Source of the DNA: Candidatus Coatesiibacteriota bacterium
Lineage (GTDB): Bacteria > RBG-13-66-14 > B26-G2 > JAUVZD01
DNA: 64,000 nucleotides
Direction: 5' to 3'
Assembly: GCA_030602715.1 (NCBI GenBank)
Contig: JAUVZD010000008.1
Span: forward strand, 1-64,000
The notes under the pieces were generated by a model. That model was given only the letters and a program-made list of their open reading frames with translations, did not search any database and was not told where the DNA came from. Every line of letters begins with the position of its first letter. The first letter of the stretch is position 1. Positions 1-64,000 of the stretch are shown here, one piece after another. The position numbers and the translations under genes are program-made.

Positions 1-141
1 GAGGTTCAGCAGGCATCTACCTACACTGCGGTGTGGGATGGACTGGACAGCGAGGGTGAGGAGGCGGCGAGCGGGTTGTATATCTACCGGATGAGTGCTG
101 GGAATTTCCAGTCTGCCAAGAAGATGGTGCTGGTCCGATAA
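1..141 (+). CDS. C-terminal end of a surface/secreted protein with FlgD-like (T9SS-like) sorting domain (partial)
   Basis: The window opens inside a reading frame that ends with TAA at 139-141, leaving 46 residues. The fragment shows the pattern W-D-G-x-D-x-x-G...SGLYIYRM..G.......KMVLVR. This is the usual ending of FlgD-Ig-like / type IX secretion sorting domains at the C terminus of large secreted proteins of FCB bacteria: a WDG turn, a G-x-Y-x-Y strand and a basic K-M-x-L-x-R end. The rest of the protein lies upstream, so its function cannot be given. Whether this organism really has a type IX system is not visible here. Confidence 0.75.
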   Translation, partial: EVQQASTYTAVWDGLDSEGEEAASGLYIYRMSAGNFQSAKKMVLVR

Positions 142-160
142 AGGTTTGTAGAAGGAAAAG

Positions 161-191
161 AAAGGGGAGCGTTTTTACGCTCCCCTTTTTT
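161..191. terminator. Bidirectional intrinsic terminator between convergent genes
   Basis: A perfect inverted repeat (AAAGGGGAGCGT at 161-172, ACGCTCCCCTTT at 177-188) with a four-base loop is followed by T residues on both strands. It ends the gene at 1-141 and the minus-strand yedF unit. Confidence 0.85.
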
Positions 192-208
192 ATTGTCAAA
201 TACTGGAA

Positions 209-796
209 TTAAAAAGATATTACCTTGTCCGCCTCCATCAGGCTTTCGGTGATCTCAAAGAAGTTGCTCACTCTACCAACAGCCAGCTTATCCTTGATGC
301 CGAAAAAATCCAGGCAGGTGCCGCAGACCAGTATCTCTACTCCGCCCGCCTCTATCTCTTTGATTGCCTCCACCGTTGAAGCTCCTGCGACGGTCAGTTT
401 TACCCCGGTGTTCAAAAATATCACTTTTTGCGGGGTGGGGACATCAAGCAGGGTCTTTAGGAAGGCTTTGAGCAGGACCTCACCCAGCTTATCGTCTCCC
501 CGACCGATGACATTTGAGGGGACCAAGAATATCACCCTCTTGCCGGCTTCACGAGCGGAGTTTACCTTGGAGGTGGAGGCTTCTTTGTGGGTCAGGTGTA
601 TGCGGAACTCCGTCCCTTCGGCATCGGCTTCAACTTCTGCATGGAAGTGCATCTTCTCCGCCAGCCGTTTGATGTTCTCCACAGTTACTGTGGAGTCGGT
701 GATCACCAGTATCTCCGTCTCACCGTCCTCAATGGCTCGTTTGGTCAATATCACCGGCTGGGGGCACGCTAAACCGACTACATTCAACTCCTTCAA
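209..796 (-). CDS. yedF: Selenium metabolism protein YedF-like (SirA/TusA domain + DsrE-like domain)
   Basis: 195 residues in two domains. Residues 1-70 are a SirA/TusA-like sulfurtransferase domain with the CPxP motif (Cys11-Pro-Gln-Pro). Residues 86-190 are a DsrE-like domain with a Cys158-Gly-Thr-Cys161 motif followed by DFFGI. This fusion is the arrangement of the YedF family, which is associated with selenium utilisation; the biochemical role is not settled in the family. The start is TTG at 796, preceded by GGAGGAGAA at a suitable distance. It follows the cyclophilin gene by 33 bp and is probably cotranscribed with it. It fits with the probable selenoprotein gene at 59378-59800. Confidence 0.85.
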   Translation of the reverse strand: MKELNVVGLACPQPVILTKRAIEDGETEILVITDSTVTVENIKRLAEKMHFHAEVEADAEGTEFRIHLTHKEASTSKVNSAREAGKRVIFLVPSNVIGRGDDKLGEVLLKAFLKTLLDVPTPQKVIFLNTGVKLTVAGASTVEAIKEIEAGGVEILVCGTCLDFFGIKDKLAVGRVSNFFEITESLMEADKVISF

Positions 797-829
797 GGTA
801 TGTTCTCCTCTCCTGGCAAAAGCTTCTCT

Positions 830-1369
830 TTATTTCTCCGAAAAGACTTTGTTTTCGGAATCGTAGGATACCTCCGTCACCTCAAGCATTTTGTCTCCCA
901 CCTCTATCTTCTCCACTACATTCATCCCCTCTAAAACCCGACCGAATACGGTATATCCCCCGTCCAGCTGGGTAAGATCGTCCAGGCAGAAGTAAAACTG
1001 GCTTCCGGCGGAGTTGGGCTCTGAGGTCTTAGCCATACCCAGGGAACCGTATTTGTGAAGCTTTCCGCTATCCTCGTCCTGGATGTTGTAGCCCGGCCCG
1101 CCCATGCCGGTGCCCAGAGGGTCGCCCCCTTGAACGACGAACCCCGGCTCCACTCGGTGGAAAATTATTCCATTGTAAAACCCCTCGTTCACTAACTTGA
1201 TGATGTTTCCGGCGGTTATGGGGGCGGAGTCCATATAAAGCTCAATGTAAATGATTCCTTTGTCGGTCTCCATGCGCACATATCTCATATTTTCATCTCC
1301 CCAAACTGTGGTCAAGGCGGTCAGAATGAGAATTACTGAGATTAAAGGAGGTAGATATTTTCTAAACAT
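830..1369 (-). CDS. Secreted cyclophilin-type peptidyl-prolyl cis-trans isomerase
   Basis: 179 residues. The first 24 form a signal peptide (MFRKYLPP, hydrophobic stretch, small residues before GDENM), so the enzyme probably acts in the periplasm on proline bonds of exported proteins. Cyclophilin landmarks are present: FHRV, VVQGGDP, GTGMGGPGY, the SQFYF element and FGRV. The start is ATG at 1369 with an AGGAGA site just upstream; an upstream in-frame ATG would add 15 polar residues ahead of the signal peptide and is less likely. It lies downstream of a strong terminator (1397-1429) and upstream of yedF. Confidence 0.92.
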   Translation of the reverse strand: MFRKYLPPLISVILILTALTTVWGDENMRYVRMETDKGIIYIELYMDSAPITAGNIIKLVNEGFYNGIIFHRVEPGFVVQGGDPLGTGMGGPGYNIQDEDSGKLHKYGSLGMAKTSEPNSAGSQFYFCLDDLTQLDGGYTVFGRVLEGMNVVEKIEVGDKMLEVTEVSYDSENKVFSEK

Positions 1370-1396
1370 AGTTTCTCCTGGCCTTTCTGGGGTTGT

Positions 1397-1429
1397 TAAA
1401 AGGGGGGTCGTCAAGACGGCGACCCCCCC
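1397..1429 (-). terminator. Intrinsic terminator of the membrane-protein gene 1446-2831
   Basis: Stem AGGGGGGTCG (1401-1410) pairs with CGACCCCCCT (1420-1429). On the minus strand it is followed by TTTT (1397-1400). Confidence 0.8.
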
Positions 1430-1445
1430 TAGTTTTTCCTAACGA

Positions 1446-2831
1446 CTATTTTTTCTTCTTCGGTCTGGGTTTGGCTTTGGTGGTCTTTTTGGCTGTAGTT
1501 TTCTTTGCTGTGGGTTTCCTGGCTGTGGTTTTCTTCCTTTTCGGTTTCTCCTCCTCTTTCTCCTCCGGCTTAACCTCTTCCACTGGTGGAATTATCGGTT
1601 CCTGGGACTCCTCGTCAAAGAATTCCAGCAGGTTTTCATCGTCCTTCTTCTTGCGCAGGACGGTGTAAATGATGGTCTGCCCGACGCTGTTGACCGAGCA
1701 GGAGTAGGAGATGACAAAGAGCATAATTAGGGTAAAGGCGAGCCCCACGATGAAGCCGGAGATCCAGTATGCCCAGGACCAGTCAGCGGGAAGCTCTACC
1801 TGATAGAAGAAGTTGAGGTTGACATAGTCGGACTCCAAGCCCAGGATGAGGTTGGGAAGCCCCTTGAATATTCCCGTGCCGGTGGTGCACCAAGCCATGA
1901 TATCGCCCAGCCGGTCAAAAGTCAGGTTGAGCCAGGGGAAGAGGGCTTTGACCTTGGAAAGCCACAGGGCGGGTATGTTGGGCATGTAGCCGGCGGCGTA
2001 AGCGAAGATCTGCTCTGCCTTGTCGGTGGTGGAGATGAGCTTAGCCGACCAGTAGTAGGTGTTGAACATCACCCTAACACCTAGGATAGTAGCGAGGGCG
2101 AAGAGCCAGGTGGCAGCCACCCGTATGACCATCAGTATTATTTCGTAGACCGCCAGCCTCCAGGATTGGGAGGACAAGGTGGAGAAGAGCTCAAAGGATG
2201 TCTCAAAGGTATCGTTTTTGGTGCAGGAGACGATAGCCGGGGTGAGCAGGAAGGATGATAAGGTGACCACTACCAGAAAGACAAAGAATAGCGCCACCAC
2301 AAAGATCGGAATGGTCAGTAGGCTGGTGGTCAGCTCACCGACATAGGGGATACACTGCCAGGCACCGACGATCATCCCCCCGATGAAGAGGATAATCATG
2401 AGGACCACCAGGGCGATGGGGGTGAAGATGATGGAGCGCCAGTGCTTGCGGACGAAAGCCCATGCTTCCTTGCGGGAGAAGAAGTCGTTTCCCCTGAGCT
2501 GTTCAATGGTCACTTTGGCGACGGCGGCGGAAGCCAGGAACCAGAGGATGGCTATGACAGCGATTCCCACCCAATAGAGAATATCCGCATACCAGGTCCA
2601 GCTGAAGGCGTGGCTCTTGAAGGCTGAGCTTAAGGGGCAGGGGAAGAAGTGCATAACCCGCCACATGTCAAGAAATTTATTTCCGCTCAGGACACCGCCG
2701 AGATATACTAAGATATTGTAGATCAATAGACTGTAGAAAAAGGCGGTAAAATGAATCCATATCTTTTTTGCCGAGAAACCTAGTTTGGGTGCGCGAAACA
2801 CATCCTTGAAGTTGAAATGGAGTGGGACCAT
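1446..2831 (-). CDS. Multipass membrane protein with lysine-rich histone-H1-like C-terminal tail
   Basis: 461 residues. I do not recognise a named family. The body (residues about 30-405) holds six or more hydrophobic segments, including ILVYLGGVLSG, VGIAVIAILWFLASAAVA, IALVVLMIILFIGGMIVG and FVVALFFVFLVVVTLSSF, giving an integral membrane protein with sizeable loops, vaguely like YIP1/DUF4013-type proteins. The last 60 residues are acidic and then extremely basic, with repeated TAKK/TTKAK units ending in KKKK, like the tail of histone H1 or bacterial HU-H1 proteins. The start is ATG at 2831 behind AAGGAGG; a more upstream ATG lacks such a site. It has its own promoter (2906-2934) and terminator and stands alone. 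Confidence 0.75.
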   Translation of the reverse strand: MVPLHFNFKDVFRAPKLGFSAKKIWIHFTAFFYSLLIYNILVYLGGVLSGNKFLDMWRVMHFFPCPLSSAFKSHAFSWTWYADILYWVGIAVIAILWFLASAAVAKVTIEQLRGNDFFSRKEAWAFVRKHWRSIIFTPIALVVLMIILFIGGMIVGAWQCIPYVGELTTSLLTIPIFVVALFFVFLVVVTLSSFLLTPAIVSCTKNDTFETSFELFSTLSSQSWRLAVYEIILMVIRVAATWLFALATILGVRVMFNTYYWSAKLISTTDKAEQIFAYAAGYMPNIPALWLSKVKALFPWLNLTFDRLGDIMAWCTTGTGIFKGLPNLILGLESDYVNLNFFYQVELPADWSWAYWISGFIVGLAFTLIMLFVISYSCSVNSVGQTIIYTVLRKKKDDENLLEFFDEESQEPIIPPVEEVKPEEKEEEKPKRKKTTARKPTAKKTTAKKTTKAKPRPKKKK

Positions 2832-2905
2832 TAAAAACCTCCTTAATTTTAGCAATTTATTGATAGAATTGCTTCTTTAAATTTGACGGATATTTTACAT
2901 CGCAG

Positions 2906-2934
2906 AGCATAACACCACCGCCAGTTTATGTCAA
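2906..2934 (-). promoter_or_regulatory. Sigma70-like promoter for 1446-2831
   Basis: On the minus strand TTGACA (2934-2929), 17 bp, TATGCT (2911-2906). It lies just past the stop of the transaldolase gene, so the membrane-protein gene is probably transcribed on its own. Confidence 0.7.
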
Positions 2935-2941
2935 GGACAAT

Positions 2942-3592
2942 CTATTTCTTGGGTATCTTCTTATAATCCTCCTTGAACTTCTCAATACCGATATGCGTCA
3001 GGGGATGTTCAGTTAGTTGCTCAACCACCTTCGGGGGTATGGTGGCGATGTCTGCGCCCATCATAGCCGCCTCCAGAACATGGAGGGGATTGCGTATGCT
3101 TGCCACTATTACTTCGGTGTCTATGGCGTAGTTGTCAAATATGTTGACTATCTGCCCCACCAGCTCCATACCATAATGGCTGATGTCGTCCAGGCGACCG
3201 ACGAAGGGGCTGACATAGTTAGCCCCGGCTTTTGAGGCGAGCAGGGCTTGGGCTGGGGAGAAGGTCAGGGTGACATTTGTCTGTATGCCTTCAACTGCCA
3301 ATCTATTGACCACCACAAGTCCGTCTTTGCTCATGGGAACCTTCATCACGAAATTGTCCGCCAACTGGGCGTACTCCTTAGCCTCCTTGACCATATTATC
3401 AACACCTTCGGTGACCAGCTCAATGTTGACCGGGCGACCCTCTACTAACTTGGCGATTTCCAGCATGACCTCCATAAAGGGACGGTTCTCCCTGGAGACC
3501 AGGGTGGGATTGGTGGTTACTCCGTCAAGCACCCCCAGCTCCATCATATCTTTGATGGCGGCAGGATTGGCGGTATCTATAAACAACTTCAC
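2942..3592 (-). CDS. Transaldolase / fructose-6-phosphate aldolase-like (TalC family)
   Basis: 216 residues, the normal size for the small TalC/FSA transaldolase group. It begins KLFIDTAN, followed by VTTNPTLV, the classic (beta/alpha)8 aldolase start. Lys84 in NFVMKVP is the Schiff-base lysine. Motifs GI.TNVTLTFS and SPFVGRLDDI also match. It would transfer a dihydroxyacetone unit between sugar phosphates in the non-oxidative pentose phosphate pathway, or cleave fructose 6-phosphate. The start is GTG at 3592 behind AGGAGG; longer in-frame starts would add a tail foreign to the family. Promoter at 3642-3670. The gene follows truA by 74 bp. Confidence 0.93.
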   Translation of the reverse strand: MKLFIDTANPAAIKDMMELGVLDGVTTNPTLVSRENRPFMEVMLEIAKLVEGRPVNIELVTEGVDNMVKEAKEYAQLADNFVMKVPMSKDGLVVVNRLAVEGIQTNVTLTFSPAQALLASKAGANYVSPFVGRLDDISHYGMELVGQIVNIFDNYAIDTEVIVASIRNPLHVLEAAMMGADIATIPPKVVEQLTEHPLTHIGIEKFKEDYKKIPKK

Positions 3593-3641
3593 AGTTTTCC
3601 TCCTGGATTGGCGTATCCCGCATAAGATTTCAATTGGCGAG

Positions 3642-3670
3642 ATTTTAGCATAAATCTTTTCCAAAATCAA
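3642..3670 (-). promoter_or_regulatory. Sigma70-like promoter for the transaldolase gene
   Basis: On the minus strand TTGATT (3670-3665), 17 bp, TAAAAT (3647-3642), about 50 bp upstream of the GTG start. Confidence 0.55.
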
Positions 3671-4488
3671 AGGCTAATCTTGGGGGGTAGTCCGTTACCC
3701 ACCTCTTTTCTTTGCCGGAGATAGAGTTTCTGCGGCTCTTGTGGGGGATAGAAGACCTTCATGAGGAAGAGTCCCTGGGGAGGTGCGGTGGGACCTGCCC
3801 GCTTTATATCCCCGGACTGTAATACCTCCTCTATCTCCTCTAAGGCGACGTTCCCCCGACCCGAGCCAAGCAGACTGCCCACAATCATTCGCACCATCTT
3901 ATGTATGAAGCTGGGGGCGAGGGCGTCTATCTCCAGCCCCTCATCGTGGAAGTTGAGGTCAAGCGCCCACAGAGTGCGCCTCCTGTCCCCCTGCTCCTCC
4001 ACTGTTGTGAAGGCGGTGAAGTCATGACTGCCGATGAGGTGCCCCGCCGCTTTCTCCATTGCATTTTGGTTCAGTTCCTGAGGCAGGTGCAGGCAGAACC
4101 TTCTTTCAAATACCGTGGGATTTCGGCGAACATAGTAGCGGTACCATCTTCCGTTGGCGTCCCGCCGGGGATTGAAGGAAGGTTGAACCTCCTCCACCTT
4201 GATTATGCGGATATCGGTCGGCAGGGCGCTTCCCAAAGCCCGAAGGAGTTCGTCGGCATCCATGCGGGTGCCAGCACTTACCGCGGCGACTTGTCCCAGG
4301 GCGTGAACCCCGGAGTCGGTCCTTCCGCTCCCCTCCAGTTTGATGGAGGTTTTGAATATCTCCTCCAGTGCTCTTTTTATGGTCCCTTGAACGCTTCGTC
4401 CCCGGGGTTGAATCTGCCAGCCAACGAAGCTACTTCCGTCATATTCAATGGTCAGCTTAAAACGATGGGATGAGGGTGGGTTATTCAT
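3667..4488 (-). CDS. truA: tRNA pseudouridine(38-40) synthase TruA
   Basis: 273 residues, typical length. The N-terminal LTIEYDGSSFVGWQ and the catalytic motif GRTDSGVHA (Asp58) are diagnostic. FIHKMVRMIVGSLL near residue 200 is the conserved C-terminal element. It converts uridines 38, 39 and 40 of the tRNA anticodon arm to pseudouridine in the cytoplasm. The ATG at 4488 overlaps the end of the GH57 gene by 8 bp, so it is translated as part of the operon pnp-HAD-GH57-truA. Confidence 0.96.
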   Translation of the reverse strand: MNNPPSSHRFKLTIEYDGSSFVGWQIQPRGRSVQGTIKRALEEIFKTSIKLEGSGRTDSGVHALGQVAAVSAGTRMDADELLRALGSALPTDIRIIKVEEVQPSFNPRRDANGRWYRYYVRRNPTVFERRFCLHLPQELNQNAMEKAAGHLIGSHDFTAFTTVEEQGDRRRTLWALDLNFHDEGLEIDALAPSFIHKMVRMIVGSLLGSGRGNVALEEIEEVLQSGDIKRAGPTAPPQGLFLMKVFYPPQEPQKLYLRQRKEVGNGLPPKISL

Positions 4489-6217
4489 CGCTGGAGGGGG
4501 TTTCCAGATACCAGTTGGGGTTGATTTGCCCCAGAAAGTCGCTTTCCTTGCTTAGATGTTCAATGAAGGCTCGGTCATGTTCCGCCAGTTTTCCTTTGTC
4601 CATCAGGTCGGCGGCGATTCGGCTCAAGCGACCGAAATCCTCATAGTGGTTGCTTACCCGCAGGGCGGCGTAATCGGAAGCCTCCAGGGTGGTGACCAGA
4701 TAGGGCCAGTCGGAGGCTTCCAGCAGCATCAGCTCCTGAGCGCAGAGACGGAGGATGTTGTCCAACTGCGGTGGGCTGTGCTTCCCACCTCTCTTTACCA
4801 GTTCGGTCATCTTACCCTCCGCCTGATAGATGAGTTTCCATATCCAGGTGGTTCGTTCGTTCATCCAGGTCCAGTCTCCGCCTCCTTCCCCCCAGGAGCC
4901 GGCTTTGAAGAAAAATCCCTTCCGGGCAGGGTGGCGGTCGCAGAACTCCCCCAGTCGGATGGTGGAGAGTTCCTCATCTTGATGAGCTAGACGCAGAACA
5001 TGAGAGAGCCAGTCCACCCCCTCACGCCACCAGTGTCCGAAGAGCTCGGTATCAAAGGGGGCTACGATGATTGCCGGGCGACCGCTTTGGCGATGATACC
5101 GTCCGGCGATCTCCCGACAGAGGGATATGAAGTGAACGGCGTGCTCCTCCGCCTTGCCCAGGGCGCGGTGGAGATTGTAGGGCTCTTTGTGCACCATATC
5201 CAGGTTGGTGTCCGTAATCCGCCAGTAGCGGTTACCGCCGGGGAAGTGTTTTTTGCTGAAATCCATATACCAGCCGTCCCGAGGATAGTTGAGGTCTCCG
5301 CTCCACACCTGCAGTCCGGTCAGCATATCCCGGATGAGAGCGGTTATCTGTGGCTTAGCTTCCCGTCCCGGGGTAAGCACCCAGTAGGGTTCCAGAGGCG
5401 AGTTGTGCTCCTCGGGCTCCTCTTCCAATGTAGCCGTCTGTTCCTGCTCTCCTCTTCCCATAATTCTCTTAAGCGTCTGGAATTTCTCCCGGAAGGTGCC
5501 TATTGCTTCCTTGCCGGTGAGCATATGGGTATCCAGGATGAAATACTCCAATCCCGCCTCAGCCACCAGCTCCTCTATGCCGGCTCTCTTCCGGCTTTCA
5601 CCGTTGGACAGCGGATTTGTCCACGTCCCCCGTGGGCGGTAGGCGCACTCCGGAAGCCACAGACCCCGGGGCCGGGAGCCAAAAAACTTCTCAAAGCAGG
5701 AGACCCCGGATTTGAGCTGGGCGCGGACGGCGCCGTCTGTGGAGAGTAAGGGGAGGTAGGCGTGGGTGGCGGGGGAGGTGAGTAGTTCCACCTGGCCGCT
5801 TTCATGTAGCTCCTTCAGCCATTTTAATAGCTCGTAGTGGAACCTTTTGCTGAAGGTGGAGAGGACTCCCTGATAGAAATCTCGCCACCATGTAGCTGTA
5901 TCGGCAAGAGCGGTCTGACCGGTGCTGGTGAAATAGCGTTCGTCACCGGTTGAGCCATCAATCTTGCGCTGGAGGTAGGACTGGAAATTGGTGGGAAAGG
6001 CGGGATGAGCCAACTGCTCAGCCAGGATGGGGGTTATGCTCAAATTCAGCTGGAAATCTATACCGCTTTCGCGCAGTGAGAACAGGGAGTCCAGCAGGGG
6101 GAGGTAGCATTCGGCGACGGCTTCATAGAGCCAGTCCTCGCCGTGCGGCCAGCTCCCCTGACCGATTACATAAGGTATATGGGTGTGGAGGACGAAGGCG
6201 ATGTAACCGGTCTTCAA
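4481..6217 (-). CDS. Glycoside hydrolase family 57, probable 1,4-alpha-glucan branching enzyme
   Basis: 578 residues. The start (YIAFVLHTHIPYV) and the LWLPECAYRPRG block carry the GH57 nucleophile glutamate near residue 186. APFDTELFGHWW carries the acid/base aspartate near residue 387. The C-terminal region with WTWMNERT..WIW and the helical LMLLEASDWPYL match the DUF1957-type branching enzymes, in which the helical tail helps hold the glucan. The likely role is adding alpha-1,6 branches to glycogen. The start is TTG at 6217, 4 bp after the HAD gene. No glycogen synthase is in the window, so the pathway context is incomplete. Substrate assignment is by family only. Confidence 0.9.
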   Translation of the reverse strand: MKTGYIAFVLHTHIPYVIGQGSWPHGEDWLYEAVAECYLPLLDSLFSLRESGIDFQLNLSITPILAEQLAHPAFPTNFQSYLQRKIDGSTGDERYFTSTGQTALADTATWWRDFYQGVLSTFSKRFHYELLKWLKELHESGQVELLTSPATHAYLPLLSTDGAVRAQLKSGVSCFEKFFGSRPRGLWLPECAYRPRGTWTNPLSNGESRKRAGIEELVAEAGLEYFILDTHMLTGKEAIGTFREKFQTLKRIMGRGEQEQTATLEEEPEEHNSPLEPYWVLTPGREAKPQITALIRDMLTGLQVWSGDLNYPRDGWYMDFSKKHFPGGNRYWRITDTNLDMVHKEPYNLHRALGKAEEHAVHFISLCREIAGRYHRQSGRPAIIVAPFDTELFGHWWREGVDWLSHVLRLAHQDEELSTIRLGEFCDRHPARKGFFFKAGSWGEGGGDWTWMNERTTWIWKLIYQAEGKMTELVKRGGKHSPPQLDNILRLCAQELMLLEASDWPYLVTTLEASDYAALRVSNHYEDFGRLSRIAADLMDKGKLAEHDRAFIEHLSKESDFLGQINPNWYLETPSSDE

Positions 6218-6221
6218 AATA

Positions 6222-6908
6222 TCATCCTCGGTGGTTTATTTCATCAATGATTGCCAGTAATTCCTTGATATCGTCCAGGGCGTAGTCGGCTTTACCGACC
6301 TGGTCTTTGAAGGGGTCTCCGTAGCGAGCGAATACGGTGTGCAGACCGACCTGCTTGGCTCCGACGATGTCCCGTGCAATCCAGTCGCCGACCATGATCG
6401 CTTCTCCGGGTTTGACCTTCAACTTCTCCAGTGCCAGCAGGAAGGGGGCGGGATGGGGTTTGTATTGGAGGGTATCCTCGTGGGTGACAACCACATCAAA
6501 AAAATGGTGTAATTGCAGATAGCAGAGCCTGAGCCATGCTTGAAGCCGGGGAGCGTCGCTGATCACGCCCAGCGCAAGCCCTCGTTTGGTCAACTCCACC
6601 AGGGTCTCCTTGATGTGGGGGTAGAGGACCAGACTGCCTTCCCGGGCGCGGCGGTAGCCGACTATGCCGGCGGCGAGGATTTTGTAGTCAATCTCCCCCA
6701 ACTCGTCAATGAGAAAGGAGTCAAAGACCTGCTGATATTCAATGCCCTCACGCTCGTAGATAGCCTTTATCCTCTCAATGGCCTTCTCCTCGGTGAGGTC
6801 CAGCCCGGCATCTATCATGGCTTGGGTGGCGGCTTCAATGGAGCGGTTTTTTACCCCCACAAAATCGGTCAGGGTGTTGTCCAGGTCAAAGATGACGGCG
6901 TGGATCAA
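6222..6908 (-). CDS. HAD-superfamily (subfamily IA) phosphatase
   Basis: 228 residues. HAD motif I is FDLDNTLTD (Asp8 nucleophile, Asp10), motif II lies in LGVISDA, and motif III/IV is KPHPAPF followed by MVGDWIARDIVGA. An alpha-helical cap separates motifs I and II. The protein resembles the CTE7/TIGR02253-like HAD phosphatases; the substrate cannot be deduced. It starts at TTG 6908, overlapping the stop of the nucleoside phosphorylase gene (TTGA), and is followed 4 bp later by the GH57 gene, so the three are translationally linked. Confidence 0.88.
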   Translation of the reverse strand: MIHAVIFDLDNTLTDFVGVKNRSIEAATQAMIDAGLDLTEEKAIERIKAIYEREGIEYQQVFDSFLIDELGEIDYKILAAGIVGYRRAREGSLVLYPHIKETLVELTKRGLALGVISDAPRLQAWLRLCYLQLHHFFDVVVTHEDTLQYKPHPAPFLLALEKLKVKPGEAIMVGDWIARDIVGAKQVGLHTVFARYGDPFKDQVGKADYALDDIKELLAIIDEINHRG

Positions 6909-7717
6909 AGCCTCTCCCTTATTCTTGGAATGTAGGTATCCAGGAATTTCGCCAGTTGCGGGGCGATTTTTGCGGCAATCCGGGATACCTCCTCATCTTG
7001 AACCCCGGCTATGCCCACCAGGTTAGTGAGTAAGGAGATTGCCAGAACCTCCGCCCCTTCCTGGCGGGCGGCTTGAACATCCGGCACTGTTGACATGCCC
7101 ACAGCATCTACGCCCAACAAGCGCAGGAATTTTGTCTCCGTGGGGGTTTCAAAAGCAGGTCCAGCCACGGCGCAATAAACCCCCTCAAATGCCGGTATGG
7201 ACAGTTCATCAGCCACCTTCATCGCTTCCCGCCTGAGGTCGGCGTCGTAGGCGTCAACCATGGAGAGGAACCGCCGTTTACTGTCATGATATATTAATCC
7301 CCGCAGGGGGGATGTTCCCATGAGGTTGATGTGGTCGGCGAGGAACATAAATGAGCCCAGCTTTCCGGAGTTGGAGACCAGCCCGGCGGCGTTGGTGATG
7401 ATGACCGTCTTCGCCCCCAGGCGGACCATAGTGCGAACGGGGTGGGTGACCTCATGCATGGTGAAACCCTCGTAAAAATGCAGTCTGCCGTTGTAAACCA
7501 GAGTGGGAATACCGAAGGCGTTGACAAAGTAGAGATTGAGCTTTCGTCCGGGAATCTGTGAGGGCTGAAAGTGGGGGATCTCGTCAAAGGGAAAGCGTTG
7601 TTTTTCCTGGAAGCCCTCAATCCAATATTCCAGATTCTGGCGTAGAATGATGCCCAGCTTCGGTTTGGTGGGTAACTTATCCGCTATCCAGGTTACTGAT
7701 TCGTTTACCAGAGCCAT
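6905..7717 (-). CDS. Purine nucleoside phosphorylase (PNP/MTAP family)
   Basis: 270 residues, the length of trimeric PNPs. It shows GRLHFYEG, the ITNAAGLVS block, YCAVAGPAFETPTE and VGMSTVPDVQAARQEG, which form the nucleoside- and phosphate-binding site of this family. It cleaves purine nucleosides with phosphate to release base and (deoxy)ribose 1-phosphate for salvage. First gene of a minus-strand operon pnp-HAD-GH57-truA; the upstream region is shared with the divergent kinase gene at 7826. Exact specificity (guanosine/inosine or methylthioadenosine) is not settled by the sequence. Confidence 0.92.
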   Translation of the reverse strand: MALVNESVTWIADKLPTKPKLGIILRQNLEYWIEGFQEKQRFPFDEIPHFQPSQIPGRKLNLYFVNAFGIPTLVYNGRLHFYEGFTMHEVTHPVRTMVRLGAKTVIITNAAGLVSNSGKLGSFMFLADHINLMGTSPLRGLIYHDSKRRFLSMVDAYDADLRREAMKVADELSIPAFEGVYCAVAGPAFETPTETKFLRLLGVDAVGMSTVPDVQAARQEGAEVLAISLLTNLVGIAGVQDEEVSRIAAKIAPQLAKFLDTYIPRIRERL

Positions 7718-7742
7718 AGTTTTTTTTCGGGTTGATTTTTTG

Positions 7743-7770
7743 GTGAAAATTTGCTAATGTTTTGTATAAT
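7743..7770 (+). promoter_or_regulatory. Sigma70-like promoter for the PfkB kinase gene
   Basis: GTGAAA (7743-7748), 16 bp, perfect TATAAT (7765-7770). It lies in the AT-rich divergent region 7718-7825. Confidence 0.6.
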
Positions 7771-7825
7771 AAATATTGGATAAGGTAAAAACTATCAAAA
7801 ACCGTAAAGAGGTCGGGCGACAGGA

Positions 7826-8854
7826 GTGAGCGAGAACATAACCATTAGCGATAAGCTGAGAAGCGGTGATTCCGGAAAAGTAACCATCGTCGTCTGGGGT
7901 GATGTGTGTCTTGACGAGTATATTTATGGTCAAGTGCGCACCATCACCAAAGAAGCGCCGGTTCCTGCTCTTTTTGAGAGCTTTCGTGAGAAAGTCCCCG
8001 GACAGGCTGGCAATGTTGCCCGCAATTTGATCGCTCTGGGTTGTGGTGTGCGCCTGGTATCCTGCTGGGGAGAGGATGCCAGTGGGGAGAGGTTGAGGGA
8101 GCTCTTCGGTGCAACGGAGACTGATATTTCCGGAAGCATTATCTCGGAGAGCGTAACCACCACCCATAGAATCAAATTGGTGAACCATAGTCCCCAGAGA
8201 GGATATTATCATCTATATCACATATATCGTGAAGGCATCTGTCCGGATGAGCTGGCGGGCAAGCTCGTGGAGGATTTTATCCTTGACCGCAGTGATTGTC
8301 AAGCCTTTGTTATCTCCGATTACTCCTTGGGGGTTCTTTCCGAGAGACTGGTGGGGGAGGTCATTGGTCGGGCAAAGGAGATGGGCATCCCGACGGTTGC
8401 CAACACCCGCGGTTCTATCTTTATGTATCAGGGTGTCAGTGGAATCGTCTGCAACCTGGAGGAGGTCTCAATTGCGCTTGGGGGTGACCCCATTCTGGAG
8501 GAAAGAAAGACGGAGCAGGTGGTCGGGGGGGCGCATAGACTGCTTGCTGAGCAGGGCTGGGAGTGGATTTTGGTGACCGGGGGAGGAGAGGGGATGTTTT
8601 TAATTGATGGCAGTGGTTCCTCGGGGAAGGGGGAGGTTGTGCATCTCTCGCCTTGTGCTTGCAAAGTGGTGGACATTACCGGGGCGGGGGATACGGTGGT
8701 GGCGGCGATGGCTTTTGGGTTGGGGCTGGGCTGGGAACTTGAGGAGGCGATGCAGTTGGCAAATCTTGCCGCCGGAGTGGTGGTGGGCAAGCCGGGCACC
8801 TCCACAGCCACGCCCGAGGAGATAGAGAGCCTGGATAAAGATCGGAGTTTGTGA
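7826..8854 (+). CDS. PfkB-family sugar kinase, heptose-7-phosphate kinase (RfaE1/HldA)-like
   Basis: 342 residues. After about 18 residues comes VVWGDVCLDEYIYG, then GQAGNVARNL (sugar-binding loop), and near residue 288 the C-terminal signature DITGAGDTVVAA with the catalytic Asp. Motif order and the early PVPALFES segment match the kinase half of HldE/RfaE, which phosphorylates D-glycero-D-manno-heptose 7-phosphate for LPS core. The cytidylyltransferase half is absent, as in split systems. Glycosyltransferases follow downstream, which fits. The start is taken as GTG 7826 with AAAGAGGT upstream; a slightly later start is possible. Heptose specificity is inference. Confidence 0.78.
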   Translation: MSENITISDKLRSGDSGKVTIVVWGDVCLDEYIYGQVRTITKEAPVPALFESFREKVPGQAGNVARNLIALGCGVRLVSCWGEDASGERLRELFGATETDISGSIISESVTTTHRIKLVNHSPQRGYYHLYHIYREGICPDELAGKLVEDFILDRSDCQAFVISDYSLGVLSERLVGEVIGRAKEMGIPTVANTRGSIFMYQGVSGIVCNLEEVSIALGGDPILEERKTEQVVGGAHRLLAEQGWEWILVTGGGEGMFLIDGSGSSGKGEVVHLSPCACKVVDITGAGDTVVAAMAFGLGLGWELEEAMQLANLAAGVVVGKPGTSTATPEEIESLDKDRSL

Positions 8855-8905
8855 GAGATAGATGAGATTGATGTTTTTCTCTAATTCCATTTTGGGGTGA
8901 TAGGA

Positions 8906-9229
8906 ATGACCAGTAAGATTCAGGAGTTGCGTAAGAAGCATCATATGACCCAGGCGGAGCTGGCGGAGATGTTGAATATCTCCAAAGGTTATCTTAGCCA
9001 GTTAGAAATCAGTGTGCGCTCACCCTCCCTGAAACTGCTTAAACAGCTCTCCAAGATATTCTCCGTCCCTCTGGACTATCTGGTCTTTGACAGAGCCACC
9101 CTGGACGGGCAGGAGATTCCGGAATCTATCATTGTCTTCTTCCGCACCGAGAATCTCTCAGATAAGGACCTGGAGGAGCTGAAGAGCCTCTTTGAGTGGT
9201 GGAAGAAACAACGGGAGAAGAGGAAGTAG
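8906..9229 (+). CDS. XRE-family helix-turn-helix regulator
   Basis: 107 residues. Residues 5-60 form a Cro/CI-type helix-turn-helix: IQELRKKHHMTQAELAEML, then SKGYLSQLE (recognition helix), PSLKLLKQLSKIFSVPLDYL. The remaining acidic/basic helix (SDKDLEELKSLFEWWKKQ) may be a dimerisation element. The start is ATG 8906, set 5 bp after GGGGTGA; an in-frame GTG nine bases earlier has no ribosome site. The neighbour is an ImmA-type protease, the usual partner that cleaves such repressors. Targets are unknown; repeats at 9239-9271 may be its operator. Confidence 0.9.
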   Translation: MTSKIQELRKKHHMTQAELAEMLNISKGYLSQLEISVRSPSLKLLKQLSKIFSVPLDYLVFDRATLDGQEIPESIIVFFRTENLSDKDLEELKSLFEWWKKQREKRK

Positions 9230-9238
9230 GGGGGGGGT

Positions 9239-9271
9239 AACGGTTCGTTTCTGTTTTAACCGAATAACGGT
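9239..9271. promoter_or_regulatory. Candidate operator: repeated AACGGT half-sites between regulator and protease genes
   Basis: The spacer between the XRE and ImmA genes holds AACGGTT (9239-9245), AACCG (9258-9262) and CGGTA (9268-9272). The last two form ACCG-AATAA-CGGT, and the first two form an inverted pair. An XRE binding site is a reasonable guess. Confidence 0.35.
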
Positions 9272-9321
9272 AAAATTTGGGGTTTTCCTTTGGAGATATT
9301 TCCCAACGGTTGGTGATAATT

Positions 9322-9843
9322 ATGCGCCCTGAGGACTATGCCCGCAGTCTATTCCATCTGCTGGATATTACCTCAACGCCTGTAGATTTAGAGCCGATAT
9401 GTAAGTATTTCAACATCGCCGTCAAGAGGGTTGACTTAGCTCTGGTGCTGGGAGTGTTGATAAAGGACCGGATAATGCCGGTGATTGCGGTCAACAAGAA
9501 TATGACCCTGCCCCGCCAGCGTTTCACTCTGGCTCACGAGTTGGGACATTTCATCATGCCCCACAACAGCCCTATATTCGCCTGCAGGGATGCGCAGGTC
9601 AACCGCTGGGAGAGGGAGGCAAATCGCTTCGCCGGCGAGCTGTTGATGCCCCAGCCGTTGGTGGCGAGGTTGTGGAGGAAGTATGAGGACAATCCCGAAC
9701 ACCGAATGGATATCCTAGCCGCACGGCTTTCGGTATCGGGGCAGGCGCTTGCCATTCGTTTGCGGGGATTGGGTTTTGCCCTTGCAGAAGATGGTAGTGG
9801 GAACGAGAGAGCAACGAGAGATGGGGGGAAGCTGGCGATATGA
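9322..9843 (+). CDS. ImmA/IrrE-type metallo-endopeptidase
   Basis: 173 residues. The zinc motif HELGH is at residues 72-76 in FTLAHELGHFIMPHN. The downstream EREANRFAGELLMP supplies the third ligand and the second conserved helix of the family. Family members (ImmA of ICEBs1, IrrE/PprI of Deinococcus) cleave a cognate XRE repressor under stress, and the neighbour just upstream is such an XRE protein. The start is taken at ATG 9322 after GGTGAT; an in-frame TTG at 9277 is an alternative. The stop overlaps the ATG of the next glycosyltransferase by 4 bp, so the protease is translationally coupled to surface-glycan genes. Confidence 0.9.
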   Translation: MRPEDYARSLFHLLDITSTPVDLEPICKYFNIAVKRVDLALVLGVLIKDRIMPVIAVNKNMTLPRQRFTLAHELGHFIMPHNSPIFACRDAQVNRWEREANRFAGELLMPQPLVARLWRKYEDNPEHRMDILAARLSVSGQALAIRLRGLGFALAEDGSGNERATRDGGKLAI

Positions 9844-10967
9844 GGATTGCCATTGATTGCGAGCCCATTACCTGCAATATGGGGGGGATTCGGGTTTATA
9901 CAATGAATCTGGTTCGGGCTTTAGCTCGCATAGAAACGGATACCCAATTTCGCCTCTATTATAGCTTCTCCCGCAGATACCTACATACCCCGCTTACTGT
10001 CCCCAGGGAGAACTTTTCCAATATCTACAATCCCCTTCCCGCTGCAGTTATGGATTGGGCGACAGCGCACACCCCCCTCAGCCATTCATTTTTTCTGGGT
10101 TCGGTGGATGTGGTTCATTCCATCAACTTTAGATATTTTAAGTTGACCCGGGGCGAGAAGCTGGTGGTCACCATCCATGATGTCTGTTTTCTGCTCTTTC
10201 CACAATTTTTCGGTGAGGAGATGGCATCCAAGCTCAAAAGGTCGGTTGAACGGCTCCTACAAGATGCAGAATATGTCATCACCGTCTCGGAGAATACGCG
10301 GCGGGATTTCTTGGAACACTTCATCTGGCCCGAGGATAGAATTTCGGCGATTCTCGAGGGAGTGGATACTCGTATGGCGGCTGGCTTGACGCTTTCAAGA
10401 GGTGGGAGGCGAGGTATAGATGCGCCTTACATACTATCCGTGGGGACGCTGGAACCCCGAAAGAATTATTCCCGACTGTTTAGAGCCTTCTCTGAGCTGA
10501 AAAGGGAGCATAAGGAACCATTGAAATTGGTTGTGGTCGGTGGAAGAGGGTGGTTATACGGGGAGACCTTGAAGACTTGGGAGGATAGTCCGGTGAGGGA
10601 GGATATTGTCATTCTCGGTAGGGTGGAGTTTGAGCGGTTACAGGAGTTGTATAGGGGAGCGGAGTTTTTCGTCTATCCCTCGGTTTATGAGGGTTTCGGT
10701 CTGCCCATTCTGGAAGCCCAGCAGATGGGTTTGGCGGTGCTGGCGGGGGACAATTCCAGCATCCCTGAGGTGTGCGGGGATTCCGCTTTGTTGGTAAATA
10801 GCAGCAGTGAAAGGGAGATAGCCTGGGGTATGAAGAGGTTGCTTGCAGACCTTGATTTCAGGCGGATGCTGGTGGAGAGGGGGAGGGTGAATCTGGGAAG
10901 GTTCAGCTGGGATGACACCGCTCGCCGGGTTTTGGAGATCTATCGGCTTGTTGCCGGCGAGGGGTAG
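9840..10967 (+). CDS. Glycosyltransferase family 4 (GT-B)
   Basis: 375 residues. The N-terminal domain (MRIAIDCEPI..MGGIRVYTMNLVRAL) and the C-terminal GT4 domain with SVGTLEPRKNYSRL and the E-x7-E motif EGFGLPILE are typical of retaining GT-B enzymes. It transfers a sugar from an NDP-sugar to a growing glycan at the inner face of the membrane. The start ATG at 9840 lies inside the stop of the protease gene (ATGA). First of three consecutive GT4 genes. Donor and acceptor cannot be read from the sequence. Confidence 0.93.
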   Translation: MRIAIDCEPITCNMGGIRVYTMNLVRALARIETDTQFRLYYSFSRRYLHTPLTVPRENFSNIYNPLPAAVMDWATAHTPLSHSFFLGSVDVVHSINFRYFKLTRGEKLVVTIHDVCFLLFPQFFGEEMASKLKRSVERLLQDAEYVITVSENTRRDFLEHFIWPEDRISAILEGVDTRMAAGLTLSRGGRRGIDAPYILSVGTLEPRKNYSRLFRAFSELKREHKEPLKLVVVGGRGWLYGETLKTWEDSPVREDIVILGRVEFERLQELYRGAEFFVYPSVYEGFGLPILEAQQMGLAVLAGDNSSIPEVCGDSALLVNSSSEREIAWGMKRLLADLDFRRMLVERGRVNLGRFSWDDTARRVLEIYRLVAGEG

Positions 10968-10968
10968 A

Positions 10969-12084
10969 ATGGATGTGAAATTGGAACAGGAGAGGGCGAA
11001 AGATGTCCTTGAGGGCTGGCAGTTGGTGCCCTTGGCTGTCGGTCTTATGCGCTCTATAACCGGCGGGGAGAAGTATAACCGGAGGGTGATAACGGCGTTG
11101 GAAGGACTGGGTGCAAGGCTTCGGGGCTTCGCCCCTCCAAGTTGTAACAGCCCTTTTCTGCGCCTCCTGTGGGAGATACTTTTTTGGCTCTCAAAGGTCG
11201 CGGACTTGAGCCATAGGACACTATTCTTTTTCGACTCCTCCTGCTATCTGAGTTTGTTTTTCGTTCTGCTTTATATAAGAATCTTCAAGCAAGCTAGGAT
11301 AATAACAACTGTCTATCATTTAACCAATATACTTCCAAAAAACCCAGTCAGGAGAATGGTATATCGGTTTTTTGAAGGGGGGGCTATAAGATTATCCCAT
11401 CTAATACTTACAATAAGCAACTCCACCAGGGAGGATATCCATAAGATCGCCGGTGCTTTTGTATCTCCGTTCATCGTCCCGCCGGGGATGGAGATCGTGT
11501 CTATGAAACGACGGCGTTCATATAGGACGAAATCGCCTTTCAGGATAGTCTCCCTGGGTTTTATCGCCCCCCAAAAGGGGGTTGAGACCTTGATCAAGGC
11601 GGTAGGTTTGCTGGGCGGTCTTGATGTGGAGGTGGACTGGGCGGGAGATTACTCCAGAGACCGCCGGGATTTTTACTTGAGATGCAAGGAACTTGTGGCA
11701 AAACTGGGCTTGCAGGATAGATTTCGTTTTCGGGGTTATCTCAGCCGGGAGGAGCTATCCACTCTTTTGGAGGAAGCGGACCTCTTCGTCTCTCCCTCCT
11801 CTTTGGAGGGTTACGGGATTGCCATAATTGAGGCGGCATCGTTCTCCCTCCCGCTATTGCTTTCGGATATTGCTCCATTCAGGGAATTTGCCGGCGGTGA
11901 TGCTTTGTATTTCAAACCTGGTAACTGCGAGGGATTGGCGGAGGTCATTGAGGGATTGCTGCAGAACCATAAGAAAAGGGAGCGGATGGGCAGGGCGGTC
12001 TATGAGCGTGTGGATTTTTCCTATGACTGGGACAGTATGCAGTCTATGGTCCAGGAGGTGGTAGGGGAATGGTGGAGGCGATAA
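10969..12084 (+). CDS. Glycosyltransferase family 4 (GT-B)
   Basis: 371 residues. The GT4 C-terminal domain is clear: RIVSLGFIAPQKGVETLI, RFRGYLSREEL and the E-x7-E motif EGYGIAIIE. The N-terminal domain is less conserved; LMRSITGGEKYNRRVI resembles the acceptor-domain start, and residues about 90-105 are hydrophobic (LSLFFVLLYIRI), which may sit on the membrane. The ATG at 10969 is one base past the stop of the preceding gene, so the pair is coupled. Likely a step in the same surface glycan pathway. Confidence 0.9.
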   Translation: MDVKLEQERAKDVLEGWQLVPLAVGLMRSITGGEKYNRRVITALEGLGARLRGFAPPSCNSPFLRLLWEILFWLSKVADLSHRTLFFFDSSCYLSLFFVLLYIRIFKQARIITTVYHLTNILPKNPVRRMVYRFFEGGAIRLSHLILTISNSTREDIHKIAGAFVSPFIVPPGMEIVSMKRRRSYRTKSPFRIVSLGFIAPQKGVETLIKAVGLLGGLDVEVDWAGDYSRDRRDFYLRCKELVAKLGLQDRFRFRGYLSREELSTLLEEADLFVSPSSLEGYGIAIIEAASFSLPLLLSDIAPFREFAGGDALYFKPGNCEGLAEVIEGLLQNHKKRERMGRAVYERVDFSYDWDSMQSMVQEVVGEWWRR

Positions 12085-12153
12085 TTTTACATTAGATAAT
12101 TGCGGAAGACATTAGCCGGATTTAGGTGGATTTTTTCCCCGAACGGAGTGGAT

Positions 12154-13293
12154 ATGGGAAGTGGCGAGACCAAAAAGATAAGGGTGATGCTCACTATCAC
12201 CGACCTCTCCATCGGGGGAATAGAGCTGGTCAATCTGAACCTTGCCAGGCACCTGGATAAGAGCCGGTTTGAGGTGACCCTGGTCTGCTGGCGGGGCGAG
12301 GGTCCGCTGATAAAGAGGCTGAGGGGACAGGATTTTGACCTGGTGGTCTTCGGACTTCCCCCCTGGAATTTCTTGGGCATACTGTGGCGATATTGTCGGG
12401 AGATTAGAGGAAGGCGGATTCACATATTGCACGCCAACCCCGGCTCCTTCGCAAGAATTTCCGCCGTAGCCCTCAAAGTGCCGGTGATAATCTCCTCATT
12501 TCATAGCCAGTGGCGGTTGGGATTTGTGAAATTACTACTGGACCGAACGCTCTCAAAATTCACCGACTATTTTATCGGGGTTTCTCAGGCGGTCGCCGAA
12601 CATATTAAGGCACAGCAGAAAGTAAGGGATGATAGGATAAAGGTTGTATATAATGGTGTTATTCCAGAGGAGTATGAACTCCACCCTCGGGATATTTCCC
12701 TTAAAAGCGAACTTGGGCTCGCCTATAATGCCCGTCTGGTGGGCTTTCTGGGTCGTCTCAGTTTTGAGAAAGGCGCAGACATCCTCATCCGAGCCGCCCC
12801 CGCCATACTGAGAAAACAGAGGACAGCCCATCTGGTCATCGTGGGAGACGGACCGGAGAGAGCCGACCTGGAGCGCATGGCGCAGGAGCTGGGAATTTTT
12901 AAGCGAGTCCACTTCTTGGGCTATCGCCAGGACATCCCTGAAATTCTCTCCGCACTGCATGTGGTGGCGGTTCCCTCCCGTCAAGCCGGCTTTGAACTGA
13001 TACTGGCTGAGGCTATGGCTTCCGGTGTGGTGGTGGTGGCTTCCAGAGTAGGACCCATCCCCGAGGTGATCGCCGACGGGGAGACCGGATTATTGGTGCC
13101 CCCACAGGACCACGAAGCCTTCGCAGATGCCATCATTAAACTACTGGGCCAACCCGACCGGCGAAAGAGGATGGGAGAGGCGGGCAGAGCGAGGGTCAGA
13201 GAGAGATTCTCCATCCAGAGGATGGTTTCTGAGACTGAAGCGCTCTACGAGAGACTGGTAGCGGAGAAGATGGGCGGGCGAAAGACCGCCTGA
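12154..13293 (+). CDS. Glycosyltransferase family 4 (GT-B)
   Basis: 379 residues. It shows RVMLTITDLSIGGIELVNLNLAR (the glycine-rich donor-domain start), YNGVIPEEY, VGFLGRLSFEKGADIL and the C-terminal catalytic region QAGFELILAEAMASG, where the usual EGFG is AGFE but the second Glu is kept. The start ATG at 12154 is preceded by GGAG at 5 bp; an upstream TTG at 12100 would add 18 residues without a good ribosome site. It is separated from the previous gene by 69 bp. Its closest relatives are probably capsule/LPS-type mannosyl- or N-acetylglucosaminyl-transferases, but specificity is open. Confidence 0.92.
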   Translation: MGSGETKKIRVMLTITDLSIGGIELVNLNLARHLDKSRFEVTLVCWRGEGPLIKRLRGQDFDLVVFGLPPWNFLGILWRYCREIRGRRIHILHANPGSFARISAVALKVPVIISSFHSQWRLGFVKLLLDRTLSKFTDYFIGVSQAVAEHIKAQQKVRDDRIKVVYNGVIPEEYELHPRDISLKSELGLAYNARLVGFLGRLSFEKGADILIRAAPAILRKQRTAHLVIVGDGPERADLERMAQELGIFKRVHFLGYRQDIPEILSALHVVAVPSRQAGFELILAEAMASGVVVVASRVGPIPEVIADGETGLLVPPQDHEAFADAIIKLLGQPDRRKRMGEAGRARVRERFSIQRMVSETEALYERLVAEKMGGRKTA

Positions 13294-13347
13294 TTTCACC
13301 TGGCAGAATGAGTAAAATTATCCAACAATATTATATCTTGAATATTC

Positions 13348-13363
13348 GTGGTATCAATACCAC
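13348..13363. repeat. Short hairpin between convergent glycan genes
   Basis: Inverted repeat GTGGTAT (13348-13354) and ATACCAC (13357-13363) with a 2-base spacer, in the 73 bp between convergent genes. There is no clear T-run; possibly a weak terminator. Confidence 0.35.
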
Positions 13364-13366
13364 AGC

Positions 13367-14950
13367 CTATCCTAGGCTCCAGATTATTACCCGTGTCGCA
13401 TCCTGCCCCCGGGGTTGATAGAATTCGGAGCGGTAGAACTCCTGCTCTTTGCTCACGGTGATGTTGGCTCCGAAGCCGTCATAAACTCGGCTGGGGATGT
13501 AGAGGGAATATTGCTGGTAGTCGCCGGTGTTGACCGGATAGTCGTCGAACCAGAAGGCGTGTTGAACAAAGTAATCCACGTTGTTTTTTTGTATGTACTC
13601 CTCAAGTTGGCCGCTCCGCAGGTATTCCTGATACTCGAAGTCGTTGACAAGTCCGTCGAGATTTATGGTGGTACGTTGGGAGTAATATCCAAAGACGCCA
13701 CAGTCCTTCATGGCAAATATCGCCCCTTCAGGGGTGTTTTCGCGTGCATATATGGCGGTCTCGTATATTCTTATGGTCATTCCCATTTCGCGGCGGCTGA
13801 GGGAATAGGCTTGAGTGCCTAGTGTGGAGATAGCCGCAATAATGAACAACGCCTTCATAATAAGCATACAACCACGCTTTGATTTTAACTCTTTGAGCAA
13901 AATTAGCAATGGCATCCCGGTGCTTAATACTATAACCGGCAATAGGAAGGAGAAGGTATAGGCGAACACGCCCCATTTGACAAAGAGAAAGTTGAATGTG
14001 AGGAAGAGTAGGGAGGAGATGGCGAAAAGGGTTATGGGGATGAGGAAGCGGTCTCTTTGCTCCTGGTTGAAGTATCGTTTGCTTAAAAGAATGATAATTA
14101 TTGCGATAACGGCGAAGGCGAAGCCAGCAAAATATTCGGGGTAGGTGGTGACCATACGAAGCACTTGATTGGTGGTGCCGGAGAGGGTCCACTTCACCTT
14201 CATCTTGGAGCTGATGGTGGCGATGGTGCCGAAATTTGTGTAGTTCCAGTTCAGGAAGGGAAGTAGGCCCAGCACAACCACACTGCCGGCGAGCAGCGCT
14301 CCCAGTGAAGCGGTGGTCGGGGATTTGTGCTTACAAATGTCGATTATTAAAATGTAGGAAAGTATCACCGCGGGCAGAAAGAAGGTATCGAGCCGGGTAA
14401 GCACTAGAGCCGTCAGAAGCGCTCCCAGAAGAAGAGAATAAAGGTGCCATTTGCTAGAAAATATTTCGGAAAAAATTTTTGGCAGTAAAAATAAAATAAG
14501 CAATAACAAAAAAATAACCAATCCGCTTTCCATACCGCCGTGAAATATATGAAAGAAGCGAGGATACATAGGTATCATTAAGAGAGTTGCTATCAGGAGG
14601 GGAGGGAATACTTCCTTTGCGTTTTTCTTTATAAGGATTAGTGAGCCTAAGAAGAGCAGCGCCTGAAGAACCAAGACTATCCTGATAAGACTGACTTGTC
14701 CCAGGCCGGGTATGGCTGAAAGTAGGGTTAGAACTAGAAGCCAGAGAGGGTGGAAGCCGTTGGTCTTGTGTATGCCGTCGAAGGTGGCGCCCTTGCCAGC
14801 GGTGATATTTTGGGCAATTTTGAGATAGTAATAAGTGTCATCCTGCATTGAGGAGATCATCAGGTCGGTTGGGTGAAAGGTAAATTGCAGGGAGTAAATG
14901 AAGAGTAGGGCTATTATTCCCCAGAGAATTTTTTGCTCATACTTTTCCAA
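13367..14950 (-). CDS. GT39/ArnT-like multipass membrane glycosyltransferase
   Basis: 527 residues with about ten hydrophobic segments. The first periplasmic loop contains SSMQDDTYYYLKIAQNI and HKTNGFHPLW, which match the acidic (DD/DE) catalytic loop and its helix in GT-C enzymes such as the ArnT/PMT and oligosaccharyl-transfer families that use polyprenyl-phosphate sugars. The C-terminal 120 residues are a soluble periplasmic domain. The start is TTG at 14950 behind AGGAGA. It faces the three GT4 genes convergently and probably modifies lipids or glycans on the periplasmic side. Substrate unknown. Confidence 0.8.
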   Translation of the reverse strand: MEKYEQKILWGIIALLFIYSLQFTFHPTDLMISSMQDDTYYYLKIAQNITAGKGATFDGIHKTNGFHPLWLLVLTLLSAIPGLGQVSLIRIVLVLQALLFLGSLILIKKNAKEVFPPLLIATLLMIPMYPRFFHIFHGGMESGLVIFLLLLILFLLPKIFSEIFSSKWHLYSLLLGALLTALVLTRLDTFFLPAVILSYILIIDICKHKSPTTASLGALLAGSVVVLGLLPFLNWNYTNFGTIATISSKMKVKWTLSGTTNQVLRMVTTYPEYFAGFAFAVIAIIIILLSKRYFNQEQRDRFLIPITLFAISSLLFLTFNFLFVKWGVFAYTFSFLLPVIVLSTGMPLLILLKELKSKRGCMLIMKALFIIAAISTLGTQAYSLSRREMGMTIRIYETAIYARENTPEGAIFAMKDCGVFGYYSQRTTINLDGLVNDFEYQEYLRSGQLEEYIQKNNVDYFVQHAFWFDDYPVNTGDYQQYSLYIPSRVYDGFGANITVSKEQEFYRSEFYQPRGQDATRVIIWSLG

Positions 14951-15050
14951 AAAGTCTCCTGATAATTTATAATTATATTTACTTGAGCAAATATTAGCAT
15001 ACCCGATTTAAAAACTAAAGTATTAAGTATCGGCAGAAGAATCTAGCTGA

Positions 15051-15082
15051 GGGGGCTAGTAAGTAGCCCCCGTTACTTTTTT
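15051..15082 (+). terminator. Orphan intrinsic terminator upstream of uvrA (possible small RNA or attenuator)
   Basis: GGGGGCTA (15051-15058) and TAGCCCCC (15064-15071) with a 5-base loop, followed by GTTACTTTTTT. No plus-strand gene precedes it for 1.7 kb. A competing hairpin CTAGC (15043-15047) / GCTAG (15055-15059) overlaps the 5' arm. Confidence 0.6.
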
Positions 15083-15150
15083 CTGGAACATACGTTTGGT
15101 TTCTGCGGTTGGAAAGAAGATGCTGACCATATCCGCGGAGTTTTCTTCGG

Positions 15151-15179
15151 TTGAAAGCGTTTGGTGATAATCGTATAAT
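15151..15179 (+). promoter_or_regulatory. Sigma70-like promoter of uvrA
   Basis: TTGAAA (15151-15156), exactly 17 bp, TATAAT (15174-15179). The expected start of transcription near 15186 leaves a leader of only about 9 nt before the ATG at 15195. I saw no LexA-type box. Confidence 0.75.
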
Positions 15180-15194
15180 TGCAACTTGGGGACA

Positions 15195-18044
15195 ATGCCA
15201 AAAGGCGACGACAGCATAATTATACGCGGGGCTAGGGTGCATAATCTAAAGAATATAGATGTGCGCATTCCCCGCAACCGACTGGTGGTCATCACCGGAA
15301 TATCCGGCTCGGGGAAATCCAGCCTGGCATTTGACACCCTCTACGCCGAGGGACAGCGCCGTTATGTGGAGTCCCTCTCCGCCTATGCCCGCCAGTTTCT
15401 GGGTCAGATGGACAAGCCGGACTGTGACTCCATAGAGGGGCTCTCCCCAGCCATCTCCATAGACCAGAAGTCTGCCAGCAAGAACCCCCGCTCCACCGTG
15501 GCTACCATCACCGAGATACACGATTATCTGCGCCTGCTCTACGCCCGGGTCGGAAAGCCCCACTGTTATCAGTGCGGAAAGCCCATTGAGGCACAGGCGG
15601 TGGATCAGATGGTGGATGAGGTGATGAACCTGCCGGAGGGAACCCGATTTTATGTCCTCTCTCCGTTGGTGAAAGGGCGCAAGGGTGAACACCGCTCCGT
15701 ATTTGAATCCGCCCAGAAGTCCGGTTTCACCAGGGTCATTGTTGATGAGCTTGAGTATCGTCTGGATGAGGAGATTCCTCTGGACAAGAACAAGAAGCAC
15801 ACCATTGAATTGGTCGTTGACCGCCTGGTGATGAAAGAGAACCTGCGCAGTCGTCTGCACGAAGCTCTGGAGACCGCGCTCTCAAAATCGGACGACGGAT
15901 TGGTCAAGGTGAAAATTGTGGATGAGGGCTCAAAGGACGGTGAAAAATTTCTCTTCAGCCGAAAACTCTCCTGCCCCAACTGCGGTATCAGCTACGAGGA
16001 GCTCTCTCCACGGATGTTCTCCTTCAACAGTCCCTATGGTCGCTGTCCCACCTGCGACGGTCTGGGCTTCATCAGCGAGGTGGACCCGGAGCTGGTCATC
16101 TCCCATCCTCAGCTTTCCATAAATGAGGGAGCCATCTCCCCCTGGCGAGATACCTCCTCGGAGTGGGTCTCCGCCATCCTGGGGGCATTATCCCGTAATT
16201 ATAAGATTGACCTGGATAAGCCCTATCAGGAACTCAGGGAGGAGCAGAAGCGGGTCATCCTTTATGGAACCGGAAGCGATGAACTCCTGGTGGAGTTCGG
16301 CGACGAGCGCTTTCGGCGCAGTAGGCGAATGCGCTTTCGGGGGGTGATACCACTCATTGAGCGGGGCTACCACGAGACCTCCTCGGATGACGCCAGAGAA
16401 TTCTACTATGGTCGCTTTATCGCCAAAAATCCCTGTCCCGACTGCGGGGGGATGCGCCTGAAGCCGGCATCTCTTGCGGTAACTGTGGGGGGGAGGAACC
16501 TGGGCGAGGTGACCGCTATGAGCGTTGAGTCTGCGCTTCAGTTCTTCTCCGGACTCAAATTTTCCGAACATGAGATGTTGATAGCCAGGGAGGTGCTGAA
16601 GGAGATATCCGGCCGCTTAAAATTCATGCAGGATGTGGGGCTCTCCTACCTCACCCTGGACCGGACGGCTCCCACACTGGCGGGCGGGGAGGTTCAGCGC
16701 ATCCGTCTGGCAACCCAGATAGGCTCCGGTCTGGTGGGAGTGTTGTATATCCTGGATGAGCCCACCATCGGGCTCCATCAGCGGGATAATAAAAGACTGT
16801 TGGCTACGCTCAAAAAACTGCGGGATTTGGGCAATACGGTGATAATAGTGGAGCACGACCGTGAGACCATCAACTCCGCCGACTGGGTCATTGACCTGGG
16901 ACCGGGGGCGGGAGTGCACGGTGGGGAGGTGGTTACTTTTGGTCCGCCGGAGAAGGTGGCAAGGAGCAGAAATTCGCTCACCGGCAGGTACCTCTGTGGA
17001 CGGGAGGCGATTCCCATCCCCAGGGAGCGTAAGTCGGGCGACGGGCGTTTCTTGGAGATATTCGGGGCAGGTGAACACAATCTGAAGAATATTGAGGTCC
17101 GCTTTCCCCTGGGAACTTTCATCTGCGTAACCGGCGTATCCGGCTCGGGGAAATCAACCCTGGTGGATGAGACCCTATATCGTATTCTTGCCAGGGCAAT
17201 CAACCGCTCCCCGGTCAAACCGGGGAGATATAAGGCGGTTGATGGTGTGGAAAATATAGACAAGGTCATAGAGGTGGACCAGAGCCCCATCGGGCGTTCC
17301 CCCCGCTCCAATCCAGCCACTTATACCGGCGTCTTCACCCACATCCGGCACCTGTTTGCAATGTTGCCGGAATCCAAGGTTCGGGGCTACAGAGATGGGC
17401 GCTTCTCCTTCAATGTGTCCGGGGGTCGCTGTGAGGCTTGCGACGGCGACGGGTTCATCAAGGTGGAGATGCACTTTCTTCCCGATGTGTATATTCCCTG
17501 TCAGGTCTGCAAGGGCAAGCGCTACAATCGGGAGACCCTTGAGGTACGCTATAAGGGGAAAAACATCGCCGATGTCCTCTCCATGACCATTGAGGAGGCT
17601 TACTCCTTCTTTCAGACCATTCCCTCCGTCAAGCGGATTTTGCAGACCTTGCTGGATGTGGGATTGGGCTATCTGGAGTTGGGTCAGCCGGCTACCACCC
17701 TCTCCGGGGGAGAGGCTCAACGCATCAAGCTGGCTCGGGAACTGAGAAAGCGGGCTACCGGTAAAACCCTCTATATCCTGGACGAGCCCACCACCGGACT
17801 GCACTTTGAGGACGTGCGCAAACTGCTTTCGGTGCTTACTCGCCTGCGGGAGGGGGGAAACACGGTGGTGGTAATAGAACACAATTTTGAGGTGATCAAA
17901 ACCGCCGATTACATCATAGACCTGGGTCCTGAGGGTGGAGATGAGGGGGGATATGTGGTGGCTTGCGGAACTCCGGAGGAGGTGGCAAAAGTAAAGGATT
18001 CGCATACCGGGAGGTTCCTGCGGGGGATTCTACGGCAGAAATAG
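15195..18044 (+). CDS. uvrA: Excinuclease ABC subunit A
   Basis: 949 residues, normal UvrA length. Two ABC ATPase modules: Walker [10 protein letters not shown] near residue 33 and GVSGSGKST near 645, signatures LAGGE and LSGGEAQR, Walker B ILDEPT twice. Zinc modules: [10 protein letters not shown] early, CPNCG with CPTC near 270, and CEACDGDG with CQVCKGKR near 740. It recognises bulky DNA damage with UvrB in nucleotide excision repair. Starts are ATG 15195 or TTG 15186; the ATG is preferred. Own promoter at 15151-15179; monocistronic as far as seen. Confidence 0.98.
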
Positions 18045-18057
18045 GATAGATTTTTTA

Positions 18058-18086
18058 TTGATTTTTCGCCAGGTGTGTGTTAAATT
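18058..18086 (+). promoter_or_regulatory. Sigma70-like promoter of the LysM protein gene
   Basis: TTGATT (18058-18063), 17 bp, TAAATT (18081-18086), 31 bp upstream of the ATG. Confidence 0.5.
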
Positions 18087-18117
18087 TTAAGCCTGATACG
18101 CAGGGGAGTTAGCGAAA

Positions 18118-18456
18118 ATGAATAGACCGATTTTGTTTGTCTCTGTCCTTTTATGCCTGATACTTCTGGTGCCGAATCTGGCGTTTGCTTCCAAGTTCGC
18201 CATAATCGGGAGAAAGCCGCCCAAGGAGGAGCCGATAGAAGAGGTTGAGCCCCCACCACCGCCGACTTATGGTGGGGAGCAGTTGGGCACCACTCATGTG
18301 GTGGTGAAAGGGGAGTGTCTCTTCTTCATTGCCGGATATAGGGAGTATTACGGCGACCCGTTCAAGTGGCGCCTGATCTATGAGGCTAATAGGGACAAGA
18401 TAGCTAACCCCCACTGGATCTACCCCGGGCAGGAGTTTTATATCCCTCCGGAGTAG
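18118..18456 (+). CDS. Small secreted LysM-domain protein
   Basis: 112 residues. A signal peptide (MNRPILFVSVLLCLILL...AFA) is followed by a proline/glutamate-rich linker (residues about 36-58) and a LysM-like module: THVVVKGECLFFIAGYREYYGD, WRLIYEANRDKI, HWIYPGQEFYIP. LysM modules bind N-acetylglucosamine polymers, so the protein probably sits on peptidoglycan in the periplasm. It has its own promoter and a strong terminator. Cargo or partner unknown. Confidence 0.88.
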   Translation: MNRPILFVSVLLCLILLVPNLAFASKFAIIGRKPPKEEPIEEVEPPPPPTYGGEQLGTTHVVVKGECLFFIAGYREYYGDPFKWRLIYEANRDKIANPHWIYPGQEFYIPPE

Positions 18457-18477
18457 TCTAAATTATTGCAAAATCAA

Positions 18478-18507
18478 CCCCACCTTGAACTTCAGGTGGG
18501 GCTTTTT
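18478..18507. terminator. Intrinsic terminator after the LysM gene
   Basis: CCCCACCT (18478-18485) pairs with AGGTGGGG (18494-18501), followed by CTTTTT. It lies between convergent genes and may serve both. Confidence 0.85.
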
Positions 18508-18537
18508 ATTGGGAGAGAATATGTCTGTTGGGCTTTT

Positions 18538-19635
18538 TTATTCGCCGATAGCCTTTCCACACTCCGGGCAGAATTTGGCACCGGAGGGAATATCCTTTTC
18601 GCAGGAGGGGCATTTCTTGGTGGTGACCAGGGGATTTCCACATTCCGGGCAGAACTTCCCCAGGGGGACGGTTTTTTCGCAGGCGGGACATTGCACCGTT
18701 TGTTTTTTCACCTTGGGTTTTAACTCCCCCCCGCAGGCGGGGCAGAAGTGGGAGTTGGCGGGGATGGTGGCGTTGCATTTGGTGCAGGTGGTGGTCTGCA
18801 TGGTGTTCATCATCTGCATCTGCTGAGCCATACTCATTCCGGCGCCGATGCCCATACCCAAACCCATGCCTTCACCCATACCGCTCTCACTGCCGGCGGC
18901 TTCTTCTATGGCTTTGGCGGTCTTATACTGCATAAATTTGTTCATGTCTCCGACGGCGCCCATGCCAGCCCGCTCGTCGATGGCTTTTTCCACCTCCGGC
19001 GGAGGGGTGATGGCGTTGATGAAGAAATCCCTCACTTCCAAGCCGTATTTTGCCAGGTCGTCAACGACTCGGGACTTCATCGCTGTGCCCAGTTCGTCGT
19101 AGATTGAGGTTAGGTCAAAGACGGATTTCATATTCTCGCCGAGGATATCGGTGAATCGGCTGACGAATATCCCCTTTAAGAAGCCAATGATGTCGCCGGT
19201 GGTGAATAACCCCTGGGTGCCCACAATTTTGTTTACGAACAGTTGGGAGTCGTGAATAACGATGGAGTAAGTGCCGTATGAACGCAGGCGAACCATGCCC
19301 AGCTCGGCGTCCCGGAAGGGGACCGGGTCCGGGGTGCCCCACTTCAGATTGCGAAAGGTCTTCTTGTTGACGAAATAGACCTCCGCCTTGAAGGGGCTGT
19401 CCCCTCCGCTCAATAAGGCGGATAAGAATTTGGTGAGCAGGGGGATGTTGGCGGTGGTCAGGGTGTGTCGTCCGGGTCCGAAGACATCGTAGGCTTTACC
19501 GTCACGGAAGAAGACCGCCTTCTGGTTCTCCCGCACGGTCAGTTGGGCGCCGAGCTTTAGCTCATCGTTGGGAAAGCGGACCACCATCTCATCGCCCATC
19601 TCCTCCCGCCACTCTATAACATCTATTACTGCCAA
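18538..19635 (-). CDS. SPFH/band-7-like protein with three C-terminal zinc ribbons
   Basis: 365 residues. Residues about 1-240 match the soluble SPFH (YdjI/virion-core-like) group: VIEWREEMGDEMVVRFP, a VRENQKAVFFRDGK strand and GPGRHTL. Residues 240-285 are glycine/methionine-rich (GMGEGMGLGMGIGAGM). Then come three zinc ribbons: CTKC..CPAC, CPAC..CPEC and CPSC..CPEC. SPFH proteins form oligomeric membrane-associated scaffolds; the zinc ribbons may bind partners. The start is TTG at 19635, 6 bp after GGAGGT; a longer frame lacks a ribosome site. It follows its partner gene by 19 bp. Confidence 0.85.
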   Translation of the reverse strand: MAVIDVIEWREEMGDEMVVRFPNDELKLGAQLTVRENQKAVFFRDGKAYDVFGPGRHTLTTANIPLLTKFLSALLSGGDSPFKAEVYFVNKKTFRNLKWGTPDPVPFRDAELGMVRLRSYGTYSIVIHDSQLFVNKIVGTQGLFTTGDIIGFLKGIFVSRFTDILGENMKSVFDLTSIYDELGTAMKSRVVDDLAKYGLEVRDFFINAITPPPEVEKAIDERAGMGAVGDMNKFMQYKTAKAIEEAAGSESGMGEGMGLGMGIGAGMSMAQQMQMMNTMQTTTCTKCNATIPANSHFCPACGGELKPKVKKQTVQCPACEKTVPLGKFCPECGNPLVTTKKCPSCEKDIPSGAKFCPECGKAIGE

Positions 19636-19654
19636 TGTGCACCTCCAATTGTTT

Positions 19655-20176
19655 TTAAGGTTGCAGAAGTATCTCTTCCCGTTTGGTGAATTCAGCATCC
19701 AAGCCCTCCACCTTCTCCGTCAATGCCTCCAGAGCTTTGCTGAGTTCGGAAGCTTCGCCTGCCGCCTTTTTAGCTTTGGTGACAAACTCCTCCGTCTCCA
19801 TAACCTGTTGTAGTATCTCTGCGTCGAAATCATAGAGTTTGTCCAGGTGGTGTTCATCCACCCGCACCGGATCAAAGAAGCCGGCGTAGCCGTAATCGGC
19901 GAAGCGGATGCGGTCCTCTACCTTCTCCATTTTGGCGGCGACTCTGTCCACAGGGGAGAGTTCCTCCAACCGCCCGTCGTTGGTCAGCTTCTCGGCTATC
20001 TTCATAAAATCCCGGCGATAGCCGCCCAGCTTGTCGGCGATGTGCACCCGAAGCATCTTGTCCGCCTCCCGACGGGTCTCCTTCTCGGTGTAGCCACCGT
20101 AGGCGGGAATGTGCTCCACACACCAATCGTGGAACTTTCTTCGGTCACTGCCGACCAGGTTTCTCAGGTCTTCCAA
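19655..20176 (-). CDS. Conserved hypothetical, helical; partner of the SPFH protein
   Basis: 173 residues, no signal peptide, no cysteine cluster (one Cys near the N terminus). Mostly charged helices; landmarks are FHDWCVEHIPAYGGYTE, the VEDRIRFADYGYAGFFDPV block and a C-terminal coiled coil (residues about 120-170). I do not know a function. It sits 19 bp upstream of the SPFH gene and shares its promoter, so a scaffold or membrane-stress role together with it is likely. The start is TTG 20176 with AAAGGAG at 7 bp; upstream codons lie in the promoter region. Confidence 0.7.
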   Translation of the reverse strand: MEDLRNLVGSDRRKFHDWCVEHIPAYGGYTEKETRREADKMLRVHIADKLGGYRRDFMKIAEKLTNDGRLEELSPVDRVAAKMEKVEDRIRFADYGYAGFFDPVRVDEHHLDKLYDFDAEILQQVMETEEFVTKAKKAAGEASELSKALEALTEKVEGLDAEFTKREEILLQP

Positions 20177-20213
20177 TTTATCACTCCTTTCAAGATAGCC
20201 AAAAGGGGAATTG

Positions 20214-20242
20214 ATTATACATAAATATATTCGGATTTGCAA
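20214..20242 (-). promoter_or_regulatory. Sigma70-like promoter of the SPFH operon
   Basis: On the minus strand TTGCAA (20242-20237), 17 bp, TATAAT (20219-20214), about 40 bp upstream of the TTG start at 20176. Confidence 0.65.
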
Positions 20243-20440
20243 TTAGAACTGACCTAATTTTATCATCCCAATAGGGGAAAATGAGATTAAAGTGTGCAGA
20301 ACGATTGTCCGTGGGCAGTAAAACTAATCTGCCAACTACTTAAATGTTTTATTATATATTATCATATCAGAGACTGGATTTAAACTATAATTTCGCAGGT
20401 GTCGGTTTAACGATATTCGGGATTTTAACGGGACTATTTC

Positions 20441-20466
20441 AAAAAGAGCAGGCCTTTCGGCCTGCT
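20441..20466 (-). terminator. Intrinsic terminator of gene 20490-20975
   Basis: AGCAGGCC (20447-20454) and GGCCTGCT (20459-20466) with a GAAA loop on the minus strand, followed by CTTTTT. Confidence 0.9.
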
Positions 20467-20489
20467 TGAGGTCGTTTCTGTGGGTAGCA

Positions 20490-20975
20490 TCACATGTATA
20501 TCAGCAGGAGGATGCCGGTAATTGCCCCACTGATGCCTGCAGATATTGCCAGGGCGGTGGCGCTTCCTTTCTCCTTCTGGGTGAACATATATATGGCAGC
20601 CGTACCGGTGGTGATGCATGTCGTTGAGCTTATCCACAGTATGGGTCGAGCCACGGGACCCATATACTTCTTCATCTTGACCCTCTTCTCAAACTCCTCT
20701 TTATCTATGGGGCGGAGGATGTCGTCCATGAAGGAGCGCTCAAAGGTGATCATCTCAAACTCGGGATTGGCACGGTTGATGATCAGACCGATGGGTTCAT
20801 CCAATCGCCCTTCAATGATTAACCCTTCAAGGAAGATTAGCTCACCCCTCTCTCCACGGGTTACTTCGGGGCTAGCCTCAGTGGTGGAGTATTCAATCTG
20901 GGCAAATCCCAGACCGATTGAGGAGAGAAAGACGAAGACGGTCAGGAAAGTTATTCTGGACAGATTTTGTCTCAT
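20490..20975 (-). CDS. Exported membrane protein of unknown function
   Basis: 161 residues. A signal peptide (residues 1-25, ...GLGFAQ) is followed by a soluble part that includes IFLEGLIIEGRLDEP and FERSFMDDILRPIDKEEFEKR. Two hydrophobic segments follow near the C terminus: ILWISSTTCITTGTAAIYMF and ALAISAGISGAITGILLLIYM, the second rich in small residues like a glycine zipper. I do not recognise a family; the EGLIIEGRLDEP segment is reminiscent of TonB-like energy-transducer linkers but this is weak. It has a clear GGAGGTGG ribosome site, its own promoter and terminator. Confidence 0.7.
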   Translation of the reverse strand: MRQNLSRITFLTVFVFLSSIGLGFAQIEYSTTEASPEVTRGERGELIFLEGLIIEGRLDEPIGLIINRANPEFEMITFERSFMDDILRPIDKEEFEKRVKMKKYMGPVARPILWISSTTCITTGTAAIYMFTQKEKGSATALAISAGISGAITGILLLIYM

Positions 20976-21028
20976 ATGGATACCACCTCCCTACCGGGCG
21001 GTTTAGTCTGAGCCTTTTACCTATTTTT

Positions 21029-21057
21029 ATTATTCCATAAAACTTTGCTTAAGTCAA
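21029..21057 (-). promoter_or_regulatory. Sigma70-like promoter for 20490-20975
   Basis: On the minus strand TTGACT (21057-21052), 17 bp, AATAAT (21034-21029). Confidence 0.65.
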
Positions 21058-21071
21058 GGGTTGTTAGGGGA

Positions 21072-21104
21072 AAAATGAAGGGGTGGGGCTGTGCCTCACC
21101 CCTT
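21072..21104 (-). terminator. Intrinsic terminator of the TPR envelope operon
   Basis: AAGGGGTG (21078-21085) and CACCCCTT (21097-21104); on the minus strand CATTTTT follows. It marks the end of the unit that begins at 29030. Confidence 0.75.
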
Positions 21105-21146
21105 TTTCAAACGATTATCCTTTATCACCGACTGAATTCTTGATTT

Positions 21147-23630
21147 CTACTCCGGTGGCGTCTCCGTCCCCTCCTCTGGAGGAGTTACCTCCTCTGTAGC
21201 AGTTTCTTCTTCACTGGAGGGAGCCTCCTCGGTGGTCTCTTCTTCCATGGGAGTTATCTCTTCGGAGGTAGTTTCCTCTTCAAAGGTGCTCGTCTCCTCA
21301 AAGCTCTCCTCCTCCGGTGGAGCGAATTCCTCCGGCGGTGGGGTGTAAGTCTCATAAGTGCTGACCATTGATTCGGGCAGGCGGATATCTATGACCGAGG
21401 GCTCATAGCACTCCATCTTCACCCAGTAGCTGTCCTTCTTTCCACTGCGCGCTTCAACAGCTATGGCGTTGTCGCCGATTCGCAGATAGGGGGTGATGTC
21501 GTAGGTATCTACCGATTTCCAGTCGTCGTCCGAGCCCACCATCTGACCGTTCACATATAGGGTGTATTCCTCACGGGCGGAGATGCGCACCATACGGGTC
21601 ATGGGACGGGTGTGCAGGGAGAATTTTATCACATAGTAGGTATATTCCGATAGATATGGCGACCACATGAAGATGGCTTCCTGGTCGTCGTTGAAGCCGA
21701 ATAGTTTGGACCGATCCTTCTCCGAAATCATACCTTCCCCGGGCTTGGACCAGGAGGATATGTTGGCGGTGTAGGTATTCCAGCCGGGTGTGGGTACGCT
21801 GGTGGAGACCTTCCAGCCGGCATCGGGATGGGAGGGGATGACCAACCCGGTCCAGTCTTCGCCACTGACATACAGTTCCGGATAGTAGTATATCAATCTG
21901 GTTTGGGCATATTCGGACCATTCATCGCTGACGCCGGTCAGTTGGCTTTGGTCGAAACACTCCATGAAGTAATCTCTGGCTTTGCTGTAATATGGTTTTG
22001 CCTGCTCCTCCAGTCCCTGCCTGTATTCTGCAACATATTCCGGGTTGTCAATGATCTCTTGGGGTATCTCCGAGAAGACGAAGGCGTCCCCGAAGTTCTC
22101 ATTTATCTGCCCCAAACGGCAGATGGAGACGGACTTAAATTCGGGGACATCATACTCAATGAGCAGTTTATAGAGGGTGTCGCAGGCTTGGTAGAGTTGA
22201 TTCTTCTTTTCAAAGTTGGCTTTGAGCACCTCAATGGGCATAGTCAACATGATGGGTTCAAACTGCTGATAGAAGCTCTCGGCAATTTGGAAGTTTGCCT
22301 TGGCTGGATAGATCACCGTTTCCGGTTCCAGGTCCTCACTGTAGGTGTAGTCGCTTCTAATCTCCTCAAATATCTTGACTGTAGCTAGATACTGCTGGTG
22401 GGCGTCATCCCAGTTACCGGCTAGCTCGTCAGCGTATCCCACTTTATACATAGCTTCCACCAGCCGATTGACATCCCTGGGTTTGGAGGAGAGGAACACC
22501 TGGTAGGTAGTTTTGACCCCCTTCCAGTCGCCCAATATCTCGTAATCCTGAGCGGTGTTATACATTGCCTCAAACTGGGCATCGTCAACATTCTTTGAGG
22601 GGTCGGTGCTGTAGACCAGTTGGTAGATGCTTATGGCATCACGCCATTTCTCCACCTTTTCATAGGCGTGAGCCGCTTTCATCAAGGTGGCGATGCGGTC
22701 GGGTGCGTTGGGAAAGAAGTCCAGGTATTCCATATAGACCTGGGCGGCCTTGTCCCAAGCGCCGATCTCCTCGTAGGCTGCAGCAGCACTATTCAAGCTG
22801 GTGAGAGCCAAATCCTTGTCCGGGATGTCAGCGTCAAAGTCCTTGGGTTGTCCTTTGAGGATTTTGCGGGCTACTTCCAGATACTGCTCCGCCTGATCGG
22901 TTTTGGCGGCAGAGACCGTGGGGTCAACGGTAACTTCGGGCATTTCCATACCCTCTTCAATCCCGGGTGCTTCCATATGGCTGATGCTGGGGATTACTCC
23001 TCCGGTGACCTCGGCTATCTGCATCTGCGCAGCAAGGGCTCTTCGGTTTGCCTCTCTGGAGTATTCCTCAAACTTAGACCTCTTGTCGTCGTCGGGGGCG
23101 TTGTAAGCCAGGTTGGCGTATGTGTCCGCAGTCTTGGCATACCATTCCATAGAAATGGTGAACATCTGTTCCGCTTCTTTGCTCCGCTTCTCGCTCATGA
23201 AAGCATATCCGCGCTGGAAGTATATCAGGGAGATGTTATCGCAGGCCAGCACATACTCTTCGGATTTTTGGAATTCATCGGTGATTTCACCATAGGCGAG
23301 CAATGCCCTGTCGTAGTATTCGTAGAACTGGTAGGCTTGAGCCTCACGCATCAACACCTTGGGCATCTTTTCGTGTGTGGGATACATTGTCTCAAAGTTG
23401 TCGCAGGAACGGATCAGGTCCTGGGCTGATTCATCAATGGATGGGAGCTCGTAGCCGTCGCTGTCCAGAACCTTGCCCTCCTTGGTGACTATCTCATCTT
23501 CTCGGGGTATGGTCAGGTCTATGGTCTCCAAAACCTTGCCCCCGTTACCGCAGGAGGTGAGCGCCAGGACAAAAACCCCCGCCCCTACCAGCGAGGATAC
23601 CACCAATAGAACATTAAATAGTTTTTTCAT
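21147..23630 (-). CDS. Large TPR lipoprotein with C-terminal jelly-roll domain and acidic tail
   Basis: 827 residues. The lipoprotein signal ends LALTSC-G (Cys about 27). Residues 70-560 are tetratricopeptide-like helices (YEKVEKWRDAISIYQL, MYKVGYADELAGNWDDA, MEYLDFFPNAPDRIATLMKAA). Residues about 590-735 form a beta-sandwich with YTLYVNGQMVGSDDDW and YDITPYLRIGDNAIAVEA, matching the carbohydrate-binding-like jelly-roll of rhamnosidase/galactosidase N domains. The last 75 residues are a Glu/Thr/Pro-rich tail. Last gene of the operon from 29030. Probably an outer-membrane-anchored scaffold that may touch polysaccharide; the function is inferred from domains only. Confidence 0.82.
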   Translation of the reverse strand: MKKLFNVLLVVSSLVGAGVFVLALTSCGNGGKVLETIDLTIPREDEIVTKEGKVLDSDGYELPSIDESAQDLIRSCDNFETMYPTHEKMPKVLMREAQAYQFYEYYDRALLAYGEITDEFQKSEEYVLACDNISLIYFQRGYAFMSEKRSKEAEQMFTISMEWYAKTADTYANLAYNAPDDDKRSKFEEYSREANRRALAAQMQIAEVTGGVIPSISHMEAPGIEEGMEMPEVTVDPTVSAAKTDQAEQYLEVARKILKGQPKDFDADIPDKDLALTSLNSAAAAYEEIGAWDKAAQVYMEYLDFFPNAPDRIATLMKAAHAYEKVEKWRDAISIYQLVYSTDPSKNVDDAQFEAMYNTAQDYEILGDWKGVKTTYQVFLSSKPRDVNRLVEAMYKVGYADELAGNWDDAHQQYLATVKIFEEIRSDYTYSEDLEPETVIYPAKANFQIAESFYQQFEPIMLTMPIEVLKANFEKKNQLYQACDTLYKLLIEYDVPEFKSVSICRLGQINENFGDAFVFSEIPQEIIDNPEYVAEYRQGLEEQAKPYYSKARDYFMECFDQSQLTGVSDEWSEYAQTRLIYYYPELYVSGEDWTGLVIPSHPDAGWKVSTSVPTPGWNTYTANISSWSKPGEGMISEKDRSKLFGFNDDQEAIFMWSPYLSEYTYYVIKFSLHTRPMTRMVRISAREEYTLYVNGQMVGSDDDWKSVDTYDITPYLRIGDNAIAVEARSGKKDSYWVKMECYEPSVIDIRLPESMVSTYETYTPPPEEFAPPEEESFEETSTFEEETTSEEITPMEEETTEEAPSSEEETATEEVTPPEEGTETPPE

Positions 23631-23797
23631 CGGGTTTCACCTTGTTACCCAAAAGTTGGTTTTGTGATCACTGTCTAGAAGGGAATATTACCGTATGATT
23701 ATTTTTATTGCAATTCTATCGGGTCGTCGTCTCGCCCTTACCTTCGTCCTCTTCTGAGGAGGTTCCCCGGGGTCTCCTTATTCTTCACTCCCGCTCC

Positions 23798-25720
23798 TCA
23801 TTCCTCGCCCGGTTCGGCTATGGTGTCCAACGGTGGGGGTTGCTCATCGTCCGGTTCAAGGGGCTTGGTCTCCTCGGGTTTCTCTTCAGGGATATATCCG
23901 GTGCCGCCGGGCTCATACCCATCAGTGGATGGGTAGGTGATGAGTTTGCGCAGGGGCGTATTATCATCATCATAGGTCTCATCCTTGAAGCTCTCAAATA
24001 TCCTTGAGTAGCAGACCACCGCGTTGTAGGCGGCATCGGAGCGGGTGAACTTGATATCATCAGCGGTGATGGTATAGCGGTCTTCGGTATATTCCAAGGA
24101 GACCCGTTCAAACTCCACCGCTGCGCCCTTATTGTCCCCCAGTTCAAGGAGGACAGCGGCAAGGTTGAAGTTGTATTTATACGCCTTCTTGTTACCTGGA
24201 TATTCGTGGAGATACTGGCGGTAGCGGTAGGCGGCTTTCAGGAAATATTCCTTGGCAAGCTCCGAATCTCCCTCAGTTTTGGCTTTTAGAGCCATCTGGT
24301 GGTTATATTCGGCGACCTCGTGCAGATTCATCTCCCTCTGTTTGAGGGCGTTGGTCTTCAAGGTGGCGTCCTCCAGGTTCTTGAACCACTCGCTGTCCGG
24401 ACCGTATTCATCCAGGATGCGCTGGCGGGTGGAATCAGCATACTCCAGGTTCTCGTCCCGAGTGTAAGCCTCCACCACCGAGGTCAGCACCTCCGCCGCT
24501 TTCTCGTAATTAGGGTTGTCTGCCAGTAGGTTCTCATATACATCTATAGCTTTTTTTATCTTGTCCTGCTTGTAGAGATAGACATCCCCAATGCGATGGA
24601 TGATGTTTGCGGAGTAGGGCTTGTCGTGGACGGCGAAGTAATCGTCGGCAATTTCTGTAGCTGATGGGGGGGGGTTCTTGGCAAGTTCGGTGAAGCAGAT
24701 GGCGGAGAAGCGTTCAGCCTCATCTGAGAGCTCCACCTGCTGGGCGCTTATAACCCCTTCGCCCTCCTTCTTGAGCTGTTTGTAGAAATCGAGCAGGTTA
24801 CAGAAGGAATCGATTGAATTGTAATAATCCTCTAAGTTGTAGTCGTTTGCCAGGTTGTAGTAGCACCAACCGATTTTGTAGATTGCCTTGTCGTGGAGTT
24901 TCTCGTTTTCAGGGTTATTCTCCACTTTGGTGAAGTATTGTATAGCAGTATCAAACTCAAAGATATCAAAATAATAGTTTCCGATGCGCAGATAGGATTC
25001 TGCGGCGAATCTACTGTCGGGGAAATGGGTAACCAGAACCTTGTAGGTTTCGGCGGCTTCTTTGCGCTCATTCATGCTTTCCAGGCAGATGCCCAAGCCA
25101 TAATAAGCGGTATCTATGTATTCAAAATCTTTATAGAGGAGGACTATCTCCTGATAGGCTTTTATGGTCTTCTCAAACCTGTGTTTGGGTTCCTCACGGT
25201 CAAAGGTGATAGTTGGTGAGAAGGCTGGGGGAGTTTCTATGTTACGGTATTCCTCCTCGGTAATCCCCAGCGATTCCAGGAAAGCTTTGCGCTCCGCCCG
25301 CACTTTGGAGGCATACTCCTCGGTAGCCTTCAGGTATTCCAGATTCCTTTCTATCTGGTTCGCCTCCGATTGCTCGTAGTAAACCTCCCCCAGACGGATG
25401 AGGATATCGGGAGTGTAGGTGCTCTCCGGGTATTTGGTAAGGAATTTCTCGTAGCCCTCAATGGCGTCGGCACGCAGTTTATCCATCTCGGTGACAATGT
25501 TCTGGGCTTTTTTCTCCCGTTCTTCGTGAATCTCTATAATCTTCTCGTTTATCTCCTCAACCTTATCCCGGTATTTCTCCTCCACCGCTTTTTTGACCTC
25601 TTCAATGTCACGTACCTTGTCCAAGGAACCGTTGTTGTCACCACAACCGCTGTACAGCAACAGCCCGGCTACCAGCAGGGATGCCAATATCGGAGTGAGG
25701 TTACTGTTGCCTTTGACCAT
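23798..25720 (-). CDS. Large TPR lipoprotein
   Basis: 640 residues. The N terminus MVKGNSNLTPILASLLVAGLL precedes YSGC-G, a slightly atypical lipobox. A coiled coil follows (residues about 30-75), then many TPR repeats with the recurring pattern YxxxLxxYPxSxxxxxxxxRLGxxYY (IRLGEVYYEQ, YLRIGNYYFDIFEFDTAIQYFTK, HRIGDVYLYKQDKIKKAIDVY). The C-terminal 60 residues are Pro/Glu-rich. Resembles the periplasmic TPR proteins of gliding/Tol-type envelope machines. The start is ATG 25720 behind GGAGGAGAT. Third large gene of the operon. Confidence 0.83.
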   Translation of the reverse strand: MVKGNSNLTPILASLLVAGLLLYSGCGDNNGSLDKVRDIEEVKKAVEEKYRDKVEEINEKIIEIHEEREKKAQNIVTEMDKLRADAIEGYEKFLTKYPESTYTPDILIRLGEVYYEQSEANQIERNLEYLKATEEYASKVRAERKAFLESLGITEEEYRNIETPPAFSPTITFDREEPKHRFEKTIKAYQEIVLLYKDFEYIDTAYYGLGICLESMNERKEAAETYKVLVTHFPDSRFAAESYLRIGNYYFDIFEFDTAIQYFTKVENNPENEKLHDKAIYKIGWCYYNLANDYNLEDYYNSIDSFCNLLDFYKQLKKEGEGVISAQQVELSDEAERFSAICFTELAKNPPPSATEIADDYFAVHDKPYSANIIHRIGDVYLYKQDKIKKAIDVYENLLADNPNYEKAAEVLTSVVEAYTRDENLEYADSTRQRILDEYGPDSEWFKNLEDATLKTNALKQREMNLHEVAEYNHQMALKAKTEGDSELAKEYFLKAAYRYRQYLHEYPGNKKAYKYNFNLAAVLLELGDNKGAAVEFERVSLEYTEDRYTITADDIKFTRSDAAYNAVVCYSRIFESFKDETYDDDNTPLRKLITYPSTDGYEPGGTGYIPEEKPEETKPLEPDDEQPPPLDTIAEPGEE

Positions 25721-25745
25721 ATTGATTATCTCCTCCACGGTATAA

Positions 25746-25776
25746 TTTCTGTCTAGGAACATCTGGTTTACAGAAA
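25746..25776. repeat. Inverted repeat in the spacer upstream of the TPR lipoprotein gene
   Basis: TTTCTGT (25746-25752) and ACAGAAA (25770-25776) separated by 17 bases. A CTGTCTAG core is also found near 23675 ahead of the next TPR gene. A regulatory role is possible but unsupported. Confidence 0.25.
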
Positions 25777-25856
25777 CTCAAATCGTTCTCAAAATCATCG
25801 TTGTGATATATTTGTACCCCAGTTAGGCTGTTACTACGTAATGAATACATAATAAG

Positions 25857-26222
25857 TTAGGAATTAGTTCGCAGTTCAACTCTATACCGCCAATTAATCA
25901 AGAACAAAATCCCCAACAAGAAAAGTGGTCCTGAGATCATCAAATAAGCCGACCAGTGGAACCTTCCCCAAGCTGTAACCAGATAAAATATCCCAATTGC
26001 CGTGAATAGAATTCCGCCAACCCATTCCCAGCGCCACGAGATGGCAAGTACGACAAGTATTATACCGGTTGGGATAAGATGTATCAGCATGGCTAATATC
26101 GTTTCCCAGAACCCATAACCTGCGCTAAACACGTCTAGTGCAAACAAACTTATAAAAACAGCGAATAGAATACATAAGATCCTTGGGCTCCAGAACAACA
26201 ATCGTTTCACGGATTTTTTCAT
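25857..26222 (-). CDS. Small four-helix membrane protein (DUF7670-like)
   Basis: 121 residues. The start MKKSVKRLLFWSPRILC is followed by four transmembrane segments: ILFAVFISLFALDVF, ILAMLIHLIPTGIILVVL, WVGGILFTAIGIFYLV and YLMISGPLFLLGILFLINW. The motif order (FWSPRIL, GYGFWETI, SWRWEWVGG, WGRFHWSAY) is one I know from small uncharacterised membrane proteins scattered over many phyla. The start is ATG 26222 with GGTGAG; a longer frame runs into the previous gene. It sits inside the TPR operon, 23 bp after the 590-residue TPR gene, but may be a passenger. Confidence 0.75.
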   Translation of the reverse strand: MKKSVKRLLFWSPRILCILFAVFISLFALDVFSAGYGFWETILAMLIHLIPTGIILVVLAISWRWEWVGGILFTAIGIFYLVTAWGRFHWSAYLMISGPLFLLGILFLINWRYRVELRTNS

Positions 26223-26244
26223 ATTCTCACCAACTTTCGGGAGC

Positions 26245-28017
26245 CTACTGGGAACCCTCAGTACCTTCCGATGGTGGTGCTTCTTCCCCGCTCGTTGTTG
26301 CACCCTCAACGCTTTCTGGCTCCTCTGGGGGAGGCGCCTGGGTAGTTTCCTCTTCAACTATCGGAACGAGAACCCCTTCCCGCTTCTTGGAGGGGAAGTA
26401 TTTGCTGGGGGAATATGTAATATTACCGGAGACATCCTTGGTCAGCCCGAATTCCTCCGGGGGCGGAAGGGAGATTACCTCGCTTTCTCCTTCCACTTGT
26501 TCTTTGTATCCCAGGCGATACTGCTCCTCTATAGCCACCTCCCGGGAGACTTTCTCGGAGTAGGTTAGCTTTTCCTGTTCCAGCTCCTCAACTTCCAAAT
26601 TTATCTCTATGCTCAATTCCTCTATCTCTTTCTCCAGTAGTTGTTCCTTTTGGAAGGCGATGGTTGCCATGCCGAACTCGGCGCCGAGCATCAGGTTGCG
26701 ACCAGTGGTGGAACGACCGGAGAACCACATCTCCAAACCCGCCAGCTGGTCTTGCAGGCGGCGCACCTCTTGAATCTCCGATTGAATCTGTTGGTGTATG
26801 TCATCCAGTCCCCGGTCAATAGCTATCTCATCCAGCTCCAGGAAACCAAAATATATCTCCTCAATCTTGTCCATCTCCTCAAAGATGCCCTGATAGACCT
26901 CGCTTACCCGAGGGTCGCCAGCCAATTCTAGTTCCAGATTGTAGTTCTGTTTAATGTCCCGATATTGGTCCATCGCTTTCTCATATTTTCCCAGACCGAG
27001 ATTGCAATGAGCCAAAGACAGCTTGGCTTCGGCGATGAGGTCGCTTGAGCGACGCCGGCTGATAATCTTTTCAAGATAACCTGACGCTTTCTCGTATTTC
27101 TCCTGCTTGATATATACCCAGCCAATGCCCAGAAGGGCGTTGTCGTAGTTCTCAACATCGCTGGAGTCAACCCTTTCATACTCATCTACCGCATCCTCAT
27201 ACCTGCCCACTTCGTAGAACAGGCGCCCCAGGGTTACACGAGCCAAGTTCTTCAAAGCCTTGTCTATCCTCCCGGCAAAACTCATGGAGTCAATTGCCTT
27301 GAGCTGGTGTATTGCGCCTTCAATGTCATCTTGCTGGACCAGACAAAGAGCCATGGAGTACTGGGAGAAACCGTAAAAATCTGAAATCGGTCGCACTTCG
27401 TTGAGTATTCCATAGGCATCTTTGAATTCGCCGATGCTGTAACGGCAGATTCCGCCGATGTAGTTGGAGGCGTCAATGAAGCTCTCCACATCAAATTCCT
27501 TCATCGCTTCCGGGGGGATGGTCAGAGTGCCGGCATGGTAGCGGTTGAGGATTTCCTGATGGTAGAAGATGGCTTCGGTGTAGCGCTCCTGCTTGAACCC
27601 CAACTGCTCCATGCGGTACAACGAGATTGCATAGTAGATGGAATCGGGATAGTTTTTTATCACCCGGGTGAAGGCGTCACGGGAATCGGTGTAGTCGCCG
27701 GCTTTGAAGAAGGACTCGCCCATATAGTAGCTTGCTTCTACCGCTTTGGAGAAGCCGGGATAGAGGAAGACCAGTTCTTTGAACTTGACGCCCGCCTGGC
27801 TATATTTCTTTGACTTGTAGTCCCCATAGGCGTCCTGATAGGTTTTCATTGCCAGGGCTTCCAACTCCTCAAACTTGCGTTCCTGGCGCAGTTCATAGAT
27901 GTATTCTGTGGTCACCTCCAAGTCGCTGGGGAGGTCGTTTTGAGCATAGACCAGACCCATATCTCCTAGGAGTGATGCTACCAGCAGAAGAGAGGAGAAC
28001 CAGCTCATTTTAGACAT
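26245..28017 (-). CDS. Exported TPR protein (590 aa)
   Basis: Signal peptide residues 1-26 (...GLVYAQN). TPR repeats fill residues 40-370: YKSKKYSQAGVKFKELVFLYPG, YYMGESFFKAGDYTDSRDAFTRVIKNYPDS, LGIGWVYIKQEKYEKASGYLEK, KLSLAHCNLGLGKYEKAMDQY. A coiled coil follows (about 405-515, IEELSIEINLEVEELEQEK), and the C-terminal 60 residues are Pro/Glu-rich. The YbgF-like repeat pattern suggests a periplasmic adaptor. It is the second gene of the operon, after the barrel protein. Confidence 0.85.
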   Translation of the reverse strand: MSKMSWFSSLLLVASLLGDMGLVYAQNDLPSDLEVTTEYIYELRQERKFEELEALAMKTYQDAYGDYKSKKYSQAGVKFKELVFLYPGFSKAVEASYYMGESFFKAGDYTDSRDAFTRVIKNYPDSIYYAISLYRMEQLGFKQERYTEAIFYHQEILNRYHAGTLTIPPEAMKEFDVESFIDASNYIGGICRYSIGEFKDAYGILNEVRPISDFYGFSQYSMALCLVQQDDIEGAIHQLKAIDSMSFAGRIDKALKNLARVTLGRLFYEVGRYEDAVDEYERVDSSDVENYDNALLGIGWVYIKQEKYEKASGYLEKIISRRRSSDLIAEAKLSLAHCNLGLGKYEKAMDQYRDIKQNYNLELELAGDPRVSEVYQGIFEEMDKIEEIYFGFLELDEIAIDRGLDDIHQQIQSEIQEVRRLQDQLAGLEMWFSGRSTTGRNLMLGAEFGMATIAFQKEQLLEKEIEELSIEINLEVEELEQEKLTYSEKVSREVAIEEQYRLGYKEQVEGESEVISLPPPEEFGLTKDVSGNITYSPSKYFPSKKREGVLVPIVEEETTQAPPPEEPESVEGATTSGEEAPPSEGTEGSQ

Positions 28018-28067
28018 GTCCCTACCCCAGTCCGTTTTTGGATTTATTAGTTAGCTTGTTGAGCGAT

Positions 28068-29030
28068 TTACTTAATGAGGATATCCCGCAAGCGCTTCAG
28101 CTCTTGCTCTGAAGCCTCCCGTCGGTCACGAGCCTGCTTCAATCTCTCCATTGCCCGCTCAATGCGGTTCTTAAGACGCATCAACCGTTCCTGCTCCGCA
28201 CCAGTGAGTAGTGGACCCAAAAGATACTGCACCGAGATTGAGAATTTTGGTTGGTCGTATTCGTCATATACCGGCACACCGGGTTGGTCTGGGTCTGTGG
28301 CCATGGGTCCCCCCCACCAGAACTGTTCAATCTCCCCGACGCCGGCAGTGATAGTAAACTTGTATGGGAGGTTGAAGCGGACACCGGCGTTGAAATCCCG
28401 TCCATCCACCTCGGCGAGAATATCAATGTAGTTATTCACATCCCACTCAAAACCGGCGAAAATTCCCTGCCAGGGGTAGGAGTGCCTCCAAGCCCCAACA
28501 AAACGCCCGGAACCGACCCCCAGATGTAACTTGATGGGGGCTTTCAGAATCGGCTCCATATCCTTGGAGGCGACGATGAAGAAGGAGTAGTTGAGGTTGT
28601 GGTAGTAATTGCTGGCATTATCTCCCCAGGAGTTGATATTGGTGTTTGGGGAGATGTCCAGCATACCGATGGAGATGCAGGGAATGCGGGAAGTTTCGTT
28701 GAGTATTTTGGCTTTGGCATATCCGCCGAATGTCTTGGGCCCGTAGTAACGCAGACCTATCTCTATGCGGTCCAACAAGCCCAGGGTAATCCAGGCATCC
28801 ATCTCCCGGAAATTTTTTCCCGGTTTATCGACATTAATAGGTTGGGAGACGATGAGGTAAGAGGATATACCTATATCTATCTCCGTGTTTTCAATGGTGT
28901 AAGCTACGGGAATGTCCAGCAATCCGCCCTGGATTTGATATCCCCCGAAGACTGCATTGGGCGCCAGGAGAGCGGTAAAAAATACCACAGCATAAACCGT
29001 AAAGACTTCTGGCTGGTGAATTTTGTTCAA
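28068..29030 (-). CDS. Outer-membrane beta-barrel protein with C-terminal coiled coil (YjbH-like)
   Basis: 320 residues. A signal peptide (ends APNAVFGG) is followed by YQIQGGLLDIPVAYTIENTEIDIGISSYL, which looks like the start of YjbH/conserved barrel proteins. Alternating strands follow: LGLLDRIEIGLRYYG, IKLHLGVGSGRF, GIFAGFEWDVNNYIDILAEVDGRDFNAGVRF. The last 45 residues are a charged coiled coil (LMRLKNRIERAMERLKQARDR). First gene of the TPR operon, with its promoter at 29079-29107. It probably forms the outer-membrane part of the assembly. Confidence 0.75.
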   Translation of the reverse strand: MNKIHQPEVFTVYAVVFFTALLAPNAVFGGYQIQGGLLDIPVAYTIENTEIDIGISSYLIVSQPINVDKPGKNFREMDAWITLGLLDRIEIGLRYYGPKTFGGYAKAKILNETSRIPCISIGMLDISPNTNINSWGDNASNYYHNLNYSFFIVASKDMEPILKAPIKLHLGVGSGRFVGAWRHSYPWQGIFAGFEWDVNNYIDILAEVDGRDFNAGVRFNLPYKFTITAGVGEIEQFWWGGPMATDPDQPGVPVYDEYDQPKFSISVQYLLGPLLTGAEQERLMRLKNRIERAMERLKQARDRREASEQELKRLRDILIK

Positions 29031-29078
29031 AAGTGTTTCACCACCTTGTATTTTTGCTGGATATATCTTTTCTACTTT

Positions 29079-29107
29079 AATTTACCCCATAAAAGAAAGA
29101 AAGTCAA
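29079..29107 (-). promoter_or_regulatory. Sigma70-like promoter of the barrel/TPR operon
   Basis: On the minus strand TTGACT (29107-29102), 17 bp, TAAATT (29084-29079). Confidence 0.6.
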
Positions 29108-29244
29108 GGGTAAATTCATTGAAATATGAGGACATCTGGTATTTAGCAACAGCCTTTCCCCCCCTCCTGAAATTGTAATTATAACCGGTTATTAGCGGTA
29201 TTTCTTCACCTTCAGGATGTCAATATGATAGTATTTATATAGCT

Positions 29245-30156
29245 ATGCAGTATTTTTCGTTTATAGTGACCGAGGACGATGCCGGACAGCGTCTGGATGC
29301 TTATCTCGCCTCGCTTCTGCCCTTCTCCCGCAGTTCTATCAGCTCCGTCATTAAGAAAGGAAGAGCCTTGGTGGATGGGGTTGTGGTCAAGCCCTCCTAT
29401 CGCCTCGCAGAGGAAGAGTCGGTGGAGTTGTATGTTGAACCCCCGCCTGAGCCCCTGCTCAAGCCCTCATCCATACCATTAGACATCCTCTTTGAGGATG
29501 AGGTTTTAATTATAATCAACAAGCCGGCTGGCATCTCCGTCCATCCCGGGGCGGGACGGGAGGATGATACTCTAATTTCTGCCGTCATCGCCCACACGGA
29601 GATTCGTTGCCTAAGCGGCTGGCCCCTGCGCCCGGGCGTCGTCCATCGTCTGGATAAGGATACATCCGGGTTGATGGTGGTGGCAAAAAGTGAGATCGCT
29701 TATCAGTCGCTGGTGAGACAGTTCAGCAGGCGGCAGGTCTTCAAACAATACCAGGCGGTCTGTCATGGAATCCTTCCCGAGGATGAGGGGATAATTGAGG
29801 CTCCCATTGGGCGTCATCGGCGCCACCGCCAGATGATGGCTGTCCGCCCTTCCACCGGTAAGCCGGCGGCAACCGTTTATCGGGTGGAGCGTTTCTTTCC
29901 TCCCCAAGCCACCCTCTTTCTAGCCCTTCCCAGGACCGGTCGCACCCACCAAATCCGTGTCCATCTCGCCCATATCGGGCATCCCTTGATGGGGGATAGG
30001 GTTTATGGTGGACGGGTTGGGCTTATCGGGCGTCAGGCGCTCCACGCCCAACTCCTTTCCTTTGAACACCCGATTGAAGAGCGAAAGCTGGAGTTTTCCG
30101 CTCCTTTGCCCGAGGATATGCAGGAGTTAATTAACCACTTGTCGGGTGGACGATAG
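29245..30156 (+). CDS. RluD/RluA-family 23S rRNA pseudouridine synthase
   Basis: 303 residues. An S4 RNA-binding domain (residues 1-75: RLDAYLASLLPFSRSSISSVIKKG) precedes the catalytic domain with INKPAGISVHPG and the signature GVVHRLDKDTSGLMVVAK, whose Asp is the nucleophile; later RTHQIRVHLAHIGHPLMGD. S4 plus this layout is the RluD group, which modifies helix 69 of 23S rRNA, but other RluA-type specificities are possible. The ATG at 29245 has no strong ribosome site. Next gene pyrR is 42 bp downstream with a promoter reading out of the end of this gene. Confidence 0.95.
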   Translation: MQYFSFIVTEDDAGQRLDAYLASLLPFSRSSISSVIKKGRALVDGVVVKPSYRLAEEESVELYVEPPPEPLLKPSSIPLDILFEDEVLIIINKPAGISVHPGAGREDDTLISAVIAHTEIRCLSGWPLRPGVVHRLDKDTSGLMVVAKSEIAYQSLVRQFSRRQVFKQYQAVCHGILPEDEGIIEAPIGRHRRHRQMMAVRPSTGKPAATVYRVERFFPPQATLFLALPRTGRTHQIRVHLAHIGHPLMGDRVYGGRVGLIGRQALHAQLLSFEHPIEERKLEFSAPLPEDMQELINHLSGGR

Positions 30157-30167
30157 TATGCTATATT
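30139..30167 (+). promoter_or_regulatory. Possible promoter of pyrR
   Basis: TTGTCG (30139-30144), 17 bp, TATATT (30162-30167), overlapping the end of the upstream gene. Confidence 0.45.
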
Positions 30168-30198
30168 TTGTGAAAATTTCCATCGGGAGGTGCGGTAG

Positions 30199-30741
30199 AT
30201 GAAATATAGCTTCAGGAAGGTTATGGGTGCCGAGAAGATCAAGCGTAGTATGGAGCGCATCGCCGCGGAGATTCTGGAATGGAACCTGGGTGGTGAGGGG
30301 CTGGCGTTGGTGGGAATACGCACAGGAGGAGCACACCTGGCCCAGAGGTTGTTAAAACTGCTGGAGAGGGAAGAAGGGATTAAGATTCCGGTGGGGATTA
30401 TAGACATCACCCTCTATCGTGATGATATCAGCAGTATGGAGTCAATGCCCCAGGTGCGTTCCACCGATATTGACTTTGATGTTCAAGATCGGGTGATTAT
30501 CCTGGTTGATGATGTGCTCTACACCGGGCGGACGGTGCGGGCGGCTATAGACCAGATAATGGATTTTGGGAGGCCAAGAGCCATCAAACTTGCCGTGCTT
30601 ATTGATCGGGGTCACCGAGAACTTCCCATTCAGCCGGACTTTGTGGGTCATAGGCTCTCCTCCAAACCCGATGAGCGAGTGGAGGTGGAGTTGTCGGAGG
30701 AGAAGAAGACAGACCAGGTGGTTATCGGTGTGCCCGAATAG
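30199..30741 (+). CDS. pyrR: Bifunctional pyr operon regulator / uracil phosphoribosyltransferase PyrR
   Basis: 180 residues, standard size. The PRPP-binding loop is VILVDDVLYTGRTVRAAI and the substrate side is ALVGIRTGGAHLAQRL; PVGIIDITLYRDD and VDRGHRELPIQPDFVG-like elements (here LIDRGHRELPIQPDFVG) are PyrR-specific. In Gram-positive bacteria it binds pyr mRNA; elsewhere it is mainly a UPRTase. No pyrimidine genes flank it, so regulation in cis is not evident. The ribosome site GGGAGGTGCGG lies just upstream. Confidence 0.95.
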   Translation: MKYSFRKVMGAEKIKRSMERIAAEILEWNLGGEGLALVGIRTGGAHLAQRLLKLLEREEGIKIPVGIIDITLYRDDISSMESMPQVRSTDIDFDVQDRVIILVDDVLYTGRTVRAAIDQIMDFGRPRAIKLAVLIDRGHRELPIQPDFVGHRLSSKPDERVEVELSEEKKTDQVVIGVPE

Positions 30742-30765
30742 ACCAGGTTTTCGGATGGTGATGGA

Positions 30766-31284
30766 TTGAGCCGACGGATTATACACACAAACGTTGGGGT
30801 GGAGTTGGGCTCTGTTGAGGTCTATTATACACCTGCAGGTGAAGTGGTCTATATCGTCTTAGGGGAGGGTGGGGATTTCTTCGCTTGGAGCAGGCGCCAG
30901 GGCTTTGAGGTTGAACTGGAGAGTGGTGCGGAAGATGACCTGCCTGTCCGTGAGTTGAAGGAATATTTCTCCGGCAGGAGACGATACTTCCAGAGCCCGC
31001 TTCCTATGCGAGGCACCCCCTTCCAGCGCAGGGTCTGGCTGGAGGGCTTACACATACCATTCGGTGAGACCGTCTCTTACGGTGAGTTATCCAGGAGGGT
31101 ATTCTCTTCCTCCCCGGGTAGTCCTAGGGCTGTCGGTCAGGCTCTGGCGGCTAACCCGGTCCCCATAATCGTTCCCTGCCATAGGGTGCTGGCAAAGGAT
31201 GGCGGGCTTGGCGGTTTCGGCGGAGGGCTGAAGTGGAAAAGGTATCTTCTGGACCTGGAGGGGGCTTATTACAAGGAAGATTAG
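30766..31284 (+). CDS. ogt: Methylated-DNA--protein-cysteine methyltransferase
   Basis: 172 residues. The C-terminal domain has TPFQRRVWLEGLHIPFGETVSYGELS, a helix-turn-helix-like RAVGQALAANPVPIIVPCHRVLAKDGGLGGF with the acceptor Cys near residue 139 (PCHRV), and a LDLEG end. It repairs O6-alkylguanine by taking the alkyl group onto this Cys. The N-terminal part is less conserved, as usual. The start is TTG 30766 with GGATGGTGATGGA upstream. It lies 24 bp after pyrR and is probably cotranscribed. Confidence 0.95.
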   Translation: MSRRIIHTNVGVELGSVEVYYTPAGEVVYIVLGEGGDFFAWSRRQGFEVELESGAEDDLPVRELKEYFSGRRRYFQSPLPMRGTPFQRRVWLEGLHIPFGETVSYGELSRRVFSSSPGSPRAVGQALAANPVPIIVPCHRVLAKDGGLGGFGGGLKWKRYLLDLEGAYYKED

Positions 31285-31335
31285 TTATGGGAGCGGGGAA
31301 GAATGGCGCCTGGCTGGAGTAACTTAAATATAGTT

Positions 31336-31364
31336 TTGATTTTTCGTTCTTGATGTGTTATCCT
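31336..31364 (+). promoter_or_regulatory. Sigma70-like promoter for 31408-31800
   Basis: TTGATT (31336-31341), 17 bp, TATCCT (31359-31364). Confidence 0.5.
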
Positions 31365-31407
31365 GCTGCAATAGACAACGATAAACAGATGGTGAAAAAA
31401 GGGGAAC

Positions 31408-31800
31408 ATGGGAACGGTCAGTATTCGCATAGGTGAGGAGATTTTTGATCTGGATTTAGATGCCATCCGTAAAGCGATTAACGAGGGGATGATTGAGGGG
31501 CACGACCTGGTTCGCTCTGCACAGCTTACCGATGACCAGTGGAAGATGGTGGGGGAGACGGAGCCACTCCGCTCTTGGCTGGTAGGTTCCTCGGACCAAT
31601 CCGTAGCTAACAAAGAACTTGGGTTGCCCACGCTCAAAAAAGCTCTCCTTGAAAAACAAGAACAACTCCTGGAGGAGTTGGCTTCAAAAGGGGTGGATTT
31701 GGTCTGCCCCAACTGCGGACCTGAGGGGAAAACCATACCCTCGGCGGTCTATCCGGAGAAATTCTACTGCAAGAGGTGTGAGCGCTACTACAAGATATAG
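31408..31800 (+). CDS. Small GYF_2-like plus zinc-ribbon protein
   Basis: 130 residues. Residues 1-55 (VSIRIGEEIFDLDLDAIRKAI..GMIEGHDLVRS..LTDDQWKMVGETEPL) resemble the DUF4339/GYF_2-type module often found in bacterial regulatory proteins. A helix follows (KKALLEKQEQLLEELASK), then CPNCGPEGK and FYCKRCERYY form a zinc ribbon at the C terminus. The function is unknown; GYF_2 modules usually bind proline-rich or membrane partners. Own promoter upstream; followed after 94 bp by the restriction island. Confidence 0.7.
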   Translation: MGTVSIRIGEEIFDLDLDAIRKAINEGMIEGHDLVRSAQLTDDQWKMVGETEPLRSWLVGSSDQSVANKELGLPTLKKALLEKQEQLLEELASKGVDLVCPNCGPEGKTIPSAVYPEKFYCKRCERYYKI

Positions 31801-31813
31801 GATTAGGGGAATT

Positions 31814-31894
31814 ATGCCCTTGACAAACCATAGCCGATATGTAAGCGGGAAGCGGTTGTCGTATAAAAAATTGACCGAGGCGAAGGAGGAATAA
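31814..31894 (+). CDS. Possible leader mini-ORF before the restriction gene
   Basis: A 26-codon frame starts at ATG 31814 and ends with TAA directly before the ATG at 31895. Its last codons (AAG GAG GAA) contain the ribosome site of the restriction gene, so ribosomes finishing it would sit on that start. The peptide (MPLTNHSRYV..) matches nothing I know. It may only be an accidental frame. Confidence 0.25.
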   Translation: MPLTNHSRYVSGKRLSYKKLTEAKEE

Positions 31895-34552
31895 ATGGTA
31901 TCTTCAACCACTAGTAATAAGTATTGTAGTTCTACTGACCTCACTAATGAGGCGAGCGTCGAAGCGTTTTTTGTACTTCGGCTTTTATCCGATTTAGGAT
32001 ATGAAGACGCCGAAATCAAAACTAAGGAAGCTATAGGGACTCTTAGCGTACCGAGGGGCCGGGATAAGGAATTATATAAGCCGGACTTCCTGATGGTGTG
32101 CTACGAAAAGCCCCGTTGGTTAATCGACGCCAAGTCAACCAAAGAACGTATTGAAAACTATACCTATCAATGCGCCGGGTATTCTCTTGAAATTAATAAA
32201 AAATATGAAGACCGACCTCTTCGTTATTATATGCTTACGAACGGACTCTTAACCCGAGTTTATGTTTGGGACCAAGAAGAAGCAGTTTTATCTTTGCGAT
32301 TCAAGGATTTCGTTGATGGTAACTCAAAATATGAAGCGATAAAAAAACTCCTACTCGCCAATAACGCTCGTAATGGGTGGACAATTACGCCAAGTACCCG
32401 TATTAAGGTGATTGCTTTAAAACGTCCGGCAATGGATGTGGTCAAACGTGCTTTCCTGCGTTGTCATAGGATTATTTGGAAAGCAGAGAAAATGAGTCCG
32501 CAAGCGGCTTTTGAGGAATTCGCTAAAATTCTATTTGTAAAATTATGGGAAGACCGACGACTTCGGGATGATTCCGCGTTAATGGCTATGATTAGTAAAG
32601 GCGAACCTTTGCCTATCGATAAAGTAAGGTTTACTAAACATTGGATTAAGGAGCAGGAGGCGAATAATACGAACCCCTTAGATACGTTACTCTTTAAGCA
32701 ATTAGTAGATTCGTTAGAGCGCGAGATTAATTTAAAGAAGAGGAAAAGGATATTTGAGCCGAACGAAAAGCTAAACGTATCACCGGGAACCGTACGCCGC
32801 GTCGTTAAGGAATTAGAAGGTTATTACCTATTCGGTATCGACGAGGATTTAAACGGGAGGATGTTTGAGGCTTTTCTCACCGCGACTATGCGTGGCAAAG
32901 AATTAGGGCAATATTTCACCCCGCGAAGCATTGTAAAATTGATGACGAAACTGGCGAAGCTCAAAGCACAACCGGGGGCAAACAATATTGAGAATGTTAT
33001 CGATGCTTGTTGTGGAACGGGAGGGTTTTTAATAGAAGCACTAACCGAAATGCGGCGCCAATTGTGGGATAACCAGTCGCTCTCAAATACTCAAAGGGAA
33101 GAACTACTTGATGTAGTTTCCAATAAAGCTATACTTGGAATCGATGTGGGCCGTGGTCCAGTAATTGCGCGTATAGCGCGGTTAAATATGTATCTTCACG
33201 GTGATGGTGGTAACAAGGTATATATGACAGACGCGCTTAAAGACCCACCGGAACCATCCCCAGCCGATTCGATTGAAGTGAAGGGAGAGGTCGAAGAACT
33301 ACGCGGCCTTTTAGCTAACGGTTTAAGATTTGATGCGGCGTTAACGAATCCACCGTTTTCGATGGATTACTCTTCTGACGACCCAGAAGAAAAGGTAATT
33401 CTTGATACATATGATTTGACTACCTATGGGGGGAAACGCAAGAATTCCTTGAGGTCGTCCGTTCTTTTTATAGAACGCTATTACGATTTACTGCGTCCGG
33501 GTGGTCGTCTTCTTACTGTTATCGATGACAGTATCCTTGCCGGTAAACCCTTTCCGTTTGTTCGTGATTTTATTAGGGAACGATTTATTATAAAGGCAAT
33601 AATTAGCTTGCACGGGGATGCTTTTCGTCGTTCGGGATCGAGGGCGAAAACATCTATTCTTTATTTAATAAAGAAAAACGACCCTTCTGAAGTACAACCA
33701 AGTTGTTTCGTTTATGAAACCCAATATGTTGGCCGTGATGACGTTCCTACTAAAACGAGGATTAGCAATGCCGAGAAAGCGAGGAGTCTCGCTGGCAATG
33801 AAATAAACGAGATAACTACATCTTTTGATTCTTTTCTTCGGGGCGAAGCTGGGCCTTGGTTGGTTCCCGCCTCTTCTTTAACCGAAAGACTCGATGCTAA
33901 ACACCTTCGTCCCTGGTCTGTATCGGAACTCGAAAAGGATTGGGAAGCTCACGGTATACCTTCAGATATTATTGGGAATCTATTTGACCCAATTGAAGAA
34001 GAAGTATCACTCGAACCAGATACGAGATATACGTTTCTTCGTATTACTTATGAAGGACGACCCGAACGCGGTGATACAGCTTTAGGTAAAGAAGTGTCTT
34101 ACCAAAAGATGTATAGGGCGAGGGTTGGAGATATTGTTATCAGTACTATTAATGCTGTGCATAAGGCGATTTGCGTAATGCCAGAAGTATTGGATGACCT
34201 TTTAATTTCACCGGCATTTATCGTACTACGGCTAAAGGATTCTAAAGTCGGCGATATAGACCCAGCGTACGTATGGTCGGTTCTTCGTACCCCTGCAATC
34301 GTGGCAGAATGGTTGTCTCATACGACCGGATTCGGGCGACATTATGTTGATTGGAATATTATCCGTGACCAACGTATTCCGCTACTTCTTGCGGATAAAC
34401 AGCTGGCTATCGGGAATATGATTCGTGAATTATTCCGATACGAGCAAGAAATATCTGTGAAGAAAGACGCGGCGGAGGATATGTTAGCTGGTCTTGGTTT
34501 AAATGATAGTCGCGCCAAAGACCGCCTTGCCAAAGCTAAACCTCCGCAATAA
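31895..34552 (+). CDS. Single-chain restriction-modification protein: HsdR_N-like nuclease + N-6 adenine methylase + specificity domain (type IIG-like)
   Basis: 885 residues. Residues 20-150 are an HsdR_N-type PD-(D/E)xK nuclease: Asp64 in YKPDFLM and Asp78-Ala-Lys80 in WLIDAKS. Residues about 300-620 are an N-6 DNA methylase: GQYFTPRSIVKLM near 338, SAM motif DACCGTGGFLIEA near 370, catalytic NPPF near 485. Residues about 660-870 are a TRD/HsdS-like half ending in a helix (IRELFRYEQEISVKKDAAEDML). There is no helicase, no separate HsdS and no HsdM partner, so it is a self-contained cut-and-methylate enzyme like type IIG. The gene is visibly AT-richer, with codon use (many CGT, TTA, AAT) unlike its neighbours, suggesting recent transfer. 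Strong AAGGAGG site. Confidence 0.88.
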   Translation: MVSSTTSNKYCSSTDLTNEASVEAFFVLRLLSDLGYEDAEIKTKEAIGTLSVPRGRDKELYKPDFLMVCYEKPRWLIDAKSTKERIENYTYQCAGYSLEINKKYEDRPLRYYMLTNGLLTRVYVWDQEEAVLSLRFKDFVDGNSKYEAIKKLLLANNARNGWTITPSTRIKVIALKRPAMDVVKRAFLRCHRIIWKAEKMSPQAAFEEFAKILFVKLWEDRRLRDDSALMAMISKGEPLPIDKVRFTKHWIKEQEANNTNPLDTLLFKQLVDSLEREINLKKRKRIFEPNEKLNVSPGTVRRVVKELEGYYLFGIDEDLNGRMFEAFLTATMRGKELGQYFTPRSIVKLMTKLAKLKAQPGANNIENVIDACCGTGGFLIEALTEMRRQLWDNQSLSNTQREELLDVVSNKAILGIDVGRGPVIARIARLNMYLHGDGGNKVYMTDALKDPPEPSPADSIEVKGEVEELRGLLANGLRFDAALTNPPFSMDYSSDDPEEKVILDTYDLTTYGGKRKNSLRSSVLFIERYYDLLRPGGRLLTVIDDSILAGKPFPFVRDFIRERFIIKAIISLHGDAFRRSGSRAKTSILYLIKKNDPSEVQPSCFVYETQYVGRDDVPTKTRISNAEKARSLAGNEINEITTSFDSFLRGEAGPWLVPASSLTERLDAKHLRPWSVSELEKDWEAHGIPSDIIGNLFDPIEEEVSLEPDTRYTFLRITYEGRPERGDTALGKEVSYQKMYRARVGDIVISTINAVHKAICVMPEVLDDLLISPAFIVLRLKDSKVGDIDPAYVWSVLRTPAIVAEWLSHTTGFGRHYVDWNIIRDQRIPLLLADKQLAIGNMIRELFRYEQEISVKKDAAEDMLAGLGLNDSRAKDRLAKAKPPQ

Positions 34553-34712
34553 ACCAAAGCCTAAAATAAATAAGAAAGCTAAGAAACCCCATCCCCGCAA
34601 ATACGAAAAACCCATCTCGCTTTATTCCTTACCGTTGTACGAGGTGTTAAAGGCCGCACTCGCGGGGAAACGCAAAGGCGCGAAACCGTCCCGTGGTTTG
34701 CGAAAGGCATAG
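34503..34712 (+). CDS. Small basic protein overlapping the restriction gene end
   Basis: 69 residues, overlapping the 3' end of the restriction gene by 50 bp in another frame. Residues 1-35 are Lys/Pro/Asn-rich; the end holds EKPISLYSLPLYEVLKAALAGK. The pattern P-(I/V)-S-L-x-P/S-L-x-(F/Y)-x-E-x-L-x-x-L-L is one I recall from small uncharacterised proteins in diverse bacteria, which argues it is real. It shares the AT-rich island and may be a companion (regulator or inhibitor) of the enzyme. The exact start is uncertain: an in-frame TTG at 34527 is possible. Confidence 0.5.
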   Translation: MIVAPKTALPKLNLRNKPKPKINKKAKKPHPRKYEKPISLYSLPLYEVLKAALAGKRKGAKPSRGLRKA

Positions 34713-34749
34713 TTCCCTAGGGTTATACTTTACTATCTCCTATGGGAAC
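34712..34749 (+). repeat. Inverted repeat at the right end of the restriction island
   Basis: GTTCCC-TAGG (34712-34721) pairs with CCTA-T-GGGAAC (34739-34749) with one bulge. It immediately follows the small basic ORF. Confidence 0.45.
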
Positions 34750-34760
34750 TTTAATCCCCA

Positions 34761-34787
34761 GGGAGCCTTTGGCTCTCATTTCTTATT
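34761..34787 (+). terminator. Probable terminator of the restriction operon
   Basis: GGGAGCC (34761-34767) and GGCTCTC (34771-34777) with a TTT loop, followed by ATTTCTTATT. Confidence 0.5.
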
Positions 34788-34814
34788 GCTGTTGACCTCT
34801 GATGATGATATACT
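34786..34814 (+). promoter_or_regulatory. Sigma70-like promoter for 34840-35394
   Basis: TTGCTG (34786-34791), 17 bp, TATACT (34809-34814). Confidence 0.5.
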
Positions 34815-34839
34815 CGCCCCGTTCAGAAAGGAGACAACG

Positions 34840-35394
34840 ATGGCTGAAAGAAGGGGCTATTTTTACTCAATAGCAATAATCATCAGCCTTTTATTCACAG
34901 TTCAGGCTTGGGCGCAGATGAACGCTGTTGAGAGTGAGGGGTTTCGTATTCCCCTTGATGTAGAGGCTGGGGCAACGGGTGATCTCGGTTTCTCCCCGCT
35001 GACCGCAGAGGAGATAACCAGAGTGTTTGATGATAATGAAATGGTCTATACCCAGGTCTCGTCCAACGCCTGGGTTCTACCCTACACCAGCAGTAATATG
35101 GAGAACCTGGAGGTTGCCCTCATCCTCAATCCGGACTGGGTGGTGTTCTCCACGACCATCCTTACCCTGCCGGAAAAGGTCAAAGAGAAGGACGTCTATC
35201 GTGACCTATTGGAGTATAACTTCCAGGTCAATCAGGGGAAGTTCGCCATAGACGAGGGCAAAATCTATTTTCTCATAGAGGTCCCCATCCGCCTCTGCGA
35301 TGTGCAGGAACTGTTGGACAATCTCAGCGCCAGCGCCCAGGTAGCCGACGGTATGTATCCGGTGCTTTTGGAAAGTCTGGACCTGGAGGATTGA
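34840..35394 (+). CDS. Exported YbjN/CesT-like protein
   Basis: 184 residues. A signal peptide (residues 1-25, ...VQAWAQ) is followed by a fold with LTAEEITRVFDDNEMVYTQ, WVLPYTSSNMENLEVALILNPDWVVFSTTIL, and the helix-strand DVYRDLLEYNFQVNQGKFAIDEGKIYFLIEVPI. This alpha/beta pattern (short helix, meander of strands, 'LLEYNFQVNQGKFAID') is typical of YbjN/type III chaperone-like proteins, here exported to the periplasm. Role unknown. ATG 34840 is preceded by AAAGGAG. Confidence 0.75.
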   Translation: MAERRGYFYSIAIIISLLFTVQAWAQMNAVESEGFRIPLDVEAGATGDLGFSPLTAEEITRVFDDNEMVYTQVSSNAWVLPYTSSNMENLEVALILNPDWVVFSTTILTLPEKVKEKDVYRDLLEYNFQVNQGKFAIDEGKIYFLIEVPIRLCDVQELLDNLSASAQVADGMYPVLLESLDLED

Positions 35395-35423
35395 TATAAC
35401 CTGAAAAAACCCTGATTTATATG

Positions 35424-35458
35424 TTTTACAGCGGGGTTGCAAAAACCCCGCTGTAAAA
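35424..35458 (+). terminator. Perfect 15-bp hairpin after the YbjN-like gene
   Basis: TTTTACAGCGGGGTT (35424-35438) and AACCCCGCTGTAAAA (35444-35458), loop of 5. The T-tract is part of the stem rather than a tail, so terminator activity is less certain. Confidence 0.55.
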
Positions 35459-35491
35459 ATGCATATCCATTTTACTTACATCAAACAAAGA

Positions 35492-35519
35492 AAAGCCGAG
35501 GGTTCTCCCCCGGCTTTCC
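35492..35519 (+). terminator. Second hairpin, possible terminator
   Basis: AAAGCCG (35492-35498) and CGGCTTT (35511-35517) with GGG/CCC pairs inside, about 35 bp after the preceding hairpin. Confidence 0.45.
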
Positions 35520-35592
35520 TCAAAGCTCTTTCCTGAAGGGAGAGGTGATAGTTTTGGTCTACAGGGGATTCCACCGATTGGAGAGTATTGGG

Positions 35593-35622
35593 TTGCCTTG
35601 GGGGGGATTTTTGTTATATAAT
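35593..35622 (+). promoter_or_regulatory. Sigma70-like promoter of the surface-protein operon
   Basis: TTGCCT (35593-35598), 18 bp, TATAAT (35617-35622), 37 bp upstream of the ATG at 35659. Confidence 0.55.
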
Positions 35623-35658
35623 GGCTTTAAGATGATGAGTGGATTTGGAGGGTAAATT

Positions 35659-36387
35659 ATGCCAGGTTACCGTTGGATTATCGGTCTTTTTGCGGTGGTT
35701 TTATCGCTTGTCCTTTTTGCGGAAGGGGCTTTCGCCAAACGTAAGGAGGAGGAACCCCCGAAGGACTCCAGAGTAATTGCCCACATACAATTTGGGGTAA
35801 ACTATGGACTTTCGTCGCCGGATATGGTGGATACTATTAATGACACCGCAATAAATACGCTGAACTCTGAGGACCGCTTGGGCGATTTCGGCTTGGGGTT
35901 TAGCTTCGGCTTGGATATCCTATTCAACGCGAAGGGACCGTTATGGCTCGGTGGGGGGCTGGGAATCAATACCGCCAAAACCCACCAGAAATTCAAGTAT
36001 TATGACGCTATTGGTAACTTCTACAATGAGTATTATGGGATAAGCCTTACCGTTGGGTCGCTTGACGGCTTGGCTATGTTTCGTTTCAACACCAGGGGGA
36101 GTTTCTCGCCATATCTTTTCGCAGGTGGCGGTATCTCCCTTACAGTGATGAATTTTGATAACTATATGGTAAATATCTATGGGGGTGAGCACTTCCATCG
36201 GGGTCAAGCCACTAAATACTCCCCTGTCCTGCGGGCTGGTGGAGGTTTTGGTGTTCCCTTCTTCAACCTGGGTCAGTTCTTCACCCAGGTGAGCTACACC
36301 TATCCCGTTGGGGAGTTTGAGGTTTTAGGTTGGGGAGTGAAGCAAGACGCCTGGGCGGTATCTTTCGGATTGGATAGAGCCTTCTGA
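35659..36387 (+). CDS. Outer-membrane beta-barrel protein
   Basis: 242 residues. A signal peptide (ends GAFAK) is followed by a short charged stretch and then regular amphipathic strands: IAHIQFGVNYGLSS, LGFGFSFGLDILFNAKGPLWLGGGLGI, FRFNTRGSFSPYLFAGGGI, FTQVSYTYPVGEF, ending WAVSFGLDRAF with the terminal Phe required by the BAM complex. About eight strands, like OmpX/OmpW-sized barrels. First gene of a four-gene surface operon. Function unknown. Confidence 0.8.
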   Translation: MPGYRWIIGLFAVVLSLVLFAEGAFAKRKEEEPPKDSRVIAHIQFGVNYGLSSPDMVDTINDTAINTLNSEDRLGDFGLGFSFGLDILFNAKGPLWLGGGLGINTAKTHQKFKYYDAIGNFYNEYYGISLTVGSLDGLAMFRFNTRGSFSPYLFAGGGISLTVMNFDNYMVNIYGGEHFHRGQATKYSPVLRAGGGFGVPFFNLGQFFTQVSYTYPVGEFEVLGWGVKQDAWAVSFGLDRAF

Positions 36388-36399
36388 AGGGGACCGTGG

Positions 36400-36522
36400 A
36401 TGAAGGTTCAGGAATTAACTATGAGCCGAAGTTTAAGAACCATGGCTTTATCCTTGACGGGGTTGGGTTTCTGTGCTACTTTCTGTGGAAATAATTCGCT
36501 GGGGGAAAGGAGTCTTAATTGA
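36400..36522 (+). CDS. Possible 40-residue membrane/secreted peptide coupled to the downstream lipoprotein
   Basis: ATG 36400 has AAGGGG 7 bp upstream. The frame encodes a basic start (MSRSLR after an internal Met), a hydrophobic core (MALSLTGLGFCATF) and a polar end with two Cys. Its TGA (36520-36522) overlaps the TTG start of the lipoprotein gene (TTGA), a classic coupling arrangement. No family recognised. Confidence 0.45.
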   Translation: MKVQELTMSRSLRTMALSLTGLGFCATFCGNNSLGERSLN

Positions 36523-37811
36523 GAAGGATTGTAATCCTCGCTTGGGTAGCATTCGCCTTGCTACTTGCTTCGTGTTCCAGTAACGACGATTCTCCCATAG
36601 GATTTGACTGGGTGGGTTGGGACTCCCCGGTATATACCGTAATTCTATACCCCGATGCATCCTGGCAGGATACTTACTTTGACTGTTATGTCAACACCGG
36701 ACGTTCTCTGCGCCTGCTGGTGGGTCGCTTTGACCACTATCTATATCGCTCGTTGATTATGTTCCGTCCCCAGGATTTGGAATTCGGTTCCGCCAACGAC
36801 ATCACCTGCGCCAAGATCAGCTTCGCCATGGAGAGAGAGGTGGGGTTGCTCAACGATGCGGTTTATAACCAGGGGAGTCTGGAGATAGAGGTCGCCCCGC
36901 TCTATGTGGATTGGCTGGAGGACGCCGCCAGTTGGTATCACGCCGACCATTACACCCCCTGGGATGGGGGGATATTCGGTCCGCCGCAGGGAATCGCTCT
37001 TGCCGGCGAAGCCACCGAGGAGATTACCTATGTAGATATTGAGATTACCGACATGTGCCGGGATTGGGTTGCCGACCCTAACTCCAATCATGGGGTCATC
37101 GTCATGGCTCGGGATGAGAGCCGGGAGGTGGTCAAGGAATTTTATTCCCTGGATATCCTCACCCGTGAGGGAGTTCCCAAGTTGATAATAGAGTATCAGG
37201 AGGATGGGGAGAAGAAGAAGGTCAGTATTCCCCCGGCAATAGATTGTTTCATCACCACCTCGGATGAGCGCTTTTTTGACGACGATATACCCGGATACAA
37301 CGAGGAAATTATGGTCGGTGGTTTCAACGGTTATTCCTACCGGGCGATGATGTATTTTGATTTGAGCCAGGAAACCACTTTCATCCCCAGGGACGCCACC
37401 ATCGTCCTGGCGGAGCTCAAGCTCTATTATAAACCCGGCTCCAAAGCGGATGAGTCACTCATCCGAGCCTATGTGCTGGATCAGGCCTTTGATGAGTCTA
37501 TGAACCGGGGGACTTTGGCTTCTCTGCAATTCAATACCTCAACCTCCTACGGAGAGATGGATATTGAAGGCGCTCCTGAGGGATTTCTGGGCATCTTCAT
37601 AAATCAGATGGTTCAGGGCTGGATAAGCGGTTCCTTAAATAACTACGGGCTGCTGTTGATGGCGGATGGGGAATATCTGGATTCCACCTGTCACATTGAA
37701 TTCTCAAGCACCGACAATTCCAACCCATCTTACTGGCCTTATCTGTTGGTCAAGTTCACCCTGCCCCCCGGTTATCCCCCCGATTGGATGATGGCTAATG
37801 ACTCTCTCTAG
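36519..37811 (+). CDS. DNRLRE/CBM96-like surface lipoprotein
   Basis: 430 residues. The lipoprotein signal MRRIVILAWVAFALLLASC-S has a good lipobox (LASC). Two similar beta-sandwich halves follow: residues 40-240 (ILYPDASWQDTYFDCYVNTG, YRSLIMFRPQDLEFG, WLEDAASWYH, VDIEITDMCRDWV, GVIVMARDES) and 250-430 (FFDDDIPGYNEEIMVGGFNGYSYRAMMYFDLS, INQMVQGWISGSLNNYGLLLMADGE). This is the DNRLRE pattern of cell-surface carbohydrate-binding or adhesion modules. The start is TTG 36519 with AAAGGAG at 6 bp. Overlaps the next gene by 14 bp. Confidence 0.85.
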   Translation: MRRIVILAWVAFALLLASCSSNDDSPIGFDWVGWDSPVYTVILYPDASWQDTYFDCYVNTGRSLRLLVGRFDHYLYRSLIMFRPQDLEFGSANDITCAKISFAMEREVGLLNDAVYNQGSLEIEVAPLYVDWLEDAASWYHADHYTPWDGGIFGPPQGIALAGEATEEITYVDIEITDMCRDWVADPNSNHGVIVMARDESREVVKEFYSLDILTREGVPKLIIEYQEDGEKKKVSIPPAIDCFITTSDERFFDDDIPGYNEEIMVGGFNGYSYRAMMYFDLSQETTFIPRDATIVLAELKLYYKPGSKADESLIRAYVLDQAFDESMNRGTLASLQFNTSTSYGEMDIEGAPEGFLGIFINQMVQGWISGSLNNYGLLLMADGEYLDSTCHIEFSSTDNSNPSYWPYLLVKFTLPPGYPPDWMMANDSL

Positions 37812-39027
37812 GGCGATTGCTCTGAAGCTTGTGGGATTAGCCCTGGTAGCAATTTTAGCTCTGTCGCTCTCCACCGCATCTGCCAACACCTTGCTCAACA
37901 TAGACCAGATGGGTGAGCCTTTTCTCGCCTATGAAGCCCGAGCCATAGCAATGGGCAACGCTTGCATCGCCTTATATGACGGTGCCAATACCTCCTTGCT
38001 CAACCCGGCATGCAGTGCTCAGCTATCCACCACTATGTTCAACGCCACCTATCTCCGTTATCAGACCAGATACTCCCTCTATGGACAGGAGAGCGCAGTG
38101 GTGGAACATAATCTGCCCAATATCTCCTTCACCGCCTTCATTCCTAAAATAGAGTTACCGGTAACCGTGGGACACCGCACCTATTATGATTGGGGCATAA
38201 AGGTGGCCCAGCCCCTGATAGTGGAGGGGGAGGAGGTGGGGGAGGAGTGGTATATCGGTAAGGGCAGTCTTAACTGCTTCTCGGTCGCCAGTGCGCGCAG
38301 TCTTTTGCCCTGGATGAGCCTGGGCTTGCGTCTGGACTACTATTTCGGCGCTCCGAAGGAGGCTTGGATCAAGGATTTTTCAAGTGATTATTATACCGAT
38401 GTGAGGGATGTTCTTGAACACCGGATGCACGGGGCAAGCTTCACCGTCGGCGCGGTGGGCAGTATGGGTATGGGGCTGGATGTGGGCTTCTTCTATCAGC
38501 ACAAAGCCAAGCTGGATGTGGAGGATACCGTAACCAGCAACTTCGGGGTGGTAGCCGAAGATTCTTATACCCTTACCTATCCAGCGAGGATGGGGTTCGG
38601 CATTGCTTATCATTCCTTCCCCTGGCTCACCGCCGCCATAGATGTAATCCACACCCGCTGGAGTGGTTTTGAGAGTGGGAACCAGGAGTTTGATTTTCAG
38701 AGCACCACCGAATTCCACGGGGGGGTGGAGATAGTTCCCAGCCAGAACCCCAAGTCGTTCAAGCTACTGCGACTGCCCTATCGGGCGGGGTTTTATTATA
38801 TTCCCTGGTATGGTGCTGACCCCGGCGGGGGTCGGTATAGCGAGGTCGGTTTTACCTTCGGAATGGGCTATCTTTTTGGGCAGAATGAGAACTCACGGGT
38901 GGATGTAGCCTTTGAGTTCGGTCGGCGAGGCGGAGGTGACCTGGACCTGCAAGAGGATATATTCAGGCTTTACTTCTCGGTCAGTGCCCTGGAGAAGTGG
39001 CTGGGTAAGTTCACCAAGGAAGATTGA
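37798..39027 (+). CDS. Outer-membrane barrel protein, UPF0164/PorV-like
   Basis: 409 residues. The signal peptide ends ASAN, followed by GEPFLAYEARAIAMGNACIALYDGANTSLLNPA, the hallmark of the FadL-like UPF0164/PorV group. Some 14 amphipathic strands follow (YYFGAPKE..., GLDVGFFYQHKAKLDVEDT, GFGIAYHSFPWLTAAIDVI, GGVEIVPS). PorV shuttles substrates in type IX secretion of Bacteroidetes, but related barrels have other roles, so this is only suggestive. It overlaps the DNRLRE gene by 14 bp and closes the operon. Confidence 0.82.
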   Translation: MTLSRAIALKLVGLALVAILALSLSTASANTLLNIDQMGEPFLAYEARAIAMGNACIALYDGANTSLLNPACSAQLSTTMFNATYLRYQTRYSLYGQESAVVEHNLPNISFTAFIPKIELPVTVGHRTYYDWGIKVAQPLIVEGEEVGEEWYIGKGSLNCFSVASARSLLPWMSLGLRLDYYFGAPKEAWIKDFSSDYYTDVRDVLEHRMHGASFTVGAVGSMGMGLDVGFFYQHKAKLDVEDTVTSNFGVVAEDSYTLTYPARMGFGIAYHSFPWLTAAIDVIHTRWSGFESGNQEFDFQSTTEFHGGVEIVPSQNPKSFKLLRLPYRAGFYYIPWYGADPGGGRYSEVGFTFGMGYLFGQNENSRVDVAFEFGRRGGGDLDLQEDIFRLYFSVSALEKWLGKFTKED

Positions 39028-39060
39028 GGGTAATATCTCTGGTTTTAGAGGAAAAAATGC

Positions 39061-39088
39061 TTGATTTTGTGAATTTTTTTGCTATAAT
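39061..39088 (+). promoter_or_regulatory. Sigma70-like promoter of the ferredoxin gene
   Basis: TTGATT (39061-39066), 16 bp, TATAAT (39083-39088). Confidence 0.6.
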
Positions 39089-39160
39089 TCAGCCTAATTT
39101 TGAGCGCAAGTTCTGATTTTTTTTCTTATAAACATTCATGGATTTTTTGGAGGTGTATGA

Positions 39161-39352
39161 ATGGCAGCGAAACCCAAGATTGACCCCGATCTTTGCACCG
39201 GCTGTGTCATCTGTGTGGATACCTGTTCCACCGGTTCATTGGAGATGAATGAGGATGAGACATTAGCGGTTCTTGCCCATCCTGACGATTGCGACTCGTG
39301 CGGCGACTGCGAGGAAGCCTGTCCGGCGGAAGCAATTGAGATGGTTGAGTAG
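39161..39352 (+). CDS. Ferredoxin, 2x[4Fe-4S]
   Basis: 63 residues. Cluster motifs are CTGCVICVDTC (near residues 11-21) and CDSCGDCEEACP near the C terminus. The first motif ends C-S instead of the usual C-P, but the fourth Cys is present. A small cytoplasmic electron carrier. It has a strong promoter and a strong terminator, so it is a separate, probably well expressed unit. Partner enzymes are not adjacent. Confidence 0.95.
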   Translation: MAAKPKIDPDLCTGCVICVDTCSTGSLEMNEDETLAVLAHPDDCDSCGDCEEACPAEAIEMVE

Positions 39353-39370
39353 GAAACAGGAGATATTAGC

Positions 39371-39399
39371 TCCCCCAGAAAATTTCTGGGGGATTTTCC
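39371..39399 (+). terminator. Intrinsic terminator of the ferredoxin gene
   Basis: TCCCCCAGAAA (39371-39381) and TTTCTGGGGGA (39383-39393), followed by TTTTCC. Confidence 0.85.
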
Positions 39400-39468
39400 T
39401 TTTTAAAAGCATGTGGAATATTTATGTATAGCGATATTCCTTCCAGCGGTGAGTGGTGGTGAGCTATT

Positions 39469-39552
39469 ATGGCTCAAAATTACCCTTTGGAAGGGCTCAA
39501 AGGAGGGATTTTTTCCTTCTTTGCGATAGGAAAAAGGGTGGACAAAATCTGA
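39469..39552 (+). CDS. Possible 27-residue peptide ORF
   Basis: ATG 39469 follows GGTGAG and encodes a short peptide with a hydrophobic core (GGIFSFFAIG) and basic end. The stop overlaps the promoter at 39539-39567. Could be accidental. Confidence 0.2.
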   Translation: MAQNYPLEGLKGGIFSFFAIGKRVDKI

Positions 39553-39567
39553 GTTATGTGCTATATT
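39539..39567 (+). promoter_or_regulatory. Sigma70-like promoter of the tagged secreted-protein gene
   Basis: TGGACA (39539-39544), 17 bp, TATATT (39562-39567), 39 bp upstream of the ATG. Confidence 0.55.
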
Positions 39568-39605
39568 CGGTTGTGGAAAATTTGGCGAAAACAAGGGGTT
39601 AGAAA

Positions 39606-40184
39606 ATGAGATTGTTAAGTTTTCCCCTCATTATAGTTATTGCATTTGTCGCTTCGCCCGCCTTTGGTGATGTGGTGGAGCTTTACTGGGATGACGGCAT
39701 CCCCTATGTGCCCCACTTTCATAATCAGGAGGGGGACGGCTGGGGAGTGCGCTTTGAGCCCACCGGTCCGGGTCTGATTTTGCAGGCTAAGATATATGTT
39801 GGCAATCCCCCACCCGAAGATCCGCCCGTCTTTCAGGGTTGTAATATTTCTCTCTACTACGATGACGGGGGCTTCCCCACCGATGAGCCTTTCTGGGGGC
39901 CGGTCTTTTTTGAGACCGAGGCGGGATGGAACTACTTCACCATAAGCACCTATTGTAACGGGAATAATTTCTATGTAGCCTGGATCCAGGTGGGGTATGG
40001 TCCCGACTGCGACGCGGTCTATGCCGATACCTATGACGACAACCACCGCAGTCTCAGGTATCTCAACGGAATATGGGACTACTATGACTTCGGCGGTGAC
40101 CTGTTGATCCGCTGTTTCTACGATTATCCACCCCCTGCGGTTCAGCCCATATCCCTGGGCAAGGTTAAAGCCCTCTTTAACTGA
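39606..40184 (+). CDS. Secreted protein with C-terminal VQPxSLGxxKAL motif
   Basis: 192 residues. A signal peptide (ends SPAFG) is followed by a beta-rich domain with VELYWDDGIPYVPH, GWGVRFEP, ISLYYDDGGFPTDEPFWGP and FYVAWIQVGYGPDCD. No family recognised; it looks like a small extracellular beta-sandwich. The last 14 residues, VQPISLGKVKALFN, nearly match the end of the unrelated secreted protein at 54769-55536 (VQPTSLGQIKALYQ). This suggests a sorting or anchoring tag. Monocistronic, with its own promoter and a hairpin after it. Confidence 0.8.
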   Translation: MRLLSFPLIIVIAFVASPAFGDVVELYWDDGIPYVPHFHNQEGDGWGVRFEPTGPGLILQAKIYVGNPPPEDPPVFQGCNISLYYDDGGFPTDEPFWGPVFFETEAGWNYFTISTYCNGNNFYVAWIQVGYGPDCDAVYADTYDDNHRSLRYLNGIWDYYDFGGDLLIRCFYDYPPPAVQPISLGKVKALFN

Positions 40185-40208
40185 TATACATTCATTAAAA
40201 AAGTAGAA

Positions 40209-40234
40209 GGCAGGGGCGGAAACCCCTGCCCTTT
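40209..40234 (+). terminator. Probable intrinsic terminator
   Basis: GGCAGGGG (40209-40216) and CCCCTGCC (40223-40230), loop CGGAAA, followed by a short CTTT. Confidence 0.65.
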
Positions 40235-40336
40235 CAGTATTTAAGTGTTACCTGCATTGATGTCTCTGATGGGAACTGAGAGGATGGACAGTGCATTTCC
40301 GGCTTCCCTGATTGATACATTTATATGCAATATACC

Positions 40337-40365
40337 TTGACATCCTGGGCTTGTTATGGTAAAGT
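40337..40365 (+). promoter_or_regulatory. Possible promoter of dprA
   Basis: TTGACA (40337-40342), 17 bp, TAAAGT (40360-40365), 37 bp upstream of the ATG. Confidence 0.5.
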
Positions 40366-40401
40366 TTACGATTAAAAGATAACCTTCTTACATGTCTTTC
40401 T

Positions 40402-41499
40402 ATGCCCATTGATTCCACCACAGAATATTGGTTGCGCTTGAATGCGGTTCCCGGCGTGGGTCCGGTGCGTTTCTTCTCCCTGAAGGAGCACTTCGGGGTA
40501 GTGGAGAAGGTTTTTTCCGGCACCGTCTCCCAGCTCGTCCACATCAACGGCATGGACCGGAAGCTGGCTTCTTCCATCCACTCCCAGTTGGATTATCTGG
40601 ACCTGGAAAAGGAGATAGCCCTGATGGAGGAGCACAGCGTGCGGGCGGTAACCTACGATGATGACGAATATCCGGCGATGCTCAAGGAGATTCCCTATCC
40701 ACCTCCTCTGCTTTATGTGCGTGGGACACTCAAGGCGGATGAGGTATGTATCTCCGTGGTGGGAACCAGGCGGGCTTGCGGCTACGGTCGCCATGTTGCT
40801 GAGAGCGTCGGCAGGGGATTGGCTCAAGCGGGGGTGACTGTAGTGAGCGGTCTGGCTCGGGGTATAGACGGCTATGCCCAGCGGTCGGCTCTGGATGCCG
40901 GCGGACGCACCATCGGGGTGATGGGTTGCGGAATGGCTATGGTCTATCCCTCGGAGCACCGTAAGCTGGCGGATATGGTGGTCAACAGTGGAGCGTTGAT
41001 AAGCGAATTTCCCATGACCACTCCGCCCCATGCCGGTAATTTCCCCCGCAGGAACCGTATCATCGCCGGGCTCTCTCGGGGAACGGTAGTGGTAGAGGCG
41101 GGGGAGAAGAGCGGAGCCCTGCTCTCCGCCGACCACACCCTCAACCAGGGCAAGGAGGTCTATGCCGTCCCGGGACCGATAAACATTGAGAGCTTCCGGG
41201 GCTGTCATTCTCTCATTCGCGATGGGGCAAGGCTCCTGCAGGATGTGGAGGATATACTGAAGGACTTGGGCTTTTTTGCAGATACCGGTGCTGCGGAGGA
41301 GGAGTGGACGCCCAAGGACCTGACCCCGGAGCAGGAGAGGATATTCTCCGCCCTAACAGCTGTCAAGCCGGTGCATATGGACGACCTGATTAGGGAGAGC
41401 GGTTTGCCGACAGCTACGGTCAATGTAGCATTGATAGACCTGGAGCTCGCCGGCTATATCCGGCAGATGCCGGGGAAGCTGTTTTACAGGTCAAGATAG
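40402..41499 (+). CDS. dprA: DNA-processing protein DprA (Smf)
   Basis: 365 residues. An N-terminal SAM-like helical part (LRLNAVPGVGPVRFFSL) precedes the Rossmann domain: VVGTRRACGYG, VSGLARGIDGYAQRSALDAGG, YPSEHRKL, LISEFPMTTPP, FPRRNRIIAGLSRGTVVVEAGEKSGAL, VYAVPG. The C-terminal DML1 winged-helix domain is present (residues about 300-365). It loads RecA onto incoming single-stranded DNA during transformation. First gene of a housekeeping run dprA-topA-trmFO-xerC-hslV-hslU; 52 bp before topA. Confidence 0.97.
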   Translation: MPIDSTTEYWLRLNAVPGVGPVRFFSLKEHFGVVEKVFSGTVSQLVHINGMDRKLASSIHSQLDYLDLEKEIALMEEHSVRAVTYDDDEYPAMLKEIPYPPPLLYVRGTLKADEVCISVVGTRRACGYGRHVAESVGRGLAQAGVTVVSGLARGIDGYAQRSALDAGGRTIGVMGCGMAMVYPSEHRKLADMVVNSGALISEFPMTTPPHAGNFPRRNRIIAGLSRGTVVVEAGEKSGALLSADHTLNQGKEVYAVPGPINIESFRGCHSLIRDGARLLQDVEDILKDLGFFADTGAAEEEWTPKDLTPEQERIFSALTAVKPVHMDDLIRESGLPTATVNVALIDLELAGYIRQMPGKLFYRSR

Positions 41500-41551
41500 G
41501 GATTTAGAGAAAGAAAGGTTTTTAATTTAAGGCGATAAATCAAGGAGAACA

Positions 41552-43867
41552 ATGGCAAAGAAGACCACGAAAAGCAAACCCCTGTTAATTGTGGAATCCA
41601 ACGCCAAAGTGCGTACCATCTCCCGCTATCTGGGCGGGAAATACCAAGTCGTCTCTTGCAGGGGGCACGTCAGGGACCTGCCCAAATCCAAGCTGGGCGT
41701 GGAGGTGGAGAACGGCTTTCTTCCCACCTACGAGGTTACGCCCGGTCAGGAGGAATTGTTAGATGAGATGGGCAAGGATTGGAAGAAGGCGGAGCGAATC
41801 CTCCTCGCCTGCGACCCGGACCGGGAAGGCGAAGCCATCTGCTGGCATTTGGTGGAGGCTTTGGGCAAACGCCCGGGCATTGAGCGCATAACCTTTAACG
41901 AGATAACCGAGCCTGCGGTAAAGGCTGCAGTGCAGGCACCCCGCAAGATAAACATGGAGCTGGTCTATGCTCAGCAGGCTCGCCGTATCTTGGACCGTCT
42001 GGTGGGCTATAAAGTATCGCCCTTGCTCTGGCCCATCGTGCGCGCCGGTCTCTCCGCCGGGCGGGTGCAGACCGTTGCCCTGCGCCTTATCGTGGAGCGG
42101 GAGAGGGAGGTTCGTTCCTTCGTGCCCCAAGAATATTGGAGCATCGGGGCGACGATGCAGGCAAAGCCGGCCAAGGGCAAGAAAAAGGGCGTTGAGTTCC
42201 CTGCCACCTTGTTCAGCATAGACGAAAAAAGGGTAGTCTCCCCGCTGGATAAGCGCAGGGGAAAGACTATGGTCATCGGCTCCAAAGATGAAGCCGAGGG
42301 GATAGTCGCCCGCTTCTCCGGCAAGAAGTTTGTGGTCAAGGAGGTGAAGAAGCGGGACGCCAAACGTTCTCCCTCCCCGCCGTTCATTACCAGCACCCTA
42401 CAGCAGTCTGCCAGCGGGATGCTCGGCTTCTCGCCCAAAAAGACCATGCTGATGGCTCAACGGCTCTATGAGGGCAAGGACCTGGGGAGCGGGGAGCGCA
42501 CCGGTCTTATCACCTATATGCGCACCGATTCGGTGCGGGTGGCGCAAGGGGCTATGCAAGCCAATCGGGCGATGATTGAGAAGAAATATGGGGAAAAGTA
42601 TCTTCCGGAAAAGCCCCGCTTTTACAAGAACCCCCGAGCCTCTCAGGATGCCCACGAAGCAATTCGCCCCACAGATGTCAACCGCACTCCGGAGGTGTTG
42701 AAGAAGTTTCTGGAGAAGGACGAGTATCGCCTTTATAGCATTATATGGAAGCGTTTTGTCGCCAGCCAGATGGCTAATGCGATAACCAAGCAGACCACGG
42801 TAAACATTGAGGCTGATGGTGGGCTATTCAGAGCAAACGGTCACGAGCTGGTCTTCCCCGGCTTCTACAAGGTCTGGACGCAGAGCGGTGAGGGCGATGT
42901 GCTACTGCCCCCACTTGAGGAGGGCGATGAGCTGACCTGCAAGAAGATTTCGCCCAAACAGCACTTCACCGAGCCGCCCCCTCGCTTCACCGACGCCTCT
43001 TTGGTGCGTGGTCTGGAGGAGAGCGGTGTGGGCAGACCCAGCACCTACGCTCCCATTATCTCCACCATCCTGGACCGGGGCTATGTGGAGCGAGTAGTTG
43101 GCGGTCGAGCGCTTAAGCCCACAGAGATAGGTGAGTTGACCGCAGATTTGCTGGTGCGCACCTTCAAGGATATTTTTGATGTCGGCTTCACCGCCGGGAT
43201 GGAGGGCAAGCTGGATGAGATTGAGGAGGGGGAGAAGGACTGGGTGGCGGTGCTCAAGGAGTTCTACAATGCCTTTGAACGGCAGTTGGAGGGCGCTGAT
43301 GAGCGCATGTATAAAGCTAAGAAAGAACAGGAAGAGGACACCGACCTGAAATGTGAGCTGTGCGGAAAAACCATGCGTTTGCAGTTTGGTCGCTCCGGTA
43401 GGTTCCTGGGTTGTAGTGGTTATCCGGAGTGTAAGAACACCAAGCCGGTGACCTTTGATGAGGACGGCAAACCCAAGCCGGTGGAGCTGGAGGAGAAGGT
43501 GGTCTGCGATAAATGTGGGCGGGATATGGTGATAAAGAGCGGTAGATACGGACTCTTTCTTGCCTGCAGTGGTTATCCGGAATGTAAGAACACCAAGAAT
43601 TATGGTGATGATCTGGGCGTCACCTGCCCCAAGGGGGGCTGTGGCGGAAAGGTGATACAGATAAAAACCCGAAAAGGACGCATCTTCTTCGGTTGTAGCA
43701 ACTATCCCAAATGCGACTTCGCCACCTGGTATAGACCGGTGGAGAAGCCTTGTCCTCAGTGTAAAGCGACCTTCCTGGTGGAGAAAGGAAGGGGGAAGAA
43801 GAGACGCTTGGTTTGCATAGCCGAGGGCTGTAACTATGAGGAGAACTCCGAGGGAGAGGGCGAATAG
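41552..43867 (+). CDS. topA: DNA topoisomerase I
   Basis: 771 residues. The Toprim domain begins LLIVESNAKVRTISRYLGG with the acidic DPDREGEA motif near residue 90; the catalytic Tyr is in LITYMRTDSVR near residue 320. Three or four C-terminal zinc ribbons follow: CELCGK..CSGYPEC, CDKCGR..CSGYPEC, CPKGGCGG..CSNYPKC, CPQCKA. Two of them carry the same SGYPECKNTK stretch at DNA level, a recent internal duplication. It relaxes negative supercoils. ATG 41552 with an AAGGAGAA site. Stops directly before trmFO. Confidence 0.98.
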   Translation: MAKKTTKSKPLLIVESNAKVRTISRYLGGKYQVVSCRGHVRDLPKSKLGVEVENGFLPTYEVTPGQEELLDEMGKDWKKAERILLACDPDREGEAICWHLVEALGKRPGIERITFNEITEPAVKAAVQAPRKINMELVYAQQARRILDRLVGYKVSPLLWPIVRAGLSAGRVQTVALRLIVEREREVRSFVPQEYWSIGATMQAKPAKGKKKGVEFPATLFSIDEKRVVSPLDKRRGKTMVIGSKDEAEGIVARFSGKKFVVKEVKKRDAKRSPSPPFITSTLQQSASGMLGFSPKKTMLMAQRLYEGKDLGSGERTGLITYMRTDSVRVAQGAMQANRAMIEKKYGEKYLPEKPRFYKNPRASQDAHEAIRPTDVNRTPEVLKKFLEKDEYRLYSIIWKRFVASQMANAITKQTTVNIEADGGLFRANGHELVFPGFYKVWTQSGEGDVLLPPLEEGDELTCKKISPKQHFTEPPPRFTDASLVRGLEESGVGRPSTYAPIISTILDRGYVERVVGGRALKPTEIGELTADLLVRTFKDIFDVGFTAGMEGKLDEIEEGEKDWVAVLKEFYNAFERQLEGADERMYKAKKEQEEDTDLKCELCGKTMRLQFGRSGRFLGCSGYPECKNTKPVTFDEDGKPKPVELEEKVVCDKCGRDMVIKSGRYGLFLACSGYPECKNTKNYGDDLGVTCPKGGCGGKVIQIKTRKGRIFFGCSNYPKCDFATWYRPVEKPCPQCKATFLVEKGRGKKRRLVCIAEGCNYEENSEGEGE

Positions 43868-45439
43868 ATGGCGGCTGGGAAGAGAGCGATAGTGATAGGC
43901 GGGGGGTTGGCTGGCAGTGAATCCGCCTGGCAGTTGGCACAACGGGGCGTGGAGGTGGAGCTTTATGAGATGCGCCCGGAACTGACCACACCAGCCCATG
44001 TCGGCGGTGAGCTGGCTGAGCTGGTCTGTTCCAACTCCCTCCGCTCCCGGGATGTTACCATAGCAGCCGGGCTCCTGAAGGAGGAGTTGATGCAGCTGGG
44101 CTCGCTTCTCATCTCCTCCGCCTACAAGTTCGCTCTGCCGGCAGGTGGGGCACTGGCGGTGGACCGCAAGCGCTTCTCTCGGCATATTACCAGGACCCTT
44201 GAGAAACACCCTCGCATCAAGATAGTCCGTCAGGAAATGATTGAGCTTCCAGAGTCCACTCCCACCATCATCGCCACCGGGCCGTTGACCAGTGATAGAC
44301 TGGCGGCAGTGATTAAGGAGCTTTTGGGGGAGCGTTATCTCTATTTTTACGACGCCATCTCCCCGACGGTTACCACCAAATCGGTGAATATGGAGCGGGC
44401 CTTCATTGCCTCCCGCTACGGCAAGGGCGATTCCGCCTACATCAACTGTCCGCTGAATGAGAAGGAATACGATACCTTCTATTCCGCTCTCATCCGGGCT
44501 GAGCCTTATCCCCGCCGTCAGTTTGAGCTGGACAAGTTCTTTGAGGGGTGTCTGCCCATTGAGGAGCTTGCCCGTCGGGAGAAGGACGCCATACGCTTCG
44601 GGCCGCTCAAACCGGTGGGTCTGGTGGACCCCCAGACCGACAAGAGACCCTATGCGGTGGTTCAGCTCCGGCCGGAGGACAAAGGGGCGACATTATATAA
44701 CATGGTCGGCTTCCAGACCCGCCTGCGCCACAACGACCAGCGGGAGATATTCTCGCTCATCCCCGCCCTGGAGGAAGCCGAGTTCGTCCGTCTGGGCTCC
44801 TCCCACCGCAACACCTATATCAACTCCCCCCACCATCTGGAAAAAACTCTGCAGTTGAAGGGGAGCGATAATCTGTGGTTTGCCGGTCAGATGGTCGGCG
44901 TGGAGGGTTACTGTGAGTCCATCGCAATGGGTCTGGTCTGCGGACTGAATCTATTTTTGGCAATAAGCAAAAAGAAGCCGATCAGCTTTCCGGCCACGAC
45001 TATGGTGGGGGCTCTGCTCAAATACATCACCACCGTCTCCGAGGATGTCTTTCAGCCGATGAATGTCAGCTTCGGTCTCCTTCCCCCGCTTGCCGAGCGC
45101 ATGGAGAGCAAGAAAGCGAAGAGGGAGGCGATGAGCAAGCGAGCCCTTGCCGACCTGGCGAAGCTGGTGTCGGCTTTGGGGATAACTTCCTATTCCACGC
45201 CTAAGCCCTCTCGGGTTACGAAGCACCCCCGGGTGGCAACCAAAACTCCGGAGAAGGCTCCTCGCAGGAGAGCAGGCAGGGTGGGCAAAGGCAGCGAGCA
45301 GGGGAGCATAGAGCGGAGGGGCAGAAGGCGGCGTTCACCGGAAAGAAAGAACCGTTCAGGGAAGCATACCACCGGTCAGGTTGAAGATAAGGGAAGCAAA
45401 GATAAGGGTGGAAAGGAAAACCTAAAAAAGAAATCCTAG
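43868..45439 (+). CDS. trmFO: Methylenetetrahydrofolate--tRNA-(uracil-54-C5)-methyltransferase TrmFO with basic C-terminal extension
   Basis: 523 residues, about 80 longer than usual. The FAD-binding start is AIVIGGGLAGSES; CSNSLRS and FFEGCLPIE carry the conserved catalytic cysteines, and FGPLKPVGLVDPQT and FAGQMVGVEGYCESIAMG are family signatures. It makes ribothymidine-54 in tRNA using folate and FADH2. After about residue 440 comes a lysine/arginine/serine-rich tail (SRVTKHPRVATK, RRAGRVGKG, RRGRRRRSPERKNRSGK) to the end, probably flexible and nucleic-acid binding. The ATG directly abuts the topA stop. Followed by xerC. Confidence 0.96.
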   Translation: MAAGKRAIVIGGGLAGSESAWQLAQRGVEVELYEMRPELTTPAHVGGELAELVCSNSLRSRDVTIAAGLLKEELMQLGSLLISSAYKFALPAGGALAVDRKRFSRHITRTLEKHPRIKIVRQEMIELPESTPTIIATGPLTSDRLAAVIKELLGERYLYFYDAISPTVTTKSVNMERAFIASRYGKGDSAYINCPLNEKEYDTFYSALIRAEPYPRRQFELDKFFEGCLPIEELARREKDAIRFGPLKPVGLVDPQTDKRPYAVVQLRPEDKGATLYNMVGFQTRLRHNDQREIFSLIPALEEAEFVRLGSSHRNTYINSPHHLEKTLQLKGSDNLWFAGQMVGVEGYCESIAMGLVCGLNLFLAISKKKPISFPATTMVGALLKYITTVSEDVFQPMNVSFGLLPPLAERMESKKAKREAMSKRALADLAKLVSALGITSYSTPKPSRVTKHPRVATKTPEKAPRRRAGRVGKGSEQGSIERRGRRRRSPERKNRSGKHTTGQVEDKGSKDKGGKENLKKKS

Positions 45440-45491
45440 AACATTGAGCTGGTGATGAAGGGTTTTATCCTGAGTGAAAGTTGGTCAGGTT

Positions 45492-46496
45492 ATGTCTGAG
45501 GTGGTAAAGGAGGGTGAAAGTAGCGCAGAAGGGGCAGGCGTTGACGATATCTGGGGATGGGTGATAGGCGAGTTCCTGGATTATATGGGGGAGGTGCGCA
45601 GGGTCTCGCCGGCGACCGTAAAAGCCTACAGGTGCGACCTGACCCAATTTGCCGATTTCATCTCCGAATATCAGCCGGGGATTACTTTACAGGAGATAGA
45701 CCACATCGCCCTGCGTCACTTCCTAGCCTACCGGCGCGAAAAGGGGGTAGGCGCTCGCTCAATCTCTCGCCAGCTGTCCGCCCTGCGCAGGTTCTTTCGC
45801 TTCCTGCGCCTCCAGGGGCTGATAGATGTTGACCCCACCAAGAGATTGGACTCGGTGCGCTATCAACGAAAACTCCCCCAGACGGTGCAGACCCCACAGG
45901 AGATGGAAGCCTTCATCTCCGCCGTGCGAAAGATGCCCAGGAGGGAGCATGAGTTGAAGGAGGCGCTGATTGTCCGGGATATAGCCATTCTGCAATTTCT
46001 ATACGGAATGGGTCTGCGCAGTGCCGAGCTGGTGGCGTTGGATGTTGGGGATGTGGGAGAGGATTTCGTGCGGGTTAAGGGAAAGGGCGATAAGGAGCGG
46101 ACGGTGCCCATAGGGAAGAGGAGCAGGAGGGCTTTTGAGGAATACATCGCTCTGCGGGAGAAGCTCACCGGGGAGGCGGGTGGTCCTCTCTTCGTCTCCG
46201 TGAGGGGTAAACGACTTAACACACGCTTTATCCGTAAGTTATTTACACGGTTAGTGCGCTTTCTGGGGAAGGAGAGGATAACTCCCCACACCCTGCGCCA
46301 CACCTTTGCCACTCATCTTTATGAGCATGACGCCGACCTGCGAGATATTCAGGAACTGCTGGGTCATGAGAGTATAGACACCACCGATGTTTATACCCAT
46401 GCCAGCGTAGCCAAGCTGAAGGAGAAGTATGATAAAGCCCATCCCCACGGGGGGAAGGGTGGGAAATCGGAGGGGGAAAGCGAGGAAGAGGGCTGA
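45492..46496 (+). CDS. xerC: Site-specific tyrosine recombinase XerC/XerD type
   Basis: 334 residues. The N-terminal SAM-like domain holds [19 protein letters not shown] and [10 protein letters not shown]. Catalytic residues: Arg in [11 protein letters not shown], Lys in [26 protein letters not shown] (His, Arg) and [14 protein letters not shown] ending in the nucleophile Tyr. It resolves chromosome dimers at dif; a plain xerC/hslVU order supports this over a mobile integrase. The start is taken as ATG 45492; GTG 45474 is possible. Overlap-free, 10 bp before hslV. Confidence 0.92.
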
Positions 46497-46506
46497 GAGG
46501 GGAGAT

Positions 46507-47055
46507 GTGAACTTGAACGCAAGCAAGAAAATCCGCGCCACCACCGTCCTTGCGGTGCATAAGGATGGGAAGGTGGCAATGGCTGGCGACGGTCAGATAA
46601 CCGTCGGGGAGACGGTGCTGAAGGCAAGTGCGGTCAAACTGCGCCGTATGGCGGAGGACAGAGTCCTGGCTGGCTTCGCCGGTGGGCTGGCTGACGCCCT
46701 GACCCTCTTTGAGAAGTTTGAGGGTAAGATGAAAGATTTTCCGGACAATCTGGTGCGGGCGGCGGTGGAATTGGCTAAGGACTGGCGCAGTGATAAGATA
46801 CTACGCAGACTGGAGGCGCTATTGATCGTCGCCGATGCCAAGAGCCTTCTGGTCATCTCCGGTATGGGAGATGTGGTGGAGCCGGATGATGGGATAGCGG
46901 CAATCGGCAGTGGGGCTGAGTATGCGCTGGCGGCAGCCCGGGCACTGGTCGCACATACCAAACTCTCCCCCCGGCAGATTGTAGAGGAGGCGATGAAGAT
47001 TGCCGCCGCCATCTGCGTCTATACCAATGAGAACATAACCATTGAGGAGCTTTAG
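46507..47055 (+). CDS. hslV: ATP-dependent protease peptidase subunit HslV
   Basis: 182 residues. The catalytic Thr is in [21 protein letters not shown] after a prosequence of about ten residues (as in the Gram-positive ClpQ/CodW type). [26 protein letters not shown] and [16 protein letters not shown] are typical. HslV is the peptidase half of HslUV. The start is taken as GTG 46507 next to GGGGAG; TTG 46513 has better spacing and cannot be excluded. 47 bp before hslU. Confidence 0.96.
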
Positions 47056-47102
47056 GCGTGAATTTCTCGCGGAAAAGTGTTTTGTTAGGAGGGAATCGTT
47101 AG

Positions 47103-48560
47103 GTGGAAGACTTGACCCCTAAAAAGATAGTTTCTGAGCTGGATAAATATATCGTCGGGCAGGATGATGCCAAACGGAGTGTAGCCATCGCTATACGTAA
47201 TCGCTGGCGCAGAAGGCAGTTGCCTGAGGAGTTGGCTGACGAGGTGGCTCCTAAAAACATCATCATGATAGGACCTACCGGGGTGGGCAAGACGGAGATC
47301 TCCCGCCGTTTGGCTAGACTGACCAATGCGCCGTTTATGAAGGTGGAGGCTTCAAAATTCACCGAGGTGGGTTATGTGGGTCGGGATGTGGAGTCAATGA
47401 TTCGGGACCTGGTGGAGATTGCCGTCTCCAGTGAGAAGGAGAAGATGATGGAGGAGGTGGAAGAGAAAGCCGAGCAGTTGGCTGAGGAGCTGATACTGGA
47501 CATTCTACTTCCTCCCATCAAGAAGAAACCGACCCCTGAAAAGGCGACGCCGGGAGGGGAGGGAATCTCCGCAGTTCACATGGGTCCGCCTTTTTCCCCG
47601 GTCTCTCCTCCGACGGAACCATCGCCTGCGCCGGTGGGAGCGGAGGTTACCACCTTACCCGCTGAAGAGGAGGAGAAGATTGCCCGCACAAGGGAGAAGT
47701 TGCGCAGGAAGTTGAGGGCGGGGGAGTTGGATGACAAGATTGTGGAGATTGAGGTGAGCGCTAAGGTAACCCCTATGATTGAAATTTTTTCCGGCACCGG
47801 TTTTGAGGAGATGGACCTGAATCTGGGGGAGATTTTCGGGTCGGCTTTTCCGGGGAAGACCAAACGGCGGAAGGTGACCGTCCGTGAGGCATTGGATATC
47901 CTGTCCAGTGAGGAAGCCTCCAAGTTGGTGGATATGGATAAAGTGGTCACTTTGGCTTTGGAAAAGGTGGAGGAGTTGGGGATGATATTCCTGGATGAGC
48001 TTGATAAGATCGCCGGTCGGGAGAGTGGACATGGACCGGATGTATCCCGGGAGGGGGTTCAGCGAGACCTGCTGCCGATTATAGAAGGGACCACGGTGGT
48101 AACCAAGTATGGCATGATCCGCACCGACCACATCCTGTTCATCGCCGCCGGAGCTTTCCATATCACCAAACCCTCAGACCTCATCCCGGAGATGCAGGGG
48201 CGTTTTCCCATCCGGGTGGAACTGCACAGCCTGAACAAGGAACATTTCATTCGCATACTGGAGGAGCCCAGAAACGCCCTGATAAAGCAGTATATAGCTC
48301 TCCTGGCTACCGAGGGTGTTGAGCTGGAGTTCACCGAGGACGCCATTGATGCTATCGCTGAGCTCGCCCAGCGAGCCAACGAGCAGATGCAGAACATCGG
48401 CGCCAGAAGGCTACACACTGTAATGGAGTCCTTGCTGGAGGAGATATCCTTTGAGGCTCCTGAGAGAGGCGAGGGTAAGTTGGTGATAGATGCTAATTAT
48501 GTGCAGGAGAAGATACTGCCCATAATCAAGGATGACGATGCGGCAAAATATATACTCTAA
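47103..48560 (+). CDS. hslU: ATP-dependent protease ATPase subunit HslU
   Basis: 485 residues. Walker A is [10 protein letters not shown] near residue 60; Walker B is FLDELDKI near residue 305. [19 protein letters not shown] is the family signature, and the sensor region is [15 protein letters not shown]. The I-domain (residues about 130-240) contains a Pro/Gly/Glu-rich insert ([27 protein letters not shown]) longer than average. It unfolds substrates and feeds them to HslV. GTG start at 47103 with GGAGGG upstream. Cotranscribed with hslV. Confidence 0.97.
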
Positions 48561-48583
48561 AACCGGGGCATAAGGAGGATGCA

Positions 48584-49111
48584 ATGGCAGAGCACAAAGA
48601 CCCTCTTGTGGATTTAGCCTATAAGGCGGTTGAGAGCTGGGTGAGGAAGGGAGGGCGGATAGAAGCCCCTTCTCCCCTTCCGGGGGAGATGAGTGCACAG
48701 GCGGGAGTTTTCGTCTCCATCCATAAAAAGGGAGGAAGCCTGCGGGGCTGTATAGGCACCTTCAGCCCCACCAAACCCAACATCGCCGAGGAGATAATTG
48801 AGAATGCCATATCCTCCTCCAGTCGGGACCCTCGCTTCCCGCCCATATCCATCGCCGAACTTGATGATCTGGATATCTCCGTGGATGTCCTCTCCGAATC
48901 GGAGGAGGTGTCCGGGAAAAAGGAGTTGAACTCCAAAAAATATGGTCTGATATTGGAGGCGAAGGATGGTTTTCGGCGGGGACTGTTACTGCCGGATCTG
49001 GAGGGTGTGGACACGGTGGAGGAGCAGGTAAAGATCGTGCGTATGAAGGCGGGGATAGGTCCCAACGAGCCGGTGAAGTTTTACCGCTTTAAGGTGGTGC
49101 GCCATAGCTAG
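48584..49111 (+). CDS. AMMECR1-domain protein (AmmeMemoRadiSam system protein A)
   Basis: 175 residues. Landmarks: [46 protein letters not shown] and [28 protein letters not shown], the AMMECR1 fold with its conserved Cys in RGCIG. It lies 12 bp ahead of the AmrS-like radical SAM gene, its usual genomic partner. The third component (MEMO1-like protein B) is not in the window. The biochemical role of the system is poorly known. GGAGG ribosome site upstream of ATG 48584. Confidence 0.93.
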
Positions 49112-49122
49112 GGGATGATGTT

Positions 49123-50112
49123 TTGGTTGTAGAGGCAAGATATTACCAGCAGTTGGATGGGGGGAAGGTGAAGTGCGCCCTTTGCCCCCATGAGTGCGTC
49201 ATCGCCGAGGGAAAGCGGGGGTTGTGTATGCTGCGTCTCTGCCATGACGGCAAACTGTGGGCTGACGGCTACGGTAAGACCATCTCAGTCTCCTCCGACC
49301 CCATGGAGAAGAAGCCCATCTATCATCTATTCCCCGGCTCTCAGATTATCTCGGTGGGGGGAAACGGCTGTAATCTCTCCTGCGATTTCTGCCAGAACTG
49401 GAACAGCTCTCAGACGCCCTGTGCCACCGGGATGGTGACTCCCCAGCAGTTGGTGGAGCTTGCCGAACAGGGGGGAAGCGTGGGCGTCTCCTATACCTAC
49501 ACCGAGCCACTCGTGTGGTTTGAGTTTGTGAGGGATACCGCCGAACTGGTGCGGGAAGCGGGAATGGTCAATGTGCTGGTCTCCAACGGCTTCGTCAATC
49601 CGGAACCGCTTGCTGAGCTTCTCCCCCTAATTGATGCCATAAACATTGACCTGAAGTCCATGGACGAGAAGTTTTACCAGAAGCGCTGTAGCGGGCGTCT
49701 TGAGCCGGTGCTTGCCACCATAAGGACTTGCGTTGAGGCGCCGAAATGCCTGGTGGAGATAACCAATCTGCTCATCCCCGGTGCAAACGACAGCGAGGAG
49801 GCGGTCCGCAAGCTGGTTGACTTCGTCGCCGATGAGCTGGGAGAGGATATCCCACTGCACATCTCCCGCTACTATCCAGCATACAAAGCCAAGGAACCTC
49901 CCACACCGCCTGAGACCCTGGAGCGAGCCGGAGAGATTGCCCAGGAGAAGCTCAAATATGTCTATCTGGGCAATGTTGCCACCCCAGCCCACACCTACTG
50001 TCCCAACTGCGGACAGCCGGTGGTGGAGCGTTGGGGTTATACGGTGCGCACCACCGGACTGAAGGACGGACAGTGTGCCAACTGCGGCTACTCCACCGGG
50101 ATCAGGAGATGA
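49123..50112 (+). CDS. AmmeMemoRadiSam system radical SAM enzyme (AmrS-like)
   Basis: 329 residues. The radical SAM motif is NLSCDFCQNWN preceded by GNGC, forming C-x3-C-x2-C. N-terminal CALCPHECVIAEGKRGLC and the C-terminal CPNC..CANC zinc-like pairs are typical of this PflA-related family. VNVLVSNGFVNPEPL and NIDLKSMDEKFY also match. Likely modifies a partner protein or cofactor; the substrate is unknown. TTG start 49123 after GGGGATG. Coupled with the AMMECR1 gene. Confidence 0.92.
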   Translation: MVVEARYYQQLDGGKVKCALCPHECVIAEGKRGLCMLRLCHDGKLWADGYGKTISVSSDPMEKKPIYHLFPGSQIISVGGNGCNLSCDFCQNWNSSQTPCATGMVTPQQLVELAEQGGSVGVSYTYTEPLVWFEFVRDTAELVREAGMVNVLVSNGFVNPEPLAELLPLIDAINIDLKSMDEKFYQKRCSGRLEPVLATIRTCVEAPKCLVEITNLLIPGANDSEEAVRKLVDFVADELGEDIPLHISRYYPAYKAKEPPTPPETLERAGEIAQEKLKYVYLGNVATPAHTYCPNCGQPVVERWGYTVRTTGLKDGQCANCGYSTGIRR

Positions 50113-50183
50113 ACAAATTTTTTCCGGGGATGCCGGTTTTTGCGGTATTATAATACTGAGTTTGGAAGAAAAGGAGAGGCGAT

Positions 50184-50462
50184 ATGTTGGGTAGCATCGG
50201 GATACAGGAGATACTGATAATTCTGGTAATCGCCCTGCTCCTCTTTGGGGCAAAGCGGTTGCCGGAGATAGGTAGAACCCTGGGCAGGGGGATTTCTGAG
50301 TTTCGCAAGGCGCAGAAGGGGCTCACCGACGCCATTGAGCGGGAGGTGGAGAAGGCGGAGAAGGAGGGGGAGGAGAAGAGGGCGGATAAAGGGGATGGGG
50401 GGAAGATAGATGTTAAGGGAGATGAGAAGTCGGATGAGGGAAGGAAGAAGTTGAGTATATGA
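50184..50462 (+). CDS. tatA: Sec-independent translocase TatA/E
   Basis: 92 residues. One N-terminal membrane helix (GIQEILIILVIALLLFGAKRLPEIGRTLGRG) with the FGAKRLPE hinge, followed by the amphipathic helix and a long charged tail (EKAEKEGEEKRADKGDGG). It forms the pore for folded Tat substrates. An AT-rich palindrome GTATTATAATAC with a TATAAT core lies at 50145-50156, a possible -10 region. tatC is not nearby. Confidence 0.93.
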   Translation: MLGSIGIQEILIILVIALLLFGAKRLPEIGRTLGRGISEFRKAQKGLTDAIEREVEKAEKEGEEKRADKGDGGKIDVKGDEKSDEGRKKLSI

Positions 50463-50487
50463 GTTTAAATATCATATTATTAGGAAA

Positions 50488-50547
50488 GGAAGCAGCACAT
50501 TTTTATATGCCCCCAAAATGGGGGTTTGCTTTTTGGCTGTTGCTTCC
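50488..50547 (+). terminator. Nested hairpin after tatA
   Basis: Inner stem CCCCC/GGGGG (around 50510-50524) is followed by TTTGCTTTTT. An outer stem GGAAGCAGCA (50488-50497) / TGTTGCTTCC (50538-50547, one G-T pair) embraces it. Probably the terminator of the upstream operon; the outer stem is unusual. Confidence 0.6.
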
Positions 50548-50580
50548 TTCTACCTATTCATATTCATATAACTTACCGCC

Positions 50581-50609
50581 TTGACCCTCCCCCCACCATA
50601 AGTTATACT
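50581..50609 (+). promoter_or_regulatory. Sigma70-like promoter of gatB
   Basis: TTGACC (50581-50586), exactly 17 bp, TATACT (50604-50609). Confidence 0.7.
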
Positions 50610-50659
50610 CAATCACACCAACCCTAGAAGACCATTGATCTATTTTCCGGGAGGTATCC

Positions 50660-52111
50660 TTGCCTGCCAAACTTGAGGGCTACTCCATCACCGTTGGCAT
50701 AGAGGTGCATCTACAGCTCGCCACCACAACCAAAGCCTTCTGCGCATGCCCCACCACCTACGGCGCCCCGCCCAACACCCAGACCTGCCCCATCTGTCTG
50801 GGGCATCCCGGCACCCTGCCCGCACCAAACAGACGGATGTGGGAATATACGGTAATCGCTGCCTTGGCTCTGAACTGCAAGCTCCATCAGACCACCCGTT
50901 ATGACCGCAAGAACTACTTCTATCCCGATCTGCCCAAGGGCTTCCAGATATCCCAGCGGGACATACCGGTGGGCTACGACGGCTTTCTTGAGTTTTACGC
51001 CGACGAGGAGGGAGAGAAGCTGGTGCGTTGGGAGATAGAGCGGGTGCATCTGGAGGAGGACACCGCCAAGATAACCCACGAGGAGGGAGCATCCCTGCTG
51101 GACTTCAACCGAGCAGGAGTGCCGTTGATGGAGGTGGTCTCCAAGCCGATGAAGGCATCTCCCCAGGAGGCATATTATTATCTTCGTGCGCTTCGTGCCA
51201 CCCTGCTCGCCCTGGGCGTCTCCGACTGTTCCATGGAGGAGGGCAGTTTCCGCTGTGACACCAATATCTCCGTCGCTCCAAGGGGCGCGGAAATGGGCAC
51301 CAAGGTGGAGATAAAGAACCTCAACTCCCTGCGGGCTGTGCGCCGCTCCCTGGAGTACGAATTTCAGCGGCAGGTGGCGCTTTTAGAAGGGGGAGGGAAG
51401 GTGGAGCAGGAGACCCGCCACTGGGACGAGGGGGCTGACAAAACCCGCCTCGGACGGAGCAAGGAGGAGTCCGCCGACTACCGCTACTTCCCGGAGCCGG
51501 ACATTCCCCCTGTTTATGTAAGCGACCAGTGGGTTGAGGAACTCAAGGCGAAGGCCGGCGAGATGCCCCTTGAGCGTATCAAACGCTATCGGGGGCTGGG
51601 GCTGAATCACTTTGAGGCGGTTACTATGGCGGAGAGACCGCCTTTGGCGGATTACTTTGACCGTTGTATGAGTCTTCTTGATGCACCCAAGCTGGTCGCC
51701 ACCTGGGTGGTGGGTGACCTCTCCGCCCTGGGGGCTACCGCAGGGCTTTCGCCGGCGCAGTTTCCCGTTGAGCCTCAAGAGCTAACCGATCTGCTCCGGA
51801 TGGTTGATGCCGGGGAGGTGAGCGGTCCGGTGGCAAAGGAGGTGCTCGCCAGAGCCTGGGAGAGCGGTGAGGCGCCTAAAACTATAATTGAGAGGGAGGG
51901 GCTTACCCAGATCTCCGATGAGGAGGGGCTGGTGGAGATAGTCTCCTCGGTCATAGAAAACAACCCCGAGGTGGTAAAGAGCATCCTGGCAGGGAAGGAC
52001 AAGGCAGTCGGTCGTCTGGTCGGAGAGGTGATGAAGGCTACTAAAGGGCGAGCAAATCCCGAGTTGGTCAACAAGCTGTTGGCAGAGGAGCTCTCCAAGC
52101 TCAAGGAGTGA
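50660..52111 (+). CDS. gatB: Aspartyl/glutamyl-tRNA amidotransferase subunit B
   Basis: 483 residues. YSITVGIEVHLQL, the zinc cysteines CACP..CPICLGHPG, PKGFQISQ, DFNRAGVPLMEVVS and SDCSMEEGSFRCDTNIS are signatures. The C-terminal YqeY-like helical domain ends in VVKSILAGKDKAVGRLVGEVMK. With GatA and GatC (not here) it converts misacylated Glu-tRNAGln or Asp-tRNAAsn to the amidated form. TTG start with GGGAGGT just upstream. Followed by the AsmA-like gene. Confidence 0.97.
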   Translation: MPAKLEGYSITVGIEVHLQLATTTKAFCACPTTYGAPPNTQTCPICLGHPGTLPAPNRRMWEYTVIAALALNCKLHQTTRYDRKNYFYPDLPKGFQISQRDIPVGYDGFLEFYADEEGEKLVRWEIERVHLEEDTAKITHEEGASLLDFNRAGVPLMEVVSKPMKASPQEAYYYLRALRATLLALGVSDCSMEEGSFRCDTNISVAPRGAEMGTKVEIKNLNSLRAVRRSLEYEFQRQVALLEGGGKVEQETRHWDEGADKTRLGRSKEESADYRYFPEPDIPPVYVSDQWVEELKAKAGEMPLERIKRYRGLGLNHFEAVTMAERPPLADYFDRCMSLLDAPKLVATWVVGDLSALGATAGLSPAQFPVEPQELTDLLRMVDAGEVSGPVAKEVLARAWESGEAPKTIIEREGLTQISDEEGLVEIVSSVIENNPEVVKSILAGKDKAVGRLVGEVMKATKGRANPELVNKLLAEELSKLKE

Positions 52112-52141
52112 CCTTCGGTAATTCTGTGTGAGGAGGGAAGT

Positions 52142-54625
52142 TTGGCTGATAAGGATAAAGGGAAGCCCGGCAGAGAGGAGAGGGAAGAGGACGCCCTACA
52201 GATTGCCGGGGAGGAGGGCACGGAAAAGAAACGGAGACCGTGGTTCACTAGAAGGAGATGGGTGGTCATCTCCGCCTGCGCCCTCGGTGGTATCCTCCTT
52301 CTGCTTATCCTGGGAATGGCAATTCTACTTCTGGTCAACACGCCGGAGAAGCTCAAGTCCCGTCTGCTCCCCAAGCTGGAGGAGATGGTGGACGGGGAGG
52401 TCACCTTTGAGGACATCCACATGTCGCTTTTTCCCCGCCAGGAGGTGGTTATGGAGGGCTTTGCTTTGACCCCGGCTGACGGTAGCGCCCCTGCGGTAGC
52501 CGAAGAGTTGCAGTTGGGCTTGCATCTCCTCCCCCTCATTGTAGGCGACCTCTCCATCTCCCGCATAACCCTTCTCTCCGCCGACCTGCCCCTCTACCGG
52601 GAGGGGGGTTCCCTCTCCCTGGCTCACTGCTTCCCCAAAGAGGGGAGCCTGACCCGGATGAGCTACAAAGGGAGAATAGAGCTTGATGGGAGTCGGATAA
52701 GGCTTCTGGACCAGAGCGGGTGGTCCTTCACCTGGGAGGGGAGCGATTTTTTCTGCGACCTCAACCTCAACCCCAACGGTGACTCCGTATTTAAGGTGAA
52801 GCTCTCCTGGGAACGGTTGGTAATCTCCGATACCAAGACCAAAGAACCCTCTCCCTTCGCCGGCTTTTCCGGCAGTATTAAACTGGTCGGTAAACATAAG
52901 CGCAAAGAGGGACATATGGAGTTTACTCAGGTTGACCTGAACCTAGCCGGAGCCGAGCTTTCGGCAAGAGGTGAGGTGCGGGACCTGGGCACCGATCTGG
53001 TAACCTTGGATTTTGAGGTGAGCGGAAGCGATGTAGATGCCGGTTCCCTCTTCGCCCTCTTCAATCCCCGGCGGTATGAAGTGTTGGGGCGGGTGGAACT
53101 TGTCGGCAGGGCTGATGTGGATTTGCGGGTTAGCGCCGAGCTTCCCTCGGGGGAGGGCTTTGAAAACATAAATCTGGCGGGGGTGGTTAAATTGTACGAC
53201 GCCCAAATCACCTCACGGTCGGATTCCGGCGGTCGGGGTTCGGCGGAGGACCTTGAGGCTAAGCTGGTCTTTGAGGAGGGGAAGGTGTCGGTAAAGGAGC
53301 TCTACTGCCGGATGGCAGGTGAAGAGTGCGTGGGCTATCTGGAGCTCTCTTGGGGTGGCGAGCCCAGAGTGGTGGGAAAATTCTGGGGGGAGTTTGACGC
53401 CGGCTTGCTATCCTCACTTGCCGGTGGGAAACCCGGCTGGCAGGTCAGCGGCAAAGCCTGCGGGGAGATATACCTGGATGGAGGCGTGGAGGGAGCAGGC
53501 GATATTTCCTACACCGGACATCTGGCGGAAATGTCCGGTCAGTTTTATCTTTCGCCCTTCTCTGCGCCCATAGTGGTCAAAGGAGGTCGTCTGGAGATGG
53601 CTGGATATGAGATGCGCCTCATGGATTGTTCCCTCACTTTGGGCGAATCTCCCATCACCCTGAACGGCACCCTGAAGGGCTTTGAGTTCCCCCGCATAAG
53701 CTACGCCCTCTATTCCCCCAGCCTGGACCTGGATGCGGTGCTCAAGGAAGATCTCTCCCCGCCGTCTGGCGATGTTGAGGCTCTGGAGGAGGGCAGGGTG
53801 ACCCTGGAGGGTGAATATACAATTGACAAACTTCTTTTGTGGAATATCCCGGTGGAGGGCTTCAAGGCAACCACCACATACAATGGCGGGATACTGCAAT
53901 TAAATAGTATGGAGTTCATCGCCTACGGCGGTCCGGTGCGGGGCAAGGCAACCATCCAGATACGGGAGCGGGCATATACCTTCCAGCTGGAGGGGGATTA
54001 TGTGGGCATCAGCAATTGGCTGGATGAGTTTACCGAGAACTACAAAGAGGTGCTTGCGGGAGGCAGGCTTTCTGTGGACATGTTCTTCTCCGCCCGAGGC
54101 ACCTCCGCCGACCCGGTCAAGGAGAGCATCACCGGCCAGGGTGTTTTGATATTTGAACGGGGGACGGTGACCAATCTGTCCATACTGGACCAGCTGGCAG
54201 AGTGGAGTGGGGTGGGGATATTGAACGGCTTCTTCATAGACCGCCTGAAGGGCAGATTCCGTCTGGGAGAGGGGGGTATAACCATCCGGGAGGGCGCACT
54301 TTCCGGTCCGGAAATATATGAGGCGATGATTGACGGATATCTGGGCTTTGACGGGGAGGTTGCCTTCTCCGTCATCCTGCGCCTCTCTCCACAGATGACC
54401 CGGAAGTATTATTCCACTGCGGTTTCGCTTGCCCTGGACAGCAAAGGAAGAGGTGGGATGGCATTCCTGGTGAGCGGAACTTTGGACGAGCCCCGCTTCA
54501 AGCTGGATGCAGAGGCTACCGCAAGGCTGGCTACGGAGTCGGTGGGAGAGGTGGGCGCAGAGGGGCTTTCCCGCTTTGAGAAGGACGAGGAGCTGATGGG
54601 CTTGGATAGCGAGAGTATTTTTTGA
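52142..54625 (+). CDS. AsmA-like membrane-anchored protein
   Basis: 827 residues. A charged cytoplasmic start (residues 1-40) precedes one membrane helix (VVISACALGGILLLLILGMAILLLV, about 40-64). The chorein/AsmA-type N-terminal block follows: LLPKLEEMVDGEVTFEDIHMSLFPRQEVVMEGFAL. Then come long beta-rich repeats of the 'LxGxxxxLxxxGxl' kind, and a late domain with GQGVLIFERGTVTNLSIL and GRFRLGEGGITIREGALSGPEIYEA. AsmA-like proteins are thought to bridge the periplasm and move lipids to the outer membrane. TTG start 52142 with GGAGGGAAG. 30 bp after gatB. Confidence 0.85.
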   Translation: MADKDKGKPGREEREEDALQIAGEEGTEKKRRPWFTRRRWVVISACALGGILLLLILGMAILLLVNTPEKLKSRLLPKLEEMVDGEVTFEDIHMSLFPRQEVVMEGFALTPADGSAPAVAEELQLGLHLLPLIVGDLSISRITLLSADLPLYREGGSLSLAHCFPKEGSLTRMSYKGRIELDGSRIRLLDQSGWSFTWEGSDFFCDLNLNPNGDSVFKVKLSWERLVISDTKTKEPSPFAGFSGSIKLVGKHKRKEGHMEFTQVDLNLAGAELSARGEVRDLGTDLVTLDFEVSGSDVDAGSLFALFNPRRYEVLGRVELVGRADVDLRVSAELPSGEGFENINLAGVVKLYDAQITSRSDSGGRGSAEDLEAKLVFEEGKVSVKELYCRMAGEECVGYLELSWGGEPRVVGKFWGEFDAGLLSSLAGGKPGWQVSGKACGEIYLDGGVEGAGDISYTGHLAEMSGQFYLSPFSAPIVVKGGRLEMAGYEMRLMDCSLTLGESPITLNGTLKGFEFPRISYALYSPSLDLDAVLKEDLSPPSGDVEALEEGRVTLEGEYTIDKLLLWNIPVEGFKATTTYNGGILQLNSMEFIAYGGPVRGKATIQIRERAYTFQLEGDYVGISNWLDEFTENYKEVLAGGRLSVDMFFSARGTSADPVKESITGQGVLIFERGTVTNLSILDQLAEWSGVGILNGFFIDRLKGRFRLGEGGITIREGALSGPEIYEAMIDGYLGFDGEVAFSVILRLSPQMTRKYYSTAVSLALDSKGRGGMAFLVSGTLDEPRFKLDAEATARLATESVGEVGAEGLSRFEKDEELMGLDSESIF

Positions 54626-54689
54626 TTCTGATGTTAGATTTTTGGTCAGTGTTCGGCGGGATTGGCAATGGAATGGTATTATTTTTTTG

Positions 54690-54718
54690 TTGAAATAGTC
54701 GGGTTTTTTTACTATTAT
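54690..54718 (+). promoter_or_regulatory. Sigma70-like promoter of the tagged secreted-protein gene
   Basis: TTGAAA (54690-54695), 17 bp, TATTAT (54713-54718). Confidence 0.6.
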
Positions 54719-54768
54719 TATCTGGGGTTTTTAGAAGAATCAGTTGATTTTTGAAGAAAGGGGGAACG

Positions 54769-55536
54769 ATGAAAGCAGTAATTGCATTTCTGGTTGTGTC
54801 TGTGTCTACTATGGGAGTGTGTTGGGCGGAGGATTTACTGATATTGACCGATGATAGTGGGACTTACAGTTATCCCGACGATATCGGCGACCTGGTCGAT
54901 TCCATGTCTCCAACTCCCAGCTATTTGGTGCAGACCAACAACGGTGACAGTGGAGTATATTCTTCGGATGAGGATTTTTTATCGGATTTTGGTGCGGTCT
55001 TTTGGTATGCCTCCGGGGCTGGCGGCTATGGTCGAACTACCTCCACAGCTGAGTTGAACGCCTGTCAGTCTTATATTGACTCTGGAGGGCATATGCTCGT
55101 CACCGGATATGACCTCATAGGAAGCCCCGATGACCCCAATATGGCTCAAATCATCAACTCCGCCACCTACGGCGACGGTCCCTTCACCACCGGAATGGAA
55201 ATAGTTGAAGAGGGTCATTTCATAGTGGATGGACCCTATGGGACCTTTACGGGGTCATTCTATGTATCTCAAACCGACCACGATCAACTAACGCCGGGAA
55301 CCGATGCGGTGGAGGTCATCACCATTACTGGCTCCGCTAACTCCAAGTGCATCTGCACCGATTATTCTGAGTCTTACGGTGGTACGGTAGTCGGTTGGGT
55401 GGGGAACCGTGGTGACGATGACTTCATAAGCTTCTCCGATTTAGGGGATATGTTCAAGAACTGGCTTTCCTATTTGACCTATCCCACCTCTGTCCAGCCC
55501 ACCAGCTTGGGGCAGATAAAAGCCCTCTACCAGTAA
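54769..55536 (+). CDS. Secreted protein with C-terminal VQPxSLGxxKAL motif
   Basis: 255 residues. A signal peptide (ends CWAED) is followed by LLILTDDSGTYSYPDDIGDLVD, an alpha/beta (flavodoxin- or GATase1-like) domain with VFWYASGAGGYGRTTSTAEL, YIDSGGHMLVTGYDLIG and a GTVVGWVGNRGDDDFISF strand. It is possibly related to ThuA-like or Ig-less secreted families; no function is claimed. The tail VQPTSLGQIKALYQ is shared with the protein at 39606-40184. ATG 54769 has AAAGGGGG upstream. Own promoter and terminator. Confidence 0.8.
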   Translation: MKAVIAFLVVSVSTMGVCWAEDLLILTDDSGTYSYPDDIGDLVDSMSPTPSYLVQTNNGDSGVYSSDEDFLSDFGAVFWYASGAGGYGRTTSTAELNACQSYIDSGGHMLVTGYDLIGSPDDPNMAQIINSATYGDGPFTTGMEIVEEGHFIVDGPYGTFTGSFYVSQTDHDQLTPGTDAVEVITITGSANSKCICTDYSESYGGTVVGWVGNRGDDDFISFSDLGDMFKNWLSYLTYPTSVQPTSLGQIKALYQ

Positions 55537-55563
55537 GCGCATCTCAGCCGAGTAATATACGGC

Positions 55564-55597
55564 AAAGCGCCCAGCCATTGGGGCTGGGTGCTTTTTA
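55564..55597. terminator. Intrinsic terminator between convergent genes
   Basis: AAAGCGCCCAGCC (55564-55576) pairs with GGCTGGGTGCTTT (55582-55594, one G-T pair), followed by TTAT. It may also serve the minus-strand gene 55635-56069. Confidence 0.8.
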
Positions 55598-55634
55598 TAT
55601 ATTTACTTGGGCTAGGGGTTCTGCAGAGGCTTTA

Positions 55635-56069
55635 TTATCCGTTCTCCTCCTCTGTCAACTCCTCGTCAAGGAAGTCCCTGTCTATGAAGTCCTGCCTCTC
55701 AAAGTCCAGCTCCTGGTTTTCTATCTCTGCAAGCAGTTCATCCTGGGCGAACTCCTCAACCTCTTTAAGTTCTTCCTCCTCATCCTCAACAAGTTCTTTA
55801 GCCCCTTCGCCCTTCGGGGAATCGTCAGCGGTTATGAGCCCGATATCTTCGTCAATTTTATCAATCAAGGCATTCTCATCGTCTTCCCGGTCATTCAGCT
55901 CCTCCCCGCAGCGGGGACAGAACTCCGTCTGTTTCCCCAGAAAATAGCCGACGTAGTTGCACTGTGGGCATTCAAACTTTTCCGCCCGAGAACCACATTT
56001 GGGGCATTGTTGAGGACATTCCGGGTCGGCGCCGGTGAAACCACAAGATGGACAGAACCAGGTTTCCAT
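55635..56069 (-). CDS. Zinc-ribbon protein with long acidic C-terminal tail
   Basis: 144 residues. The first 65 hold three CxxC pairs plus one: CPSCGFTG, CPQQCPKCGS, CPQCNYVGYF and CPRCGEE. Residues 70-144 are very acidic (DREDDENALIDKIDEDIG, EDEEEELKEVEEF, FIDRDFLDEEL). The zinc module may bind nucleic acid or a protein; the acidic tail could mimic nucleic acid or recruit basic partners. No family recognised. ATG 56069 follows CGGAGAG. It lies downstream of hutU and probably shares its transcript. Confidence 0.7.
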   Translation of the reverse strand: METWFCPSCGFTGADPECPQQCPKCGSRAEKFECPQCNYVGYFLGKQTEFCPRCGEELNDREDDENALIDKIDEDIGLITADDSPKGEGAKELVEDEEEELKEVEEFAQDELLAEIENQELDFERQDFIDRDFLDEELTEEENG

Positions 56070-56140
56070 TGTTACTCTCCGAAAACTGCAACGGGCGAGG
56101 AAATTATATTCATTAGGTTTTGTGGTTTCAAGTAAAAAAA

Positions 56141-57799
<1,659 letters not shown>

Positions 57800-57953
57800 G
57801 GAAAGCACCTTCTCTTTATAGTTGAGTGTTTTGCGAGTCTTACAAAGTGCATATAATACATACATTATTAGCCTGAAATTTGCAAGAAAATTTGGGGCTA
57901 AAGGTTAGGGATCGGGTCTGACTTGTAGAGTATTGTATAATAAAATTTCCAGC

Positions 57954-57982
57954 TTGACAGTGATGGGTGCGGAGGTTATATT
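57954..57982 (+). promoter_or_regulatory. Sigma70-like promoter of the surface-sugar cluster
   Basis: TTGACA (57954-57959), exactly 17 bp, TATATT (57977-57982). Confidence 0.75.
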
Positions 57983-58031
57983 TTCAATAATCGTAACTGA
58001 TTTCACTTTTTTATCTATCAACGGATAAAGG

Positions 58032-59357
58032 ATGGATAAAATCTACAAGGAGCTAACCGCAAAGATTGAAGCCAGAGACGCCCTTGTGGGTGTCATCGGC
58101 TTGGGCTATGTGGGTCTGCCCCTGGCTATGGAGTTCGGCAGAGCCGGGTTCACCGTCTTGGGCTTTGATACCAACCCCCAACTGGTTGAGCGTTTCAACG
58201 CCTCCGACTGTTACATCGGTCAGGTTGATGAGGGGTTGTTCACCCGGCTGATAGGTGACGGTCATATGTCGGCTACAGGCGACATGGCTCGTCTGGGGGA
58301 GCAGAATGTATTGTGTATATGTGTTCCCACGCCACTGGATAAGCATCGGGAGCCGGATATGACCTTTATCGTCAACACCTGCAAGACTTTGGCTGAGCAC
58401 CTGCGTTCCGGTCAGTTGGTGATTCTTGAATCCACCACCTACCCCGGAACCACCCGGGAGTTGATTAAGCCCCTGCTGGAGGGTAGCGGTCAATCAGTGG
58501 GCGAGGATTTCTTTCTTGCCTATTCCCCGGAACGGATTGACCCCGGCAACAAGGATGTGAAACTGCGCCAGATTCCCAAGGTAGTGGGGGGGATGACAGA
58601 ACGCTGCACTAATCTGGCAAGAGTCCTTTACTCTGCGGTCTTTGATGAGGTCTATGAGGTCTCCTCCCCTGAGGTGGCGGAGATGTCCAAGCTGTTGGAG
58701 AATATATTTCGTTCGGTCAATATCGCCCTGGTCAACGAGATGAAGATGCTCGCCGACCGAATGGGGTTGGACATATGGGAGATAATCCTGGCGGCGGCGA
58801 CCAAACCCTTCGGGTTCCAGCCCTTCTATCCCGGACCGGGGCTGGGAGGGCATTGCATACCCATAGACCCCTTCTATCTCACCTGGAAGGCGAGGCAGTA
58901 TGACTTTCCCACCCGCTTCATTGAGCTTGCCGGACAGATAAATACCAGTATGCCCGATTATGTGGTCAGCCGAACGATGGATGCGTTGAATGAGCGCCGT
59001 ATCTGCTTGAACGGCAGCCGTATTCTGGTGCTGGGGGTGGCTTATAAGCCGAATATTGACGATATGCGGGAGAGTCCGGCGGTGCGCATTATGGAGATAC
59101 TGCAGGAACATGGGGCGGTGGTGGATTATAACGACCCCTATATTCCCAGGATAGCCGACCAGCGTCAGACCGACTTGCGCAAGGAGTCCATTCGGCTCTC
59201 GGAGAAGACATTGGGGGAATACTCGGCGGTTATTATAGTAACCGACCACAGCGATTATGACTTCCAGTGGATAGTTGAGAATTCCCGACTGGTGATTGAT
59301 ACCCGCAATGCCACCCGGGAAGTGGAGGGTTACGAGGACAAGATAGTCCGTGCCTGA
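58032..59357 (+). CDS. Nucleotide-sugar (UDP-N-acetylglucosamine) 6-dehydrogenase, WbpA-like
   Basis: 441 residues. The NAD motif is GVIGLGYVGLPLAMEF; the catalytic Cys is in GPGLGGHCIPIDPFYL near residue 276; the C-terminal domain begins LVLGVAYKPNIDDMRESPA. The PFYL segment after the catalytic Cys and the overall length fit the UDP-GlcNAc/ManNAc dehydrogenases of the WbpA/WecC type rather than UDP-glucose dehydrogenase. It oxidises the sugar C6 to the uronic acid for surface glycans. First gene of the cluster. The specificity is by family resemblance. Confidence 0.93.
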   Translation: MDKIYKELTAKIEARDALVGVIGLGYVGLPLAMEFGRAGFTVLGFDTNPQLVERFNASDCYIGQVDEGLFTRLIGDGHMSATGDMARLGEQNVLCICVPTPLDKHREPDMTFIVNTCKTLAEHLRSGQLVILESTTYPGTTRELIKPLLEGSGQSVGEDFFLAYSPERIDPGNKDVKLRQIPKVVGGMTERCTNLARVLYSAVFDEVYEVSSPEVAEMSKLLENIFRSVNIALVNEMKMLADRMGLDIWEIILAAATKPFGFQPFYPGPGLGGHCIPIDPFYLTWKARQYDFPTRFIELAGQINTSMPDYVVSRTMDALNERRICLNGSRILVLGVAYKPNIDDMRESPAVRIMEILQEHGAVVDYNDPYIPRIADQRQTDLRKESIRLSEKTLGEYSAVIIVTDHSDYDFQWIVENSRLVIDTRNATREVEGYEDKIVRA

Positions 59358-59377
59358 TTTTTTGAGAGGGGAGACGG

Positions 59378-59800
59378 TTGAACAACGCCAAGGCTTTGTT
59401 TGAGCAGGGCTTCAATTGAGCGGAGTCCATACTCCTGGGAGTTGCCCGGGACATAGGAACGGAATCGCCACATTTTCCCCACCTTGCCACCCCTTTCGGC
59501 GGGGGTATGGGGCGCAATCAGATGATGTGCGGGGCTTTGACCGGTGGGGTTATGGTCATAGGACTGCTTTTTGGCAGAAATTCAGGCGGTGGGGAGAAGG
59601 ATAAAGCTTACAGCAGTGTGGACGCCCTCTTCAATGCCTTTAGGGAGAAATTCGGCAATCTGGGTTGTCGGGAGTTGATTGAGGTGGACCTGCGAAGCGA
59701 GGAGGGGCAAAGACTCTATCACGAACGCAATCTTCACTCGGAGAAGTGCTCCCAGTATGTCGCTTTTGTCGCCGACTGGTTGTTGAGCCTAAAGAGATGA
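59378..59800 (+). CDS. C_GCAxxG_C_C-type redox protein, probable selenoprotein (in-frame TGA at 59417)
   Basis: Reading from TTG 59378 (AGGGGAG four bases upstream), the frame runs to 59800 with one interruption, TGA at codon 14. Everything before and after is in phase, giving 140 residues, the family's normal length. Before it stands NAKALFEQGFN, after it AESILLGVARDIG; in family members this is ..LFxxGxNC-A.., so TGA replaces the first conserved Cys. The other three are kept: Cys51 in MMCGALTGG, Cys97 in LGCREL, Cys124 in EKCSQY. A hairpin at 59433-59451 fits a bacterial SECIS. Read as selenocysteine the protein is intact; a nonsense mutation at just this codon is much less likely. Such proteins are thought to be redox-active. 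It sits in the sugar operon, 20 bp after the dehydrogenase. Confidence 0.85.
59433..59451 (+). promoter_or_regulatory. Candidate bacterial SECIS hairpin
   Basis: TCCTGGG (59433-59439) pairs with CCCGGGA (59445-59451) through one G-U; loop AGTTG (59440-59444) with G at its second position. The loop begins 20 nt after the TGA, inside the 16-37 nt window of the published bSECIS model. Confidence 0.65.
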
Positions 59801-59810
59801 GCAGATACTT

Positions 59811-60776
59811 ATGGGTATGGCGAAGCAAAGAGTTATTTTAGTGACCGGGGGTGGTGGTTTCATCGGCAGATGGGTGGTCAGAAGACTTCTCGCCGAGGAA
59901 CGCAAGGTGGTGGTGGTGGACAACTTCTCCAACGCAAGCCCCAGCAACCTTGCTGGGTTTGAGGGGGATGAGAACCTTCTTGCGATACACAGGGAGGATA
60001 TCCGCTGGCGGGAGTTTATGACCGCTCTTTTTGATGAGTATAGGTTCTCCCTCTGTATCCACCTGGCCGCATCCATCAGTGTGCAGGACTCCATTGACCA
60101 CCCCTTGAGCACCTTTGATAACGACACCGTTGCAACCCTCCATCTCCTTGAGCTCTGCAGGCAGCACGAAACCCCCTTCGTCTTCACCTCCACCTGTCTG
60201 GTTTACGATACTTTTGACGGCACAGATGCCATTAGTGAGGAACATCCCGTAAAACCTCATTCACCTTACTCGGCGAGCAAGCTCTCCGCTGAGGCTTTAG
60301 CCCTCTCCTATCACCAGACCTACGACCTTCCGGTCACTGTCCTTCGCCCCTTCAATACCTACGGACCCTTCCAGCGTTCCACGGGAGAGGGGGGCGTGGT
60401 GGCGACCTTTCTTCATAGGGCGCTCGCCGGTGAATCGCTATTGGTCTATGGCGACGGCGAGCAGAGCCGGGACTTGCTCTATGTGGAGGACTGTGCAGAC
60501 TTTATCGTCTCCTCCGCCTTCCAGGAGAGGGCGGTGGGACGGATAATTAATGCAGCCAGCGGCAGAGAGACCAAGATCAACGAGCTGGCGGAGATGATAG
60601 CCGAGGGAAAGGTTGCCATAGAGCATGTGCCTCACATCCATCCCCGAAGCGAGGTGGGGCGTCTGAAGGGGAGCTATGTTCTTGCAGAGGAGCTTCTGGG
60701 ATGGAAGCCGGTGGTGGATTTGGAGGAAGGCATCGCCCGCACCCGGGATTATATCGCCGGGGAGCTGGAGGGGTGA
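59811..60776 (+). CDS. NAD-dependent epimerase/dehydratase (UDP-glucose 4-epimerase-like)
   Basis: 321 residues. The NAD motif is ILVTGGGGFIGRWVV. The active site shows TSTCLVYDTF (Ser/Thr), the Tyr-x3-Lys motif in SPYSASKLSAE, and RPFNTYGPFQR. SDR extended family. It changes the configuration or removes water from a nucleotide sugar. The ATG at 59811 or 59817 is possible. It lies 10 bp after the selenoprotein gene and one base overlaps the aminotransferase start. Confidence 0.94.
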   Translation: MGMAKQRVILVTGGGGFIGRWVVRRLLAEERKVVVVDNFSNASPSNLAGFEGDENLLAIHREDIRWREFMTALFDEYRFSLCIHLAASISVQDSIDHPLSTFDNDTVATLHLLELCRQHETPFVFTSTCLVYDTFDGTDAISEEHPVKPHSPYSASKLSAEALALSYHQTYDLPVTVLRPFNTYGPFQRSTGEGGVVATFLHRALAGESLLVYGDGEQSRDLLYVEDCADFIVSSAFQERAVGRIINAASGRETKINELAEMIAEGKVAIEHVPHIHPRSEVGRLKGSYVLAEELLGWKPVVDLEEGIARTRDYIAGELEG

Positions 60777-61981
60777 TGAGGTCCGCAAAGCTTCCAGCGA
60801 TTGAAGGCGGTGCGCCGATCAGGGAGGAATACCTCCCCTATGGAAAACATTGGATAAGCCCCGAGGAGGTGGAGTCGGTCTGCGAGGTGCTCCGGGGGGA
60901 TTGGCTGACCACGGGACCGGAGGTGGGTTTGTTGGAGGGGGAACTGGCGGATTATCTCGGTGCACGCTGGGTGCGGGCGGTAAACTCCGGCACCGCCGCC
61001 CTCATCTGCGCTGTGGGGGGGTTGGGGTTGGGTGAGGGGGATGAGGTCATCACCAGCCCGCTCTCCTTTGCCGCTTCAACCAACTGCGTCCTCTTTCACG
61101 GTGCAAAGCCGGTCTTTGCCGATATCTCCCTGGAGAACGGTTACTGCCTGGACCCGGAGTCGGTAGCTGGGGCTGTCACCAAAAGGACCCGGGCAATACT
61201 TGTGGTCCATTACGGCGGTTTTGTTGCCGATATGGTGGCTATCGGCGAAATAGCTGAGGAGAATGGACTTTTAGTAATAGAGGATACAGCTCATGCATTA
61301 GGGGCGGTTCAGGAGGGGCGGATGGCGGGAACCTTCGGTGATGCCGGCTGTCTATCCTTTCATCCGGTCAAACACATCGCCGCCGGTGAGGGGGGCGCGG
61401 TAGTGTCTTCCTCAGAGGAGCTTGCCCGCTTCACCGAGCTTTACCGCAACCAGGGGTTATCCACCACCACTTATCAGCGGCAGGTGGAGCGGAAGATTCA
61501 TCATTACGATGTGATTATGTTGGGCTATAACTTCCGCATCTCAGACATCCACGCACGGTTGGCTCGGGAACAGCTGAAGCGCCAGCCCGGGTTTGTCGCT
61601 CGCCGAAGGGAGCTTGCCCAAAGTTACGACGAAGCCTTTGCGGACCACGAGGGCATCATTCCTCCTCCGCCGGCAAGCGAGCACGGGGGCAGTTATCATC
61701 TCTATCCTGTGCGGATTATCCCGGAGAGATGGCGGATTGAGCGGGACCATCTACTCCAGGCTCTACGCACTGAGGGTATAGGTGCTACCCTGCATTATCC
61801 CCCCATCCACCTTCTGCAATATCATCGTCAGTTGTTGGGCTATAAGTCGGGTGATTTTCCCAATGCGGAAGCCGCTGCAGCGACGCTTCTAACTATACCC
61901 CTCTTTCCTAGGATGAGCGACGAGGACCGGGATGATGTCATCTCGGCGCTGGAGAAGCTGTGGGAATATTATAAGAGATGA
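60776..61981 (+). CDS. DegT/DnrJ/EryC1/StrS PLP-dependent sugar aminotransferase
   Basis: 401 residues. The N terminus LPYGKHWISPEEVESV, then NSGTAALICAVGGLGLGEGDEVITSPLSFAAS, DTAHALGA and the PLP Lys in FHPVKHIAAGEGG near residue 198. GYNFRISDIHARLAREQLKR and LHYPPIHLLQYH also match. It forms the amino group on a 4-keto (or 3-keto) nucleotide sugar, as in PseC/ArnB. Start ATG 60776 overlaps the upstream stop (TGATG). Last gene of the first transcript; a hairpin follows at 62058. Confidence 0.94.
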   Translation: MRSAKLPAIEGGAPIREEYLPYGKHWISPEEVESVCEVLRGDWLTTGPEVGLLEGELADYLGARWVRAVNSGTAALICAVGGLGLGEGDEVITSPLSFAASTNCVLFHGAKPVFADISLENGYCLDPESVAGAVTKRTRAILVVHYGGFVADMVAIGEIAEENGLLVIEDTAHALGAVQEGRMAGTFGDAGCLSFHPVKHIAAGEGGAVVSSSEELARFTELYRNQGLSTTTYQRQVERKIHHYDVIMLGYNFRISDIHARLAREQLKRQPGFVARRRELAQSYDEAFADHEGIIPPPPASEHGGSYHLYPVRIIPERWRIERDHLLQALRTEGIGATLHYPPIHLLQYHRQLLGYKSGDFPNAEAAAATLLTIPLFPRMSDEDRDDVISALEKLWEYYKR

Positions 61982-62057
61982 GATTGGCAGAAGGAAGATT
62001 GAAGGCTTGAATCGTCGCTGGATTGAGAAAGAGGTTATCGGTAAATCATCGTGCAAA

Positions 62058-62086
62058 CCCCCACCTGGATGGGGGCTTGAATTTTG
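62058..62086 (+). terminator. Probable terminator of the first sugar operon
   Basis: CCCCCA (62058-62063) and TGGGGG (62070-62075) with flanking A/T pairs, followed by a weak GAATTTT. It overlaps the -35 region of the next promoter. Confidence 0.5.
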
Positions 62087-62106
62087 CGGTGATTTTATTG
62101 TATAAT
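62077..62106 (+). promoter_or_regulatory. Sigma70-like promoter of the PseG-like gene
   Basis: TTGAAT (62077-62082), 18 bp, TATAAT (62101-62106). Confidence 0.65.
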
Positions 62107-62130
62107 ATAATTGTTGGCGAATTTATTATT

Positions 62131-62153
62131 GAGCTAAGTTCTGAGCTTAGCTC
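62131..62153 (+). repeat. Inverted repeat in the leader of the PseG-like gene
   Basis: GAGCTAAG (62131-62138) and CTTAGCTC (62146-62153), 7-base spacer, about 18 bp past the expected transcription start. It could be an operator or an RNA hairpin. Confidence 0.5.
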
Positions 62154-62177
62154 TGTTGTTTGGAGAGCGGATAGATT

Positions 62178-63218
62178 ATGACAATATTTTCCGGCTATAG
62201 GGTAGCATTTCGTGTGGATGGCGGGGAGGAGATTGGCTGGAGTTCCTTCAATCGTTGCTGTGCTCTGGCTTACGAGCTGGAGAACTATTTTGGGTGCAAG
62301 GTGGGTTTCTTCTCTTCAATTGAGGGTGAGCCGCCCTGGGGAGAACCACGATGGTCGCTGGTGACTCCACCTGAGGATATGAGTGTCTGGCAGGAGGGTC
62401 GGTGGCTTTCCTGGGAGACCGAGGTGGGAGGATACGACGGGATTGTCGTTGATGTCCGCAGGGATTTGGACTCGCTGTGTAAGCCTTTGATAAAGAGCGG
62501 ATTTGTGGTGGTGGTTATTGATGAGGATTACCGGGGCATAGTCCCCTCACATCTGGTGGTAAATGCTTCCATAGTTGAGGATCCTCAAGGCTATCATCCA
62601 TTCAATAGAGAACAGTTGTTCCTACTCGGTCATCGCTACATCATTTTGCGCCCCAAGTTCGGTGGGGAGAGGGACAGAATTGTCAAAGAAAGAGCGGAAC
62701 ATCTAGTGGTCTCGCCCGGTAGGGGTTATCCTCCTGCGGTCTGGGGGAGGGCTATACGCCAGGCGGTGGAGAAGGGCGGTATGAAGCGCATCTCTATATT
62801 TACTGAGCGGTCTCATTCCCTGGAGGATTTTGAGGTAGCAGAATTTTCATCGGATATTGATTTTCACTCCGGGCTGGAGGACCCCTCAAGGGTCATGGCT
62901 GGCGGTGATATCGCTCTGTGCGGGGGTGGGACTACTTTGTTTGAGTATATCTCCCTGGGGGTTCCCGCGGTGGCGATAACCGCCATACCTGGCGAGATTA
63001 AGGAAGCGGAGGCTTTAGCCTCTCAGGGAGCATGTGTTGCCCTTACCTATTCATTTGCGCCGGAGCGGGTGGGGATAGCGGTAAAGACGCTCGCCGACCG
63101 AATTGATGTTCGTCGGTTGATGAGTGCGTATGGTGCGGCGCTGATTGACGGGGGTGGGCGGGAGAGGGTGGCGCTGACTGTAGTAGAAATTTTGAGGAGG
63201 GAAAAGGGCTCTGGTTAG
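62178..63218 (+). CDS. PseG-like nucleotide-sugar hydrolase family protein lacking the catalytic His
   Basis: 346 residues. The layout follows PseG: FRVDGGEEIGWSSFNRCCALAYEL, YDGIVVDVRRD, VVVVIDEDYRGI, LGHRYIILRPKFG and GGDIALCGGGTTLFEYISLGVPAVAITAI. In PseG the first loop reads GxGHxxR with a catalytic His; here it is GWSSFNR, so the His is replaced by Ser. Enzymes of this family remove UDP from 2,4-diacetamido-trideoxy-altrose for pseudaminic acid. The missing His suggests altered or lost activity. No PseB, PseH or PseI is seen in the window. Own promoter. Confidence 0.72.
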   Translation: MTIFSGYRVAFRVDGGEEIGWSSFNRCCALAYELENYFGCKVGFFSSIEGEPPWGEPRWSLVTPPEDMSVWQEGRWLSWETEVGGYDGIVVDVRRDLDSLCKPLIKSGFVVVVIDEDYRGIVPSHLVVNASIVEDPQGYHPFNREQLFLLGHRYIILRPKFGGERDRIVKERAEHLVVSPGRGYPPAVWGRAIRQAVEKGGMKRISIFTERSHSLEDFEVAEFSSDIDFHSGLEDPSRVMAGGDIALCGGGTTLFEYISLGVPAVAITAIPGEIKEAEALASQGACVALTYSFAPERVGIAVKTLADRIDVRRLMSAYGAALIDGGGRERVALTVVEILRREKGSG

Positions 63219-63234
63219 GTAGAGGGAGGACAGT

Positions 63235-63885
63235 GTGGGAGAGAAGGAGAGATGGGATAGGCATCACTCTGACCGCATGTTGCGCTATCCCAGCGAGGAT
63301 GTGGTTCGTTTCATCGTCCGCAACTGGGAGACATCCCAATCCAGAAATGGATTGAGGGCGTTGGACTTGGGATGTGGTTCCGGTCGGCATACCGTGTATC
63401 TGGCAAAAGAGGGATTTCGGGCATATGGGACGGATATCTCCGCCATCGGTCTGGCTAATGCGGAGCAATTTCTTAGGCAGGAGGGGGCATCGGCGGAATT
63501 AAAATGGTCGGCTCTGGATAATATTCCCTATCAGGATGATTTTTTTGATCTGGTTTTAGCCTGGGAATCTATTCATTATGGAGATTATTCCTTCGGTCGT
63601 CGTGTGGGGGGGGAGATATTCCGTGTGCTCAAATCCGGGGGGAGGCTGTTCATATCCTTTCGCAGTCGGGATGACAACCATCCCGGGGAGGAGACCGCCG
63701 AAAGATTTACATTTGAGGGGAGAGAGGGTGAGGAGGGCTTGCTCTTTCATCTTTATGACCGCAAGGAAGCCCTATCGGTGCTTGAGGGCTTTGAGATAGT
63801 GTATGTGGATAGATTTTTTTGGACTAGATATAACCAAAGCCAATTGAACACATCTTTTATGATAGAAGCGAGAAAGGCTTTATAG
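63235..63885 (+). CDS. Class I SAM-dependent methyltransferase
   Basis: 216 residues. The SAM motif is RALDLGCGSGRHTVYLAKEGFRAYGTDIS (residues about 41-69), followed by LDNIPYQDDFFDLVLAW and LKSGGRLFISFRSRDD. Small-molecule methyltransferase, probably acting on a sugar or its precursor given its place 17 bp after the PseG-like gene. GTG start 63235 behind GGAGGA. The substrate is unknown. Confidence 0.9.
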   Translation: MGEKERWDRHHSDRMLRYPSEDVVRFIVRNWETSQSRNGLRALDLGCGSGRHTVYLAKEGFRAYGTDISAIGLANAEQFLRQEGASAELKWSALDNIPYQDDFFDLVLAWESIHYGDYSFGRRVGGEIFRVLKSGGRLFISFRSRDDNHPGEETAERFTFEGREGEEGLLFHLYDRKEALSVLEGFEIVYVDRFFWTRYNQSQLNTSFMIEARKAL

Positions 63886-63935
63886 AGAATGCTTATCGGG
63901 AAAACTTTTTGAAATTTACATATAGATAAATAAAG

Positions 63936-64000
63936 ATGAGGAAAAAACATCTCAAGTATTTGGTCTGTCCGGCTTGCCAGGTACAACTTCTACTGTCAGA
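63936..64000 (+). CDS. Start of a gene running off the window, zinc-knuckle N terminus
   Basis: From ATG 63936 the frame stays open to the window end: MRKKHLKYLVCPACQVQLL. A C-x2-C early motif like this is found in Trm112-type proteins and in methyltransferases with an N-terminal zinc finger. Only 21 codons are visible. Confidence 0.5.
   Translation, partial: MRKKHLKYLVCPACQVQLLLS

Follow-up and report, generated by a model that had tools for sequence, protein, structure and literature searches.

A C_GCAxxG_C_C family gene with an in-frame TGA, almost certainly read as selenocysteine, in a Coatesbacteria-like genome

In the window, by which we mean the whole 64-kb stretch of DNA analysed, a frame of 140 codons runs on the forward strand from a TTG at 59378 to a TGA at 59798-59800, with a single internal TGA at codon 14. 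Translation bears out the claim of an earlier note, made from the sequence alone, that this frame is open except for the TGA at 59417-59419. The nearest in-frame stop on the 5' side is TGA 59363-59365, and from there to the codon-14 TGA the TTG at 59378 is the only ATG, GTG or TTG codon. With the neighbouring genes ending at 59357 on its 5' side and starting at 59811 on its 3' side, the frame occupies what would otherwise be an empty interval in a series of genes on one strand. Its features are:

59367..59373, + strand: Shine-Dalgarno-like AGGGGAG, 4 nt 5' of the TTG start (read from the sequence)
59378..59800, + strand: probable C_GCAxxG_C_C family selenoprotein CDS, 140 aa, TTG start, TGA stop (translation, profile scores, alignment)
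59417..59419, + strand: in-frame TGA, probably read as selenocysteine 14, on the first conserved Cys column (translation, alignment)
59528..59530, + strand: Cys51 of the CGAxxG motif (translation, alignment)
59666..59668, + strand: Cys97 (translation, alignment)
59747..59749, + strand: Cys124 (translation, alignment)

Codon bias along the frame is gene-like, at 0.16 and 0.13 nats per codon on the two sides of 59507, and is negative in the other forward frames at 59378-59800. The longest standard ORF in the same frame is 59507-59800 (97 aa), in agreement with the earlier expectation that standard gene callers would truncate the gene to the part after 59507, so that the model given here corrects it.

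The read-through protein scores 99.8 bits against PF09719 (cut-off 27) and 71 bits against TIGR01909 (cut-off 47.4), compared to 68.1 and 48.4 bits, respectively, for the part from 59507 alone, and its 140 codons correspond to the length of the family, as had been proposed. The 13 codons 5' of the TGA retain the family motif LFxxGFN, and all four family Cys positions are filled, the first by TGA/Sec (Sec14, Cys51, Cys97 and Cys124). We ran the alignment of codons 1-140 to the family that the earlier note had called for, using 13 relatives and taking TGA as Cys/Sec, and found positions 14, 51, 97 and 124 to be invariant Cys. The TGA thus falls exactly on the first of the four conserved Cys, and the other three are kept together with CGAxxG, here CGALTG, both as previously claimed.

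In every full-length homologue examined, the codon-14 column holds either TGA or Cys, indicating that the TGA is more than a chance occurrence, and we found none of the scattered stops or frameshifts that the earlier note had named as a refutation. The same-class genomes with a match number five, four with TGA at codon 14 (L023, L024, L026 and L028) and the fifth (L025) with a Cys copy in the gene order common to the Sec copies. A scan of named contigs yielded 39 relatives, in which TGA occurs at the codon-14 column only; the TGA-bearing ones lie in contigs labelled Coatesbacteria, Zixiibacteriota and Chloroflexi, among others. Two class members, L052 and L063, are recorded as Candidatus Coatesbacteria, which makes that lineage the probable source of the window. 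Three copies, two with Sec (L049 and L052) and one with Cys (L060), have common neighbour genes and are therefore orthologues differing in Sec versus Cys. Another candidate Sec copy (L051+3970) was removed from the Sec list, its upstream TGA being due to chance.

The neighbourhood of the gene is not common to its relatives. Here it sits in a sugar-nucleotide cluster (window 58032-63885), the L049 and L060 copies adjoin DUF3795 and pyrimidine phosphorylase genes, and the L063 copy adjoins CorA; given these differing neighbours, gene context is uninformative and operon context was rejected as a guide to function. The cluster itself contains genes for a nucleotide-sugar dehydrogenase, a dTDP-glucose dehydratase-like protein, a PseC-like aminotransferase, a PseG-like protein and a methyltransferase.

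The genome (2.31 Mb, listed as 100% complete) was searched for sel genes, as the earlier note had proposed, and selA, selB, tRNA-Sec and selD were all found, each over its cut-off; a further gene with an in-frame TGA lies on C5:

C3:335759-336904: selA, 446.6 bits
C3:336968-337061: tRNA-Sec(UCA), 71.3 bits, called tRNA-SeC(tca) by ARAGORN
C3:338074-339957: selB, 317.8 bits
C11:106248-107171 (L011:1390-2529): selD, itself a selenoprotein gene with an in-frame TGA in GUAAK, 355.9 bits
C5:5946-5948 (L114:106-108): in-frame TGA, in CSIU, of an HdrA2-type heterodisulfide reductase with a fused FlpD-like domain

The first three are clustered on one strand of C3, and selD lies on the same contig (C11) as the gene described here. 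GUAAK of SelD and CSIU of HdrA2 are known Sec sites, and the HdrA2 protein is another selenoprotein of this genome; a formate dehydrogenase alpha subunit was looked for in the genome as a further selenoprotein and is absent. Reassignment of TGA as a sense codon can be excluded, as 19 of the 50 genes in the window terminate with it. Among the genomes checked, a Sec copy of the family always occurs with a selB over the cut-off, and three genomes without such a selB (G010, G055 and G059) have Cys copies only.

Searching the 64-kb window with Rfam at gathering scores gave no match, and we therefore tested for a SECIS element with ViennaRNA scripts, which revealed a hairpin that the earlier note does not mention:

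59426..59458, + strand: SECIS-like hairpin, inner stem 59433-59439 / 59445-59451, loop AGUUG at 59440-59444, 20 nt 3' of the UGA (computational folding)

The upper stem has 7 bp and a G lies within the first two loop bases; both the position and the loop fit the usual description of a bacterial SECIS. Folding energy against dinucleotide shuffles is unremarkable (z -0.84), this measure being weak for a short region that is also coding. As the hairpin region codes for protein, we used synonymous recoding and a comparison of Sec and Cys genes instead. Against synonymous recodings, the hairpin of the 59378-59800 gene reaches a z of -2.33. The median z is -1.42 for 14 Sec genes versus -0.35 for 43 Cys genes (Mann-Whitney p 5.5e-5), and a perfect 6-bp stem at the best register is present in 12/14 Sec genes versus 0/49 Cys genes (Fisher about 1e-10), p-values that somewhat overstate independence and evidence because the Sec genes are interrelated and several are close relatives. 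The stem sequences vary by lineage with the pairing kept: UCCUGGG/CCCGGGA in the 59378-59800 gene, GACCGC/GCGGUU in L049 and GCUCCU/AGGAGC in L085.

The sel genes, the homologues at codon 14 and the hairpin support the proposal of a probable C_GCAxxG_C_C selenoprotein, and on this genomic evidence the codon-14 TGA is almost certainly read as selenocysteine. SelB carrying Sec-tRNA(UCA) would bind the hairpin, whose 5' end lies 9 nt past the first UGA base, Sec would be inserted at codon 14, and translation would then run to the TGA at 59798-59800. We are highly confident that the best explanation is an all-helical C_GCAxxG_C_C redox protein in which Sec replaces the first Cys by means of the hairpin and SelB, most likely as one partner of a redox couple.

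The predicted structure is all-helical, with a mean pLDDT of 92.8, and in it residues 14 and 97 open helices and residue 51 lies directly before one. Placed at a helix N-terminus, the selenol of Sec14 would be more reactive and of lower pKa than a Cys thiol, and it would most likely be redox-coupled to one of the other three Cys. Foldseek found nothing in the PDB at E<=0.001. The best solved chain is split-Soret cytochrome c (1h21), with a Z of 13.0 over 126 residues, a value that by itself may be unspecific for helical folds, followed by a next match at 3.4. A profile match to 1h21 is weak (E 0.0011), and weaker still with a wider profile; it keeps GFxC and CGALxGA. What argues for a true relationship is how far the Z of 13.0 stands above the next one, together with the common motifs. 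The likeness thus extends to the helical fold along almost the full chain and to GFxC / CGALxGA, but the selenoprotein differs from split-Soret cytochrome c in having no cytochrome region, no CxxCH haem motif anywhere in its 140 residues, and Sec where the first Cys would be.

The entry title of 1h21 announces "A novel iron centre", which is reportedly proposed to be iron-sulfur. The fold match therefore raises a testable alternative to thiol/selenol chemistry, in which the Sec position serves as an iron ligand: in the same selenoprotein, Sec14 and the three Cys might hold an iron or iron-sulfur centre, the role proposed for the homologous split-Soret domain, instead of forming a selenol/thiol couple. 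The profile match with its retained motifs speaks for this alternative and the missing CxxCH motif against it; with that motif absent, either kind of protein could hold. We consider an iron centre unlikely overall, though the strongest of the alternatives, and the specific version in which Sec14 is the selenolate ligand of such a centre in a stand-alone split-Soret-like domain more doubtful again. If true, nature would offer here an iron centre with a selenium ligand, and related genomes would supply the Cys-ligated orthologue to compare it with directly. Our preference for the redox couple over a metal ligand follows what holds for selenoproteins in general, where Sec more usually serves in selenol/thiol redox chemistry.

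The remaining alternatives do without selenocysteine at this position. A single substitution would turn TGC or TGT into TGA, and the gene could in principle be a pseudogene or a nonsense mutant of an ordinary Cys family member, but the TGA is a lone lesion in 140 codons that falls on a conserved Cys, other species have TGA at the same codon in otherwise undamaged genes, and the hairpin and a complete sel machinery are present, all of which makes decay highly improbable. Equally improbable is an arrangement as two units, a 13-codon leader followed by a truncated protein from ATG 59507, which is what standard callers would give and which still scores above the Pfam cut-off, as the stretch from the TGA to 59507 is conserved in the same frame and has an equally strong coding bias, and the product would lack two helices along with the first of the conserved positions.

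The C_GCAxxG_C_C family appears among prokaryotic selenoproteins in two reviews, PMC9312934 and PMC13188914, the latter listing Sec-containing forms 1 and 2, and NCBIfam names TIGR01909 a C-GCAxxG-C-C family "(seleno)protein". Given these listings, the gene encodes an additional member of an already known selenoprotein family; the identification as a probable selenoprotein stands, whereas the novelty implied by the earlier note was overstated. The protein resembles TIGR01909 / PF09719 members in its four conserved positions, CGAxxG, length and scores over the curated cut-offs, but it is a new sequence, from a Coatesbacteria-like genome, with 33-38% identity to its class relatives. It also has a domain in common with the HUGP/GUXX-star fusion selenoprotein NF045501 (62 bits, model positions 13-153), but scores far under the cut-off of 325 and has no fused second domain. 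A literature search for Coatesbacteria and selenocysteine together found no paper. With this gene, a little-studied bacterial lineage gains a well-supported selenoprotein together with its SECIS. The syntenic orthologues L049 and L060, which differ by a natural exchange between Sec and Cys, provide, along with the split-Soret link, a direct means of asking what role the C_GCAxxG_C_C family has.

Some relatives have other architectures. The group L085-L090 carries TGA at the first Cys only, and one version of it is two-domain: L089 and L090, with L088 as a relative, encode a tandem-duplicated C_GCAxxG_C_C protein of ~300 aa, in which copy 1 has TGA at its first Cys and copy 2 has Cys at that position. 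A relative in genome G019 has its TGA within GTUSEAM (L037:500-502), and at about L037:1440 a second C_GCAxxG copy begins directly after a TGA, pointing to two possible adjacent Sec copies.
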